A stretch of 64,000 nt of DNA, taken from Cordylochernes scorpioides (taxonomy: Eukaryota; Arthropoda; Arachnida; Pseudoscorpiones; Chernetidae). Every line of letters starts with the position of its first letter. Positions within the stretch are counted from its first letter, which is position 1. Below the pieces are notes generated by a model. That model made no database searches. It had not been told where the DNA came from and worked only from the letters and a program-made list of their open reading frames with translations. The translations under genes and the position numbers were made by a program. Below are positions 1 through 64,000 of this stretch, one piece after another. The stretch covers positions 19,540,446 to 19,604,445 of the forward strand of contig CP092882.1 in the NCBI GenBank assembly GCA_030710605.1, read 5' to 3'.

Positions 1-165
1 TTTTCTTTAAAGAGACAGAGGCAATTTTGTTCACACTTGGTTATCTCGTGTGTCTTCAATAAAGGTCACCGTGTATCAAATATCTTTCAGAATTATTGTC
101 TGAATCCCGATATACATGCTATAAGGTACAACTTTCATATGTTTTATCCATGTGTGTATATTATA
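1..165. mobile_element. Tc1-type family T, terminal fragment
   Basis: The stretch ends in a TIR-like string close to TTTTATCCATGTGTGTA and matches, with a few changes, the segments at 14580-14737, 1623-1720 and 31399-31618. The shared landmarks are 'gagacagaggcaattttg', 'ggttatctcgtgtgtctt' and 'ctgaatcccgatatacatg'. The other members show TA-flanked ends reading TACACTCATGGACAAAACTT, typical of Tc1/mariner-superfamily non-autonomous elements. No transposase is encoded here, and the copy is cut by the window edge. Confidence 0.6.
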
Positions 166-427
166 CATATATGTTATATCTCTATATTTACATATGCGAG
201 CAATAATTGCCCAGTAATTCCTTTAAAATATAACCTCACGTTCAATTTGAATATTTTAAAGATAAATGTTATTGTTCAGCGAAAAAAAAAATATTTCTCT
301 CTCTCCAAATCGTATATAATAATTCTAGTTAAAATTATATAAAATTAAGATAGTGTTCCACTTTTAATCATATATAAATATATTCGATATTAAATATCTA
401 TAGGGACTGTGACAATCAATGAGCGAT

Positions 428-580
428 ATGGTCGAATAAACTGGCGAAACCGCGGGTTCATCACTGATGAGCCAGGCCCACCCAATATTTTTAATCATTA
501 CAGTAAGAGCAATAATTTTTTTATTTCAAAAGAAATATACGCATTAAAATTATTTAAATTTCCAATATAATAATTAATAA
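428..580 (+). mobile_element. Family H short repeat, copy 1
   Basis: This is one of about 16 copies of a roughly 110-190 bp repeat. Landmarks in order are ACTGGCGAAACC, then CACTGATGAGCCAGG, then a 'cagtaagRgcag-tagaaattgttt' block. This copy lacks the usual GGGAG between the first two blocks. It encodes nothing. See the copy at 34975-35160 for the full form. Confidence 0.6.
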
Positions 581-1206
581 ACAACGCTTTTAAATATTTT
601 CATTTTGTGATCATTTAATAGTTTTAAATTTCAAAGTGTGTTTATTTAATATATTAATTATATAATATACATAATAATATATGATAAAATTTAATAATTA
701 TATTGTAATTTACGATTTAAATAAATATATATGGTAGATTTCAATTACATAACGTAAAATATACAGCAATTATTCTGTGATCAAGTTTTAAACGCTGGAG
801 TTAATTGCATAACTATTCCAGCACAAGATTCCTGTGCAAGTATGCAAATATGTAAAAACAAAAAAAGAGCGAGAGAGACTCTAATATTCCTTCTCGCCAT
901 GTAAAATTTAAATGCCTTTCCCCTCCACCCTATTCTCCGGATCTTGCTCCTTCTAAATGGACCATCGATTTTTGCCTTTTACTCCAGAGTTGGAGGACAC
1001 ACACTCAGTCCATTCTAACTTCCCTCTATCACATCACCTGCTATAACTTGATGGTTACAACTTCCTGTCATTGATAACATCTCACAGGTCATTGTTGTTC
1101 TCATTTGGTTATTAAACTTATCAATACTTTATATAACATATTTATGGAATAAACCATTTTGTAAGTTGGATTTATAATTGGCTTTAAATAATAAATATAT
1201 ATATAC
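581..1206. other. Unassigned AT-rich spacer
   Basis: No coding signal is visible. A somewhat more GC-rich patch at about 890-1080 shows no recognisable motif; the rest is A/T-rich simple sequence. Confidence 0.5.
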
Positions 1207-1355
1207 ATTGATGGAAAAAACTTAAGGAAGTTGTACCTTTTAGCATGTATATATATAAGGATTCAGACAATAACTCAAAGATATTTCGTGAAGATAGAGG
1301 CTGCCTGGCCGGCATTCATATTTCTTGAAAAAAGACACCTCGGCCAGTATAAATC

Positions 1356-1414
1356 TTTTTATTACCTCGACGTTTCGACAAAAAGCTTTTGTCCTCGTCA
1401 GGAGCAAATAAAAA
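1356..1414 (-). ncRNA. Hammerhead ribozyme, mirror copy in the opposite arm
   Basis: This is the exact reverse-complement counterpart of the motif at 1529-1587, in the left arm of the palindrome. A transcript from either strand would therefore carry one ribozyme sense and one antisense and could fold as a long hairpin instead of as the ribozymes. Confidence 0.7.
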
Positions 1415-1528
1415 TTAAAACATGTAGCAAGGCGATAAAAATTGGTCTAAGGCTCTAAGGGCGTTCTCACGCGTGAGAACGCCCTTAGAGCCTTAGACCA
1501 ATTTTTATCGCCTTGCTACATGTTTTAA

Positions 1529-1587
1529 TTTTTATTTGCTCCTGACGAGGACAAAAGCTTTTTGTCGAAACGTCGAGGTAATAAAAA
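1529..1587 (+). ncRNA. Hammerhead ribozyme, minimal type I (PLE family A)
   Basis: Core CTGACGA is at 1542-1548 and GAAA at 1567-1570, followed by CGTC with predicted cleavage after C1574. Stem II is GACAAAA/TTTTGTC (1550-1556 with 1560-1566) closed by a GCT loop, with one extra G next to the core. Stem I pairs GAG and AATAAAAA (1575-1587) with TTTTTATT and CTC (1529-1541) across a 2-nt internal loop. Stem III is only ACGU, the very short helix III I understand to be typical of PLE hammerheads, which are thought to act best as dimers. Activity is not demonstrated. Confidence 0.75.
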
Positions 1588-1771
1588 GATTTATACTGGC
1601 CGAGGTGTCTTTTTTCAAGAAATCAAAGATATTTGATACACAATGACCTTTATTGAAGACGCACAAGATAACCAAATGTGAACAAAATTGCCTTTGTCTC
1701 CTTAAAAAAAAAAAAGATTTAAGGCGACATCATAGACCCCCCACATCCTTAGGTTTTTTCCGTGTGTGTAT

Positions 1772-2710
1772 ATACACTGCTGGTCACCCAACTTGCAACA
1801 CCAAGAAACACAAGAGATTTCACAACAAAATTTATTTTGTAGATAACATTTTGACCAAGTATCAAATGATATAATTTATAGACTTCTGCTAAGTGTGGTT
1901 CCTGCCAGAATCAGTAGCCAGAATAGCAGCTATTGTTGGAGATCACCGCTGCCACACGCCTCGGCATTGATTCAAAGAGACTTTGGATATGTTCTTGGGG
2001 TACAGCAGACCAAGCAGCTTCCACACGTTGCCAAAGTTGATCTGGTGTGGCAGCTGGGGATGTAATCTGGGTCAATCGTTGGGCAACCATGACTACATGG
2101 TTTCTATCGGCGAAAGATCCGGAGAGCGAGCAGGCCAGGGAAGCAATTCAATCTGGCGATTGACGAAGAACCTTTGGACAATTCGTGCAATGTGTGGTCG
2201 CGCATTATCCTGTTGAAATATGGCTGTGGGCAAGTCCTGAAAGTAAGGAAGGACAACTGGCTCCCACACCTCGGAGATGTAGCGTTGGCTGTTTAAAGTA
2301 CCGCCAATGCGTACTAGAGGAGTGCGAGAGTGATATACAAGTATAATACCGCCCCATACTATAATACCCGGTGCAGGATCAAAGTGGCGGTGCATAACAC
2401 AGTTGTTCAGCATCCTCTCTCCACGGTGTCTCCAGACTCGAATCCGACCATCGTATTGTTGCAGACTCGCAGTAAAGACAATTTCATTCCATTCTGCCTT
2501 CCACATCCTTCTTTCATTACACCATTGGCGGCGGAGACGTCTATGGTTCTGCGTCAAGGGTAGACGAAGCAATGGACGTCTTGCGGACAGACCACTCTGC
2601 TGTAAACGGCGTCGAGTGGTACGCGCAGACACTGGATGATGCGTTACAGACTGAATATGCTGTGCTACGGTTCGTGATATGATGGATGGCGCAAAGTGGA
2701 TGATGATGAT
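1772..2710 (-). mobile_element. Tc1-like DNA transposon remnant
   Basis: The element carries a broken transposase on the - strand (separate entry). Its left boundary is marked by a TIR-like TACACTGCTGGTCACCCAAC next to a TA at about 1772. No matching right TIR was found near 2700, so the 5' end of the transposase side is truncated. Confidence 0.7.
1911..2700 (-). pseudogene. Tc1-family transposase, inactivated
   Basis: Reading the - strand from about 2700, the N-terminal DNA-binding part is partial and enters at 'QHIQSVTHHPVSARTTRRRL'. The catalytic domain follows, with the second acidic residue kept in QQDNARPH and the third in SPDLSPIE (DD34E type). The block after 'EWNEIVF' is shortened, so the FSDES-like segment that supplies the first catalytic Asp is missing. 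A stop follows 'SPIE', and the C-terminal part continues in another frame to about 1911 ('PDQLWQRVEAAWSAVP', 'SMPRRVAAVI'). It lacks its start, its first catalytic residue and a continuous frame, so it cannot be active. Family assignment is from these motifs; I rate it highly certain. Confidence 0.9.
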
Positions 2711-3672
2711 TAATATGAGCGCTGATTACACTATTTTTACAACCACAAAACAGGGAGGGCTTGACTCTTCATTGATTACACCCTCCCGCAGTTTCATAAA
2801 TAAAGCACTTTCTACCTCGCCCTAATTATTGTCTGTTTTTCTTATTTAGGGGAAACATTTTTTTAGTTAATAACTATTGAGATATTCTTATAAATATTTG
2901 AACATGAAATTAAAATAAAACTTTAAAGCTGATAATGATGTTTTTTTTCCATTAAATGACAATTTTTATATAGGTACAAGCGTCAGAAATTTTTATAAAA
3001 AAGATAACGATATCAAGTCAAATATTGGGTACCATAGTTACATACACACGAGCCATTTTGTCCATAATGTCGCCTTTTTTTCTTCTTGTGTTGCCTTTTA
3101 TAAAGAAGATTTATAATTTAGATGTCTTTCTTTTGGTATTTCATTAGGCAAAAAGATAAATAATAAAAATATATTAAGATTAGCATATCATGAGGAATAA
3201 TATTTTCATCAGATAGATCCCTCATGTGGAAGTCTTCATTGTATTTTATTCATTTCTCAAGAATGAAATATTGTAGGAGCACGACACACTAACCTAATAA
3301 CAAGAGCACAGAGTAAGAACTCTGTGAATTATTATATTTTGTTCCGGGGCAGTGGGACCAAATCTGATTTGCATAACAAAGTGACACAACACCCTAATGA
3401 GCGTCGTCTGGGATACAAATGTTCGTTTGTTTTATTTGTTTTTCTCTGTTTAAAAAAATATTTCTGGAATTATTTTATTATTTTCGACATTATCAAAAGC
3501 ATTAGATTGTATAGAGGTTTTTTTAATATTTAGAATTTTGTATATTAATAAAGATAATGGATTTGGTATAAATGGACTTATTTTTCTTAAACCTATTTGG
3601 AAATATTGGAAAAATTCCAAATAATTTCCAGAAGAATATATAAAAATAAACTGTTATTACATTATAAATTAG
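2711..3672. other. Unassigned spacer
   Basis: No gene or recognised repeat is seen. There are short T-rich runs and a weak open frame at 3324-3533 without protein-like composition. Confidence 0.4.
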
Positions 3673-3844
3673 GAAAAAGGTATCTCCTTATCGTGCAACT
3701 GAAAGTTGCTGATGGCTTGCGCCATTTATCGGAATAAATATCAACTATTCTAACTATATATAAATATATATATTGATATTTATTCCGATAGATGGCGCAA
3801 GCCATCAGCAACTTTCAGTTTCACGATAAGGAGATGCCTTTTTT
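3673..3844. repeat. Family F inverted repeat
   Basis: Arms of about 72 bp (3673-3744 and 3773-3844) pair with a few mismatches around an AT spacer. Each arm contains 'gttgctgatggcttgcgcc' followed by ATCTATCGGAATAAAT. Single-armed copies lie at 7270-7345 and 48140-48210. No ORF is present. The head-to-head layout matches the PLE-type palindromes elsewhere in the window, but no target duplication is evident. Confidence 0.65.
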
Positions 3845-3924
3845 CATAATTAATGCACCTTATCCCAGTACAATATCACATTTGTACTATTTTTTCACAT
3901 TATAAATTTTTCAGTATTTAGTCT

Positions 3925-4000
3925 TCTTCCTCTTCTCTCTTATCTCTACTCAATCATATTAGGGTATCAAGCATGTAAAGCTTGAGACTTTTGAAAAAGA
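3925..4000 (-). mobile_element. LINE 3' end fragment
   Basis: On the - strand a short peptide matching 'SLKLYMLDTLI' is followed by a stop and a 3' tail shared with the longer LINE fragment at 17728-17960 ('tatgattgagtRgagataag'). It is a 5'-truncated copy of the same LINE. Confidence 0.6.
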
Positions 4001-4175
4001 TATTTGACAATCAGTATTTAGTGATGGGGATAAATGACTGATTTAATACCCAATTCGCGGATTCAAAACAGAGAAATTATGATATTCTGGGGGTTGGTCT
4101 TAAATCCGGGATCGACTGGCCATGTCAGCTCCTAGAATAGCCTGTATTGACGGGCAAACAATCCAAATCTGGGTT

Positions 4176-4430
4176 TTTTAAACTTGCCATTGAAGTTGGG
4201 GGGCGTGATTGGGACAAACATCGGTCGTGCTTGAGCAAACACAACGACACTTTTTTATTTTCGTAAAGACACAAAAACTATTTTTAAGATCTGTACAGAT
4301 TAACTTTCCGCTTGGATGGATCTTTGTCAACAACGAGGTTTCTGTGAAGTGTGTATGCAACTTTCTTTGGCTTCTAGTAGAGTTGGTAATTTGTGAATAT
4401 CTATTCAAATTGTCTACGACACGTTAGGAA
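4176..4430. other. Unassigned spacer
   Basis: Both strands are open for about 75 codons here (4178-4408 - and 4209-4427 +) but neither reads like a known protein. I treat them as chance frames. Confidence 0.3.
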
Positions 4431-4751
4431 CGTCATATATATATATATTTGTTATAAAATAGAATCATTTCATTTACTGCTTTGAAGATTATTTTTAAAA
4501 TATTTTTAATTATTAATAAAATGTCAGTTTAGCAAGCTAAAACCGAACAATTATTTTTATATATTATATATATTTTGTAAGGTGGTTAATTTATTTACAT
4601 AATATTTAGAATGTATTGATTTACATATGTTTGTAATTATATCATAACTATATAAATGCGCATAAATACAATTTTAAGGTAGACCGTTAGAGAGAATAAA
4701 GTCTGTTCGTGTTTACTTATACTCACGTCTATTTTTCAACGCGACAATATA

Positions 4752-4919
4752 TATTGGAATATTTTTGAAAATAGAGCAATCCATAGATAAATCATTAATT
4801 AAAAAGGCATATATTGGATCAAAAAATCATTTATTTTACCTGTAATGGTACTGTAATGTAAGGTAAAATAAATGATTTTTTGATTCAATATATGCCTTTT
4901 TAATTAAATATTGTAATAT
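4752..4919. mobile_element. PLE family B insertion, palindromic, about 12-bp target duplication
   Basis: ATATTGGAATAT (4752-4763) and ATATTGTAATAT (4908-4919) flank the insert with one mismatch. A non-palindromic tail of about 32 nt (4764-4795, containing 'ttttgaaaatagagcaatcc') is followed by head-to-head arms 4796-4840 and 4862-4906 with the 'ggcatatattggatc' end. The same tail and arm end recur at 22500-22680. The hairpin normally between the arms is deleted here. Confidence 0.65.
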
Positions 4920-5088
4920 GTGTTTTCATATTCCAGAGAATTGTTGGCCATTTTAATCTGGCATATTTTTATACTGTTCATGCTAATTTATCGCATTTTT
5001 CCGTTTATGTAATGTACACCTCCAAGTAGGTATATAACTAAATAAATGGTCAGGTTTTACCCGGTTACATATATTATAATCATTCGAT

Positions 5089-5213
5089 AATAGAAGGCAT
5101 ATATTGGATTGAATAAAATATTTTCTTGCCAATATTTTGGTTGGCTGAACGCCAACCTTTATCAAGACATAACATTTTGTATAAACAAACTCAGCGCCGC
5201 ATAGTGTTATAAA
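5089..5213 (-). mobile_element. PLE family B copy, single arm
   Basis: About 90% like 19000-19125. On the - strand a GTTGGC-GTTCA-GCCAAC hairpin is followed by CCAAAATATTGG and an AT-rich run ending in the 'ccaatatatgcc' terminus. The order of a TTGATAAAG-like string, hairpin and RAAA is that of a degenerate hammerhead core of the kind found in PLE terminal repeats. Confidence 0.6.
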
Positions 5214-5432
5214 TATATGATTATAAATATTAATAAATCAATATACCAGAAGCTGTTCACGGCAGAGGTTAAGTGAGTTCCAGTAATATATCATCAGGTA
5301 AGTCAATAGAAATAATATCTGATGTAAGTTTTTCCGTCACTACGTCTTATTAAAACTCATCTATCTTGCGGAGGAGAAGTAGCAAAGTGAATCTATGGAG
5401 CTACGTTATAACATCATATCTCCCCCACCTTA

Positions 5433-5571
5433 TATATCCTATTTATTTTTCTGCAGGTAAACTCCGTATAATTGATACAATTGTACAACGAATCACAAGT
5501 TTTACGAAGGAGCTTCTTTAGTAGCTCCTTCGTAAAACTTGTGATTCGTTGTACAATTATATCCTATTTAT
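5433..5571. mobile_element. Small palindromic insertion with direct flanking repeats
   Basis: TATATCCTATTTAT occurs at 5433-5446 and 5558-5571. Between them lies a perfect inverted repeat with 36-bp arms (5479-5514 and 5523-5558) and an 8-nt loop. The direct repeats suggest a target duplication around a palindromic insert, but the right repeat touches the arm, so the boundary is uncertain. Confidence 0.5.
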
Positions 5572-5831
5572 ATTCCTGTGATCGCAACTGTCACTTTTAT
5601 TTATTTACGGGATTTAACAATAAGCTGCTTATATCAGATTTTCCCATTAATAATGGCCGTTTTTGGAAAAATATTTTTGAAATGAAAAAAAATAATTACA
5701 TAAATAATTTGGAAACACATGCATATTATATATTGTTCTAAAGCTTACAAAGCGCGCATTCACGTGCAGTCATTCTTACAAAAATTTAACGAATGATAAA
5801 AATATATATATGTAATTTAAAATATTGAGCA

Positions 5832-7039
5832 ATGGAACCTAGGAATTTGCGCCTTATTTTGCTTCACGAATTTCGGCCGCCCAGGCAACCAAAAATATTA
5901 TTGAGGCCTGGGGAGAAGCTTCTTCTTCCGAAAGAACCACAAGAAGATTAGTCATTAAATCAGAAGGTTAAAGTTGGCGATTTCGGACTTGAAAATCAAG
6001 ATGGTCGTGGTCGTCGGTCAACCTTCAAAAATGAAGATTTAAAGTCTTATATTTAATCTAATTATATCCAAACAGTGTGTGAGGTAAGTGAGGAGCTTAA
6101 TGCTTCAAAATCAACCATTGCTAGACATCTTCACCAAATTCGCAAAACAAAAAAATTGCGACAATGGGTCCCGCGCGATTTGAGTGATGTTCAACGTCAC
6201 CGACGTCTGGAAATTGCAGTTATTTGTTGGCTCGCTAGAAATGGACTCCTTTTTTTAAAACAAATTGTTATGTGTGATGGAAGGTGGGTTCTTTTCGACA
6301 ACAGGAAAATATCAAGGCAGTGTTCAGACAAAGATGAGGACCCAAAACCCTTCCCAAAACCAAGCTTTCATCCAAAGCGGATAATGCTCATTTTTTGGTG
6401 GTCATATCGTCCCTACAACTGCAAACTATCGAATGTGAAAAATTCAATTTTGAAGGAGAGAGAAATGAAGAGACCATGTGGCCTACCCTCAGTAGAGGAA
6501 GGCATTGAAGGAGGGAGAAATGAAGAGACCATGACATGGTCTCTTCATTTCTCTCTCCTTCAAAATTGAATTTTTCACATTCGATAGTTTGCAGTTGTAG
6601 GGACGATATGTTGGATTATTGCATTACAGATTTTTGAATAGTGACGAAACGATAAATTCAGAAGTGTATTGTCAAGATTTGCAAGCCATGCATCTGAAAT
6701 TGTCAGAAAAAATGCCCAGTTTGGTCAATAGGAAAGGCGTTATTCTGCTTCACGATAGCGCATGGCTACACTCTACATTTACGACCCAACAAAAAATTGC
6801 TCGATAGATTATGAAGTTTTAGCTCACCCTCCTTATTCATCTGATCTGTCCCGTTCCGATTCCCATTTTTTTTCAAGCATCTGGTAAATATCTTTTCATG
6901 GAAAATGACTGATCAACCGGAGAGATGTGGAAAACGCCTTTTTGAAATCTTTGGCCTCTAGACAACCAGACTTTTATTAAAATAGCATAAAATGTTACCA
7001 TCAAGTTGGCATAAGTGCTGTGATACTAGTGGTGTCTAA
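5832..7039 (+). pseudogene. mariner transposase, inactivated
   Basis: The sequence tracks a mariner (SETMAR-like group) transposase end to end: a start with an 'RLILLHEF' helix, 'GDFGLENQDGRG', the second DNA-binding helix 'SEELNASKSTIARHLHQI', 'WVPRDLSDVQRHRRLEIA', then the catalytic blocks. First Asp is in CDGRW, second in LLHDSAWLHS, third in SSDLSRSDSHFF (DD34D type). It is broken by several frameshifts and stops, among them one after GDFG-encoding DNA near 6056 and one at 6807, and by a MITE inserted at 6407-6606. The longest open pieces are 6075-6569 and 6619-6807. No activity is possible. Confidence 0.9.
6407..6606. mobile_element. MITE inserted in the mariner pseudogene
   Basis: Perfect terminal inverted repeats of 73 bp (6407-6479 and 6534-6606), starting TCGTCCCTACAACTGC, are flanked by TA at 6405-6406 and TA at 6607-6608, the Tc1/mariner target signature. 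The 54-bp middle repeats 'gaaggagggagaaatgaag' a third time in direct orientation. It encodes nothing. Identical TIRs suggest insertion was recent relative to the decay of the host mariner, or later arm homogenisation. Confidence 0.85.
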
Positions 7040-7269
7040 TCTGTTTAAATAAACTTATTTCTGGCTTAGATATGGTGTATTCAATTGGTCGCTTCCAAAC
7101 GGCCATTATTTATAGGACAACCTGATAATTTGCATATGGCCAAAACCCCAGAACACCGAGATAGCAAAGTTTTATTTGTTTATTTTTTCTTCGGATTCTC
7201 AAATTAAAACTACATGTTTTGTCGTATATTATATTTTGTTGGAAAACGCACATAATTTTTTTATAAAGA

Positions 7270-7345
7270 AAAATTTTCCTCCTGATCGTGATATTGAAAG
7301 TTGCTGATGGCTTGCGCCATCTATCGGAATAAATTGCTAATTATC
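7270..7345 (+). repeat. Family F copy, single arm
   Basis: Carries 'gttgctgatggcttgcgcc' plus ATCTATCGGAATAAAT as in 3673-3844. The flanks 'ctcctgatcgtgatattga' also align with the arm start there. Confidence 0.6.
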
Positions 7346-8071
7346 AATTATTCCAGATTATTGACCAAATAATCTTTATTAATTAATAAAAGGGATTCAT
7401 CAACCTGATCCCAGTACAATTTCACTTTGTACTCTTTTTTTTTTCTCTCTCTTTTTTAAATTTTTTTGCTTTATTTTTTTTTTCGTGTATATATGCTGAC
7501 GTCTTTATTATTTCTACAAAATTATTTGTATATTAATATTTTATTTTAAATACATATATATATAATGAGAGAGCGCAAGTATATATAGTAAAAAAGCACC
7601 AGAGTGATTTAATGAATTCACAAATCTAAAACTCTTATGTTAAAAACGAGCGCGCCTTTTTTCGCATGGATATCAGTTCTAAAATTAGAATAAAGGTAAG
7701 GTGTGTGTGTATAAGGTGTATTTAATACTTATAGAATGTTTTAAGATTCTAATTTATAATTAAAATTTATTCGTAATGCTTTAATTCCCTTCAATATCTT
7801 ATTAGAATTCCAGTTATTCTCGCTTTCACATCTTTAAAATGGTGTCAATAAGGCCATTTCTCTCCAATAAAACACATTTACACCCGTTGCCTGACACACG
7901 CCCACATGACGTGTGTTTGAACTACACGGGATGTATGCAGAATCTAAATGAAGAAAATTCCTGATCGCCATCAATATCTTGGAAGTTAATTAAAATCCAG
8001 GCCGTGTTGATGGAGCCCACCATATTAAAAATGCAATACGGCGACGGAGTATTAGAGGGGGGTCCTTGGGA
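7346..8071. other. Unassigned spacer before the minisatellite
   Basis: T-rich runs at about 7435-7480 and a GA/TA-rich stretch; no gene or recognised element. Confidence 0.4.
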
Positions 8072-10355
8072 CTTCTTCGGACTGGGCCAGTTCATCTTGG
8101 ATCCTTCATCCAGTATCTTCATTTCTCCCTTCTTCCACACTGGGCCAGGTCATCTTGGATCCTTCATCCAGTATCTTCATTCCTCCCTTCTTCCACACTG
8201 GGCCAGGTCATCTTGGATCCTTCATCCAGTATCTTCATTCCTCCCTTCTTCCACACTGGGCCAGGTAATCTTGGATCCTTCATCCAGTATCTTCATTCCT
8301 TCCTTCTTCCACACTGGGCCAGGTCATATTGGATCCTTCATCCAGTATCTTCATTCCTCCCTTCTTCCACACTGGACCAGGTCATCTTGGATCATTCATC
8401 CAGTATCTTCATTCCTCCCTTCTTCCACACTGGGCCAGGTCATCTTGGATCCTTCATCCAGTATCTTCATTCCTCTCTTCTTCCACACTGGGCCAGGTCA
8501 TCTTGGATCTTTCATCCAGTATCTTCATTCCTCCCTTCTTCCACACTGGGCCAGGTAATCTTGGATCCTTCATCCAGTATCTTCATTCCTCCCTTCTTCC
8601 ACACTGGGCCAGGTCATATTGGATCCTTCATCCAGTATCTTCATTCCTCCCTTCTTCCACACTGGACCAGGTCATCTTGGATCATTCATCCAGTATCTTC
8701 ATTCCTCCCTTCTTCCACACTGGGCCAGGTCATCTTGGATCATTCATCCAGTATCTTCATTCCTCCCTTCTTCCACACTGGACCAGGTCATCTTGGATCA
8801 TTCATCCAGTATCTTCACTCCTCCCTTCTACCACACTGATCCAGGTCATATTGGATCCTTCATCCAGTATCTTCATTCCTTCCTTCTTCCACACTGGGCC
8901 AGGTCATCTTGGATCCTTCATCCAGTATCTTCATTCCTCCCTTCTTCCACACTGGACCAGGTCATCTTGGATCATTCATCCAGTATCTTCATTCCTCCCT
9001 TCTTCCACACTGGGCCAGGTCATATTGGATCCTTCATCCAGTATCTTCATTCCTCCCTTCTTCCACACTGGACCAGGTCATCTTGGATCATTCATCCAGT
9101 ATCTTCATTCCTCCCTTCTTCCACACTGGGCCAGGTAATCTTGGATCCTTCATCCAGTATCTTCACTCCTCCCTTCTACCACACTGATCCAGGTCATATT
9201 GGATCCTTCATCCAGTATCTTCATTCCTTCCTTCTTCCACACTGGGCCAGGTCATCTTGGATCCTTCATCCAGTATCTTCATTCCTCCCTTCTTCCACAC
9301 TGGGCCAGGTCATCTTGTATCCTTCAACCAGTACCTTAATTTCTCCCTTCTTCCACACTGGGCCAGGTCATCTTGGATCCTTCATCCAGTATCTTCATTT
9401 CTCCCTTCTTCCACACTGGGCCAGGTCATCTTGGATCCTTCATCCAGTATCTTCATTCCTCCCTTCTTCCACACTGGGCCAGGTCATCTTGTATCCTTCA
9501 ACCAGTACCTTAATTTCTCCCTTCTTCCACACTGGGCCAGGTCATCTTGGATCCTTCATCCAGTATCTTCATTCCTCCCTTCTTCCACACTGGACCAGGT
9601 CATCTTGGATCCTTCATCCAGTATCTTCATTCCTCCCTTCTTCCACACTGGGCCAGGTCATCTTGGATCATTCATCCAGTATCTTCACTCCTCCCTTCTA
9701 CCACACTGGGCCAGGTCATCTTGGATCCTTCATCCAGTATCTTCATTCCTCCCTTCTTCCACACTGGGCCAGGTCATCTTGGATCCTTCATCCAGTATCT
9801 TCATTCCTCCCTTCTTCCACACTGGGCCAGGTCATCTTGGATCATTCATCCAGTATCTTCATTCCTCCCTTCTTCCACACTGGGCCAGGTCATATTGGAT
9901 CCTTCATCCAGTATCTTCATTCCTCCCTTCTTCCACACTGGGCCAGGTCATCTTGGATCATTCATCCAGTATCTTCATTCCTCCCTTCTTCCACACTGGG
10001 CCAGGTCATATTGGATCCTTCATCCAGTATCTTCATTCCTCCCTTCTTCCACACTGGGCCAGGTCATCTTGGATCATTCATCCAGTATCTTCATTCCTTC
10101 CTTCTTCCACACTGGGCCAGGTCATCTTGGATCCTTCATCCAGTATCTCCATTCCTCCCTTCTTCCACACTGGGCCAGGTAATCTTGGATCCTTCATCCA
10201 GTATCTCCATTCCTCCCTTCTTCCACACTGGGCCAGGTCATCTTGGATCATTCATCCAGTATCTTCACTCCTCCCTTCTACCACACTGGGCCAGGTCATC
10301 TTGGATCCTTCATCCAGTATCTCCATTCCTCCCTTCTTCCACACTGGGCCAGGTC
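8072..10355. repeat. 58-bp minisatellite, 39 monomers
   Basis: The monomer runs GGATCCTTCATCCAGTATCT, then TCATTCCTCCCTTCTTCCAC, then ACTGGGCCAGGTCATCTT. The first complete GGAT start is at 8099 and the last at 10303, exactly 38 x 58 bp apart, so I see no net indel across the array. Point variants travel together: a unit with GGACC is followed by one with GGATCATT, and rare variants recur at multiples of 58 bp (for example 9314 and 9488, 174 bp apart). The + strand monomer has no stop in any frame, so all three frames stay open for hundreds of codons; because 58 is not a multiple of 3, each gives the same 58-residue period. I see no evidence of coding use. Confidence 0.95.
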
Positions 10356-10575
10356 CTCACGGATAGTTTCATATAGTTCTCTGTCTTCATTCATTTTTCT
10401 TTGACATTAGGCCAGATCTTCAGGTGTCTTCCACTAGTTCTTTGTTTTTATTTCTTCCTTTTTCAGAACTGGACCTCCTAGATCCTTACTCCAAATCCTT
10501 GTCCACATTTCTTTATTCTTCGGCATTTGGCAGTTCCTCCTGAATGCTTCATGTCCCTGGTTGGCTACAGTTATT
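10356..10575. repeat. Diverged edge of the minisatellite
   Basis: Fragments such as 'aactggacctcctagatcc' and 'ttaggccagatcttcagg' resemble decayed monomers with irregular spacing, as expected at the ageing edge of a tandem array. Confidence 0.5.
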
Positions 10576-10639
10576 CATTTTTGACCTTTGTGAGAGCTGT
10601 CAGATTGATCAAAATCAACACCTGTGGTCGTATACTAGC

Positions 10640-10745
10640 ATCTTTACGGAGGTAATCCGAGAATAATCCTTTGTAGAGAGATGTCCTCTTACGTGAGTGT
10701 CCTCTTTTGGAGGTTCTGTTGTACTATAATATAGCATATGTTGAA
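10640..10745 (-). mobile_element. pogo/Tigger-like terminal fragment
   Basis: On the - strand: AGAACCTCCAAAAGAGGACA, then 'ctcacgtaagaggacatctc', then 'tctacaaaggat'. This staggered 'gaggacaYctctctacaaaggaca' pattern is typical of pogo-type (Tigger) element ends and recurs at 41965-42110 and 63240-63310. No transposase is present. Confidence 0.5.
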
Positions 10746-11585
10746 CAAATTCGACCATACCACTATATACACGACAATAAAGAGAGGCATACATATATAT
10801 CTTCCAACTAGAGATCTCTCCAATCATCCAGATTATACCCAAGTTGGAGATCACCCAATCTAGATCCTTAGTTCTACCGGCGACACACACAAAAAACTTT
10901 CCGGACATTTTTTTTTGTCACCATAATTAACCTTCGACGATAAGACCCAAGAAAAAAAAAACGACAATTCCCGCTGAAAATTAAGAAACTGTGAAGAAAC
11001 CTGATAATTCGATGATTACCAATCTAAGAGAAAATTTCATAGTTCCCAGGTTATCTATAATTGTTATCAAGTTTTTCCATTTTTTAAATATATTTCACTC
11101 GGCCAATGTTCGTTTTACGAATTTATATGGAATGACAGATAGTCTCAAGACTCACACTTAATATTATATATAATTTAACAATAATTTATATTATCATTAT
11201 ATCATTAGTACCATCACTATTATTGTTATTACACACACACAAGAACATCAAAAAAAGCCTTTATTAAGGATATTCTCGTGTCCTATACAATATTATTAAT
11301 TAATATAATAACTAGGAGAATAACAATGCGTATATTTTGTATTAGGAGCTTAACTTCATCTTTATTATATCAGTTCTCCAAAACATATGGAGAGTTAGCA
11401 AGTATTCCAACAGTGTTGAAAATATTTGCCAAGGTTAAATAAACTCCCTCAAGTTATAACCCGTCCTATCTAAGCACTATTATGTTTCTAATCTTAAGCA
11501 ATACAACGTCATCTATATACATACTACTAAGTATAAATGTTTATTTTCCAAATAAAACAAATTCCCTATTATATTTGTGATTGTT
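10746..11585. other. Unassigned spacer
   Basis: Nothing coding or repetitive is recognised apart from a CA run near 11231 and short A/T tracts. Confidence 0.4.
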
Positions 11586-11589
11586 TGTC

Positions 11590-11660
11590 TATTAGGAAAG
11601 CCTGGCTCATCAGTGGCGAATCCTCCCACCAGTTTCGCCAGTTGAATCCATCAGATTGCT
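11590..11660 (-). mobile_element. Family H, partial copy
   Basis: The - strand reads ACTGGCGAAACTGG, a GGGAGGATTC block, then CACTGATGAGCCAGG. The 3' two thirds of the family unit are missing. Confidence 0.6.
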
Positions 11661-11761
11661 TTTAAGAGCTTAGATGATTCTGATCCTATATCCGATACTA
11701 TAGAGGGTATCTATATATTGGCTCAAAATGTAATATAGTTTCTTATATTTAGATTGGCTTC

Positions 11762-12040
11762 AGAAGGGGATCGGTGAAAGGATGGTTTAAACCGTTAGTT
11801 TTCGATCGCTAAGACCCGGGTTCGATTCCCGCATTGAAATTTTTTTCTTATTAAAAAAAAAAATGCTCCAGCGCCCCTAATTATTTTAAAAGTCCAATCC
11901 CACCAACGAGTGCAAGTATTCAAATGAGGCTCTGGCACATTTGTAAGTGCAAAGTCGAACTGCTTTTCACTTACAGTAAAAGCAGTCGCTAACTTCTACC
12001 CACCATGAATTTCATGGTCTGTACCACGTGTACTAGGGAT
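11762..12040 (+). mobile_element. tRNA-derived SINE, full-length copy
   Basis: A tRNA-like head (about 11768-11842) has a canonical B box GGTTCGATTCC preceded by CCCG and an A-box-like region near GGTGAAAGGATGG. It is followed by a T/A-rich linker and a body with an internal inverted repeat ('gtaagtgcaaagtcgaactg' against 'cagtaaaagcagt') ending in 'catgaatttcatgg..ctagggat'. Six further copies or fragments occur in the window. The head is not a functional tRNA gene: it continues into SINE body with no 3' processing context. Pol III transcription from the A/B boxes is the expected mode. Confidence 0.8.
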
Positions 12041-12224
12041 AATCTAAAAAAAAGATTAGATTCACACTAAAATTTATCAGTGTACAAAGGTGTTTGGACA
12101 TCGCGCCCGTTGTTTCACCTATTTTATCCAATATAGTCCTCTTTATAAATAAAATATAATTCTGTTAATATATTCAAAGATATGAGTAAATTCTTTTAAA
12201 AGTAAAAAAAAAAAAAAATTACAA

Positions 12225-12310
12225 GGTGCTTGGTACCTATTATAAACTCGGCCAGCATCGAGAAATGCCTTCATCAGGACCTACTGAGTAATCCATGAAT
12301 CCCTCTAGTT
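12225..12310 (-). mobile_element. PLE family A remnant with decayed hammerhead
   Basis: The - strand reads CCTGATGAAGGCATTTCTCG followed by ATGCTGGCCGAG. CTGATGA and the 'ctggccgag' block are those of the family A arm, but the GAAAC core has decayed. No second arm or target duplication was found. Confidence 0.5.
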
Positions 12311-13225
12311 CAGTAGACCCGAGTTAACGCTCGAATGTTGGGAATAAGAAAGAATCACATTGCCTCAGATATGGTTATTTAGAATTTTGACGGTGAGCGA
12401 GATCATATGTAGCCGACAGCGCTCTTCCATTTTGACCTTTCATCTCATAGAGAGACCAGTGGCAATCAATGGCAGTTGTTGTAATTGAAAGATAACACGG
12501 AGGTATATTGAAGGAAAACCTCCCCACGGGACTCACCAATACAATTAACATCTGTCCCAGCTCAATACACTGTATGACGCCAAAGGATTGGCGACGTTTC
12601 GCTCAAATTTATTTTAGCTCGATTATGATAGAGAGTGTTTGAAACACACAATAAATATTGATTTTAATATTTATTATTACATTTTCAGCGGCCGAATGCC
12701 TTCAAATTTCAAAAATAAATTCTGTATTGAATCGGTAGTTATATCGATAGATGGCGCTAGATTATCACAAACGTCAAGTTGCATAATAATAAACACACAT
12801 TTTTATTTTGAAATAAAAGTATTACTAATGACGCAAACCGTATTATATTAAATATCTGAGAAGTCTCTCTCTTTTTTTAAACAGTCATCCATGAGACCAG
12901 CAATAAAGACTTAATTAAACTGATTTATGATAATCGGATTTACCAATGACATTTTAATAATCTTAATATTATAAAGCTATACAACCAGTTTAGCCGCATA
13001 AGTTTCTTTTTATTTATGAAAAATCATTTTTAATTTCAAAGAGAAATAATTTAATATTTCTATAACTTTTGGATGACGTATGAAAAGGTTGAATATATGA
13101 AGAGTGATGGTCTATATATGAATGGATGACGTATGGAGGGTGAAAAATATGAAGAGTAATGGCGAACGGAAAAATAAAAGTGTCCAGGAACATTCTGAGA
13201 ACGTGTTTAAAATTATAAACTATTT
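12311..13225. other. Unassigned spacer
   Basis: No gene. A 'gatagatggcgctag' string at 12750 matches the recurrent GATGGCGC motif. An open frame at 12639-12851 has no protein-like features. Confidence 0.35.
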
Positions 13226-13229
13226 TACG

Positions 13230-13352
13230 CGGGTGTGTGTTGTGTATGTTCTTTTTTAATAAGCAATTTTCTACTGCCCTTATTGCACAGGGAGGCCCTG
13301 GCTCATCAGTGGGGAATCCTCTCATCTACTAATTAAACTGGCGAAACCGCTT
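13230..13352 (-). mobile_element. Family H, rearranged copy
   Basis: A - strand copy (13236-13325, with the 'ctactgcccttattgcac' and 'ggctcatcagtgggg' blocks) is joined to a + strand fragment ACTGGCGAAACCGC at 13340-13352. The inverted join fits the head-to-head habit of this family. Confidence 0.6.
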
Positions 13353-13497
13353 TTTTTTTGTTTTTGATATTAGAAGACCGAATTAACCACCTGTTGAAGC
13401 TAGCAAGGAATATATTCTATTTATTGTTTGGCATACAATTATTCCATATTACAATCTAAGAAATATGGAGGCAATGTTATTGTTGTTATTTATCATA

Positions 13498-13930
13498 AAT
13501 GAACGTCACCATGATCACCATGGTGGATAGTAGTTGACGACTGCTTTTACTGTAAGTGCACCACATGCCTACATATGTAGAGAGCAGTCCAAAGTTACAC
13601 TTACAAGTGTTGAGTAAAAATACCAGGCCTCCAGTGAAAAGTATATTTTCAAAAACCTTTTTAATCTCTAGCTTTCGGGAACGAACGCCCTTCTACAAGA
13701 TTCTAACATGTTTTCTCTTGTAGAAGGGTGTCCGTGCCCAGAAGCTAGAGATTAAAAAGGTTTTTGAAAAGATACTTTTCCCTGGAGGTCTGACATTTTT
13801 ACTTAAGATTGATACAAGGGAATATTTTATTGACTTACAAATGTACCAAAACTTCGTTTGGTTACTGGTTCTCACTGGTGGGGTTTGACTTTTGCAAGAA
13901 GCGTAACCATTGAAGCAATCTATTTCTTCG
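13498..13930 (-). mobile_element. tRNA-derived SINE interrupted by a PLE
   Basis: SINE body sequence runs from 13506 (CATGATCACCATGGTGG) to 'acttacaagtgt' at 13599-13610 and resumes at 'acttacaaatgt' 13833 with 'cgtttggttactggttctc'. The PLE family C insertion lies between. The tRNA head is not recognisable on the far side. Confidence 0.65.
13599..13844. mobile_element. PLE family C insertion, palindromic, with 12-bp target duplication
   Basis: ACTTACAAGTGT (13599-13610) and ACTTACAAATGT (13833-13844) flank the insert and are contiguous SINE sequence. Arms run from about 13612 to 13695 and about 13718 to 13805, each with 'cctccag..gaaaag' then 'agctttcgggaacgaacgcc' or its counterpart. The tail (13806-13832, 'attgatacaagggaat') matches the reverse complement of the tail at 46807-46832 next to the GIY-YIG copy, which identifies the family. 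The arms are diverged from each other, so this copy is older than the 46.8-kb one. Confidence 0.75.
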
Positions 13931-14204
13931 GAAAGAGAGTGCCAAAGAAGCGATATCCTCGGCACTTTACCCCATCCCTACTCCAGAAACAACGCTCAGA
14001 ACAGCCACTCCACTTGAATGGACGGAGGCTTTCATTGCTTAATGAAGCATTCTCATTATCTCGCTAATTATTGGCACTAGCAACGTATGGAGGACTCTCG
14101 CCGCCATGATAACAGTTTCCCTTCTCTCAAGATGGGGATAGTTGAGCCACGACATTCTTTTTTGGATTTTTAACTGATACTTCCCAGTATGTAGAAAACA
14201 GCTC

Positions 14205-14290
14205 AGTTTATGCACTTATAAGGTGCCAGAGCACCGTTTGGTTACTTTTACCTACTAGTGAGATTGGATTGGTACAAGTAACATTACCTA
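14205..14290 (-). mobile_element. SINE fragment
   Basis: Contains 'gcacttataaggtgccagag' and 'ccgtttggttactttt', which align with the body of the other SINE copies in - orientation. Confidence 0.5.
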
Positions 14291-14579
14291 TCGAGACAGA
14301 AACTGTTCAATGCAGAATTCGATCAGAAATATTGGTTGTCTAAAATCGAGGGTGCACATAGTTTCTCGACCAACTCCCCCCGCTAAACCCTCCGAGTGAA
14401 CTGCTACAATAAGGAGGGCCACTTTTGTAACCTAAAAAAAAAGACTAGAACTAACATAACCCAACCTCCAATGAGAGCCCACACCTCCAAAAGAGAACAA
14501 GGGTATCTATCAGTATTTTTGTAATATCTTATTGTGCACTCATCGGCAAACTTTGTGTCGAAATCTTTGCTCGCCGGTA

Positions 14580-14737
14580 TTTTTTTTTTAAGGAGACAGA
14601 GGCAATTTTGTTCACACTTGGTTATATCGTATATCTTCAAAAAGGTCACTGTGTATCAAATATCTTTCAGAGTTATTCTCTGAATCCCGATATACATGAC
14701 AAAAGGTATAACTTCCTTAATTTTGTCCATGAGTGTA
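14580..14737. mobile_element. Tc1-type family T, terminal half
   Basis: Shares all landmarks with 1-165 and ends in TTTTGTCCATGAGTGTA, the family T terminal repeat. The opposite end is absent. Confidence 0.65.
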
Positions 14738-16119
14738 TGTTGGGAATACAATGAGAGTAAATACACAAATATCAATTTACATAGATAACAAAATTCACAA
14801 TAAAACTTGAAAGCATTTAAAAATTGACAGAATCATTATCTTTTTGTCAATTTTTGACGAGATCAAAATTAAAGTGGAATCAAAAATAGAGCATATTTTC
14901 GAATAAGTGGGAAATTGACTTGAAAAAAAATCCCCCTGTTCTTAAATCGATCAAATTCTCAAAGAATCTTTAAAACATTTTAACAAATGGTAATTAGATA
15001 TATTTTCATTTATTTCTAATTTCTTTTTTATATTTTCCTATATTGTATGTGTTGCAGCTCTCTATAAAATAGAAGATGTATCTTTAAATAATTGTATTTA
15101 TTAACATTGAAAGAGAAACAGTGGGTTTACTCTCTATGAAAGTCTCTGCTACACACAGAGAGAGAGAGTGTGTGTGATAGCTATAAATAAAACACTCCAT
15201 AAAATATTATTTTAGAATAAAAATAAGTTAAAAGAACATTGATATAATATGTAAAAAAATATTAAGAAATGTATTACATCCCCTCTGTAAAAATATGGAA
15301 ACGTAGATTTTCATGTTATTAATTTTCAAAACCGATTAAAAAATATCTCTAAAATTTTTCTTATTTAAGATAAAAAATCGATTCCGATGAGCACCTACCC
15401 AGCCTCTAGATGCTGCCAAATATATTTAAAAATAAATAGCTGATTTTTTTTCCGCCTCGGATCTTATTTCGCCTCACCTTCAAATATTCCCTCTCGGGTT
15501 ACACGTCGGCGATGAATTCGTCCCAATTTAAGAAAGATTTTTTTTTTTTTGGCTCTCGGGGAAAAAGTTGTAAAATATTCTGGAAAAATCGGGATGGATC
15601 TCCATCGGATGGGAGTTTTTCTATAATATCATCAGAGAGAGAGCGCACATCCTCTACTTAATAAGGTGGACGAACGCTCTAGCCAAACATTTACTCGAGC
15701 AAACTTACCCTTCCTCCCACATATTTTACCCCTTTATTACTTCCCGGCTAACACGACCTCTTGGCAGCATTTAGATCTTCTTAATTCATTTAGGGTACAA
15801 ACTCTTCACATTTGCATATCTCCCCCTCTGTCTGTGCAAATTCGACGGTATAACGAATCATTTGAAACTGTTACTGAGCCCGAAATGTAATCTTTAATTA
15901 AACAATAATGAGCTTACTCTGCGTGTTGAAGATGGAATTATTCAATCCGCTATTTCTTTATGATCTATAAGACTATTTCTATGCAATTAGTGAATTGAAA
16001 ATGAAAAAAAGATTATATATTATAAACATTTGGCGTTATAGATCTATTAAACTCTGTAGCAAGGAATACAGCGAGAAATTTGGATGGCTAGCTAATCTCT
16101 TTCTATACCGAGAGACGTA
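14738..16119. other. Spacer with a single-copy-looking patch
   Basis: Mostly AT-rich. The stretch at about 15380-15720 is more balanced ('ctctcgggttacacgtcggc', 'tggatctccatcggatggg') and matches no repeat in this window. An AG/TG microsatellite lies at about 15155-15177. No gene model could be built. Confidence 0.35.
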
Positions 16120-16477
16120 TCCTTATATATAAAAGTCAGTGTATGTATGTATGTATGTATGTGTGTATGTTTGTCGGCTATACACGTCCACAATACGTAA
16201 CTAATCTGACTGAAATTTTAACGGTATATAGAGTAGAATCTGGAAAAACTTATAGTGAAAATGTCAGGTCTCTATCCCGAATATTCGTCGAGTATCAGCG
16301 CCTCTAGCGGTGAAGATGGGAGGTAATATCAGCTGACCCAATGTACATGTAAAGTTTGGAGCGGGACGTTTCACATGAGTAACATCCACGGAGCCAATTT
16401 ATAATTGTAACGATAAGTATTTGAATAAAAACATTTAATTGGGTAAAACCCGAGCGTTGCCCGTGTCATTCGGCTAG
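16120..16477 (+). mobile_element. Small non-autonomous Helitron, complete
   Basis: The element starts TCCTTATATATAAAAG, immediately followed by a (GTAT)n tract, and ends CATTCGGCTAG. It sits between A (16119) and T (16478), the known Helitron target, with no target duplication. A short CCGA/TCGG hairpin lies just upstream of the 3' CTAG within 'cccgagcgttgcccgtgtca'. The 358-bp length leaves no room for Rep-helicase, so mobilisation would need an autonomous partner elsewhere. Confidence 0.85.
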
Positions 16478-16724
16478 TATTCAAATATATATCAGCTTAA
16501 TTTTCTATTTGCATAGTGCATATATTCTGTCCCTAGAAACCTTATTTCTCTACAGAAAATATGGATATTGTTGAATCTATTTCCCATATAATTTTCAATA
16601 GGAGAGTGTCTATAACAACTGTGACTATTATTAAAGAGGGTTTGAAATAATCGTTCTCTATTACTCTGACTTATAATTTAATGAATTCAATAAGGTATCC
16701 AGAGAGTTAAGTTTCTTGTACAAT

Positions 16725-16860
16725 TTTATTTCTCAATCTTTCGGCCTAACACGCTCTTCAACAGAAGCAACTAGGAGTATAACTTCTAGCTAAATTATAC
16801 ACGCCGAAAATTTGGGCATGTTAGTTACCTAGAAGTTATATTCTGAATGCCTTATTGATT
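16725..16860. repeat. Possible degenerate PLE family C hairpin
   Basis: 'caatctttcggcctaacacg' then 'ctcttcaacag' follows the spacing of CTTTCGGG..CCCTTCTAC in family C, and 'agaagttata' recurs inverted nearby. This is weak evidence only. Confidence 0.3.
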
Positions 16861-16984
16861 TTCTTAAAGAGGGTTTGTAGAAGCTTCTTTGAGACCTACA
16901 TTTAGTGGTTGTATGACCAAATGGTTGCACAATAGGTTATTTATGTTCAGAAATAATAGATTCTATATATATATAATTTTATTA

Positions 16985-17160
16985 AAAATTAAAAAAGACA
17001 TATCCTGACCAGGAACACATGTGCTTTTTAGATGGCAAAGCGCCATCTAGTGGAACAGAAATAACTAGATGGCGCTATGCCATCTAAAAAGCACATGTGT
17101 TCCTGGTCAGGATATGTCTTTTTTATTTTTAATATCAACACCTGACCTTTTTATTTTTTT
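16985..17160. mobile_element. Family E palindromic insertion with tail
   Basis: Arms 16985-17051 and 17064-17130 are nearly perfect inverted repeats with 'agacatatcctgaccagg', 'cacatgtgctttttagatgg' and GCGCCATCTAGT. A tail 'aatatcaacacctgacc' follows at 17131-17147, and its reverse complement precedes the family E copy at 33829. This is the arm-plus-one-sided-tail plan of families A-C. Target duplication is not resolvable in the AT flanks. Confidence 0.65.
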
Positions 17161-17727
17161 CTATTATTTTATATATTTTTCTTATTTTGTCTCTTTATTT
17201 AGTATTCATTTCTTACAATTGATTCTGTTTTTTTAGATTTAATTGCTTTTGACCAGCGTGAAAATTGTCACGCGAATAAATAAAACTGGCTATTGTCTTT
17301 GTTAATTGGCAATTACGTTGAGTCAGCAAGTAAGCTAAAATTTGCATCTTTAAAGTCTGCGAATAATTTTCTCTTAGTTTTCTTTGGAAACAAAATAAAA
17401 TTTTATTTTATAGAAGTTGCCTTAAAAGTTAGGACTTAACAAGAGAGTACTTAAAATTTTTGAAACGAGGTCCCTAACTTGGAATGATCGTTGAAGAGAT
17501 GAATTTCTGTGTAATAATAAATTTACATACTAACCATATAGTAGTTTCTCGTTAGATTCCTGAGCTATGGTTAGAACATGGATGCTGCATAGTAATTTTT
17601 ATTTATTCCGTCTCAGGTTTCAGGTGTCGAGTCACCTTGTCCTGGCTATTTACATATGGCGAGTTGTTGGAGTAGAGGTGACAGACCTTGCAGGATGGCA
17701 GCTACGCATAGTCTTTTTCTTCTTCTT
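17161..17727. other. Unassigned spacer
   Basis: AT-rich, with no recognisable gene or repeat. Confidence 0.35.
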
Positions 17728-17960
17728 TCTTATCTCCACTCAATCATATTAAGTTATCAAGCTTGTAAAGTTTGAGACTTTTGATGATGTCTGCCGGGGA
17801 AGAGTAGAGCTCATCAATGGATGAGTAAATACAATCAACAATGTGTTTTGGAGTTGCAGGTTGAGAATTGCACTTAGTACATAGTGGGAAAACCCTGCAA
17901 CCATTCTGGAAAGTCATTGTACGTAGATGACCAGACTAAAGGCTGCGCATAGTAATGGAA
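17728..17960 (-). pseudogene. Non-LTR retrotransposon (LINE), C-terminal fragment
   Basis: The - strand encodes 'HLRTMTFQNGCRVFPLCTKC', then 'NSQPATPKHIVDCIYSS', then '..SPADIIKSLKLYKLDNLI' and a stop near 17748. The C-x2-C-x8-H-x3-C pattern is the zinc-knuckle that ends ORF2 of many arthropod LINEs downstream of reverse transcriptase and RNase H-like regions. The frame is 5'-truncated. The 3' tail matches the fragment at 3925-4000. Confidence 0.75.
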
Positions 17961-18721
17961 TGAATGGAAGATTTTAAAGTAGAGCTTTGGAATGAGAACA
18001 TTATTTTAAAGGTTTTTAAAATATTGTAGGAATAATAACTACTATAACCGAACTATACCATAAATCACTAATATAACCTAAAATTAGCTTAAAACATGTA
18101 TATAATAAATACATGGTGTGTACAAAGGTTAATGAGCAAACACTCTTTCGAAAATGAAAGATTATTAAAGGAAAGTTAAATTGCATATTGAGCTAGTAAT
18201 ATGTAAACACGTAGGAATGAGAAAAGACGTTTAAATTTATATTCAAATATATTGTAGCGAAATATTATTTTATGAACATATCAACAATTCTAATCATTAT
18301 ATTTTGCTTCTGTATAAACTTTCCTCTTTACCTCTGGCATTTTATAATTCTTATAATTTTGTTTTACAGTAAATTGCCGTGTCATTCTGATGTTTGTCTT
18401 TTATAATTTTCAACGTAATAATATTTGTACAATTATGTATGAATAGGCCCATTAAATAAAAAAAGATTACTAATTTTTCGATTCAATAAAATAATTTTGA
18501 TAATTTTTTTTTCACATCAGTGTAAATAAAACTGGGGGGATATATCCATAAAACACCAATTCAAATACAGGCCATATAATCAGACTGAACAAGAAATAGT
18601 TGCAGCACGATCTGATGGTAGATTAGAAAGTGGAGATGGGGAAGTTCACCACTGATAAGATCTGTCCACCTAACCATTTCTTCTATCTTTTTCTTAGTAG
18701 TAATCCGTCTTTTATATATAT

Positions 18722-18955
18722 TGACACGTGGGAAATTAGAAAAAACAAACTTCGGGATGACACAGCAATTTATTTAATGCAAGAACAAACTATGAATGAT
18801 TAACAAAAGATAGCAATGAGGGAAGTTTACAGAGTAGTAAAATATAAACATAAAAAAGATACTCTGTTAATAAAATAATAAATACTTTGTTACAATATGA
18901 TTGAAACAATAAAATCGGAGAATTTGTTTAAATTTTCATTATACAAAATATCTTG
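18722..18955. repeat. Dispersed repeat R, copy 1
   Basis: The segment from 'gtgggaaattagaaaaaaca' through 'cacagcaatttatttaatgc' and 'gggaagtttacagagtagta' to 'gatactctgttaataaaa' aligns with 31768-31952 at high identity by eye. It is non-coding and of unknown class; a solo LTR is possible but no TG..CA ends were fixed. Confidence 0.55.
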
Positions 18956-18999
18956 TACATATAGTTCTCTGTGTTTTTATTAAATATATATTTAGATAA

Positions 19000-19125
19000 T
19001 AAAAAGGCATATATTGGATTGAATAAAATATTTATTTGCCAATATTTCGGTTGGCTGAACGCCAACCTTTGTCAAGGCATTACTTTTTGTATAAATAAAC
19101 TCAGCGCCGAATAGTGTTATAATAT
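19000..19125 (-). mobile_element. PLE family B copy, single arm
   Basis: The - strand carries CCTTGACAAAGG, a GGTTGGC-GTTCA-GCCAACC hairpin, CGAAATATTGGC and the AT-rich run to the 'ccaatatatgcc' end. It is the best preserved B-family hairpin in the window and the pair of 5089-5213. Confidence 0.65.
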
Positions 19126-19674
19126 CACAGTTGAAATTATTTTTTAAAAATACAAAGAAGGTGGGGGAGAGGGGAAATTTGTGCGTGAAAATTATTATAA
19201 AAATTACAATCAAAATAAGTTAATATAAGACAAAAAATAGAAGTAATTATGCAAGAGTAATTAATTTTGCATATTGTGTTTCTCTTTTTAGATGAATTGG
19301 TTAGTTTTCCGTATAAACCGTTCTTTAAAAAAAAGGTTATTAATATAATTAATGTCTATATGAACGAATAAAACTTGATTTTCACAATATAAATTTTATA
19401 TTTGCATACACAAGTAATCATTATAAGCCTATGGTTTTACTTTTATTTAGCGGCCAGTAGAAATGCTACTTCGTCAGTAATAAAAAAATAAAATGCAAAT
19501 ATGTTTCAAATTCATCAGATAGGCTTATCTAGCTTCGTAATCACCAGCTATTCTCTTATTTTAGAAATATCTGGATCTTCTATATGGGTATTTTATAATG
19601 GAGTATTTTGCCTAGTATGTGTTTCAGGCTGTTGGCATCAGCAACTTTTACACGATCGGGATATGCTATACTCT

Positions 19675-19860
19675 TTTAACGTTATCTTGGAAGACAGTGG
19701 TTGCCTGGCTGGCATTTCGAGTTCTTAAAATAAAATACACTTCGGCCAGAAGAATTTTTATTTTTTCGGCGTTTCGACAAAAAGCTTTTGTTCTCGTCAA
19801 GAAAATGAGGACAAAAGAATTTTGTCGAAACGTAAAAAAAAAAACTCGAAAAAAAAAAAA
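19675..19860. mobile_element. PLE family A, decayed palindromic copy
   Basis: The tail ('ggttgcctggctggcatttc', 19690-19720) is followed by a left arm with 'acacttcggccag' and CGTTTCGACAAAAAGCTTTT, and a right arm with GGACAAAAGAATTTTGTCG then AAACGT. The left arm's ribozyme core reads TTGACGA instead of CTGACGA, and the right arm lost CTGA. Both hammerheads should be dead. Confidence 0.6.
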
Positions 19861-19919
19861 CCGTTATATTATCTTCGGGATATATAAAAATCGTGTAACT
19901 TTCTTGCCATGAAATACGA

Positions 19920-20240
19920 TGTCTAAGAATATTATCATCAAACGATTAATTTAAAAAGGAAATGTCGTCTGCTCCAAATAATTTGAAAGTTTTGGCGGGA
20001 AAAAGTCCTTCATACTAATAGTCCCATTAAACCATATCTCCCCCATTTCAGCAGATTTATACCACAGCGTGTTTTCAGAATCGTCTGACGAATTTAGCCG
20101 TCGTCTGTATTAGAAAGGAATTTGATTAGAAGCAGGGTTGCCGGCTCCATAATGGCAGCCTGGCGACGCTGGAATTACCGGCCAGAAGACTATAAATGAC
20201 CGTTTGAGAATGTAGGGCTTCTCGGCGCCATATTTCTTTC
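19920..20240. other. Single-copy-looking stretch
   Basis: Higher GC than its surroundings ('ggttgccggctccataatgg', 'cctggcgacgctggaattac') and not similar to any repeat in this window. There is no usable ORF. It could be a conserved noncoding element; nothing in the sequence proves it. Confidence 0.3.
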
Positions 20241-21045
20241 ACACTTTTTTTTAATCGATAAAATTATTTTTTATTTGATGTAAAAAAATGTTTTACACAT
20301 AGAATTTTAAACAATATGTATAAATAAGTTTTCTTAACTATTTTGAGGTGTCGTATACATATACACAAATCAAATTGAAATATTTATAATAAAATAAATT
20401 TTTAAATTTATTTATTTCGTTTTTCATATAAAAAAAAAGAGTTTTTAGCGTATTAATTTTAGTAATATTCTTTGAATGTTTTTTGAAGATCAAATTGCAT
20501 ATTTGACAAGCTATAATTTCTCTATATTTATTGAAGCTCTCAGTTATTAATAAGGATTTTTTAAAAATTCGGCATTTTACCCAACAAAATGCTCTACCTT
20601 CATTATAGAATAATAAAAGTAGACCTAGGGACTCACTGTGCATTTTGTTTTTTAACCGCAATTAAAAAATACATTTAGTGGCCTATTGATATATATTTTT
20701 AAAATAATTTTTATTTAGTAATGAAAGGGTATAGTGATTATTGTGAAAATTATTTACAAATTGTTTATTGAGAATTCAACTGAAGTGTTTCACATTAGCT
20801 GTATTTATAATTAAATAATGAATTTGTAAATCACAAGATTTTATTTTTGTAGAATAATCTACAAGTCTATTATAGAAATAAACCTGTGGCGCATCTCATG
20901 AATTGGCCCTTCACTCACATTGTATATAAAACAACAGATACAGTTATAGATGATAACCCGGGTTCTACTGTACTCACCAGGAACCTCTGGGTTAACCAAA
21001 TAAATAATGATAATAACAATAATTACAAGAGAAGGAATCACCAGA
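20241..21045. other. Unassigned AT-rich spacer
   Basis: No gene or element recognised. The 107-codon - frame at 20338-20661 is Lys/Phe/Ile-rich low-complexity translation. Confidence 0.35.
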
Positions 21046-21047
21046 CT

Positions 21048-21242
21048 TCATCTTGAAGAAGGAATCAAAGTTTAGGGTGAGATGTTTCTTTTATTTGTGC
21101 TGTATGATCACAAAGCTTTCGGACTTTGACAGCAGGCAACTATATATTGCCTGTCGAAGGACGTCAAAGTCCGAAATCTTGCCAATTATACAGCACAAAT
21201 AAAAAAAAAAAAACTCGTCGACGTAAACTTTGATTCCTTATT
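21048..21242. mobile_element. PLE-type palindrome with CGAAA hairpins
   Basis: Head-to-head arms start 'aaggaatcaaagttta' (21058) and end 'taaactttgattcctta' (21224-21240). Inside, both arms carry 'tttatttgtgctgtat' and a GGACTTTGAC/GTCAAAGTCC hairpin followed by CGAAA on the outward strand ('gcctgtcgaagg..gtccgaaatcttg'). This matches the PLE terminal hairpin plan but belongs to a family distinct from A-C. Confidence 0.6.
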
Positions 21243-21540
21243 CAATAAGAATAAAAAAGATTGTCTATCAATATCTGCTACGTATAGATGGAAATTTTGG
21301 CCGTAGATTTGGCCTAGCCAATCTACCAGCTAACCACCTCTTTGGCAGATTGTGAATATTTCATTTGATCCCTTACCGCACGGCTATATAAATATAACAA
21401 ACATGTACAATGAAATGTAATGTATGTATGTAAGGTAAATAAATAATCATTGTATATTTATGAACTATGTACTTTGCTTTAGGTGAGCGATGTCTAATAA
21501 AGTAAAAAACTGGAATCCTATTCAATAAATAGCAATATAA

Positions 21541-21650
21541 ATGATTAAGCTGGCGGAATTGCTGGTTCACCACTGACATGACAAGCCGGCATAGCAAGTA
21601 TTTTTCTCTCATTGCACAGTAGTTATCAATAATAAAATAAACATTGACAA
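21541..21650 (+). mobile_element. Family H, degenerate copy
   Basis: Reads 'gattaagctggcggaattgc', GGTTCACCACTGA, then 'attgcacagtag'. Both core strings are mutated (GGAA for GAAA, CTGACATGA). Confidence 0.5.
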
Positions 21651-21759
21651 TTCAATATTCTATATATTACTAAATAGACTAAGTATATTTGTGTTGGTAA
21701 GCCTGGAATAATGAATTTACAAAGTTAGAAGCGTAGATCACCATATTCCAAGCGGCACA

Positions 21760-22120
21760 AAGTGATTGGGAAAAGGCAAACAGTTATTAGTTAGTTGGGA
21801 GGCCGCCGAAAGAAAGACGCAATTAGGTGATGAGCAGAGATTTGAGAACGGAGAAGATCTCTAATTAATATTTCCAAACATGTCGTCGCCAAGATGCTAA
21901 TTAAAAGCTATTAATTATTGAAAAATGTGGCAATTAGAGGGGGAGAAAAACACAATTAATTGGCACACCATTTAACAGTTGACACCGTCTTTTTCGGTCC
22001 CCCCCCCAAATTGGAGAAATAATTATTTGAGGATTTGTCAATTGTGTGTCGTGATTGGATGGTTTTCTATTTTGAGAGACAGTTCTATTGTTGGGGGCGA
22101 ATTGACAATTTTCTAAGCCG
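21760..22120. other. Single-copy-looking stretch rich in TAATTA sites
   Basis: Repeated homeodomain-type cores (CAATTAGG, CTAATTAATA, GCTAATTAAAA, TTAATTATTG, CAATTAGAGG, CAATTAATTGG) lie within about 200 bp, in sequence not shared with the repeats here. It is a possible enhancer or conserved noncoding element; given the AT-rich base composition this is only suggestive. Confidence 0.3.
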
Positions 22121-22499
22121 CAGAAGTTTGTCGGGCTTTAAACCAGAGCTGAAGTTTACTACCTAGTATCATTCGTTATACACTCGAAGTTGGTTTATGG
22201 CACCAAATCACTTACATAATATATAAGAATAAAAATTAGAGATAATTTTTAAAACTTTTATTAGGCAAAAAGGTCCATCAATATGTTAATAAATCAGTTA
22301 TAGATTACGTGAACAAATTATTTTATTTATGTGTAAATTAATTTATTTCAACATCAAAGCGCTTTGTCTCTTGCAACTAGTAGAACATAAGAATTTAGAA
22401 ACTATTTTATCATAAAATTGTCAACGAAATTTTATACATGCAAGTAATAAAATGTTTACATGACAATGAATACAGTAGAGAGATTTAGATAAACACTTA

Positions 22500-22680
22500 T
22501 ATATATTTTTGAAAATAGAGCAATCCATAAATAAATATTTAATAAAAAAATCATATATTGGATCAAAATATCATATATTTTACCAATATTTAAGTTGATA
22601 AAGGTTGGCGTTCCGCCAACTGAAATATTAGTAAAATATATGATATTCTGATCCAATATATGCTTTTTTTATTAAAAGGC
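22500..22680. mobile_element. PLE family B insertion, palindromic
   Basis: A left tail (22504-22540, 'ttttgaaaatagagcaatcc' as at 4764) is followed by arms 22541-22582 and 22633-22675 and a central 'aaaggttggcgttccgccaa' hairpin block. Flanking ATATATAT prevents calling a target duplication. Confidence 0.6.
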
Positions 22681-22716
22681 TCATATATATATATATAAAT
22701 TGAAGCTTGAGCAAAT

Positions 22717-22733
22717 CCCCCCCCCCCCCCCCC
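22717..22733. repeat. Poly-C tract, 17 nt
   Basis: Uninterrupted C run in AT-rich sequence. The - strand is a G run able to form G-quadruplex. Length may be affected by sequencing error. Confidence 0.85.
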
Positions 22734-23661
22734 ATAATTAAAATTATATTTAAAAAAGATGCATATATATATATGCATAAAACACAAATATCCTCGATAA
22801 AGAGATGCGAGTTGCCCCTCGAAATATTGGAACAATAAAATAATTATAAATACAATATATGCATATTTTTTGAATATATATATATATCAGATAGAAGAAT
22901 AACATAAAAGTATTATATGATTCGTAGGCATTTTTGAATAGGTTTAAAAAAAAAGAGTGTTTATGTAGGAGCGCCTTTGCTGGAAATAAATTCGCAAAGG
23001 TCAAATCTTATAATTTTATTTTGAAGTTTGTGTCTAATAGTATTTAGTAGTTTCTGAGTTTATTTAGTATATTTATAGCAGTTGTAACAAAATTAGATTA
23101 CAGTTGTGTTTAGGCCCCTGTAGGAAAGAGCCCAAGCTCGAAAACAAGCCTACGTGCTTTTTCACAATATACAAACACATATTGAAAGCCATTTTGTATG
23201 TAGATCATCGTAATATATCGATTTTATATTTGATTTTATATATATATATTATATAATCTAAAATACAATTATTTTTTTTTTTTTTAAACATTTTATTTTC
23301 ATTCATTGACTGTTTTACATATTTGACCATAGATTCAAAAACATGCCACTTTTAATTATTATTGTTGTAAATAATGTATAGTTAACCCTACCTATCTTTT
23401 ATTCACGATTATAGAATTCAGTTTATAAATTCTATATTACTGTGATAAAAATAATTTTATGTGTAATTTGCTTCAAGTGATTCAAAATAAAAATATGCTT
23501 GAAAGGTAAATAATTATCGTTACTTTTTCACGACTGCACCTCTTTTCAACAATCAAACACACAAAAAAATTATAATCTTTAATATATATATATTTTTTTA
23601 ATGTACACATTATAATACACATTAGTATAACGCATATAGTATAACAAATAAGTGCATTTAA

Positions 23662-23808
23662 TAAGAAATTCAAAACTAATATAGACGCGTATGATTCTTT
23701 TGAAAAATAAACTATTTCTACTGCCCTTACTGCAATGGAAAAAATTAATTGGAGGGCCTGGCTCATCAGTGGTGAATCCTCCCAACGGTTTCGCCAGTTT
23801 AATCTACC
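23662..23808 (-). mobile_element. Family H, near full-length copy
   Basis: The - strand: 'gattaaactggcgaaaccg', TTGGGAGGATTC, CACTGATGAGCCAGGCC, 'attgcagtaagggcagtag', and the 'catacgcgtctatattag' part. It lacks only the GATGGCGCGC terminus. Confidence 0.7.
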
Positions 23809-23809
23809 A

Positions 23810-24284
23810 CGTGAAGACATACTTAAGGAACTTCGGCTATACCCTACGTGGCTGGTATAAGTTTCAAGAGAATTGAGCGACAATTAAAATGAGCAATATT
23901 AGAATTAAGGTCTACCACAAGGTCTTGGAAGCAGGGTCCCGTGGGTTGTATGGATTCAGAGCGAGATTTTCAGCGGCTTATCCGTCCAATTCTTCCTTTC
24001 ACCTTTACCTCTTCACTTTCAAGATTTTCAACTAATCTTTTGATGCACATACAAAAGTTTATTAGAATACATATAGTCTTATGCATGGAGTCTTCAAGTG
24101 AAAAAAAAAAGAGCTAATCACATTAAATAATAATAATAAAATAAAATGTATATACAGGAAAACTTATTTAAGACAATCTAATTCATGTATAGATTGCTCT
24201 GGGTAGATCCGAGTAAAATAAAATTCTCTTATACATAGATTTACGAGTGAGCCTGTAAATGAAAAAAAAGTAATGGATTGAATT
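23810..24284. other. Unassigned spacer
   Basis: No gene or repeat recognised. Confidence 0.35.
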
Positions 24285-24410
24285 TAAAATGGTCATTATT
24301 CCTAAACCATCGTTTCCTGGTGGGCGCTCTGAATTGGCCAACGTTGGTGTTGTGGCTTTGTCACCGACCGCTAGTTTGCAGAGACGGTCTATAGATGGCA
24401 CTTAGTTTAA
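24285..24410 (-). repeat. Dispersed repeat G, copy 1
   Basis: The - strand shares 'agagcgcccacc' with flanking 'ccaacgttggccaattc' and 'accatcg' order with 27745-27865. Next to it is AGATGGCACTTAG. Class unknown. Confidence 0.45.
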
Positions 24411-25395
24411 CGTCCATTTTCAGGGTATATGCGACCTCTTCACAAATCGATATCCTCCCGGCAAACTTTTCAACAAAGATATTTAGAAATGATCTAGAGA
24501 CAAATAAAACTTTCAATCTTATTTGTTGCGGTCAGCTTTATGCAAATCTAGAAAGCGCTTGAGACGCCATTGTTGTGATGGATAGAGTTAACCTAATTGG
24601 ATTGGCCTAACGTGAAAAAAGAAAATAATTGAAACCCTTCCACGTTAAAACTGCCGGTTTTAAAGTAAGGGAGACCAATTTCACGTTTCATTTAACATCA
24701 TAGAACGCCCACCCCTCAAATTGGATTTGCAACTCTATGTAAATTGGACGGTCATTAGTCAAAATAAAATAAAATTGTTATATCTACTCTCTCTCTCTCT
24801 ATGAATAAAAATATTTCGGGATAAAAAAAATTTAAACTTTTTTTTTATATTTTTAGAATCTCTAAAAATGACAATGTTCTTTGAGAAAAGACTAATCAAA
24901 TTTATTTTAAAGAACTGAATTCCAAAAAATAATAATCCCCTTGTTTATTTTAAATATTAATTTATCTCGTTTTTTTATTTTAAACATTCCCGAATATACA
25001 CTGAATCTTAGATGCAAATATTTTATTTTTTGGCGTCTTATTTTTGGGATTATTTAGAAAATCTTGGTAGATTTGAAAAAAGGTTTCTAACATTCATATA
25101 TGATTTTATATTTCTGATTGGAGTTGTGATTGAAAAATGTATGTTCTCATATCATCAGGTATAATTGTTAAATTTTTATTTATTTGTGTGTGTGTTTTTG
25201 TAATGTTTATATATATATATATGAATTAGGAAAATATATAAAAAGAAAAATTAAAAAATAATCTGTATTTTATATAACAATAAAAATAATACGCGCGCCA
25301 TCTATGGATAAATTTTACAACACACACTACCTCAAAAATCATTCTTATTATAGATATTATCATCAAAATTACCTTTTTGCATATCCCCCTTACTA
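24411..25395. other. Unassigned spacer
   Basis: A more balanced stretch at 24560-24760 ('ccttccacgttaaaactgcc') matches no repeat here. A (CT)n run lies at 24786-24801. 'cgcgcgccatctatgg' at 25293-25308 is another GCGCCATC motif. Confidence 0.35.
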
Positions 25396-25396
25396 C

Positions 25397-25475
25397 AATG
25401 AGAGAAAATATATGATGAGAGGACTTGGCTCATCAAAAATTAATCCTCTCAGCGGTTTCTCAAAATTGTTTTCCA
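25397..25475 (-). mobile_element. Family H, degenerate copy
   Basis: The - strand: 'ttgagaaaccgctgagagg', then TTGATGAGCCAAGTCC. The core is partly mutated. Confidence 0.5.
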
Positions 25476-25611
25476 GACCGGTCTATTATTGTATTAGATG
25501 TTTACTTATATATTTCCTTATGTATTCACTAAGGAAAGTAGGTTAGAGCTTTTAGGAAAACTATGGACATAAACCAATAGGTCTACAGAAGTCATACATA
25601 CATCTATTTTA

Positions 25612-25765
25612 GGATGCATTAGCGCGCCATCTGTAACCGCTGGGAGAGTTCACCACTGATGAGCCAGGCCCTCCCTTTAATTTTTCCATTGTAGTAAGGG
25701 AAGTATAAATTGTTTAATTTTTAAAATAATTATACACTTTTATAATAGTTTCGAATCTATATATT
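25612..25765 (+). mobile_element. Family H, chimeric copy
   Basis: The reverse complement of the family terminus ('gcattagcgcgccatctgt') is joined directly to the + strand internal part ('aaccgctgggagagttcacc', CACTGATGAGCCAGG). The join skips the CTGGCGA block. This looks like template switching or an inverted join. Confidence 0.6.
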
Positions 25766-25924
25766 TACAAAAAAATGTATCGAGAAAGGCTTTGTGCAAA
25801 TTTTATTTTATATTAGATATCTCTATAGATAATTATATTAGCTAGTGTCCATAGGATCATTAAATACTCCTTCCTTCATAGGAAAATCTACGGTACATAA
25901 GAAAAACAGTCTGATATAATAATA

Positions 25925-26030
25925 GAGCGGTTTGGAGAATAACTTGGCAAACTGCTGGCTGAGAGAGTTCACCAATGATGAACCAAGCTCTCTTATCTCA
26001 TAATTTCTATCAATGTAGTTATATATGTCT
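25925..26030 (+). mobile_element. Family H, degenerate copy
   Basis: 'aataacttggcaaactgctg', AGAGAGTTCACCAATGATGA, then ACCAAGCTCTC. Stem-forming positions changed in step: CTTGG with CCAAG. Confidence 0.5.
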
Positions 26031-26047
26031 GCAGGAGAGTAAATATA

Positions 26048-26209
26048 CAGTTAAACCTATCTATAGCGCCTCCCTCTCTATATAACCCGATTTTAAACAA
26101 TAAAATGTTAACATTTTACATTAAAAGTGACCTGTCTATAGCATCCCCTCTCTATAGCACCCTATTTTGGTGAGTCCCAGGAGGGGGCGCTATAGACAGG
26201 TTTAACTGC
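26048..26209. mobile_element. pogo-like MITE
   Basis: Terminal inverted repeats CAGTTAAACCTATCTATAGC (26048) and its near reverse complement ending GGTTTAACTG (26209), with internal repeats of the 'ctatagc' pattern. The ends resemble those of pogo/Tigger elements. TA precedes the left end; the right flank has lost TA. Confidence 0.65.
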
Positions 26210-26285
26210 ATTTAGATTTGATATGATTTATAGGATAATAAACATATAAATGACAAAATATTTGTAAAATTTAATATAAATAAGA

Positions 26286-26700
26286 TTGAAGAGTTGCTCA
26301 GCATGTGTATATTCTGAAATTAATCCAAAGTTAAATGTTTATATTAAAAGTAATATTTTGGGGATTCGAAAAGTCTCCCCTATCACAATATTTCGATCAG
26401 TACCTGCCAATCTTTATTTTATTAACCATATAAAAAGCGCATATATTTTATTACCTATTGAAGAATGCAAAGATATTGATAAAATAACGAGTCACAACAT
26501 CATTTTTGGTAAATTCAGACAAAAACCAACTTTATACCATTATTTCGGGCATATGGCTATATTCAGTACATGAGCGGCTTTGATTTCATAGCTCCTTACT
26601 TGAGGAATTATGAAATATGTCGAATTTACAGAAAAGTTGCTCAAGCTGGTAAAGTGGGAGGACCGAGTTTCAGGTCAGAATACAAAACAAGATATTTTTG
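26286..26700 (-). mobile_element. Family D copy, decayed hammerhead
   Basis: Aligns with 35195-35410 through 'ggtaaattcagacaaaaacc', 'accattatttcgggcatatg' and 'caagctggtaaagtggg'. On the - strand the ribozyme core has become CTGAATA..CCCGAAAT, so it should be inactive. Confidence 0.5.
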
Positions 26701-26809
26701 CAAGATAGTATTCATGTATCAAAAAGGGAACCTTTCCTTTTAAAAATCATTAAAACATTGAATTTAACGTACCCTTCTGTACAAAGCGTAAAGTTTGTGA
26801 TTAAAAAAA

Positions 26810-26990
26810 TTGTGTCTCAACATCAGTTTGAGTAAATTCGACCAAGAGTCAATCTAAATACCATGGTTTCGGGTCATGACCCTCATCAGTATAGGCAACG
26901 ATTTAAAAGCTCTTGTATAACATAATTTGGAGCAGGCTTGTTATCCAAGATGGCGGAATTCTAACGCAGCCGACCGATCCATCCATCAGT
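26810..26990 (-). mobile_element. Family D copy carrying a hammerhead
   Basis: Shares 'gtaaattcgaccaagag' and the ribozyme context with the copies at 26286-26700 and 35195-35410. Element boundaries are not fixed. Confidence 0.5.
26855..26896 (-). ncRNA. Hammerhead ribozyme motif, family D
   Basis: Reading the - strand from 26896: CTATA, CTGATGA (26889-26883), stem II GGGTCATGACCC (26882-26871), GAAA (26870-26867), then CCATGGT and A. Stem III is ACC/GGU with a 2-nt turn (or a self-dimer), with predicted cleavage after the A at 26859 (GUA site). Stem I pairs UUUAG with CUAUA with one U-U mismatch. Core and all three helices are present. Activity is untested. Confidence 0.6.
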
Positions 26991-26999
26991 GTTGTCGCC

Positions 27000-27744
27000 A
27001 CGTCCCACGGGAGGATGTAACCCCCCTCACTAAATTAACGGCGAATCCATAAATCAAGTTCATTTTTAAACAGCTCACGTCAAAAATGGGCTTTTCCTTT
27101 ATTCTCCACACTTTAGGGCATTTTTAAAAAAGAATCGATTGAAAAGTAGGGTTAGCTCGTTAGCCTTTTCTATGTCATTAACTTCGCACGGGGGGTTAAC
27201 TACATACACTGCTGGTTTTACATGGTTAACTCTACACTGATGGTATATTATGCTCCATTAATTACATAGATGGACTATCTTCTTCACGGACTCCTCTATA
27301 ATTATAGCATTTAAATGGTGCCTATATATTGTGTTATATATTCCATTCTTAATCCATTTAGTTCAATTGGGTAATAAGCTAATTGAGATCGTCCCTATAT
27401 ATTCAATTCATAATGGTTTCATTTGAACGTGGAATAATCATATTGATCTATAACAGAACCAAGTATATATTTATATATTTTATTTACAGTAAAGAAATGT
27501 ATATTAAATTTAATACCTTTTGTATATATATTTTAAATTATAGAGCAACAAATATCTTTTAAGAAACTGGTCATTTATATTATGTTGATTGTACCTATTG
27601 CCAGACACTTCTTTTTTTTTTGTATACAGTTATTTTTCTCGTTTTTTTCCTCTCTCTTTTTCATTGTTAATATCATATGACTATTCTATTCACGGCCTAA
27701 AATTATTGTATATATATATATGTATAGACAAATATAAAGGCATA
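27000..27744. other. Unassigned spacer
   Basis: A balanced patch at 26990-27210 ('cgccacgtcccacgggagg') is not a repeat in this window; the rest is AT-rich. No gene seen. Confidence 0.35.
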
Positions 27745-27865
27745 CATGTAACACCAGCTTTGACAAAATCAGAGCGCCCACCTGTAGACCGTGGTTTCAA
27801 GCTAATAGCTCTTGTCAATTCAGGATGGTGGCTTACATTTCATGAGACCCAGAAGGAATTATATT
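27745..27865 (+). repeat. Dispersed repeat G, copy 2
   Basis: Matches 24285-24410 in the order 'tgacaaaatcagagcgccca', 'cc', 'gtttcaagctaatag'. No function recognised. Confidence 0.45.
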
Positions 27866-28199
27866 TCGGAATTACTTGGAAAAATACGTTTAGCTGATAA
27901 AGTGACTAAGTCAATTGTATGGCCTGGTGAAGATTTTGTTGGGAGGATATATTGAACTATGAATAGAAAAATCGCGTATTCAATTTTGTGCCATTAACCT
28001 TGCGTCAATTTTGAAAGGAGAGGTTGACATTACGTTTTATAGCTCAAAATATCTATATATCCTACGGCAAATTGCAACCTTATTTTCTTCATCAGGATGG
28101 ATAAAAAAATCTATATTTTGATTTTTAAAAACCACGCCTATTTATATAATAAAAAATTGGAAATAATTTTTGAAAATCGTATGTTTTTTTTAATAAAAC

Positions 28200-28345
28200 A
28201 ATTTTCTTCTTCTCTCATTTCCATTATTTTATAATTGCAGTAAGGTCAGTAGAAAATTTCTTAATGAAAAAAAAAAGAAGAAAAAATACGAGCCAAAAAT
28301 AGTTTCAATTTCTTACAACAGATGGCGCGCTAATTTATCCTATTT
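28200..28345 (+). mobile_element. Family H, 3' part
   Basis: 'ataattgcagtaaggtcag', 'tagaaaatttc', 'aaatagtttcaatttc' and the terminus ACAGATGGCGCGCTAAT. The GAAAC/CTGATGAG half is missing. Confidence 0.55.
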
Positions 28346-28775
28346 ACATAATGTCAATGAAATAAATCAGACGATATAACAGCAAATTCAGGCAATAAAT
28401 ATTACAGGAAGATATTCTATTACACGAGAAATACATATATATTGTTCAATTTGCATAATTGATTGGATACTATAGCATACATCTTAATGACTACTTAATG
28501 ATGGCTAATTGGCTATGGTATTATAGAGAACTAATTGGAATATAATAAATTCCCTCAGATTGCTGAATGGGATCTGTCTGTATTGGCGTGGATATAATTG
28601 GTGTATTTTTGCATATAGACACTATACGTGTAATAATAACGATATATTGTTAGAGTTTTGCAATTATTTGAATAATAACATTAAATATAAGGCTTATTTT
28701 TTTGGAATTAATAATTTTTATTTATCCATTATTCGATGGATCAATCGTCCATCTTTTACGAGGTTTCTGTTTTGA
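28346..28775. other. Unassigned AT-rich spacer
   Basis: No gene or element recognised. Confidence 0.35.
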
Positions 28776-28779
28776 AGCA

Positions 28780-28905
28780 CACAGCAGGTCGCACGCTTCA
28801 GATGAGCCACGGACGTCTTACAAGCTTTCGGGCAAAGAGTTGCTTTTTATTTGAGGTGTTGAAAGCTTTCGAGCAAATTTTGCTCTTTAATGGAAAAATA
28901 ATACT
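28780..28905 (-). repeat. PLE-type hairpin motifs, degenerate
   Basis: Two - strand motifs, GCAACTCTTTGCCCGAAAGC and AGCAAAATTTGCTCGAAAGC, have the stem-CGAAAGC form seen in family C. A related inverted block lies at 29440-29520 ('gctcgaaagcgtgcaacacc'). Confidence 0.45.
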
Positions 28906-29130
28906 ATTTATGACAAAAAACTATATTTAAAAAAAAAATAAAGATAAATATTATTGATGTGTGCTCTTTTGTAAAAATATCGTTTTGTTGTCAAATAAAG
29001 AATTATTCAATGGCTACTGGACATACGTCGGACCTGGAGGCTGTTAGGTTCTGCGCTGCCTGGAGGATAGGATCTCCATCTGTGCTTTATTTCTTCCTGT
29101 TGTTGTTGTTGTTGTCGTGTCCAATGAAGA

Positions 29131-29330
29131 GCCTCAGATGTCTCCATCCATCTCTATCGCAGCAGCAGCAATATCTACTATCTTGGGTGTGTAAAGCTGC
29201 TGCTCTGGGTCTATGTCAATTTTCTGCAAGGCTGCGGCCTTTTCTGAACATGAGAATATGTGGGTAGGTGTTAGTTTCACACCAGGACAATTGTTGTGTT
29301 CTTGTGCCATCTGGATGTATTGTCATTTCT
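29131..29330 (-). pseudogene. LINE C-terminal fragment, second type
   Basis: The - strand encodes 'NNCPGVKLTPTHIFSCSEKA', 'AALQKIDIDPEQQLYTPKIV', 'DIAAAAIEMDGDI' and a stop near 29131, followed by a (CAA)n-like 3' tail at 29100-29115. The C-x7-H-x3-C zinc-knuckle and hydrophobic tail are those of a LINE ORF2 C-terminus, different from the one at 17728-17960. Truncated at its 5' side. Confidence 0.65.
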
Positions 29331-29439
29331 TTATAGTATTTTGTTCTAAGGCTTGTTATAGTTTTTTTCATTTTTCTTTCAGAGTTTATTTCGCATATTC
29401 CTTCTTCCTGTGGTGAATCTGTATAAGACCGTTGGTCTT

Positions 29440-29520
29440 AAAAGAGCTGTGTGTATATATAACAGAAGAAGCAAATGCTCGAAAGCGTGCAACACCTCAT
29501 ATAAAAAGAAACACTTTGAC
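29440..29520 (+). repeat. PLE-type hairpin motif, partner of 28780-28905
   Basis: AGCAAATGCTCGAAAGCGTG followed by 'caacacctcatataaaaag', which pairs inversely with 'ctttttatttgaggtgttga' at 28850. Confidence 0.4.
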
Positions 29521-29839
29521 CAAAAGCTAATGTTCTTATTCAAACAATTTCTGGGCAACTATTGTTCGCATTTATATTTATAACGAATATTATTATCAGA
29601 TAGACTTGAAGAATAATATAGTTCAATAAAGCAATCTTTAATTTCTTTATTAACCTGACACTTCGTTGCCGCCCTTCATAGGGTGAAATAGATTAGAATT
29701 TTATATTCTTCATTGTAAATACCATTCTGCGCTATAAATTATGCTATCAGTGTGTATAAAATATTCCAGTGTTTAGCTCAGTAGCGCATGTTGTTTGTAT
29801 AAATGTAAAAGGAGATTTCTCCCAATACGTTTCTATATT

Positions 29840-29905
29840 GTGCAAAAAGGCAAGCTTTCGAGACGGTGCTCTTCTACAAGTTTCTTTAAAAAAGCAACAT
29901 TTACC
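29840..29905 (-). repeat. PLE-type hairpin motif
   Basis: The - strand: CTTGTAGAAGAGCACCGTCT then CGAAAGCTTGCC. It is the same layout as the family C hairpin, solitary. Confidence 0.45.
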
Positions 29906-30059
29906 CGATTTGGGTGCGAATACAATGAGATTAAGGTTATGGGAAAAATATAGTCCTAGTATATTGTGTTCCCTTTAACTATGATCTCTAAAATATGTAG
30001 ACGAGTGTAAATAGAATTATTCAACGTCATTATAGAACACATTTTTCTACAATTAGAAA

Positions 30060-30150
30060 ACTGAATATGAAAAGGTATTGGGAAGGCTTGACTCATCAGT
30101 GGTGAACCTTCCCAACGATTTCTCCAATTTAATCTACTAAATCCAAGCTA
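30060..30150 (-). mobile_element. Family H, partial copy
   Basis: The - strand: 'attaaattggagaaatcg', GGGAAGGTTC, CACTGATGAGTCAAGCC. The outer stem pair changed from C-G to T-A on both sides. Confidence 0.6.
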
Positions 30151-30255
30151 TTGTGTTGTTTATTCCAGGTGATGGTTTGTTTATTCACTTTATGCAAAGG
30201 CAATTAGAATACTTACGAAGTATGAGAGTGATGATGTTTAACGAAACTATGTGAG

Positions 30256-30432
30256 AAAGTTTCTATGTGAAAAATAGACACTTCGGCCAGTTGGAGTTTT
30301 TTATTTTCTCAACGTTTCGACAAAAATATTTTGTCTTCATCAGGAGAAGTAAATAAAATAAAACATTTGGCAAGGCAATTGTTTAATATAAATATGAATG
30401 CCGGCCTCTATCTTTACGATAAAGTTTCTATG
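30256..30432 (-). mobile_element. PLE family A insertion, single arm, with 12-bp target duplication
   Basis: AAAGTTTCTATG at 30256-30267 and 30421-30432 flanks a 153-bp insert. It contains one family A arm ('gacacttcggccagttgg', hammerhead, 'ggcaaggcaattg') and the family tail inverted ('gaatgccggcctctatc', 30393-30415). It is the non-palindromic form of the insertion at 1275-1634 and fixes the minimal mobile unit as arm plus tail. Confidence 0.75.
30299..30360 (-). ncRNA. Hammerhead ribozyme (PLE family A, second locus)
   Basis: The - strand: CTGATGA at 30343-30337, A, stem II GACAAAA-TAT-TTTTGTC, GAAA at 30318-30315, then CGTT with predicted cleavage after the last T. Stem I opens with GAGAA/TTCTC, then an internal loop and further A/T pairs. 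Compared with 1529-1587 the seventh core base (free to vary) is T, not C, and the site is GUU. Confidence 0.7.
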
Positions 30433-30662
30433 GTTTTAGAAATTTCACAAATAATTTTGCCTAAAGCCCATTTTCTCTATTTGAAGGACAAGCCAACAAA
30501 TACAACACAGCCTGTTCAGACAATATAACTAAACCACATAGAGCTGTGTTCATGGTGAGAATAAGATCATTCAGCGATATTTCATTCTAATATACAGAAA
30601 GAATTCATACAAATTCTGATCTGAAACTGGAGAACATTTAACGAATTTTTTATTTTTTATTT

Positions 30663-30850
30663 TCTCGTGGTACAGGACATGATAATTATGGTTGGTAGAA
30701 GTTGGAACCAATTTTTACTGTAAGTGCACCACATTTAAACACGTGTGAAAATCAGTTCGACTTTTGCACTTACAAATAATATGCCAGAGCCCCGTTTTAG
30801 CTGCTTGCACTTACTGGTAGGGGGCATGAATCGGGGGGCATTTAAGCAAT
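30663..30850 (-). mobile_element. tRNA-derived SINE, body only
   Basis: Runs from 'gacatgataattatggttgg' through 'ttactgtaagtgcaccacat' and 'cagttcgacttttgcactta' to 'gccagagccccgttttag'. The tRNA head is missing. Confidence 0.65.
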
Positions 30851-30999
30851 TTTTTTATTAGGAATAAAGTGTCCAATGCGAGGTTTTGGTGGATTAAGAT
30901 AAAACTGTGGTATATTTATGATCTTACAGAAATGTTTTCTAAACAAACTCAACTGTCGGCCGGGGGGGAAATGAGTTGTCTAAATTTACATAACCAACC

Positions 31000-31210
31000 T
31001 CAGGTGTTAGTGATTTCTTTGAAGGGATTAGCCATCTGGTAACACTGCCGGGGGGTGTGTCAATCAGCGACCAATAGGGATTAGGCAAGCTGAGTCACGT
31101 GGGCGCACAAGGAAAGCTGTTGAAGTGCTGCAATGTTGGCTTCTGCCCCAGATGACATCACAGAAGGACCATCTACAATGAAGTGATGTGACGGATTATC
31201 ATTTGAGCTA
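31000..31210. other. Single-copy-looking GC-richer stretch
   Basis: Contains 'tgtcaatcagcgaccaatag', GAGTCACGTGGGC and AGATGACATCACAG, reminiscent of CCAAT, E-box and CRE/AP-1 sites. No ORF. It could be regulatory; low certainty. Confidence 0.3.
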
Positions 31211-31398
31211 ATTTGGTTGATGGAATTCACTTATTGTATATGTTTAAAGCGCATCGTAGAAATATTGTATTTAATGTTATCGATTCTCTATTTAACAGAA
31301 TACATTAATTACACGAAAAAGTCCTTCCATATTGATATAGACAAGTGTGCATTATCGGAAATTTTAAATTATGGTTTATTAATCTCTCCAAAAACATA

Positions 31399-31618
31399 TA
31401 TACACTCATGGACAAAACTTTAGGAAATTAAAAGCCTTTGATGTCGCCGGTCATCTGTTTTTCTTTTTTTTTTGTGGAGACAGAGGCAATTTTTTTGTCT
31501 TCAATGTGTTTCATGTGTCTTCAATAAAGATCACTGTAATATCTTACAGAGTTTTTGTCTAATTCCCGAAATACATGCTAAAAGATACAACTTCCTTAAG
31601 TTTTGTCCATGAGTGTAT
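31399..31618. mobile_element. Family T MITE, complete
   Basis: Both ends are present: TACACTCATGGACAAAACTT at 31401 and its inverse AAGTTTTGTCCATGAGTGTA ending 31617, next to TA dinucleotides. The interior has the family T landmarks. About 217 bp and no ORF. It shows that family T is a Tc1/mariner-type MITE. Confidence 0.75.
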
Positions 31619-31767
31619 TTTATCCCCTTTCAACTTATTCCAACAATTAAATAAATCATATTTATTAATTTTAATTATGGTTTTAGTTTCCATAAGATTC
31701 TCTCTCTCTCTCTCTCTCTCAATAGGATGGAATAATTTAGACCTAAGATAATTACCGGGACATTTAT

Positions 31768-31952
31768 ATTGCCACTTGGAAAATTAGGGAAGACAAACTT
31801 CGGGATAACACAGCAATTTATTTAAGGCAAGAACAAACTATGAAGGATAAACAAAAGATAAGGAATTAGGGAAGTTTACAGAGTAGTAAAATAAAAACAT
31901 AAAAAATGATACTCTGTTAATAAAAAAAAATAAACACTTTGCTACAATATTT
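31768..31952. repeat. Dispersed repeat R, copy 2
   Basis: Aligned with 18722-18900 from 'gaaaattagggaagacaaac' to 'gatactctgttaataaaa'. Confidence 0.55.
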
Positions 31953-31959
31953 AAGAAAT

Positions 31960-32110
31960 GAAACACTTTATTTTTTTTATATTGAAACACTTCCTACTGT
32001 CCTAACTGCAATGGAGAAATATTGAGTGGTTCGCAATATAATATTCTGATAGATTAACTTGGCGAAACGATTGGGAAGAAATGTTCACTTCTGAAAATCC
32101 AGACCCTCTT
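31960..32110. mobile_element. Family H, inverted composite
   Basis: A - strand 3' half ('ctactgtcctaactgcaatg', 31992-32012) is followed by a + strand 5' half ('gattaacttggcgaaacg', GTTCACTTCTGAAAATCC). This is the head-to-head form with the ends in reverse order. Confidence 0.5.
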
Positions 32111-33784
32111 AATCTTTTCTTTTGGACTAAGGATAGTAGAATGTTGTTTCAGTTGAAGAGATTGCTAAAATAGTTTCATTTCTTGTCTATGCTGTATTAA
32201 TATCCATGTGATGAATATAATAAAAAAAACGGTTAGCTATATATAAATACCTTAGGAACCAATTTGATACGTATATATATATATTATATTTAAAAAAGAT
32301 AAGATTTCTGTTGTTTTTTGATCATGTTGAGGATTATGGTAATGGGAATGCAGTCGTGACCAGAATCTTGAAAGTAAAATAATAAAAACAGTTTGATAAG
32401 AGATTGTTTTAATTGAGCTATAGGATAATCATAATCTGGTAAAAGTACTGCCTGACTTAAAGCGTAAGAATAAATAAAACAAAATATTATTTATATAATT
32501 ACAAACATGTTTGATCCGACCAACGGGGAACAACAACAATGATTATTTATAGAGAAAGGGTGACCTCTGGCGGTCGAATTAGCAGAATATTTGTATCCAT
32601 GAAATATATTTTTAAAATAAAATAATACTTTAATATAACATAATTTTAAATAAAATATTTTAATATAACATATATATATGTTGTAGTAATGAAACAATAT
32701 GCAAGTCTTATGGCAATCAAGAACAATTTAAACAGCGAGAGAAGTTTAACTCTCTACAAACAAGGATATCTCTCTTCCTAATTCATATATTGTATTTTTA
32801 CAATAAACAATGGCAATATATTTACATAAAGTCGGCTTACGCTACAATATTTCCAAGTATATAGCTGATAAATGGAGAGGAAAGGAAAAGATGATAATCT
32901 ATCAGACGACACAAATACAGAACAGACGATCAAATTGAGGTTTGTCTTCTGGTTGACAGAGGGCCCTACTTGACAATAAATCCAATTGGGTCGAGAAATG
33001 GGATTGGCCTGCAGCCGAGTGTATTTATGAATTTGCCCGAAGGAATATTTCAAATATTTATATATATGGTCCTCACTGTATATGTGGGCTTTGATTATTT
33101 ATTTATTTACATCCGTGCATCTGATAGAAATGGGAGTTGATGTTTATTCTTTCAGCTTTTTTTAGCGTACGTCTTATTGAGGCTGACGTAGATTGGGTTA
33201 TAGCACTTATAATTTACCTAGCCATACTTTCGGTTTATATGGATATAGTCTCCGTTATATTAACCCGCTGATTGGTTTTTTTCCTGTCGCATGTGTGCTT
33301 AATCATCCAATCAACGTTGACTTGTCAGCCAATCATCCAATAATGTTCTTAACTACACGTGGTTACATAGATTACCTATATATATATATGCAGTAATATA
33401 TTTCAATATACACTATATTTCCATATGTAACATAATTATAAATAGTGGAAACAGCCCCAAAATGTAGATAAAATTCAACGCGCCAGCTTTGGCCATCATG
33501 TAATATAAAATAAAACAATAAAGTTCTATTGAGAGTCCGTAGCCCCCAAGACAGGAAAACGTCCTATTTCAGAAGTCGTTAGTTAGTTTTACGCCCTCCC
33601 TCCTCCCACCGACAAACAAGCATATAGCGACAGATCATCTCTTCCTCACATGTAGATCTTGCCCTACTGGACCTTGTCTTCGGCGCTGGCCTCTCTTCTA
33701 GGTGGCATCCAACCTAAGTCGTCCTTTTGTGTTACCCTTTGATGCCTGAAACCACTTTGCCTCTATGACTGCATCAGTTTGCAA
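32111..33784. other. Unassigned spacer
   Basis: AT-rich. At 33275-33350 'ccaatcaacg', 'gccaatcatcc' and 'ccaataatg' repeat a CCAAT-like core. The patch at 33520-33780 is more balanced and not repetitive. No gene could be supported. Confidence 0.35.
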
Positions 33785-33789
33785 TACCA

Positions 33790-34110
33790 CATATATATGT
33801 GTGAATAATAAGAAAAATAGGAATAAGGTCAGGTGTTGATATAAAAAAAAACATAAAAAAGACATATCCTAACCGCTCACATGAGCATTTTTAGATGACA
33901 GAGCGCCATCTAGTGGAACAAAAATCAACTAAACGTTGATTTAGCTTGTTCCATAATATTTGGCTAAACCTTTTCTTGATAAATCAAGAAAAGCCAATTA
34001 CTTACGCCTTTCTGGCTAAAAATGGGTTGGCAAAATATCAGGAAACAATTTAAATTGACGTTTAGTTGATTTTTGTTCCACTAGATGATGCTCTGCCAAT
34101 GTGAATATTT
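33790..34110. mobile_element. Family E, large inverted repeat with tail
   Basis: A tail ('aggtcaggtgttgatat', 33829) is followed by the 'agacatatcct..' end and a GCGCCATCTAGTGG block. The sequence from 'gagcgccatctagtggaaca' to 'cgtttagttgat' recurs inverted at 34052-34095. The centre is a TTTCTTGATAAATCAAGAAA palindrome at about 33974-33995. A possible 8-bp direct repeat TGTGAATA flanks (33801 and 34100). The right arm stops early, at the GCTCTGCC point. Confidence 0.6.
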
Positions 34111-34960
34111 GTAGATATGCGGTTTGATGTGAAACTTTTGCTGGAAATGCTTACAGAATGTGGATTCTGAATGCCCCAGCTATAATGTGGCGAAGTGGTT
34201 GCAATGAATCTGTCCCGGGTGGCGCGGACAAAGCGACGTTGATAGATCACTGGGGAACCACAATGGTCGGGGACTTTTTGTTAATTAACTCGGGGACCTC
34301 TTTTTGTGGATCGTCCATTCATTGTCATCTCTTTCTTTGGGACTTCTGTCACGACCTTCATTCAACAACACTTCTTCTGGTGACTCGGAATTGGCTCTCC
34401 ATCACTCTGGAACAAAAAAAGATTTCTGAAATCGACATTGTGAATTACGGAGAATTATTTGTACCGAGTTAGATGATAGTCCTGTGTTTTTTACGTCATT
34501 GGCATATAGGATGCTCATTTTATCTTGATTCTAAAAATACATGGTCGCAAATTCAAAACTTAGAAAATAATTTCTTTATCTATTAAAGGTCAACTTCTAG
34601 GGGATATATGGACTTTTTAACAAAACATCGTAGAAAAATCAAAAAGGTGAATAGTGGTTATGAATCTCTTCTATTGGAGATTTTTTCGTATCCAGAATTC
34701 TGGGAATTTCCAATGATTCACCAGAAATTAGTCAGATGACTGACGTCTCCGACATATATTTTTTGCAAGCCATCAAAACCTGCAAATCCAAACTGATTAG
34801 CAGCATAAATGTAATAAATGTCTTTTATTGTTTACCCAATACTTTAAAATTTTGTATGTTATTAAATAAATTCCCTTTGTAAAAAGGATGTCCAACTGCC
34901 ATATATATATACTGGTACTCATGTACTAAAAGAGGCACCTATCACTTCAAATATGCATTA
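34111..34960. other. Unassigned spacer, GC-richer at left
   Basis: 34140-34470 is open for 104 codons on + (34158-34472) and is more balanced in base use than its surroundings. The translation has no motif I recognise and no splice sites that clearly bound it. It is not called as a gene. Confidence 0.3.
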
Positions 34961-34974
34961 ATATAATGCATTTT

Positions 34975-35160
34975 TGGTAGATTAAACTGGCGAAACCGCT
35001 GGGAGGGTTCACCACTGATGAGCCAGGCCCTCCCTTTAATTTTTCCATTGCAGTAAGGGCAGTAGAAATTGTTTAATTTCAAAAAGAATCTGACGCCTTT
35101 AAAATAGTTTCGAATTTTGATAACAGATGGCGCGCTAGTGCATCATATTATAATGCATTT
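34975..35160 (+). mobile_element. Family H, full-length reference copy
   Basis: In order: 'gattaaactggcgaaaccgc', GGGAGGGTTCACCA, CTGATGAGCCAGGCCCTCCC, 'attgcagtaagggcagtag', 'aaatagtttcgaattttgat', ACAGATGGCGCGCTAG and CATCATATTATAA. TATAATGCATTTT occurs at both edges (34962-34974 and 35149-35161), a possible 13-bp target duplication that overlaps the terminus. No ORF. The GAAAC and CTGATGAG strings sit on either side of a short loop closed by CTGGC/GCCAG. Confidence 0.7.
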
Positions 35161-35194
35161 TGTTTAAAAACCGGGTAAAAAACTTAAAGGTGGT

Positions 35195-35410
35195 GATAAA
35201 GAATGAGCTACAAAATTAGTTTTGACAAATTCAAACAAAGGATAAAACTGTATCAACGGTTTCGGGCCAAAGCTCTTATCAGTACAGGAGCAGATCTTAT
35301 TTTATTTTATCCTACAGGAGGAGTTGTGAAATCGGTTGAATTGGCCAAAAAGGGGATTTAAGCTGGTAAAGGGCTAAGGTCGATTTTCAGGCTAAAATGC
35401 AACATAGATA
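35195..35410 (-). mobile_element. Family D copy, decayed hammerhead
   Basis: The - strand reads ACTGATAAGAGC..GCCCGAAACCG. The core G8 is changed and stem II no longer pairs cleanly. Flanks 'tttgacaaattcaaacaaag' and 'agctggtaaagggc' match the 26-kb copies. Confidence 0.55.
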
Positions 35411-35559
35411 TGGTGCAGATAGAGTGAAAGCATTAACTAAACTCTCTTTTATCTTTGCCTTCACTACACATGTTATCATGGAACTCATTGATTTTACATC
35501 TTTAAGCATTATTTACTAGTATTTTTATAAAATAGTTTAGCCCACAATAGAGATTGTTA

Positions 35560-35795
35560 TCATGGTGAGTAGAAATTGGAAACTGCTTTTACTGTAAGTG
35601 CACCACATACCTACATATGTAAAAAGCATTTCGACTTTGCACTTACGAGTGTGCTATAGCCCCGTTTGGTTATTTGCACTTGCAATAATCTGGGCCATTG
35701 GAGTATTTTATTTGGGATTCGAACCCGGGTCGTAGCGGTCGAAAACCAACTGTTTAGACCACTAATACTCCGACCCCCCTATTTGTAACCCCTCC
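35560..35795 (-). mobile_element. tRNA-derived SINE, full-length copy
   Basis: The - strand head (about 35790-35718) has B box GGTTCGAATCC preceded by CCCG. The body follows with 'cgtttggttatttgcactt', 'cagtaaaagcagt' and 'catgataac' landmarks to 35560. The tRNA-like head runs straight into the body, so it is not a tRNA gene. Confidence 0.8.
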
Positions 35796-36010
35796 CCCCC
35801 ATACCGACCCCATGTTTGTAAATATGTAAATTGGTATTGGGGGAGAGATAGGAGTTTCAACATTGACGGCTACACTAGGATCGATGAAGAGCTTAACGCG
35901 CTGGGAACGTTTCTACAATAAGAAAAATCATCTTGCAATTCGTCTCTGAATTTTACTTTTATAGCGTTCTTACTACAATATCTAGAAATTCTCTACAGAT
36001 CACTTTCTAT

Positions 36011-36311
36011 TTATGGGACAGAATCTAGAACTCTTGTTCTAAACATTAGTCTGTCATAACGCCACAACATTGGATTGTTGCTCAACTCCTGACTTAGCGC
36101 TGTGACATTATGGAGTATAAGGGAGAGGACAGTGAAGTTATCCACGTCTGTATTGCGACACAAGTGACATAAATAAGTTCTCCAGACAACCGGGTCGGGG
36201 TGACAATTACCCTGACAAAAACTTGTCCGTAGTTAGGTAAAGTGGGTCAGGGCATTCCCTTGACACTACTCCCCAAATATCAACTTTGTATCCAACACGT
36301 TGATAGTACAT
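36011..36311 (-). pseudogene. Decayed ORF with Cys/His-rich segment, family not recognised
   Basis: On the - strand two overlapping frames make protein-like sequence. The first starts at an ATG at 36309-36311 ('MYYQRVGYKVDIWGVVSREC') and hits a stop near 36208. The second carries 'GNCHPDPVVWRTYLCHLCRN', 'TDVDNFTVLSLILHNVTALS' and ends at a TAA at 36011-36013. A T-run near 36217-36221 lies where the frames cross, consistent with a one-base frameshift. The C-x-x-x-H and C-x2-C spacing hints at metal binding. I do not know the family; a transposon-encoded protein is likely given the setting. Confidence 0.45.
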
Positions 36312-36319
36312 GACATTTG

Positions 36320-37655
36320 ATTGAACTTTGGATATTTTGATACATGTTCAAAATGTAACCGCCTTCATAGAGGAATGGAAAAGTTTTTTTTTTCAGTATT
36401 GTAAACTTGAAATTCCTGACTCAATACTCTCTTATCTAAGTTTATGGGAACACTTTTTTTACAATGAAGGATACAATTTTTTAAAGCTACTAAATTGGAA
36501 ACTTTTTATTATGTTCATTTGATCTTCTTATTTAATTCTCGTTTCTATTTTGTTGTGCCCAGCCAAGGTAAATTCTGTGGAAGGAATGTATGGCCCAAAT
36601 AAAAGGCGTGTGTGTATATGACATCAACCTACGGTTCAAATGTTTCACCGTATTCAAATCACCGTTATAAAGTTCAATCAAGAGAGTCCACAGCTACACG
36701 TCTTAAGATTTTGATGAGAGAAACATGTCGATTCTATATTGAGGTATATTTTTGGAATGTTTGTTGCGACCTATAGTTAAAATTTACCCACGCCATGGAA
36801 TGTCACTTACACCTAAAATTACTGTGAATAGAGGTGACACTTCACTGCTGGAAAATAATTTCTATCTGAATTGGTGGTTTTGACTAGGGGCGTTTGTGGC
36901 TGACTTAAAGAAAAAACAATATTCGTAAACTCTTCAAAACTGAAGTGTATCTTATGAAAGTTTTAAGATTTTCACAATAGAAGTATCTTTATGAACATGA
37001 CTTGCAGATTTAGAATAATGCACGCGGGAAAAATATATTTTGTTAAATAACAATCATTACAAATAAATATATAGATTTTAAACTTTTATAGACACGCTTT
37101 GTAATTCTGATAGTTATATGTGAGTGTCGCGATATGTCCTTCGAAAGTGTGGACGTTACACATTTTGGGTGTATAAATTTCTATCAAATTTGAACCGTGA
37201 TCTTGCCTGTATCTCTTATATATAACTCATCACAAAACATTCTTAATGCTATTCTTCTTTTGTAAAATAGCAATCATAATTATTTTTGATACTGTTATTA
37301 GTGTTGAGGGGATAAATTATTATAAAACCAATAAAAATAATGATGCTTATATAATAGTCGGTTGTTTAAAACGATGTTGGGGTTGGTTAAACTTTTATTC
37401 GGGAAAATATCAGGCGATGCCGGTTTATTCGTCAATGTGGAGTCTTTATTCTCAAGGAATCATTAAAAGAGAGAGTAGAAAATCAAGAAAGAGAATAGAT
37501 AAAACATTTTGTCTTCATTTAAAACACGACACGCTTATTATGAAAGATAACTAGTTTAATAAAATACACTCTCATAGTGACTAACAAAAAAATCAACTTC
37601 ATTTTTCTACCTAAGCCAAAAATGATAAGAGGTTATACGCATTCATTATTCATTA
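36320..37655. other. Unassigned spacer
   Basis: No gene or repeat recognised. Open frames at 36328-36522 and 37246-37554 are AT-driven and lack motifs. Confidence 0.35.
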
Positions 37656-38085
37656 TTAGTAACCGGGCCCTAATACCATTATAGATAATAGTATTGAGGG
37701 AGTTACTACACTCCAGTCCATAGATCATGTTAGGTCCAATAAAAGTCCTTGGGACCTCGTAAATAATTAACTGGAGAAGTCCATCACATAGCTATAAATT
37801 AGGTCCGCGGAATACAATTTGGAGATAGGGCGGTGTGAAGATAAGTTGTCAATGGAGGCCTTAATCATGTTGTTGTCCTCCAGAATTAGTTTAGGGGAAG
37901 ATCGACACAAAAATGGGATAAATGAATCTGGCAACATGCATTAATCCCCGCGACAATCGCTCTGATGATAATGACGTGATAGCGTCGCTTCATTTTTCAC
38001 GCAAATGAACGCAATTAGCAAAAATGATGACAGCGCCGAACACTAATTATTGTACTTAGAAGCTCTTATCTCCGGCCCCGCCCCG
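37656..38085. other. Single-copy-looking stretch, possible conserved noncoding element
   Basis: GC is higher than its surroundings, with 'atgacgtgatagcgtcgc', 'ttcacgcaaatgaacgcaat' and 'ccggccccgccccgag'. It is not similar to any repeat here and lacks an ORF. Function unknown. Confidence 0.3.
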
Positions 38086-38089
38086 AGTG

Positions 38090-39400
38090 TACTGTCCATT
38101 GATCTGCTCTGCTCCTTTTGTTTGTTGTAGTGTTTCCTTGCTGGTAGATTCTCTCTCAAGTGGCTTGTTGTTTGTTGACCCTACTTATTTGGTTAATTGT
38201 TTGATCCTCGTATTACCTTCACTCTGATATCTTCACTTGTCCGGTAGATCCTCTCATCTATTTAAATGGCTTGTTACTTCCTTTTGTTGTTTGGTCCTTG
38301 TACTGCTTCCCGATTTCTTAACTTTTTGTGTACACTTTTTGTTCTCTCTATATAAGTGTCTTGTGTTTCTATTGCTTTTAGTTCTCTATTATCCTTCTGT
38401 TTTCTAGTTTTCATATTGCTTCGTAGATTTGTCCATTGGCTGGAACATTCTCTCATTTTTTAACATCCTTGTTGTTTTGGCTCTAATTTTCTGATATCTT
38501 CTATCAGTTGGTTCTTGTACCATTTCCTGATCTATTTTTTGGCTTGTAATTTCTATAGTATTGTAGTCATGTTTGTTAGGCCTCTACCTCTCAGGTCTCC
38601 CTTTTTGATAGTTGCTTAGTCTCTGTACTGTGTCCTTTTATTCCAATAAAGCTAATACATTATTTAATAGTTTGGAAGTTTATTGTTTGTTGTGTGGTTC
38701 TAGTTCTCCAATATCTTTGCTCCGTTTGTTTGTTGCTTGGTCTTTCTTCCTGATCCCATTACTGTAAATTCTCTAATCTTCTATAAATATTTATCTTTTT
38801 CGTTGGTTCTAGTTCTCTGCTTCTCCTTTTGTCTGTTGGTCCTCGTACTGCTTCCCGATCTCTCTACTGGTTGGTAAATTCTTCAGTTTCTTCAAGTGCC
38901 TTTTTTTGACTCTAGTTCATTTGTCTATTTTTCTTTTAGTCAGTTTCTTGATTCTTTCATATGCTATTCCTTGATCTATACCATGGTATATTTGTATTTT
39001 GGCTCTCTGGTCTCTCTATTTGATATTTTACTGGTCTTAGTTCTTTAATCTTTTACTAATCGCCTGTTTTTTTCTTCTGCTACTTCTCGATCTAATTAAT
39101 TGTCTCATTTGTTGTTTCTTCTCCTGATCTCTTTGTTATATGCTCTTTTTGGCTTCTTTACCTGTTTCGTTTGTTGGTCTTAGTTTTCCTTTCTCGTTTT
39201 ATCTGTGCTTTGTTTTCCCTCGCGCTGTTTCCTGATTTTTAGGCTTTACGATTATCTTAATTGTACTTATACATTAGTCCTTGTTTTCTAGTCTCTTACC
39301 TTGTCTATTGGTCTTTTTTCTCTCAATCATTTTGCTCTTTTTTCATTTGTTGCGCTAGGTCTTTTCTTGCGCTAATTTCTTAGCTCTTGCTTCGTTATTA
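38090..39400. repeat. Degenerate pyrimidine-rich tandem repeat
   Basis: The + strand is strongly T/C-rich for about 1.3 kb. A loose motif 'tactgcttcccgatctct..ttggtaaattctct' recurs at irregular spacing (38300, 38515, 38745, 38845, 38960, 39220). It looks like an old, diverged minisatellite. The 58-bp array at 8-10 kb has the same strand bias and 'cttc' texture, but I cannot show common origin. Confidence 0.5.
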
Positions 39401-39961
39401 TACATATACATAAACATATATATATAAGTTACATTAAGAAGAGAGAGAGAGCAAAATTTCATACAATACGTATCTTTATTTATTATGGAATATACGTAGC
39501 TATACTAAAACTATTGCGCTGAAATTTTATAATTTTACCTCACAAAGTAGAAGTTATCCCGCTCATCCTACGCTATATTATATACAATGATACATAAAGA
39601 AAGACATTTCGTGGAATTTTATTTTAGAGTTTTACAAACCTTTTATGCCATTGATTTTAATTATGTTAATAAGTAAAATCGGCATATTACCAATTAAGAA
39701 ATATAGTGATGACTATCTATATTTAGCCCACTTTATAATTGCTGGAATGATACGTGGAGACAAAAGTGTAGAACTAATTGGATTGTTATATCTTTAGATG
39801 GTAAAAGATCATAATACCCGATGATCTAGATGAAGTTTTAACTACACCATAGAGACTCATTTTAAAATTTAATTTAAAATATATTTCCATGGAGGGAACA
39901 TTCAATGAAATTTTCATTATTCCTCGTGTAATGGTGGTACTTATTCCCAAGTACGCCATAA

Positions 39962-40480
39962 TAATCATGGTGAGTAGTAAGCTACCGCTTTACTGTAAGC
40001 ACACCACATGTCTACACAGGTAGAGAGCAGTTTGACTTATGTACATATCAGTGTGTCAAGGCCCAATTTGTGTAGTATCAATTAATCCGCCTTCTACATG
40101 CTAGTCTGGAAGCATTTTAAGGCACAATTGACATCTGGACGACACATGCAAACAGCCCGCTGCATCTGGTAACAGCGCGCCGCTTGCGAGGGAACCAAGG
40201 CAGCACCAAACACACCTAGAGCTCCAAGGCACCCAAGGTTTCAAAAATAGGGGATCATCAGAGATCAGAAGTCTGGCTAATATCTTTCGCGAGCTCCCGT
40301 TGGAACTCAAGGCCCAATTTGTGTACTTCTACTTATATTTGGAGTTGAACTTATGAAAGAGCCGGGCGCCATTGAAGCATTTTCTTTTTTCAAAAAAAAA
40401 AAAAGTGCCTAATCTGGGATTCGATCCCGTGTCGTTGCTGTGGATAATCAACGGTTTATAACCATTTCTCCACCATTTCT
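39962..40480 (-). mobile_element. tRNA-derived SINE split by a retro-insert
   Basis: The head at 40405-40480 (- strand) has B box GGATCGAATCCC. The body lies at 40326-40404 and 39962-40074, interrupted at 40075-40306. Landmarks 'catggtgagtagtaag', 'gcacaccacatgtctac' match other copies. Confidence 0.7.
40056..40325. mobile_element. 232-bp insert with 19-bp target duplication inside a SINE
   Basis: TCAAGGCCCAATTTGTGTA at 40056-40074 and 40307-40325 flanks 40075-40306. The insert is much more GC-rich than the window ('acagcgcgccgcttgcgagg') and matches nothing else here. A long exact target duplication suggests LINE-mediated retroposition, but there is no poly-A and I recognise neither end. 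It could be a transduced or retroposed host fragment. The - strand is open for 69 codons with no motif. Confidence 0.65.
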
Positions 40481-40659
40481 CGTGTAAATATAGGAAATAC
40501 TAGCTCTTGTTGAATATATTCTTGTTCTATCAGAATGTGGCGTTTTAATGTCACATTTTCAACCTCTCGGTTATAAGAGATTTGTCCCATATAGGTTCAT
40601 GTGTGTCACACCGGTAGAATTCAATGTTACTTCAGTAACGCCCTCATTATAGCGACTGC

Positions 40660-40835
40660 AATGTTCTGCGAACCATTTGATAGCAAACAGCCAATATTTT
40701 AATCAAGGAATAATTGGTGAAATCTAATTGGAACTTGACGTTAATTAAATTAAGGAAGCGAGATTCTCCCTCCTCCCAGAACATGTCCTCTTAATTTGTA
40801 ACGGCTTAATTGATATGGGCGTTTGTTCTATGCTA
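40660..40835. other. Single-copy-looking stretch with homeodomain-type cores
   Basis: Contains 'ggaataattggtgaaatc', 'gacgttaattaaattaagg' and 'cttaattgatatggg'. No ORF or repeat match; only suggestive of regulation. Confidence 0.25.
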
Positions 40836-40840
40836 TACTT

Positions 40841-40859
40841 GGGGGGGGGGGGGGGGGGG
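40841..40859. repeat. Poly-G tract, 19 nt
   Basis: Uninterrupted G run, able to form G-quadruplex on the + strand. Confidence 0.85.
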
Positions 40860-41151
40860 AAAGGAATACTCTACAATTTAATCTTTAAATATTTACTATT
40901 TTGGATTCTATTTAACTCATCACAAAATATATATATACGAAATCTTTACTTAGAAGACAAAAAATAACTTTTGTTACATAATTCACGTACCTTGGTAGTG
41001 TAATCACATGGAATAGGAAAGGTAAACGAGACGTAAAATCAAGAATAACCCAAGGGAAATGTCTTTCAACAAGATAAAAAAACTGGTTGTTTAACATCAA
41101 AACCCATTTCGTTTGAAACAAAGTTTTTTTTTTTATCAGAGCTTCATTTGA

Positions 41152-41262
41152 AGTGTAGTGATGGTGCCACTATGAACTTGAAATGTAGTGATGGTGCCAC
41201 CATGAACTTGAAATGTAGTGATGGTGCCACCATGAACTTGAAATGTAGTGATGGTGCCAGAT
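41152..41262. repeat. 30-bp tandem repeat, about 3.5 copies
   Basis: The unit ATGGTGCCACCATGAACTTG plus AAATGTAGTG starts at 41161, 41191, 41221 and 41251 (partial). GGTGCCACC inside the unit is self-complementary. Confidence 0.9.
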
Positions 41263-41854
41263 GTGAAAAACACCGTAAGATAACGGAGTGAAGATATCTT
41301 TCAAATGATCAGGGAGAGATATGGCCTTGTGGAAACGCGATTGGGAGGATAACAAACAGCAGTTTTGGACTATTGTACGAACCTCGGAGTGTATAAAGTT
41401 ATTACTAGAGGGATGTGTAGAATGAAGACAGGGAAGAGGAAGAAGGCCAAGAATGGTATTCATGGACCATTTGTGAATTCGGGATAGGATCCTACAATGC
41501 CATCAAGAGTCTAGCCATAGAAAGGACGCTTTAAAAGGACAGGAGAATACTACGAACCACCAACCTATGAGTTGAAGAGAACTAGATAGGAAATATATAT
41601 ATAGTACCATGGATGTTCATTAGCGTACATACATCAATTTAGATTACTTACCATTAATAAGGGCCTTGGTACTCAGAAAGAAGAAAGGTTTGTGAATGGT
41701 TGTATTGTAAATACATCACACATCTCCCTCTTTGTTTTATTTAAATATACTACACAGTGCCATCTATTGGTTTAAAATGTCAACATTTTCAGATATAATG
41801 ATTTTATTTTCCGCTAAACCCACTTCTACACGTTCACTGAAAATATTTAAAAAT

Positions 41855-41925
41855 ATTTGAGGATTCTGGCTCATCAGAAGTGAACCTCCCAGCGATCTTG
41901 TACAAGTTTAGTCTTATATAATATA
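41855..41925 (-). mobile_element. Family H, degenerate partial copy
   Basis: The - strand: 'caagatcgctgggaggttc', ACTTCTGATGAGCCAGA. The GAAAC string is lost. Confidence 0.5.
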
Positions 41926-41964
41926 GAAACTTTTCTAAAGAACAACAAATAGTTGCAAAGTGAA

Positions 41965-42110
41965 AGTGTCTTTTAGAAAAAGTGTCCTCTTACCGGAGAG
42001 AAGAGAGAGCTAAATAGTAAGAATGGTAATTTGGGGAGTTGATGAAAACTGTCCTTTGTAGAGAGATGTCCTCTAGCGTGAGTGTCCTCTCATCTCATGT
42101 CTACTGTATT
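41965..42110 (-). mobile_element. pogo/Tigger-like terminal fragment
   Basis: The - strand shows 'gagaggacactcacgctaga', 'ggacatctctctacaaagga' and, further along, 'aagaggacac', matching 10640-10745. Confidence 0.5.
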
Positions 42111-43110
42111 TTACTTTATACTCACAAGGCATTCTATCACAGTTTATTTTTATTTAATAATTGGACTTGCAATTAATCTAAGGAGGAAACAATTTACTAT
42201 ATCCATTTATCATATTTCCATACACAGGTTGTTTAAAAGAGATAGAATTCTTATTCAATAATACCATCATATTTCTCTCCACGTGTAAACTACAGTCAGC
42301 TTTAAACATCCAAAGTACCAAATACCTGTTTGGTCATCATGGGTGAGATACATAACCCCATAGGATAACTCTAATTATCACAATAGGGTATATCGTAAGT
42401 TTAATATGTTTTTTGCCTTCTCTCTTTCTAATGTACCTAATATCAACCCATCCCTAGTTTTTGGAGGGTTAAAATGACAAAAAATAATAATTTAAAGAGA
42501 TGTGTGTGTGTGTCGCCAAAAATAATTATTAAATTTAAGTCGCGCTAGGATGTATTAATTACATATAGAACGGATTAAAAGATCATCTTAAAAAATTATG
42601 AAGCTACATTAATTTTTTTTACAAGTTTACAAATTAAAAATTAATACATATGCATATATGTTTATTTATATAGAGAGAGTGGAGTGTTCCTAGCAAATAA
42701 AAATGAACTGTTTTAAATGAGGACTTAGCGTGCGCTCTCTAGGAATTTTATCTGTGAAATAGGATGCAGCTGTTTCTCACCGTAACGGTGTTGTTTACAT
42801 TATAACAAACATTAAGGTTAGATATTATTTACGCTACTTAAAAACCAACTCTCTATTCTTTTCTCTTTCTCTCTTTTTCTTTCTCTTAGAACCTTATCTT
42901 TATAATAAGCCCAAATGAATAAAGCATATATACAAGTTTTAAAGTTTAAAAAAGGTAAAATACTGAGCTATGATTATCTTTAAAACTAATCAGAGAAATC
43001 CGTAGAAGTTTTGAAAGACCTAAGCGTCACTTGAGGAATGAGTAGATTTCAGCGATTGCAGTCCAGACAACATAGGATGAACATAAAGAAAATTATAAAC
43101 AAAAGACAAT
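42111..43110. other. Unassigned spacer
   Basis: A (TG)n run lies at about 42502-42513 and a (CT)n-rich stretch at 42860-42890. No gene or element. Confidence 0.35.
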
Positions 43111-43114
43111 TCAC

Positions 43115-43455
43115 CGAAGAAAGAATTTATTTTACACCACGACAAAGCAAGCTTTCGGCTGAAACAGCCCATCTACAGGCATATATCTACGTTACTGAAA
43201 CTTGTAAATTCAACAAATCCATATATTTACATACAGAGAAGTAGGAAATATGAGAGATGGATATATGCAAATATTAATTAACATTTTGATGTATTGTGCT
43301 AATTAATATTTGCATAACCTACTATCATACTTCCTACTTCTTTGTATGTCTATATATTATATTTGTTTAATTTCTAAGTTTTAGTATCGTAATTGTACTT
43401 GTCCAAGGGCTGATACGCCCGAAATCTTGTTTTTTTTTCGTGGTTAAAAAAGAAA
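43115..43455. mobile_element. PLE-type palindrome, diverged arms
   Basis: The left arm has 'caagctttcggctgaaacag' with 'cccatctacagg', the right arm 'ccaagggctgatacgcccga' then 'aatcttg'. The inner arms pair better ('gaagtaggaaatatgagag' with 'tcatacttcctacttc'; 'gcaaatattaatta' with 'taattaatatttgc'). Both outer ends have the stem-CGAAA hairpin of PLE terminal repeats. No target duplication was found. Confidence 0.55.
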
Positions 43456-43739
43456 CTCTTCCCTAAAAAATTGCCTTTATCTATAATTTTACTGAAGGGA
43501 TTATGATATTAAAAAGTTTTCAGATTATAAAAGAAAATGATGAAGTTTAACTATCAGAGTATGAAGCGAGACACAGACTATATGATAATCCATCTTCAGA
43601 GGAGAAGAGTGGTTACGGTCTTAACCAACGTTCTTTGCCTAATTTAATACGTACACCTCTCCTAGTACTATGTCCCTTTTATGATGATAATAAGAAACTG
43701 GGAAACTCTCTTGGTAAGTCATCAACGTACAGCCTGTAC

Positions 43740-43780
43740 CACACTGACGAGGGCCTACAGCTCGAAACACATACATGCTT
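43740..43780 (+). ncRNA. Hammerhead-like core, incomplete
   Basis: CTGACGA at 43744-43750, stem II GGGC-CTACA-GCTC, GAAA at 43764-43767, then CACATACATG. Core and stem II are good, but no clear stem I or III partner was found, so it is probably a decayed PLE ribozyme. Confidence 0.4.
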
Positions 43781-44429
43781 AATGATTATTAAACAATTCC
43801 AATAACTACAGAAAATAACGTTGATATTTCCAACATAGACAACAGTCGGGATTTATCAAGATTCAATTACACGAACAAATATTCTTATTTCATTGATTTA
43901 ATATATTATTTTGCATACTGTACTTTAAAAATGGTCAGAACAAGAAAAGGAAATAACAGTTGGATAAAATCTTCAAAAAAACCATATATTTGATTATTAT
44001 AACATCATAAAATCGTTCGTTATATAAATATAAATACAGAATAAATATTTCGATGGAAGATATAGAAAAATAATTTCAAAAAAAATATTTGAGAATAAAT
44101 ACACACAATGAATAAATTATTGATTTGTTTTATATTTATTTTGTCTCTCTCTATATACAATTCTTCTATCAGAATAAAAAAGGTTTTTATTAAATTAAAA
44201 GAATAATAATCCGATCCTATCAAGCTAGAATATATATAGCTACAGATAAATGACATTTTTGTTTAAAACAAGACACACACACAAGATGGTAGATTAAGAC
44301 CGCCAATTCTATCAGACGAACGTTCAATTTGCGACTCCCATTGTTTGTCTGCTGATTGAATCCCACCACAAAAACTTCACTTGTCAAGATTCCGGCTCTA
44401 ATTAATGTATTGCTCTTTTCTTCCTTCAA

Positions 44430-45130
44430 TTATACGAAGAAATTATCTTAATTAATGAAACCATTCTTATTTTTATTTATTGTTGTTTTTCATGTATTCC
44501 ACGGATATCTTATATATATATATATATATATATATAACCTTCATATAGGATTGTCTTTTTTAATCGTTATATATAAATAAATAGATTTTATATTTATTAA
44601 ACTAAATCTTGAGATAAATTTTATTTTTTTTTTGATTAATATATATATATATTATAGAGCAGAAGAACATTTCAAATTTTATATTAAAGCAAATGATAAC
44701 TCTCTTTTGAGCTAATTTTCATTAAAATATATATATTTAAAGCTGAAAAAAAAAACATTAATATAAAAAAATTAGAAATATAAATTAAATATATTTTAAT
44801 GTTTAGATATATTTATATTAAGAAAATCTAATTATTTTTATTTCACATAATAGAGATATATATATATCAAAAGAAAATAATCTAATGTATAATTAATGAG
44901 CAGACGATAATTTAAATATTCTCCAAATTAATGTTAGAGTTATATATAGAGAGAGAATTAGTAGATATATGTTAAATATTTAAATATTTTCAGCATTGTT
45001 TGTGAATTCTAACTAATTAATTTATAAATCAAATTTTTAAAAAATAAATATATATTTATAAAAGAAAAGGAGTCGTTTGAATATTTTTTTTTCTGATATA
45101 AAAAGCGTACATATGCAAATATTGTGATAA
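44430..45130. other. Extremely AT-rich block
   Basis: Long TA runs (44511-44536, 44640-44653 and others) with almost no G or C. No coding or element signal. Confidence 0.6.
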
Positions 45131-46170
45131 TTATCAGTTTAATAATTAAAAAAGGTAACATTTACTCTCGGTATTTCTGCGCCATATCTTTAAAAAATGG
45201 ATGATATTTTTGAATAAATAATAAACGTTCGCTATATCTCTCTTTAATCTACCTGGGCCAGTAATGTATCAACGATATTGTCGCTTGACATTTTACTTCT
45301 TCTAGACGACGTAAAAGAAAAAAAAAACAACAAGAAAAGATTTTTTTATATTCTGAAGACCGATAGTTTTTATTTAGTAAAAGCTTTATTATAAATATAA
45401 TAATTTATTAATGCTTTTTTTGTTGTTTTGCTGTAGAGAGAGATTAAAGTATAGAAATTTATTGCCATTTAGTTGTGACACATTTTCTCCCCTTTTACAA
45501 GAAATATTGTTAGATTATAATTTGGTATTATTTTTTGTATCATTATTTACTTTTGAAAATTATCGATATACAAATTACTTGAAGTATTCTGTAATATTTT
45601 ATTCTATTTTGTACATTTGAAATAAATGTAACAATCTATTTAGTTGATTATTAAAAATTCACCTATTCTCTTTTATTTTAAACTTGTTCTTTAGGTTTAG
45701 TGTTGCTCTTGCATTTAACTACAATGGTAACGTGTTCCAATTTAGAGCATATATACAATTAACACAAGTACTTAATTAAAACATAATATATATAGAGAGT
45801 CGTCCAAGAGAGAGAAAAGAGCACAAACAATGGTCAGAAATTATCAATAAATAAAGAGGAAGGTAATCATTCCTGGTGGAAAGACATAACAACCTTTTCT
45901 AGTTATTTCTTTCCTCCATTTATAACGTTTTTCCTTAAATTCTCAGCTGAACTGTAGAGCTGGTAGTACAAATGAACAAAGCCTTAAATTGTCAATCATT
46001 TAGAGAAACATTTTGTAAATATTTGACTGGTTACGTTTAAAGACATGTGAAACTGCCTATTTCTTTTCTTTTACCCATTTTTTATACATATTGAGGAACA
46101 TAATTTTCAAAAGGAAAAGTCCATTTTTATATGGGTATATATATAAATATATATGGGTGTGTATATACCT
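45131..46170. other. Unassigned spacer
   Basis: No gene or repeat recognised. Confidence 0.35.
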
Positions 46171-46174
46171 TGAC

Positions 46175-46312
46175 GGGGCTCTGGCACATTTGTAAGTGCA
46201 AAGTCGAACTGCTTTTCACATGTGTAGACATGTGGTGCACTTACAGTAAAAATCAGTCGACTACTTCTACCCACCATGATTATCATGACCTGTGCTACAT
46301 GTACTAGGGATA
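46175..46312 (+). mobile_element. tRNA-derived SINE, body only
   Basis: 'ggggctctggcacatttgta', 'agtcgaactgcttttcacat', 'gtggtgcacttacagtaaaa' and 'catgattatcatgacctgtg' in order. The head is missing. Confidence 0.7.
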
Positions 46313-47059
46313 AGCAATATATATATACCTCTCCCGTTAGATAACACCTAAAACTATGTAACATCTATTGACCTGCTCTGTAATCTAGCATCTATAGGCT
46401 CTATACAAATATTGGATTCAGTTTCTTTTAAATTAGTGTGCCGTGTTTATCATATACATTGATTCCGTCGTAAATGCGAACTTGTCATTGAACGGAATAT
46501 CGCCAGCTACAAGCAAGATTTCGAATAATGTTCTCCGCACATATAAATATACGACGAAGGGGAACAATGAAAATATGTAAAAAAGAAATATTGACGTGTG
46601 CACGCGCGGACGTTAGTGGACTGTTTGAAGGCTAATTGTTATAATAATCAGAAAATTAGATTTATAAATTGGTATTATAAAGGTATTTCTGTCCTTTTCT
46701 ATGGAATCGGTTATTGTTGGTAAATTAATCTTTGTGTTGATGCCACTGAAGTGTTTGTAAACCATTGTTATAATAAATATTAATATCCTATTGTAATCTT
46801 ATACTTCGATAAAAATAATCCCTTGAATCAATATTAAAATAAAAACATAAATCCTCCAGGGAAAAGATTCTTTTAAAAATATTTTTATTAAAAAATATCT
46901 CGAGCTTTCGGGAAAGTAAGCCCTTCTACGGGAGAAACTATTTTACATCCTTAATACGCCACAATAAAATAATATTTAAACTTAAATACAGTCCTTTAGT
47001 TGTTTACATTTGTTTTGAGGCATAATCAACGCGGGCTTCTATTGCGCGTGATTCACTTG

Positions 47060-47423
47060 GAGGTTATGGGGTGGGCTCAGGAAATATAATGTTATAAACT
47101 TCCGGGATATCTATTCTTCTGTTAATACTATTGTGCTTTCTGGATATGATGGATTCTATTATTAGTCTCTGTAGTCTATTGGGGATGTTGGAGTAATGGG
47201 TCTTTGGTTCTGATAGGGAGAAGGAATGGCCTGTTTCTCTTATATGTTGGTATACTAAAGATCTACTGTCTTGGTTGTCGATATTTCGTTTATGTTCTGA
47301 TATTCTTATATTTAAATGTCTGCCAGTTTCGCCAACATATTTGGTTTTGCATTCGTTGCATTCTATGGAATATATGGCATTCTTAATATTGGAAGGATAA
47401 TCAACGGTATTGTTCTTTGTTAT
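47060..47423 (-). pseudogene. Inverted second copy of the GIY-YIG endonuclease
   Basis: The left arm encodes the same domain on the - strand from about 47423 (inside 'ITKNN') to its stop near 47064. It lacks the N-terminal linker. The + strand reading of this arm and the - strand reading of the right arm give identical 60-residue chance frames (47204-47386 and 47530-47712), which shows how exact the inverted repeat is. Confidence 0.8.
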
Positions 47424-47852
47424 CTGAAGAAATTTGGGATCAAAACATTTTTCAGCAACTCACCTAATTTAAATTCGTTACTAAGAAACCCCATAACAAA
47501 GAACAATACCGTTGATTATCCTTCCAATATTAAGAATGCCATATATTCCATAGAATGCAACGAATGCAAAACCAAATATGTTGGCGAAACTGGCAGACAT
47601 TTAAATATAAGAATATCAGAACATAAACGAAATATCGACAACCAAGACAGTAGATCTTTAGTATACCAACATATAAGAGAAACAGGCCATTCCTTCTCCC
47701 TATCAGAACCAAAGACCCATTACTCCAACATCCCCAATAGACTACAGAGACTAATAATAGAATCCATCATATCCAGAAAGCACAATAGTATTAACAGAAG
47801 AATAGATATCCCGGAAGTTTATAACATTATATTTCCTGAGCCCACCCCATAA
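47424..47852 (+). CDS. GIY-YIG endonuclease domain of a Penelope-like retroelement (5'-truncated)
   Basis: The domain would nick target DNA for reverse transcription of the element. The frame begins with the linker typical upstream of PLE endonucleases ('FFSNSPNLNSLLRNP'). The GIY-like strand IYSIECNEC follows with a C-x2-C pair, then YVGET (the YIG equivalent), the R of 'GRHLNIRISEH', 'SLVYQHIRETGH' giving the His partners of the PLE zinc-binding set, and the Glu in 'LIIESIISRK'. It ends 'YNIIFPEPTP' and stop. All catalytic signature positions appear intact. The frame is open back to 47316, but upstream of 47424 it reads through the inverted arm and is not native protein. The reverse transcriptase half is missing, so this is a dead copy. 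Confidence 0.85.
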   Translation: MKKFGIKTFFSNSPNLNSLLRNPITKNNTVDYPSNIKNAIYSIECNECKTKYVGETGRHLNIRISEHKRNIDNQDSRSLVYQHIRETGHSFSLSEPKTHYSNIPNRLQRLIIESIISRKHNSINRRIDIPEVYNIIFPEPTP

Positions 47853-48139
47853 CCTCCAAGTGAATCACGCGCAATAGAAGCCCGCGTTGATTATGCCTCA
47901 AAACAAATGTAAACAACTAAAGGACTGTATTTAAGTTTAAATATTATTTTATTGTGGCGTATTAAGGATGTAAAATAGTTTCTCCCGTAGAAGGGCTTAC
48001 TTTCCCGAAAGCTCGAGATATTTTTTAATAAAAATATTTTTAAAAGAATCTTTTCCCTGGAGGATTTATGTTTTTATTTTAATCTTATACTTGTTTAAAT
48101 GCAATGTACAAAATTACATTCCAAATTTAATAGTAGTAA

Positions 48140-48210
48140 AAAAGGCATCTTCTGATATCTTACAGCTTAACATTGCTGATAGATTATACCATCTATCGGA
48201 ATAAATATCA
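48140..48210 (+). repeat. Family F copy, single arm
   Basis: Carries 'acattgctgatagattatac' and CATCTATCGGAATAAATATC, degenerate relative to 3673-3744. Confidence 0.45.
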
Positions 48211-48775
48211 ATAAATCATTGGCTTCTTTTTCATCCCATCATATTAACCAAAAATAAAAATTAATAGTATATGGATTTTTCATATTTAAAATAAAATCTT
48301 TTTAAAATTTCTTTAACCTATAATTGAGGAACACACATTGTAACAATCCCCCTTGAAAAAAAAAAAGATATTAAAAAAACAAAGTTATATTCAATAAAAA
48401 AAACAAAAACAAATATATTAAAATGAAATTTCCAGACACCGGGTTGAACTCCCCCTGTACATTTCCCAAAGGAAAATTTCACCTAATCATTTCTTCCAAA
48501 TTCAATTTCTCCTTCGTACCGCGATAAGTCGCCGTGTTGTTACACAATATTAGTTCTTCTACTTTTAAATAAGGTCTGTCGTATAATAATAAATAAAAAA
48601 TCAATAGAGTTTTAAATTGGGAATAATTCTTTCTTTTTGCTGCGGTGAAAAGGGGGAAATCCAATAGAGCAATTTGAAATGAAATTAAACTACAAAGTTT
48701 AGATCCATACGTGGGGACTTCCTTCTGTTTGTCTCCCTTGGTTTGATTGACCTTTTTTTCTATCTCTTTCTGTAG

Positions 48776-48787
48776 GTGAATGGACAG
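48776..48787 (+). other. Candidate 12-nt microexon
   Basis: GTGAATGGACAG is preceded by a strong polypyrimidine tract and acceptor (CTTTTTTTCTATCTCTTTCT then GTAG) and followed at once by the near-perfect donor GTAAGT. The size is a multiple of three. If read in phase 0 it would add Val-Asn-Gly-Gln. No flanking larger exon is visible, so this is inference from splice signals alone. Confidence 0.4.
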
Positions 48788-49247
48788 GTAAGTTTTATTA
48801 TTGAATAATAAATGTAGTCTATTTTGTGTGTTATTTGTTTAGTATTCCAATTTATACACTGCGTTATTTTTATATTGAGTTGATCAGTTTGTTTAAGTAA
48901 TGCTTATTATTCGTTTTCTTGTATACCATTCTGTCTTTGTATAGATAGGATAAATATTGTTATCTTTCACCATTTTCTATAGAGGTTTGAGAAACTGTTT
49001 TCATTGATAAAATGGCATGGGTTTGATTAATACTTGATATATATTATTGATAAACCACATTTATAACGATGTACGCTTGTATAGCGTATTTATACTTACC
49101 TTTTGGGGCTCAAAAATCATCCTTTCTAGTTATCAGCCCCGTATATAAAGATATTTCCAGCGTATTTATATATTAATATTTAAAGAATACATTTGCGACA
49201 AGTATTTAACAATGTTTATGGACTTTAAAAAAAAAACGAACGCAATT

Positions 49248-49557
49248 GAGAGAGATTGTGAGATTGAAACTACTTTATTCCAATGTTTATATAAGATTAT
49301 ATAAGTTTAAATACAGAATTGAATAAATATGAATAAATATGATTATATAATTGATATATATATGAATAAATATATATAAATTGATAAAAATAATTGATAA
49401 ATATACATATATATATAAATATATACAAGGTCTTCATTGGTGGTGCCCACCGCTGGAAAGACTCCGCCACCGGTGGACTGCGAGAGAGAGAGATTGAGTT
49501 ACTTTATTCCAAAGTCCATATAAGGTTATATAAGGTTAAATACAAAATAAATATTTA
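49248..49557. repeat. Pair of direct repeats about 230 bp apart
   Basis: 'ctactttattccaatgttta' with 'tataagattatataagttta' at 49269 onward and 'ttactttattccaaagtcca' with 'tataaggttatataaggtta' at 49499 onward are diverged direct copies, each after a GAGAGA run. Between them is 'gcccaccgctggaaagactc', a GC-rich island. Possibly LTR remnants; class not fixed. Confidence 0.4.
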
Positions 49558-49877
49558 GAATAATAGAGAGAGCCAATTATTTACAACGGGTCTCTCTATC
49601 AGTGAAATTTGGATACATAATATATGTAAAGTTATGTTGAAAAACCTTGAGTCGAAAGCTCGTTCTTTTTGAAGAATGCTTGATAAATATGTTATTTGCA
49701 AGTTAAATATTATTTAGTTAATAAAAATGCTATATATTATTGTTATGACACAAGGATTACACGATGAACGCTATGATAATACTAGAAGCTAACGATGAAA
49801 ATATTAATGTTGATAATTAAAGAATGATTAATTAGTTAAGAGACGAGCGACTATATTGAAACATCTGTTTATATCAG

Positions 49878-49889
49878 GGCAAACCTAAG
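49878..49889 (+). other. Second candidate 12-nt microexon
   Basis: GGCAAACCTAAG lies between an acceptor-like TTTATATCAG and the donor GTAAGT, 1.1 kb downstream of the first candidate on the same strand. The upstream pyrimidine tract is weak. Joined in phase 0 the two would read Val-Asn-Gly-Gln-Gly-Lys-Pro-Lys. Support is modest. Confidence 0.25.
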
Positions 49890-50207
49890 GTAAGTTCTGC
49901 ACGAGGAAGACATAAGGTTTGAGGGTCCTTAAAGTCTAATACATTCTTAAAGTGTGTTTGTATCTATTTGCATAATTTAATGCATATCCGATATGTTAGT
50001 TTTTATATTTACATACTGTGTCCGTTTGTTCACCTGGTAATAGAGAAAGAGGCCTATTGATGAGTCTCGAATCTAGATTTCTATATAAGATATTGCTTGC
50101 AAAGTAAATGTTGACTTGTTTTTTAATAGATAGCCCTTACAACTCTCATCGGTATATTAAGTAGTATCATAGAAAATACATTTTAACATTTTTATAAGCT
50201 TAATATT

Positions 50208-50403
50208 ACACAGGTCTACAAAACTCAAAGTAGTTGTACCTTATAGCATATATATATCGGGATTCAGAAAAAAAACTCTGAGAGATATTTGATGCACAGG
50301 GATATTTATCACTGTGCATCAAATATCTCTCAGAGTTTTTTTTCTGAATCCCGATATATATATGCTATAAGGTACAACTACTTTGAGTTTTGTAGACCTG
50401 TGT
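50208..50403. mobile_element. Family T palindrome
   Basis: Perfect inverted arms of 92 bp (50208-50299 and 50312-50403) with a 12-nt loop. Each arm is family T terminal sequence ('aaggtacaactactttgag', 'ctgaatcccgatatatatat', 'tgatgcacag'). It could be a hairpin-type MITE derivative or a fold-back duplication. No TA duplication at the ends. Confidence 0.75.
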
Positions 50404-52124
50404 TATTAATCTATTTATGCCCTCCTTTCAAGCTATTAGTCCGGGTCAAAGCTTTGGTAGCTTCGAACATTAAGCTTTCCGCTAAGAATACCAGATATAT
50501 AATTGTGCCTTTTAAATATTATATATTGGAATATATAATTCACTAAAGATATGTGTGCCTTTTATATTTACGATGTATGTATTTACCGTTTAATGAAAGA
50601 GTATAAAAATCTAGTCAGGTATATACCAAAAGTATTTTTAAAATTTCCCTGTATCCATCACAAAGTGTATTTCCGAAAATAGACTTATAGAGCGTACACC
50701 AAATAGCACCACAGAAATTGATTGAAGATGCAGTTTTTTGTAAAAAATATATAAAAATAAGAGGAGGTGGAAGAGAATCTCCCACTGGGAGCCAATACCA
50801 TTTTTGCATCAAGAAAATAAATATGAGAGAAGCGGGAAATTGGTAGAAAGACCAGAGTAGATGTAAGTTCCCTAGCGGCCCGGTACAGATGGGTTTACAT
50901 CGCAGACGATGCTGATTCAATTTTCGAACAGACGTTCCTTCCCCCCTCTCCATCGACGTAAAGCTTTCTTTTGGTTTTTAATTGCTGCCATTGTATTTTT
51001 TTTATTTACTTCATCAACCTCTTTCGGAGACTTATTACAATTATTGGTGTTCATCTTGGCCAGAAGAATATAAAAGGTTTCCCTTTCTTTCTAGGTTAGT
51101 ACGGCTTCTTGGTCAAATATATTTATTTATTGTTTTTTTTTCCCTTTCGGCTCTCTCTACGAATTATTATTTTATTATTATTTTTATTGCGTGAGAGAAA
51201 AATATATTTTTTAATATTTACGTTATATGAATATACTTGTTTCTTCAAATTTTGTGCACATAATAGTTATAAATATTTTTCTCTGTGTGGACAATATAGT
51301 TTAATAAATTGTTTTTCAAATTATTATTTATTTCAAAATATTTGTTGAAAATGAGCAAGCTATATACAACTCTGAAATTTTCTGAAGACCTAGTCGTCAT
51401 GATTGATGTTTTTCCAAATTTTTGGGTCTTTGGCTTATTGTGGATAAATGTGGATTATGGGATATCTAGGAAACCATGGTATATAACCATGGTAAAACTG
51501 AGTAAACTCTTCGTTGATTTAATCCTATATTTTGGCCACCCACTATCGTTTTTTTCACGGAAGAATTTTTAAACAGTTTCTAGAATAATAGATTTTATAA
51601 ATATGAAAACTACACACACACGCAGAACTTCCAACATCTTAAATTTTGAATAAAATTCAAAGATAATATTGAATCGAAACTTTTAAATTTCAAAATATAA
51701 TTTTTTTAATTTAGTAACATATCCGCATATACATTTTAATCGATTATAAATTTATGAAACATATTTGTGGCCACACAATTACAACTCAATATAGAATGTG
51801 TGTGTTAATGCATTAACTATTATATCTTTAAAATAATGGGAAAAATCTGATTCTGTTCTTTGCAGTCACGACGAATTATACCTTTAAATAACACGCACAT
51901 TAATAATAATAAAAATTAATATATTTGGTTAAAATAACAAGATTTCAAATCAAGGCGTGATGATATTTTCATTGAATATACCACCCTTCTCTTTTAGGTT
52001 CGTTTGAACGAATTTCATTCAGTTTTCAATTTTGTTACAAGAATATAGAAACTAAGAAAAGGTTTAATTTCTACTGAAAATAGAACAATATAAAAATGAA
52101 GGGGAACAGTTTCCTTATTGAAAA
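50404..52124. other. Unassigned spacer
   Basis: No gene or element is recognised. Open frames at 50615-50953 (-) and 51309-51572 (+) lack motifs. Confidence 0.35.
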
Positions 52125-52195
52125 ATATCATTGCCACACAAGCTTTCGAAATTGTCAATTCTTCTATAGGTGTGAAAATCTAGTGGGTTTTGAGA
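52125..52195 (-). repeat. PLE-type hairpin motif, degenerate
   Basis: The - strand: CCTATAGAAGAATTGACAAT then TTCGAAAGCTTGTG. Layout as the family C hairpin. Confidence 0.35.
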
Positions 52196-53200
52196 GTTCT
52201 TCCTCTTAAGGGAGTTCTTAAGAGTTATCTCCCTCTTAAAATAGATGTAGAACAGTAACTACCCATCAGTGGAGTATAATAAAGTTGCAGTCACGACCAG
52301 TGCGGGTTACAGAGCTAAACCAGGTGACCAGGAAGTTCCAAGCTGACATAGAGTGTTGGAAGATGGTTATAGATACAGGATCATGGTTAGACAGTATGCA
52401 AAGTAAGCTCTAGAGGTATAAATGAATGAATTTAACAATACCACAATAGAGATTACTACAAAAAATAATATTTTTATGTCCAGCTTATTAGAACAAAAAT
52501 ATTATTTAGATTTCATGTTTTTAAAATAGTTATAGCTGAAAACCTTTGAATGTAGAATTACAGATGTAGTCTTGAGATTTTTTAATTAACAAACCTAAAA
52601 TATCTGTATTAAATTAAAATTAATTAGTTTTTAAAAAATAACACCAATATAACTTTCTAAAAAGTTTTTACATATTTCTCTTTGTCTATATTGAACAACA
52701 TTTTAGTCAGATATTGGAGTGTATTTTAGAAACTTTCTCATATAGGTAAAACAAACAAATTTATATAAAAATAAAATTGCAGAATTGTAAATATACAAAT
52801 ATATTATTTTATAAATCGTATTTATATATAACTTTTTAATAGGTTGGTTAATTATAATTCACAGAAATTTTGATTCTTCAAATACATCAAGTATATGGTT
52901 AAATTGTTAAAAGTAATATACAAAAGTGTATCAAACAAATTTCAACTATCCTTAATGCGATCAAAAACAGTAGAAAGTTGTTTTATATTTAAAAGAAACT
53001 TTCATGTTTTATTCCTTATATTATTTATATAAAGATAGCGCTTTATTGCCTTCTAATAAATTTATCCAGCCTATTTTATTTCTATTGATATATTATGAAA
53101 TATTGTATTTGCTCCAAAATAATTAAATGCAGCATCCATATTTAGATTCAAATGGTTTTTTAGTGTTTATTTTAGTGTTTAGAGAGAGGATAATATGCTT
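52196..53200. other. Unassigned AT-rich spacer
   Basis: Nothing supported. Confidence 0.35.
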
Positions 53201-53204
53201 GCTT

Positions 53205-53245
53205 AGCCAACCGAAATATTAACAAATAAATATTTTTATACAATC
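53205..53245. mobile_element. PLE family B fragment
   Basis: 'gccaaccgaaatattaacaa' followed by ATAAATATTTTTATACAATCC is the hairpin exit and arm of family B. Confidence 0.45.
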
Positions 53246-53284
53246 CTATATAATAAAAATACAACCTCTCGCAATCCTATATAT

Positions 53285-53420
53285 TAAAATTAAAGAAGAC
53301 ATATCCTGACCACGAGCACATGTGCTTTTTAGATGGCAGAGCGCCATCTAATGGAGTAAAAATAAACTAAACTCTATTTAACTTGCTCCGTGATATTTGG
53401 CCAACCCAATTTCTTGAAAA
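53285..53420 (+). mobile_element. Family E copy, single arm
   Basis: 'agacatatcctgaccacgag', 'cacatgtgctttttagatgg', GAGCGCCATCTAATGGAG and the 'gctccgtgatatttggcc' part align with 16985-17051 and 33850-33960. Confidence 0.65.
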
Positions 53421-55435
53421 AGTGGTTGAAATAATTTGAGAAGCGAAATATATTTAATATATATATATATAATCTAATATATATTTATATAATATATATA
53501 TAATCTAATATATCTATATATGTGAGTATCGTTTGATGTAATAAATAAGTATCAACATTTTTTTCAACTTGTAGATATATTAAAGGCAGAACAGAGATGT
53601 ATTGTTCTACCATCAATTATAAACTGCATTTATCTTCAAAAAGGGACATGTTTTATTTTTACAAATATATTTCTCTATCTCCATTTAATAAATGTTTGTC
53701 TTTCAAATATATATTCTTTAAAATATTTATAAAATATTTATTCATATATTCCCAATTTTCATACAACTTATTAATATTTTAAAATGTGATTTTAACATTT
53801 TAATTATTCATTATTTGAAAATTTTATATTTATCTTTTTGATATTTTTTTGATATTTATTTATTTAAGCATAATAGATATATATTCATGCAAATATTTTT
53901 CTTAAAAAATCAAATAGAAATATTTGAAATAAATATAATTTTAATTTCTTTCACAGCTACAGAAGTGATCATTTTTCTCCCATCGAAGAAATTTGCAAAT
54001 TTATATATAACAAATACACCTATGTAAAGTTCAATAATTTTTGTAAATTCATTATAGATTTTATTGTCTGTTTGAGAAAACCAACCTTTCAGTTTTAATT
54101 TTGTTTTTAATCTTGTTTATTGAATTGTATATAAAACGATAAAATGTATTTAGGCGCAAGTATCCCAAGCTGGTAAATCGCGTCCGATATGTCAAATAAA
54201 AAAAAAAATAAATAAAATTAAATTTCTCATAAAAAAGTATATTAATATCAAATTTTATAAGTATAATAAATTGGCTACATGTAAAAATCATCGTTAAAAT
54301 AAGAAACGAATCAACATCAGTTTAAAGCATGAATCAAAACATAAAAAGAATGTATAAATAAATATTATATAACATCTATAAATCAACTATAAACTGATTC
54401 TAGTCTAAAGAAAACGGTAAAATAATAAATAGGCTGTCCAAAAGATTTTTTGAAAAAGAATAATCAAAGTTCAATATTACTTGATATGAGGTTGTAGTAA
54501 ACAAAGAATTCTCCTCACATTACATACCCCGTATAAAATAAATATAAATTTCATTCAAAAGACAGACGATTCGAAGACGTGACAATTTCGGATCGCATTT
54601 TTAATAGCTTAAATATAAGCCGCACAGTGGGTCTATTCCCTTCAAATGGGAGCGCTCACAGAATTGTGATGAGCCGGTTTTGGGTCGTAGAAAAATATAT
54701 AAAAAAACTTTTCTGGAAAGGAAAGATTTATTATTTCTGTCTAAAAATTGGGGGGGAAATCCACACACAAAAAAGAGATTATTTTTATTGAGCTAAGAGT
54801 ATCTGTCCAGGAAAGAAGAATCCTTTGTGAATGGCCATAGACTGGTGGTACCTGCCTCCTTCTATAGAGTTTTATTCTAAGCAGACATGTCCTCTGATGG
54901 GTCTGTAGTCAAGAATAATAAAAGTTTTTCGCTACCAAAACGATACCTTTACGGGGATATTTTTTTGCCTATCTTTATAAGCGGTTAGGGGCATATTTAC
55001 TGTCAACAATGGACTCGGAGTTTTTTAGCCGTTAGAATATATTTTAAAGCGAATTCACATTATGGCTATTTATAAAGTATAGCGTTTGCTAAAGAAAACT
55101 ATAATTTTTATACTTGATTTTATTGAATATTTTCAAACCTTTTTTTATCGTTTAATTTTTCCAATAAAGCATTTTTTATGCATTTAGAAAATAGAATAAA
55201 ATGTTTTAATTTAAAAAGAAATTATATTTCGTTTGGAAAATATACTTAAGCAGTAAAAATATTCGATTATTTCTAGTTATAATGTGTTTAAATGAATTAT
55301 ATAAATAACCTAACATTTTTTTTATTATAAATATTTTTATTTTGTGTGTGGTTTCTTTTCTGGGCCTTGTCCTTTTTCAACTCGTACTTATAGAAAATGT
55401 AAGATGCAAATTACTGTTTATGCAATCGATAAATG
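53421..55435. other. Unassigned spacer
   Basis: Very AT-rich to about 54500, then mixed. No gene or element recognised. Confidence 0.35.
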
Positions 55436-55439
55436 GAAG

Positions 55440-55490
55440 AAAGTGAGTGCCTTGCTCATCAGTAGTGAACTCTGCTAGATGTGTAGAATC
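55440..55490 (-). mobile_element. Family H fragment
   Basis: The - strand: 'gcagagttcact', ACTGATGAGCAAGGC. Core half only. Confidence 0.4.
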
Positions 55491-55736
55491 TCTCAAATAT
55501 TTCCATCTATTTACATAAATGTTTGTTTGTGTATATGTGAGAAAAGAGAAAAAGATATGACTCTGTGATTATTTGGATTTTCGATATTCTAATATTAGTA
55601 AACAAAATTTAATTTTTGAACTACAAGAAAATCTAAATTCCTTATAAAGTCTCAGAACATTCCATTGTTTCATAAGAAAAATATAGGTATTAGATCAATC
55701 CCCATTCTCAAGTGTTATATGGTTGAATTTAGTTAA

Positions 55737-56026
55737 TATAATATATGAAAATTCGAAACTATTATAGACGCGTATTATTATTCTTTTTAAAATTAAAAAG
55801 CCATTTTTGCCCTTTTACTGCAATGGAAAAATTAATGGAAGGGCCTGGCTCATCAGTGGTGAGCCCTCCCAGCGGTTCATCACTGATGAGCCAGGCCTTC
55901 CCATTAATTTCTCCATTGTAGTAAGGGCAGTATAAATTGTTTTCTTTTAAAAAGAATCATACACGTCTATAATAGTTCCGAATTTTAATAATAGATGGCG
56001 TGCTAAAGCATCATATTATAATATAT
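55737..56026. mobile_element. Family H palindrome
   Basis: A - strand copy (55746-55860) and a + strand copy (55870-56015) meet head to head around 'gccctcccagcggttcatca'. The + copy ends GATGGCGTGCTAAAGCATCA. TATAATATAT occurs at 55737-55746 and 56017-56026, a possible 10-bp target duplication in AT-rich flanks. Confidence 0.65.
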
Positions 56027-56850
56027 AATGATAGTTTTGGACAATTTAGACAATACAAAATATTTTTTTGACACACACTATCTTAGTCAATAGTTACAAA
56101 AATTAATGAGAAAATAAATTAATGATATTATTTACAATTTGATGCTAAAATGTGAACACATTGAGAGAGTCCTCTTCCAGACAAGGACAGGATCAATGTT
56201 GAGATACAGGTGAGATACTTGCAGAACTTATATATGCAACTCTAGGATGGCCGTCGTCAGCCAGGCATTGTCCGAAGACTCAGCTCTGGGGCAGCTGGAT
56301 GATGGTATAATATTGAAAATAAAGCTTATATAATCTGAATAGGAAGAAAATTTCAATAGAGAATTAACGAAGATATGAAATCTCCATTTATCATCAAGCC
56401 TTATTTGAACAAAAGCGCGGAGAAACAATGAGAAATATGTACTTGGTGTATAAATATTTGCAAGATGCAAATATCTATTTACACAAAGGAAAATTCTGTA
56501 GGATTGGGAAGAAGGATAACACAGGGAGACACTATAGAATGAGATGGTGAAATTATAAATTTCATAAGTCTCTTTCATTGGATACTTCTATTATTTCATC
56601 GATTATTATTAGCTGTGGTAGTTGTAGAGAAATGTAATTCCTGAAATTGGTTTCTATAACTTCTTATATTATAACAAAGATACCTTATCAAAAATATTAA
56701 CTGAATTTCAATAAAAATGTGGATCTTCTAAAGGTGCTTCAAGATAAGCAACTTTGTAACGTTTTGCTTCTTTTTTTTTTTTAATAAAACGACTTCTCAT
56801 ACAAATGTAGTTTATATTCATCAAGTACTATATTCCTAAATTTAAAAAAT
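56027..56850. other. Unassigned spacer
   Basis: A 116-codon - frame (56228-56578) is Ser/Tyr/Phe-rich without recognisable domains. Not called. Confidence 0.3.
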
Positions 56851-56852
56851 AC

Positions 56853-56890
56853 ACGCATGGAAAAAACTTAAGGAAGTTGTTCCTTTATCA
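56853..56890. mobile_element. Family T terminal repeat fragment
   Basis: TACACGCATGGAAAAAACTT then AAGGAAGTTGT: one TIR only. Confidence 0.5.
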
Positions 56891-58070
56891 CTGCAATTAC
56901 GTTTTGTTTAGGGCTGATGAACCGAATGCATCTTTTTAATGTGTTTTTAAAGGAAAAGTGCCACTTTTAGTACACATGAATAACACTCCTTCAAATTTAT
57001 TCCATATAGAACTTATAATATATTTGAGCGAATGGCTCTTTCAGAAAAAAAAAAAAAAAAAACTCTACTTTCCTTATAAAACTATAGATAAATATAAAAT
57101 TCTCATATAAAAATAATTATAAATGTTTCCCCTCAATAAAATCTACAGCGAGCTAAAATTAACTTTAAAAAGTATTGACAATGAATTTTTTCAATAATTT
57201 TTCAAGTGGCCTCTCGTAGAATATTGGCCGCAAACATTGGCGATAGTCCAAACTTCCTTCCCGCAAGAAAAATTCCCCCTCAGTGAAGGACTAAAAAAAG
57301 ACACGACGCCATTTTTCTAACCATTATCTTAACCATATAATTATTATTAACACATTTTATCACCTTCTTTATCATATCCTTGTCGTTTCTTTTCCCACAT
57401 AAATATTTACATAAGCTTTTTAGAAAACGATTTCATCGACTTTTAATAATTGAACATATGAATAATTTTAATAGGAAAATAGACTTTGTGTTTATTAAAA
57501 AGCAATACTGATATTTTATAAAAGGTGAATTTTTATTTGAGTTGAATTTAAGGAATTCCTGTCATTTGAGGTTGTGGTTGTGTCGAAATTTTCCATATAG
57601 TCTTAGAGTAGTATTTAGATTTAGAAATAGTTTTTAATGTTAGTACCTTGTTTATTTTATTCTATTTTTCTATTATTAAGTAATTAATATAATTCTCTAT
57701 CAGTTTAGTTGGAAAAAATCTCTTCCATTTTTGGGAACCTAAATTGGAGAAACAAACTGATGCCAAAAGCTGCCTTGCTGAATATCCGGCAGGATCTTTC
57801 GATATTCAGACATTTAGAGTGTCAGAAAGTCGAAGTTGAAATAGATATCGTATCTAGTTGAGAATATATTTTCTAGAAATTCAATTCTAGCAGAAAATAT
57901 TGTTAATTCTAATGCAACTCTGTTAACTTTTAATTTCAAGGTGTGCTTTTCTTATTAGTGGATTTTGGCTGTCAAGAATTTCGGCTTATTTGGATCTCAA
58001 CGGTACGGGATTAAGTCTGGAACCATTTTAACAATTATAAACATGTTCAACATTTATCATTTATGTTTCT
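56891..58070. other. Unassigned spacer
   Basis: Low repeat content. A poly-A run lies at 57044-57061. No gene supported. Confidence 0.35.
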
Positions 58071-58074
58071 ACAA

Positions 58075-58360
58075 TCACTTTGCTACACTTCTCACAATGA
58101 AATCGTTTCCTTGGTAACAAGTATGAATTGTGGAAAAGGTGAAAATGTATCTATACAACTTTAAGATTGTATTTTCTCTTGAAATTCGAGATAGTGTGTT
58201 TGAAGCTTGTGCAATTTGTGGTACATTGTTCAAATCCTCTTTTATCCTCTTGGATGATTCGGAAGTGTCTTTAATTAAATAGCTGGAGTATTCCAGCCAT
58301 GGCGGTGCTGGAGGCGGTCTTCTCGACTTAGCAGACACTTTAAAGAACAGGATGGAGTGG
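58075..58360 (-). other. Possible exon or small ORF, not recognised
   Basis: The - strand frame opens with 'MSAKSRRPPPAPPWLEYSSY' and continues hydrophilic and protein-like ('KDTSESSKRIKEDLNNVPQI') before becoming AT-driven near 58150 and stopping at 58075. Composition up to about 58150 is better than in the other open frames. No clean donor follows the good part, and the acceptor-like 'cctgttctttaaag' upstream is only fair. It could be an exon end, a pseudogene, or chance. Confidence 0.25.
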
Positions 58361-60225
58361 AATTTTAATTATTCTCCGAGGGAGTCTTTGGTTAATTAAA
58401 TAACTTGAGAGGCAGGTGGAACATTCCTGGTCGATTGCTGGTGCAAGGATAGATGCTGCTCACTTTTCAGCCGTTATTCTGCATGGTGAACTTGCAGATC
58501 TCTGGGATTGCCATTGGTTTGACTGATCTAGTCCATTTGTGCAGAGAGACATCTTCTGTAATACATATGACAGAATTGGAACGATGCAAAGGAGATTAGC
58601 AGGCCCCTCTGAACAAGGAAGACACGCAAAATCATGGATGCGTTTCATATGTTCTATGAATTATTGAGAAAAATATAGCAAATTTGATAAGTCAAAATTT
58701 AACGACAACTTGAATAGTAGGGTGTTGGTGAATCTATGGTACATCAACACAATACAGCAGAAATTTTGTGAGATATGGATTTAACATTTCCTTGGTAGGT
58801 TGTAAGGGGTTTTCTCTATTCTCTTTGGTTTCTTCACTAGCTCTTAGTTTTCCCTACATCCTCATATGTCTCCAACATCACCACGATAAATTAGTTTTAT
58901 CTATGGAAATGGCCATATGATTGTGAGTCCCATAGCTATAGTATTATGAAGAATCATGCAAATGACTATATGTTTGCTTTTAATTCCGAGATGAAATTTC
59001 ATTGGTTGAACTGCAAAGACTGAGAAGTTTTCCAAAATTTTAGTTTCAGAAAATCAATTATGGACGTTTATGGGGATTATAGTTGTCTCTCAGCTCCTCC
59101 GGACTCCCCTAACATGCAGCAGCGTGGTGATATGGGCGGAAAAAAGAGGATTGGGCAATCAAGCGAATCAATTGTCAATAGTTGATCCCATCACAGGGGT
59201 AGTCCATGAGTAAGACATGGACTCTAGGGAGCCCCCTATGGACAGCAGGAAGGGCATTAATGGGATCAACGGAGCAGATTATCTCCCTAAGGAAAATCCA
59301 TCCCCTGCTCAACATCTATTATTGAAACTGAGATGTGCCAGTTTATCTTCATTCTTTGCTCTATCTTCTTGGCAGAGAGAGATTATTGAAGGATGGAGAA
59401 AATCTATAAGTGAATGGAGGGGCTCGAAGTCTCAACCTTGAAGATAAGAATCTATAATTTAATGGAATTTCTCGTGAAGTATATAGAGGATATTAAAAAA
59501 ACCTTTAAGAATATTGAAACTTTCTGGAAAACACTCTCCAGTCCAAACATCGAGACATGGCAACACGAAATAATACACCTATAAAATCAAGAGTAAAGAT
59601 TAAAAACTAAGTAACATGAAATCTCGCTTTTATTAAACTAAGGGTTTTGGTTGGATCTTGATTTTATCTGCTCAATCCCGCTTATACCATATCTCGATCC
59701 TTGACCTGAAGAAATGTGTTTTCTCCTGAAATTTTGCCATGGCTTTGACAAAGAAAATCATTGGGGTTTAGTATTTGAATATTTATTGTAGTTAATATCA
59801 CCTCCCAACTAATTTATTGGAAATTGGTAGGATGGAAATTCTATAGATGTGACTGCATCTAGTCCAATTATATAGAGGATATAGGAAACATTGTGAGGGA
59901 TGCATTTACAAATGACTATTAGAAACTATTAACGTGTATTTTATGCATCGAATATCATAAGAAAATAATCTTTAGAGAGAACAATTCATATGAAATATAT
60001 TTATAGAGATCGTATAGAAATTTTTGAAAGATTATTGTGTCGAGATTATTGGATGTAAGGTCTTGGAATATAGATGTGAGCATATAAATTCTTGATGGTT
60101 GAATATTTTAATGATTATCACAGAAGGTCTAAATATTTAATATATTTAAAATCGTAAACAATATTTATAATATGAATGTGCATGTGAATTTTACGAAGAG
60201 AGTATGGATAATCCGAATAGGATTA
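58361..60225. other. Low-repeat spacer
   Basis: 58460-59450 is more balanced than most of the window and contains a 74-codon + frame (59217-59441) with no known motif. No gene model could be justified. Confidence 0.3.
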
Positions 60226-60227
60226 AA

Positions 60228-60417
60228 ATTCCAGTAACAAAACGCCATGATTGATATAAACATGGAGATATCTTGTTGGATATCCTGTGGAAAAACCAAT
60301 TTGAAGGAACAACACAAGAAATATATAGTTAATACATATTAAAAGGTACAACTTCTTCATGTTTTATCCATGAGTGTATTAAAGAGTAATACAACATGTA
60401 TTATGGAATATCCAGTT
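60228..60417. repeat. Diverged edge of the 160-bp array with a family T end
   Basis: 'ccagtaacaaaacgccatg' at 60231 resembles the array unit. The rest is diverged and contains 'ggtacaacttcttcatg' with TTTTATCCATGAGTGTA (60341-60379), a family T TIR. Confidence 0.5.
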
Positions 60418-62315
60418 TTAAGAGATGCTGAACACCAATTAAGAGGAAAAACACAGAAATGAAACATGGTGAATACATAAAGGCTTCACTAACAAATAGA
60501 AATAAAAACAATAAACCACAAAACATGTTACAAAAAACAAGCTATCCCAGTAACAAAACACCGTGGATTATCCACTTTCAAAATATGCTGAACACCAATT
60601 AAGAGGAAGAAAACAGAAATGAAACATGGTGAATACATAAAGGCTTCACTAAAAAATAGAAATAAAAACAATAAAACACAAAACATGTTTAAAAAAACAA
60701 GCTATCCCAGTAACAAAACACCGTGGATTATCCACTTTCAAAATATGCTGAACACCAATTAAGAGGAAGAAAACAGAAATGAAATGAATACATAAAGGCT
60801 TCACTAACAAATAGAAATAAAAACAATAAACCACAAAACATGTTACAAAAAAACAAGCTATTCCAGTAACAAAACACCGTGGATTATCCACTTTCAAAAT
60901 ATGCTGAACACCAATTAAGAGGAAGAAAACAGAAATGAAATGAATACATAAAGGCTTCACTAACAAATAGAAATAAAAACAATAAACCACAAAACATGTT
61001 ACAAAAAAACAAGCTATTCCAGTAACAAAACACCGTGGATTATCCACTTTCAAAATATGCTGAACACCAATTAAGAGGAAGAAAACAGAAATGAAATGAA
61101 TACATAAAGGCTTCACTAACAAATAGAAATAAAAACAATAAAACACAAAACATGTTGAAAAAAACAAGCTAACCCAGTAACAAAACACCGTGGATTATCC
61201 ACTTTCAAAATATGCTGAACACCAATTAAGAGGAAGAAAACAGAAATGAAACATGGTGAATACATAAAGGCTTCACTAACAAATAGAAATAAAAACAATA
61301 AAACACAAAACATGTTGAAAAAAACAAGCTAACCCAGTAACAAAACACCGTGGATTATCCACTTTCAAAATATGCTGAACACCAATTAAGAGGAAGAAAA
61401 CAGAAATGAAACATGGTGAATACATAAAGGCTTCACTAACAAATAGAAATAAAAACAATAAAACACAAAACATGTTGAAAAAAACAAGCTAACCCAGTAA
61501 CAAAACACCGTGGATTATCCACTTTCAAAATATGCTGAACACCAATTAAGAGGAAGAAAACAGAAATGAAACATGGTGAATACATAAAGGCTTCACTAAC
61601 AAATAGAAATAAAAACAATAAAACACAAAACATGTTGAAAAAAACAAGCTAACCCAGTAACAAAACACCGTGGATTATCCACTTTCAAAATATGCTGAAC
61701 ACCAATTAAGAGGAAGAAAACAGAAATGAAACATGGTGAATACATAAAGGCTTCACTAACAAATAGAAATAAAAACAATAAAACACAAAACATGTTGAAA
61801 AAAAACAAGCTAACCCAGTAACAAAACACCGTGGATTATCCACTTTCAAAATATGCTGAACACCAATTAAGAGGAAGAAAACAGAAATGAAACATGGTGA
61901 ATACATAAAGGCTTCACTAACAAATAGAAATAAAAACAATAAAACACAAAACATGTTGAAAAAAAAACAAGCTAACCCAGTAACAAAACACCGTGGATTA
62001 TCCACTTTCAAAATATGCTGAACACCAATTAAGAGGAAGAAAACAGAAATGAAACATGGTGAATACATAAAGGCTTCACTAACAAATAGAAATAAAAACA
62101 ATAAAACACAAAACATGTTGAAAAAAAACAAGCTAACCCAGTAACAAAACACCGTGGATTATCCACTTTCAAAATATGCTGAACACCAATTAAGAGGAAG
62201 AAAACAGAAATGAAACATGGTGAATACATAAAGGCTTCACTAACAAATAGAAATAAAAACAATAAAACACAAAACATGTTGAAAAAAAACAAGCTAACCC
62301 AGTAACAAAACACCG
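60418..62315. repeat. 160-bp satellite-like tandem array, about 12 units
   Basis: The unit contains 'ccagtaacaaaacaccgtgg', 'tgctgaacaccaattaagag', 'catggtgaatacataaaggc' and 'aacacaaaacatgttgaaaa'. The anchor CACCGTGG starts at 60559, 60719, 60875, 61031, 61186, 61346, 61506, 61666, 61827, 61989, 62150 (CACCGAG at 62311). Three left units lack ACATGGTG and are 155-156 bp; the right units are 160-162 bp, differing in A-run length. Neighbouring right units are almost identical, so expansion is recent. The - strand open frames are by-products of the repeat. Confidence 0.95.
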
Positions 62316-62345
62316 AGTACAAGTAGGAGTACTCCACTTGTAAAA

Positions 62346-62348
62346 CAT

Positions 62349-62386
<38 letters not shown>

Positions 62387-62387
62387 G
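62346..62387. repeat. (GA)n microsatellite
   Basis: About 42 bp of GA with one interruption (AAAG), directly after the 160-bp array. Confidence 0.9.
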
Positions 62388-62814
62388 TTCCACATTATAA
62401 AACATTAGCGCTGGGGTTATTAGATAAAAATGGGAATATTTAAAAAACAAAGTAATTTTCCATATGAAGTTGCGCGTTTCCATCTAATCGTCTTTATCAC
62501 GGAGTGGAATTACCCAGTTTCCCCTCATTAACTCTGAATTTATAGTTAGGTTAGGTTATTACGTGGAGTTGTTGGCAGGTTATACCCACAGCTGGTTTAA
62601 TATCTTGAAGAGATCCTCTCGACGCAAATTTCTTAAATTACCCGGAAGAAATGTCGTTGTTACAACATTTAGTTGGTTTTTAACTTACTACTGTATCACA
62701 TAAAACCCTATCGAGAAGCAGAGAAGCATTATAAAGTTGTAGAAAGCAATTTTTGGATAGCTGGAAGTTTGTTTATAAAAATAATATAACTAAACATTGA
62801 TGTTTATTGATTTA

Positions 62815-62870
62815 TATTTTTCCCAACGTTTCGCCAACTCACGATTCTCCTTCCTCTTAAAATGGCGGCA
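62815..62870 (-). repeat. PLE family A-like remnant
   Basis: The - strand: GTTGGCGAAACGTTGGGAAA with an AT-rich stem I side, and 'ggaaggagaatcgtgag' where the CTGATGA half should be. Decayed. Confidence 0.35.
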
Positions 62871-62984
62871 GTGAGTGGCTGAAACTTTGAGAGAGAAAAA
62901 TCCCAAGAAAGCGAATATCTGTTTACAATCCGTATATAGTAGTCGTTTCTATAGTTTATAAGTTATTTTAAAACTATTTTTGAC

Positions 62985-63105
62985 GTGTATAATTCAAAAT
63001 AAAACAATGTTCTGCTGTCCTTACTGCGATGATAATTTAAGGAGAAGGCAGTTAAAAATTGTTTCATTTTGAAAGGAAATATACCTGTCAAAACTATTTT
63101 AAATT
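62985..63105. mobile_element. Family H palindrome, centre deleted
   Basis: Left 'gctgtccttactgcgatg' and right 'gaaggcagttaaaaattgtt' are inverted family H 3' halves. The GAAAC/CTGATGAG centre is missing. Confidence 0.5.
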
Positions 63106-63118
63106 TCCTACAACATAT

Positions 63119-63135
63119 GGGGGGGGGGGGGGGGG
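63119..63135. repeat. Poly-G tract, 17 nt
   Basis: Uninterrupted G run, the third long C/G homopolymer in the window. Confidence 0.85.
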
Positions 63136-63239
63136 CTGATACATCGCGTTATAATAGTTAACAGGTATTCTAACCACATTGCAAAGATGTGGAAGAATAG
63201 GTTTTCTACGTGCATCATGAAAGTACCTATTAATACATT

Positions 63240-63310
63240 ACATATATTAAATGCACCAAAACCAGTAGACATCTCTCTACGGATAAGGACCACATCTCGA
63301 CACTTTGGTA
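63240..63310 (+). mobile_element. pogo-like fragment
   Basis: 'gacatctctctacggataag' and 'gaccacatctcgacac' follow the pattern of 10640-10745. Confidence 0.35.
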
Positions 63311-63485
63311 TACAGGTTGTTGGTTTTTGTACGAATTTGTGATAATTGGGCTTTGTTCACTTAACTGAAACTGCGCTTTCGGTATTTTGTGAATGAATTT
63401 ATCCACTACATTGTTATTTTCACTATTGATATATTGAATTTAAAGCTTTCTATCACTTTGAACAGAACAATCAGAACTATTAATA

Positions 63486-63690
63486 TACATAGTAACATTT
63501 ATCAAATTATAAAACTATTTTAGAGGCGTAATATTCTTTTTAAAATAAAACAATTTCTACTGTCCTTACTGCGATGGAAAAATTAAAGAGAGGGCCTGGC
63601 TCATCAGTGAGCCAGGCCCTCCCTTTAATTTTTCCATCGCAGTAAGGACAGTAGAAATTGTTTTATTTTATAGTACATAGTAACATTTAT
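63486..63690. mobile_element. Family H palindrome with 17-bp target duplication
   Basis: TACATAGTAACATTTAT at 63486-63502 and 63674-63690 flanks 171 bp in which two family H units meet head to head at GGCTCATCAGTGAGCC. The arms (about 63540-63604 and 63605-63670) are near perfect. The ACTGGCGAAAC part of both units is absent from the centre. The left side keeps a longer extension ('aaaactattttagaggcg'), a one-sided tail as in families A-C. Confidence 0.75.
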
Positions 63691-63874
63691 ATATAAATAC
63701 CTATTCTCTATATAGGTTGGCTTTTTTATGAAATTGCTAAAACCAATGCTATGGCATATTCTTTATTACCACTATTACACATTTTGTAGTGGATGCGATA
63801 CCGATATATATGGGAACAATATCCCCAACACAATTTAAAAAAAAAAAAAGAGTACGAGCCAATCAAAAGCTTAG

Positions 63875-64000
63875 GTGAAAAGAGAAGGGCGTGGCTTCCA
63901 GGATGACATCATCGGGACAATACCCAATCATCATTTATCTAAAGACGGGAAATTCCCGCCGAAAAATAAACATTCCCCTCGAGCCAATAAAAAATTCACG
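63875..64000. promoter_or_regulatory. Promoter-like site cluster at window edge
   Basis: Within 110 bp: GGGCGTGGC (KLF/Sp1-like), GATGACATCATC (CRE/AP-1-like), CCCAATCAT, a palindromic GGGAAATTCCC (kappaB-like) and AGCCAATAA. Base composition is less AT-rich than the flanks. Suggestive only; the gene it might serve would lie beyond the window. Confidence 0.3.

Follow-up and report, generated by a model that had tools for sequence, protein, structure and literature searches.

What is a perfect palindrome that carries two opposed ribozymes, and how could such an arrangement have come about? The question is raised by a locus in the genome of the pseudoscorpion Cordylochernes scorpioides, examined within a stretch of 64,000 nucleotides of contig CP092882.1 that is referred to in its entirety as the window. 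Two arms of 152 + 152 bp, 100% complementary and with 0 nt between them, form the palindrome, and a hammerhead core is present in each arm (Table 1). A preliminary description of this DNA had reported a perfect 304-bp palindrome with a 12-bp target duplication, nested within another repeat, and all three observations hold. The word TCAAAGATATTT occurs at both borders (base 1623 is counted in the palindrome and in the right copy alike), and the palindrome splits a host repeat, which we take to be of Tc1 type, that is found uninterrupted elsewhere in the window (1-165 and 14580-14738). These uninterrupted relatives possess 2 extra bases that are absent from both copies of TCAAAGATATTT, and as both copies have this private loss in common they represent one site that was duplicated upon insertion.

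Table 1. Coordinates of the palindromic insertion and of related insertions in the window.
Feature	Position	Strand	Remarks
Host repeat split by the palindrome	1200..1774	.	MITE-sized; 32-nt imperfect inverted ends; further copies
Target site duplication, left copy, TCAAAGATATTT	1275..1286	.	12-bp direct repeat
33-nt tail	1287..1319	-	Between left duplication and palindrome; no right-hand counterpart
Left pseudo-LTR arm	1320..1471	- (sense strand)	Attached to the tail
Minimal hammerhead, left arm	1369..1401	-	Same as in right arm
Join of the arms, CGCG	1470..1473	.	4-nt overlap assignable to either cDNA
Right pseudo-LTR arm	1472..1623	+ (sense strand)	Tail-less
Minimal hammerhead, right arm	1542..1574	+	Spans core, stem II and the triplet to be cleaved; cut predicted 3' of 1574
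Target site duplication, right copy, TCAAAGATATTT	1623..1634	.	12-bp direct repeat
Insertion E, head-to-head	13610..13806	.	Older; related to D; one tail
Insertion B, arm homologue, head-to-head	19689..19868	.	Older; one tail; ends approximate; duplication weak (7-9 bp)
Insertion C, arm homologue, head-to-head	30256..30432	-	Exact 12-bp duplication
Insertion F, head-to-head	43089..43490	.	Older; hammerhead-like remnant; one tail by inspection
Insertion D, second PLE family	46794..48092	.	Inverted 594-nt arms with 69 nt between

The identity of the arm can be read from its relatives in the same genome. A search of the 2.62-Gb genome (24 contigs) with the tail-less 152-nt arm as query returned at least 45 matches, of which at least 30 are full-length and 100% identical, 2 of these being the arms in the window. 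The 45 matches listed all lie in the window or in 29 other regions and constitute 31 insertions, including that of the window (family A). In L024/L044 the element is full-length, with direct pseudo-LTRs flanking a 795-aa ORF in a unit of 2765 bp, while the pseudo-LTRs are inverted in 18 of the 31 insertions. The L024 protein has Pfam matches to RVT_1 (E 9.5e-9) and, at the C-terminus, to GIY-YIG (E 6.1e-6), and no PDB relative of it was found at E 0.1. On the minus strand the tail of the window insertion continues the pseudo-LTR into the first residues of this ORF, MNAGQAASIFT, which is the ORF start in L024. Judged by gene plan and Pfam domains, the arm represents the pseudo-LTR of a Penelope-like element (PLE) with an endonuclease, a gene plan known from PMC11167929 and PMC3846280 (these and the other papers cited here were available as excerpts). 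Instead of the ribozyme unit in its own right that had been supposed, the palindrome is a Penelope pseudo-LTR inserted head-to-head, and in all probability it is a young insertion of the PLE end only, derived from an element that was recently active. For the origin of inverted-repeat Penelope insertions, self-priming has been proposed in one system (PMC3846280), and cutting and extension of two strands has been seen in vitro in another, in work that did not settle the later steps (PMC11167929).

A hammerhead is defined by the conserved core CTGANGA...GAAA, stems I and II and a UH cleavage site. The two opposed minimal hammerheads of the preliminary description, with all core residues, 7 bp in stem II and 3 + 8 bp in stem I, were recovered in each arm (CTGACGA...GAAACGTC), with an unpaired extra purine between A9 and stem II; core, stems I and II and cleavage site correspond to the type I minimal form of PLEs. 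With both strands searched, a strict descriptor of the pattern detected 3 sites in the window (both arms and 30343(-)) and none in 200 windows simulated with a first-order Markov model, and relatives of the pattern numbered 0 in viral_contigs and 0 in genome_contigs. Rfam hammerhead models expect helix III. These models gave no match at gathering score over the whole window and, for 1200-1700 and 1505-1623, none with an E value of 10 or less; the preliminary description had proposed such a covariance search and named the lack of a match as grounds against its ribozymes, and formally the outcome goes against it. The arm hammerheads are without stem III (zero-loop ACGU), and the hammerheads of PLEs have been described as lacking helix III (PMC6155905). 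The Rfam scan of the palindrome region also returned strong scores for miRNA precursors, which result from the long hairpin.

The key clue to the origin of the palindrome is its tail. The preliminary description had noted a one-sided tail plan common to the palindrome and to a GIY-YIG element in the window (insertion D), and each does have one tail; its statement that the two sequences are unrelated is half right, as a hammerhead-like module is seen by eye in the same place in both. Among the 31 family-A insertions, 18 are head-to-head doubles whose outer ends could both be read and whose arms are usually unequal (the window copy, L009, L015, L021, L022, L023, L025, L026, L028, two in L031, L033, L037, L038 with L056, L047, L050, L053 and L054). 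Exactly one tail is present in 18/18 of these doubles, a sample from which insertions with both arms short would have escaped, given the 152-nt query. For the second family the end of the GIY-YIG element served as query and yielded 42 matches; the window copy and the 9 further close inverted pairs that were read have exactly one tail in 10/10 cases, for a total of 28/28 doubles over both families. Without the two copies in the window, which had prompted the comparison, the counts are 17/17 and 9/9. The 28 doubles may be 27, because the two insertions of L031 may be one event that was duplicated, and if the start site were chosen independently at both ends, 27/27 would have a probability of <1e-8 at any tail frequency.

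Insertions read at one end occur in both states. The 13 family-A insertions without a detected inverted arm have a tail at the end read in 8 cases and none in 5, and the second-family singles (one end each, 20/22 ends read, outside the 28) have a tail in 6 and none in 14; two of these singles, L087 and L088, seem to represent a single locus that was duplicated. The ends without a tail lie at unit positions 151-156 where the insertion has two arms and at 153-158 where it is one-sided, and this agreement indicates that the tail-less end is a start site as well. A literature search, which was based on excerpts and had the first Penelope papers and a 2014 paper on PLE hammerheads outside its scope, met neither a strict rule of one tail per insertion nor a shared-RNA account. 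With many near-identical copies of two families in one genome, the one-tail pattern separates models of insertion in a way that is testable by counting.

The arms, joins and borders of the doubles provide further detail. Divergence averages 0.31% between arms of one insertion (9 pairs, those with at least 300 comparable sites) versus 0.76% between insertions (426 pairs), and non-majority variants are common to both arms in L022 (4/4), L037 (5) and L023, L033 and L050 (3 each). This likeness is uneven: L047 and L054 have zero rare variants common to both arms, the arms of L050 (1.08%) differ more than separate insertions do on average, and those of L028 (0.58%) nearly as much. Border words of 8-15 bp are present at both ends in 14/16 family-A doubles tested (L015 and L038 omitted), with no common word of at least 8 bp in L028 and L050; the second family has border words of 12-14 bp in 7/7 pairs read as separate ends, and one-sided family-A insertions have a common word in only 4/13. 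In the 15 doubles of the join test (L015, L038 and L031b omitted), 8 joins have an overlap of 1-5 nt, 2 have none and 5 contain a filler of 2-11 nt. The mean overlap of the 10 joins without filler is 2.0 vs 0.75 for random joins, and the joins look like end joining, with overlaps modestly above chance. The reach of the arms differs in 14/16 doubles compared. An invariably greater length of the tail-less arm was rejected: that arm has the longer reach in 8 doubles, the tailed arm has it in 6, and in 2 there is no difference; in L038, outside these 16, the tailed arm is longer. Both arms of L050 end at an equal unit position with the 11-nt filler between them, and both arms of the window copy stop at one position with no spacer. 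L048, L049 and L055 (solo) and one arm of L021 begin ~7-11 nt upstream of the window join point, suggesting that the cDNAs of the window insertion had nearly reached the probable 5' end of the RNA.

From the identity of the element, its architecture, the duplication, the single tail of each double and the likeness of the arms, we infer that the window insertion probably arose by priming at two ends on the element RNA, with each start site used once and the cDNAs joined. The PLE endonuclease would make a staggered double-strand cut of 12 bp within a repeat, and the two 3' ends of the break would each prime reverse transcription on the element RNA. One cDNA would start at the outer of two sites, which lies 33 nt inside the ORF, and give rise to the tail; the other would start at the inner site, the presumed start codon, and have no tail. 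Both cDNAs would extend to near the RNA 5' end and be joined via the self-complementary CGCG, after which fill-in would produce the perfect palindrome. One RNA may serve both ends, with the inner site taken by one enzyme and the outer left for the other, and if the RNA is common and each start site usable once, exactly one tail per two-ended insertion follows. Likewise, cDNAs almost complete to the RNA 5' end would result in a perfect palindrome of the pseudo-LTR alone, and if the two-ended reading is true the perfect palindrome is a limiting case. The minimal hammerheads of PLEs would become doubled by the same two-ended insertion.

Several steps of this scheme have precedents in vitro. Frangieh and colleagues found both target strands to be cut and extended by a lizard PLE protein (PMC11167929). 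In the same system reverse transcription is initiated at two neighboring sites within the RNA, the tail being the stretch between them (PMC11167929). Counting against the scheme, no difference in start site was seen between the top and bottom strands (PMC11167929), and a single use of each site per insertion is not reported in the excerpts of that paper. The genome data add that in doubles each start site is used once. Whether PLEs in general often integrate by coordinated two-ended TPRT, with one RNA, mutually exclusive start sites and end-joined cDNAs, and with one-sided insertions representing the use of a single end, is evenly balanced.

The principal alternative is self-primed fold-back, in which a cDNA or an antisense template folds onto itself and is copied to produce head-to-head arms, as has been proposed for the palindromic joins of rotifer Penelope elements (PMC3846280). 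Some of the evidence counts against two-ended priming: the likeness of arms, which are mostly near-identical within an insertion, fits fold-back or gene conversion as well and is uneven, border words are lacking in L028 and L050 and present in only 4/13 one-sided insertions, the overlaps at joins exceed chance modestly and fillers are present in 5/15. The palindromic joins are likewise expected of fold-back, which suits L050 best, with its equal reach and 11-nt filler. However, fold-back should copy the tail too, yet the tail is one-sided in all 28 doubles, and copying would have to halt each time at the end site of the one-sided insertions. The unequal reach in 14/16 would demand loops as long as ~1.2 kb (L022), and the window copy would fit only if CGCG itself formed the hairpin loop. 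Fold-back is for these insertions an unlikely origin. Perfect palindromes with zero spacer are also a known type of artefact, and the window palindrome matches it, but an inverted read in sequencing or assembly would not account for a duplication with a private deletion at the borders, a one-sided tail or other loci of the same plan, and this explanation can be given hardly any weight. Equally little weight attaches to a fold-back DNA transposon. MITEs are likewise short, palindromic and non-coding, and the window is rich in palindromic MITE-like repeats, but the duplication is of 12 bp and not the short transposase type, the tail is one-sided, the ends match PLE start sites and the arms are identical to a PLE pseudo-LTR, all of which contradict a MITE identity.

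A further alternative is that the palindrome is kept as a functional ribozyme or retrozyme-like element whose hammerheads cut or circularise RNA. The intact core residues in the window palindrome and in insertion C speak for this, as does the absence of descriptor sites from random windows. Against it, the unit is the end of the 2765-bp coding PLE unit and has no stem III, which also led to rejection of an animal retrozyme identity. The computed energies favor the long hairpin into which, according to the preliminary description, a transcript could snap, at a predicted -269 kcal/mol for the full palindrome transcript. RNA of a single arm is predicted to prefer by 4 kcal/mol a non-hammerhead fold that pairs the cleavage site, in an energy model that ignores the tertiary core, and for dimer RNA the energies are -23.9 kcal/mol for a double-hammerhead, -32.6 kcal/mol for two separate monomers and -40.3 kcal/mol for the best dimer fold. 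The predicted cut is at unit position 103, where 0/18 partner arms end and which 17/18 cross, with the qualification that the 152-nt arm query would miss insertions from cut RNA and that such insertions are compatible with the partner-arm data. The second family reaches its 42 genome matches at 97-100% despite a core that reads CCGTAGA, not CTGANGA, in the four copies inspected over their whole length (window, L063, L073 and L074). A functional ribozyme is thus very improbable as the reason for the palindrome. The spread of the second family despite CCGTAGA, the arms that do not end at the cut and the unfavorable folds argue that the hammerheads are passengers, which is most likely what the opposed ribozymes are at the window locus; they are opposed because of the head-to-head mode of pseudo-LTR insertion. 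Palindromes with opposed ribozymes in such genomes can arise as insertion by-products.

The element is of a known PLE kind, and its interest lies in the strict one-tail pattern. As far as the excerpts go, PAc of Anolis (PMC11167929) and the Penelope of Adineta vaga (PMC3846280) resemble it in having an ORF with RT and C-terminal GIY-YIG, direct and inverted pseudo-LTRs, palindromic inverted joins, a minimal hammerhead near the pseudo-LTR/ORF junction and a tail of 30-40 nt on one inverted pseudo-LTR, compared to 33 nt in the window. A zero-spacer palindrome of pseudo-LTRs alone distinguishes the window insertion from both. The target duplication is 8-10 bp in the rotifer element (PMC3846280) and 12 bp here, and the predicted cut precedes the presumed start codon by ~50 nt here, whereas in PAc it is 26 bp inside the ORF. 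The tail on one inverted pseudo-LTR was already described in the rotifer paper (PMC3846280), where it is optional, whereas exactly one is found here in every double. Cleavage by the hammerhead of the lizard PLE depended on the presence of protein, and mutating the hammerhead was without effect on insertion (PMC11167929). In animal retrozymes, which are repeats with type I hammerheads (PMC7229834), a hammerhead also lies in a short repeated unit, but theirs is a non-coding unit of 150-450 bp with helix III, while the unit here is without stem III, is not in tandem at the window locus and belongs to a coding PLE.

The window holds other insertions of related plan. One arm of insertion C is hardly more than tail, and the other contains the hammerhead and is tail-less; insertion D has a GIY-YIG fragment in each arm and one tail, and its duplication measures 13 bp. 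By inspection a single tail is present in each of B, C, E and F, which stand outside the 28 counted doubles. A diverged palindrome at 21047-21251 (G), with a CCGAAAGCTT motif, is possibly of a further PLE family, and as its ends are unclear it was left out of all tail counts. The hammerhead-like module of the second family, with CCGTAGA (for example at window 47930-48079), is a ribozyme in degenerate or altered form, although the family spread recently. Elsewhere in the genome, L073 (G000:C3:115787080-115787700) is a second-family, near-perfect palindrome of pseudo-LTR only within a satellite-like array, and an apparent PLE of another family, with a 731-aa open frame and inverted 160-nt ends, lies inside a family-A copy at about 880-3496 of L015.

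Several other features of the window can be noted. Two related stretches 324 bp apart (about 26490-26890 (-); 75% over 60 nt) include, in the first, a type I hammerhead-like motif with a stem III by eye (CTGATGAGGGTCATGACCCGAAACCATGGTA), with a relative at ~35265 (-); these stretches and the relative at ~35.2 kb may be an animal retrozyme. An isolated CTGACGA...CGAAA hammerhead-like core is located at 43744-43767 (+). Palindromic MITE-like repeats are many (5474-5563, 16980-17134, 50197-50412, 63541-63670 and others), and an inverted duplication at 6403-6610 ends a Transposase_1 remnant. A large minisatellite of HTGPGHLGSFIQYLHSSLLPH repeats at 7965-10376 has long open frames in several phases, and a U6 snRNA-like sequence is present at 58548-58654 (+), with a score of 54.4 bits.
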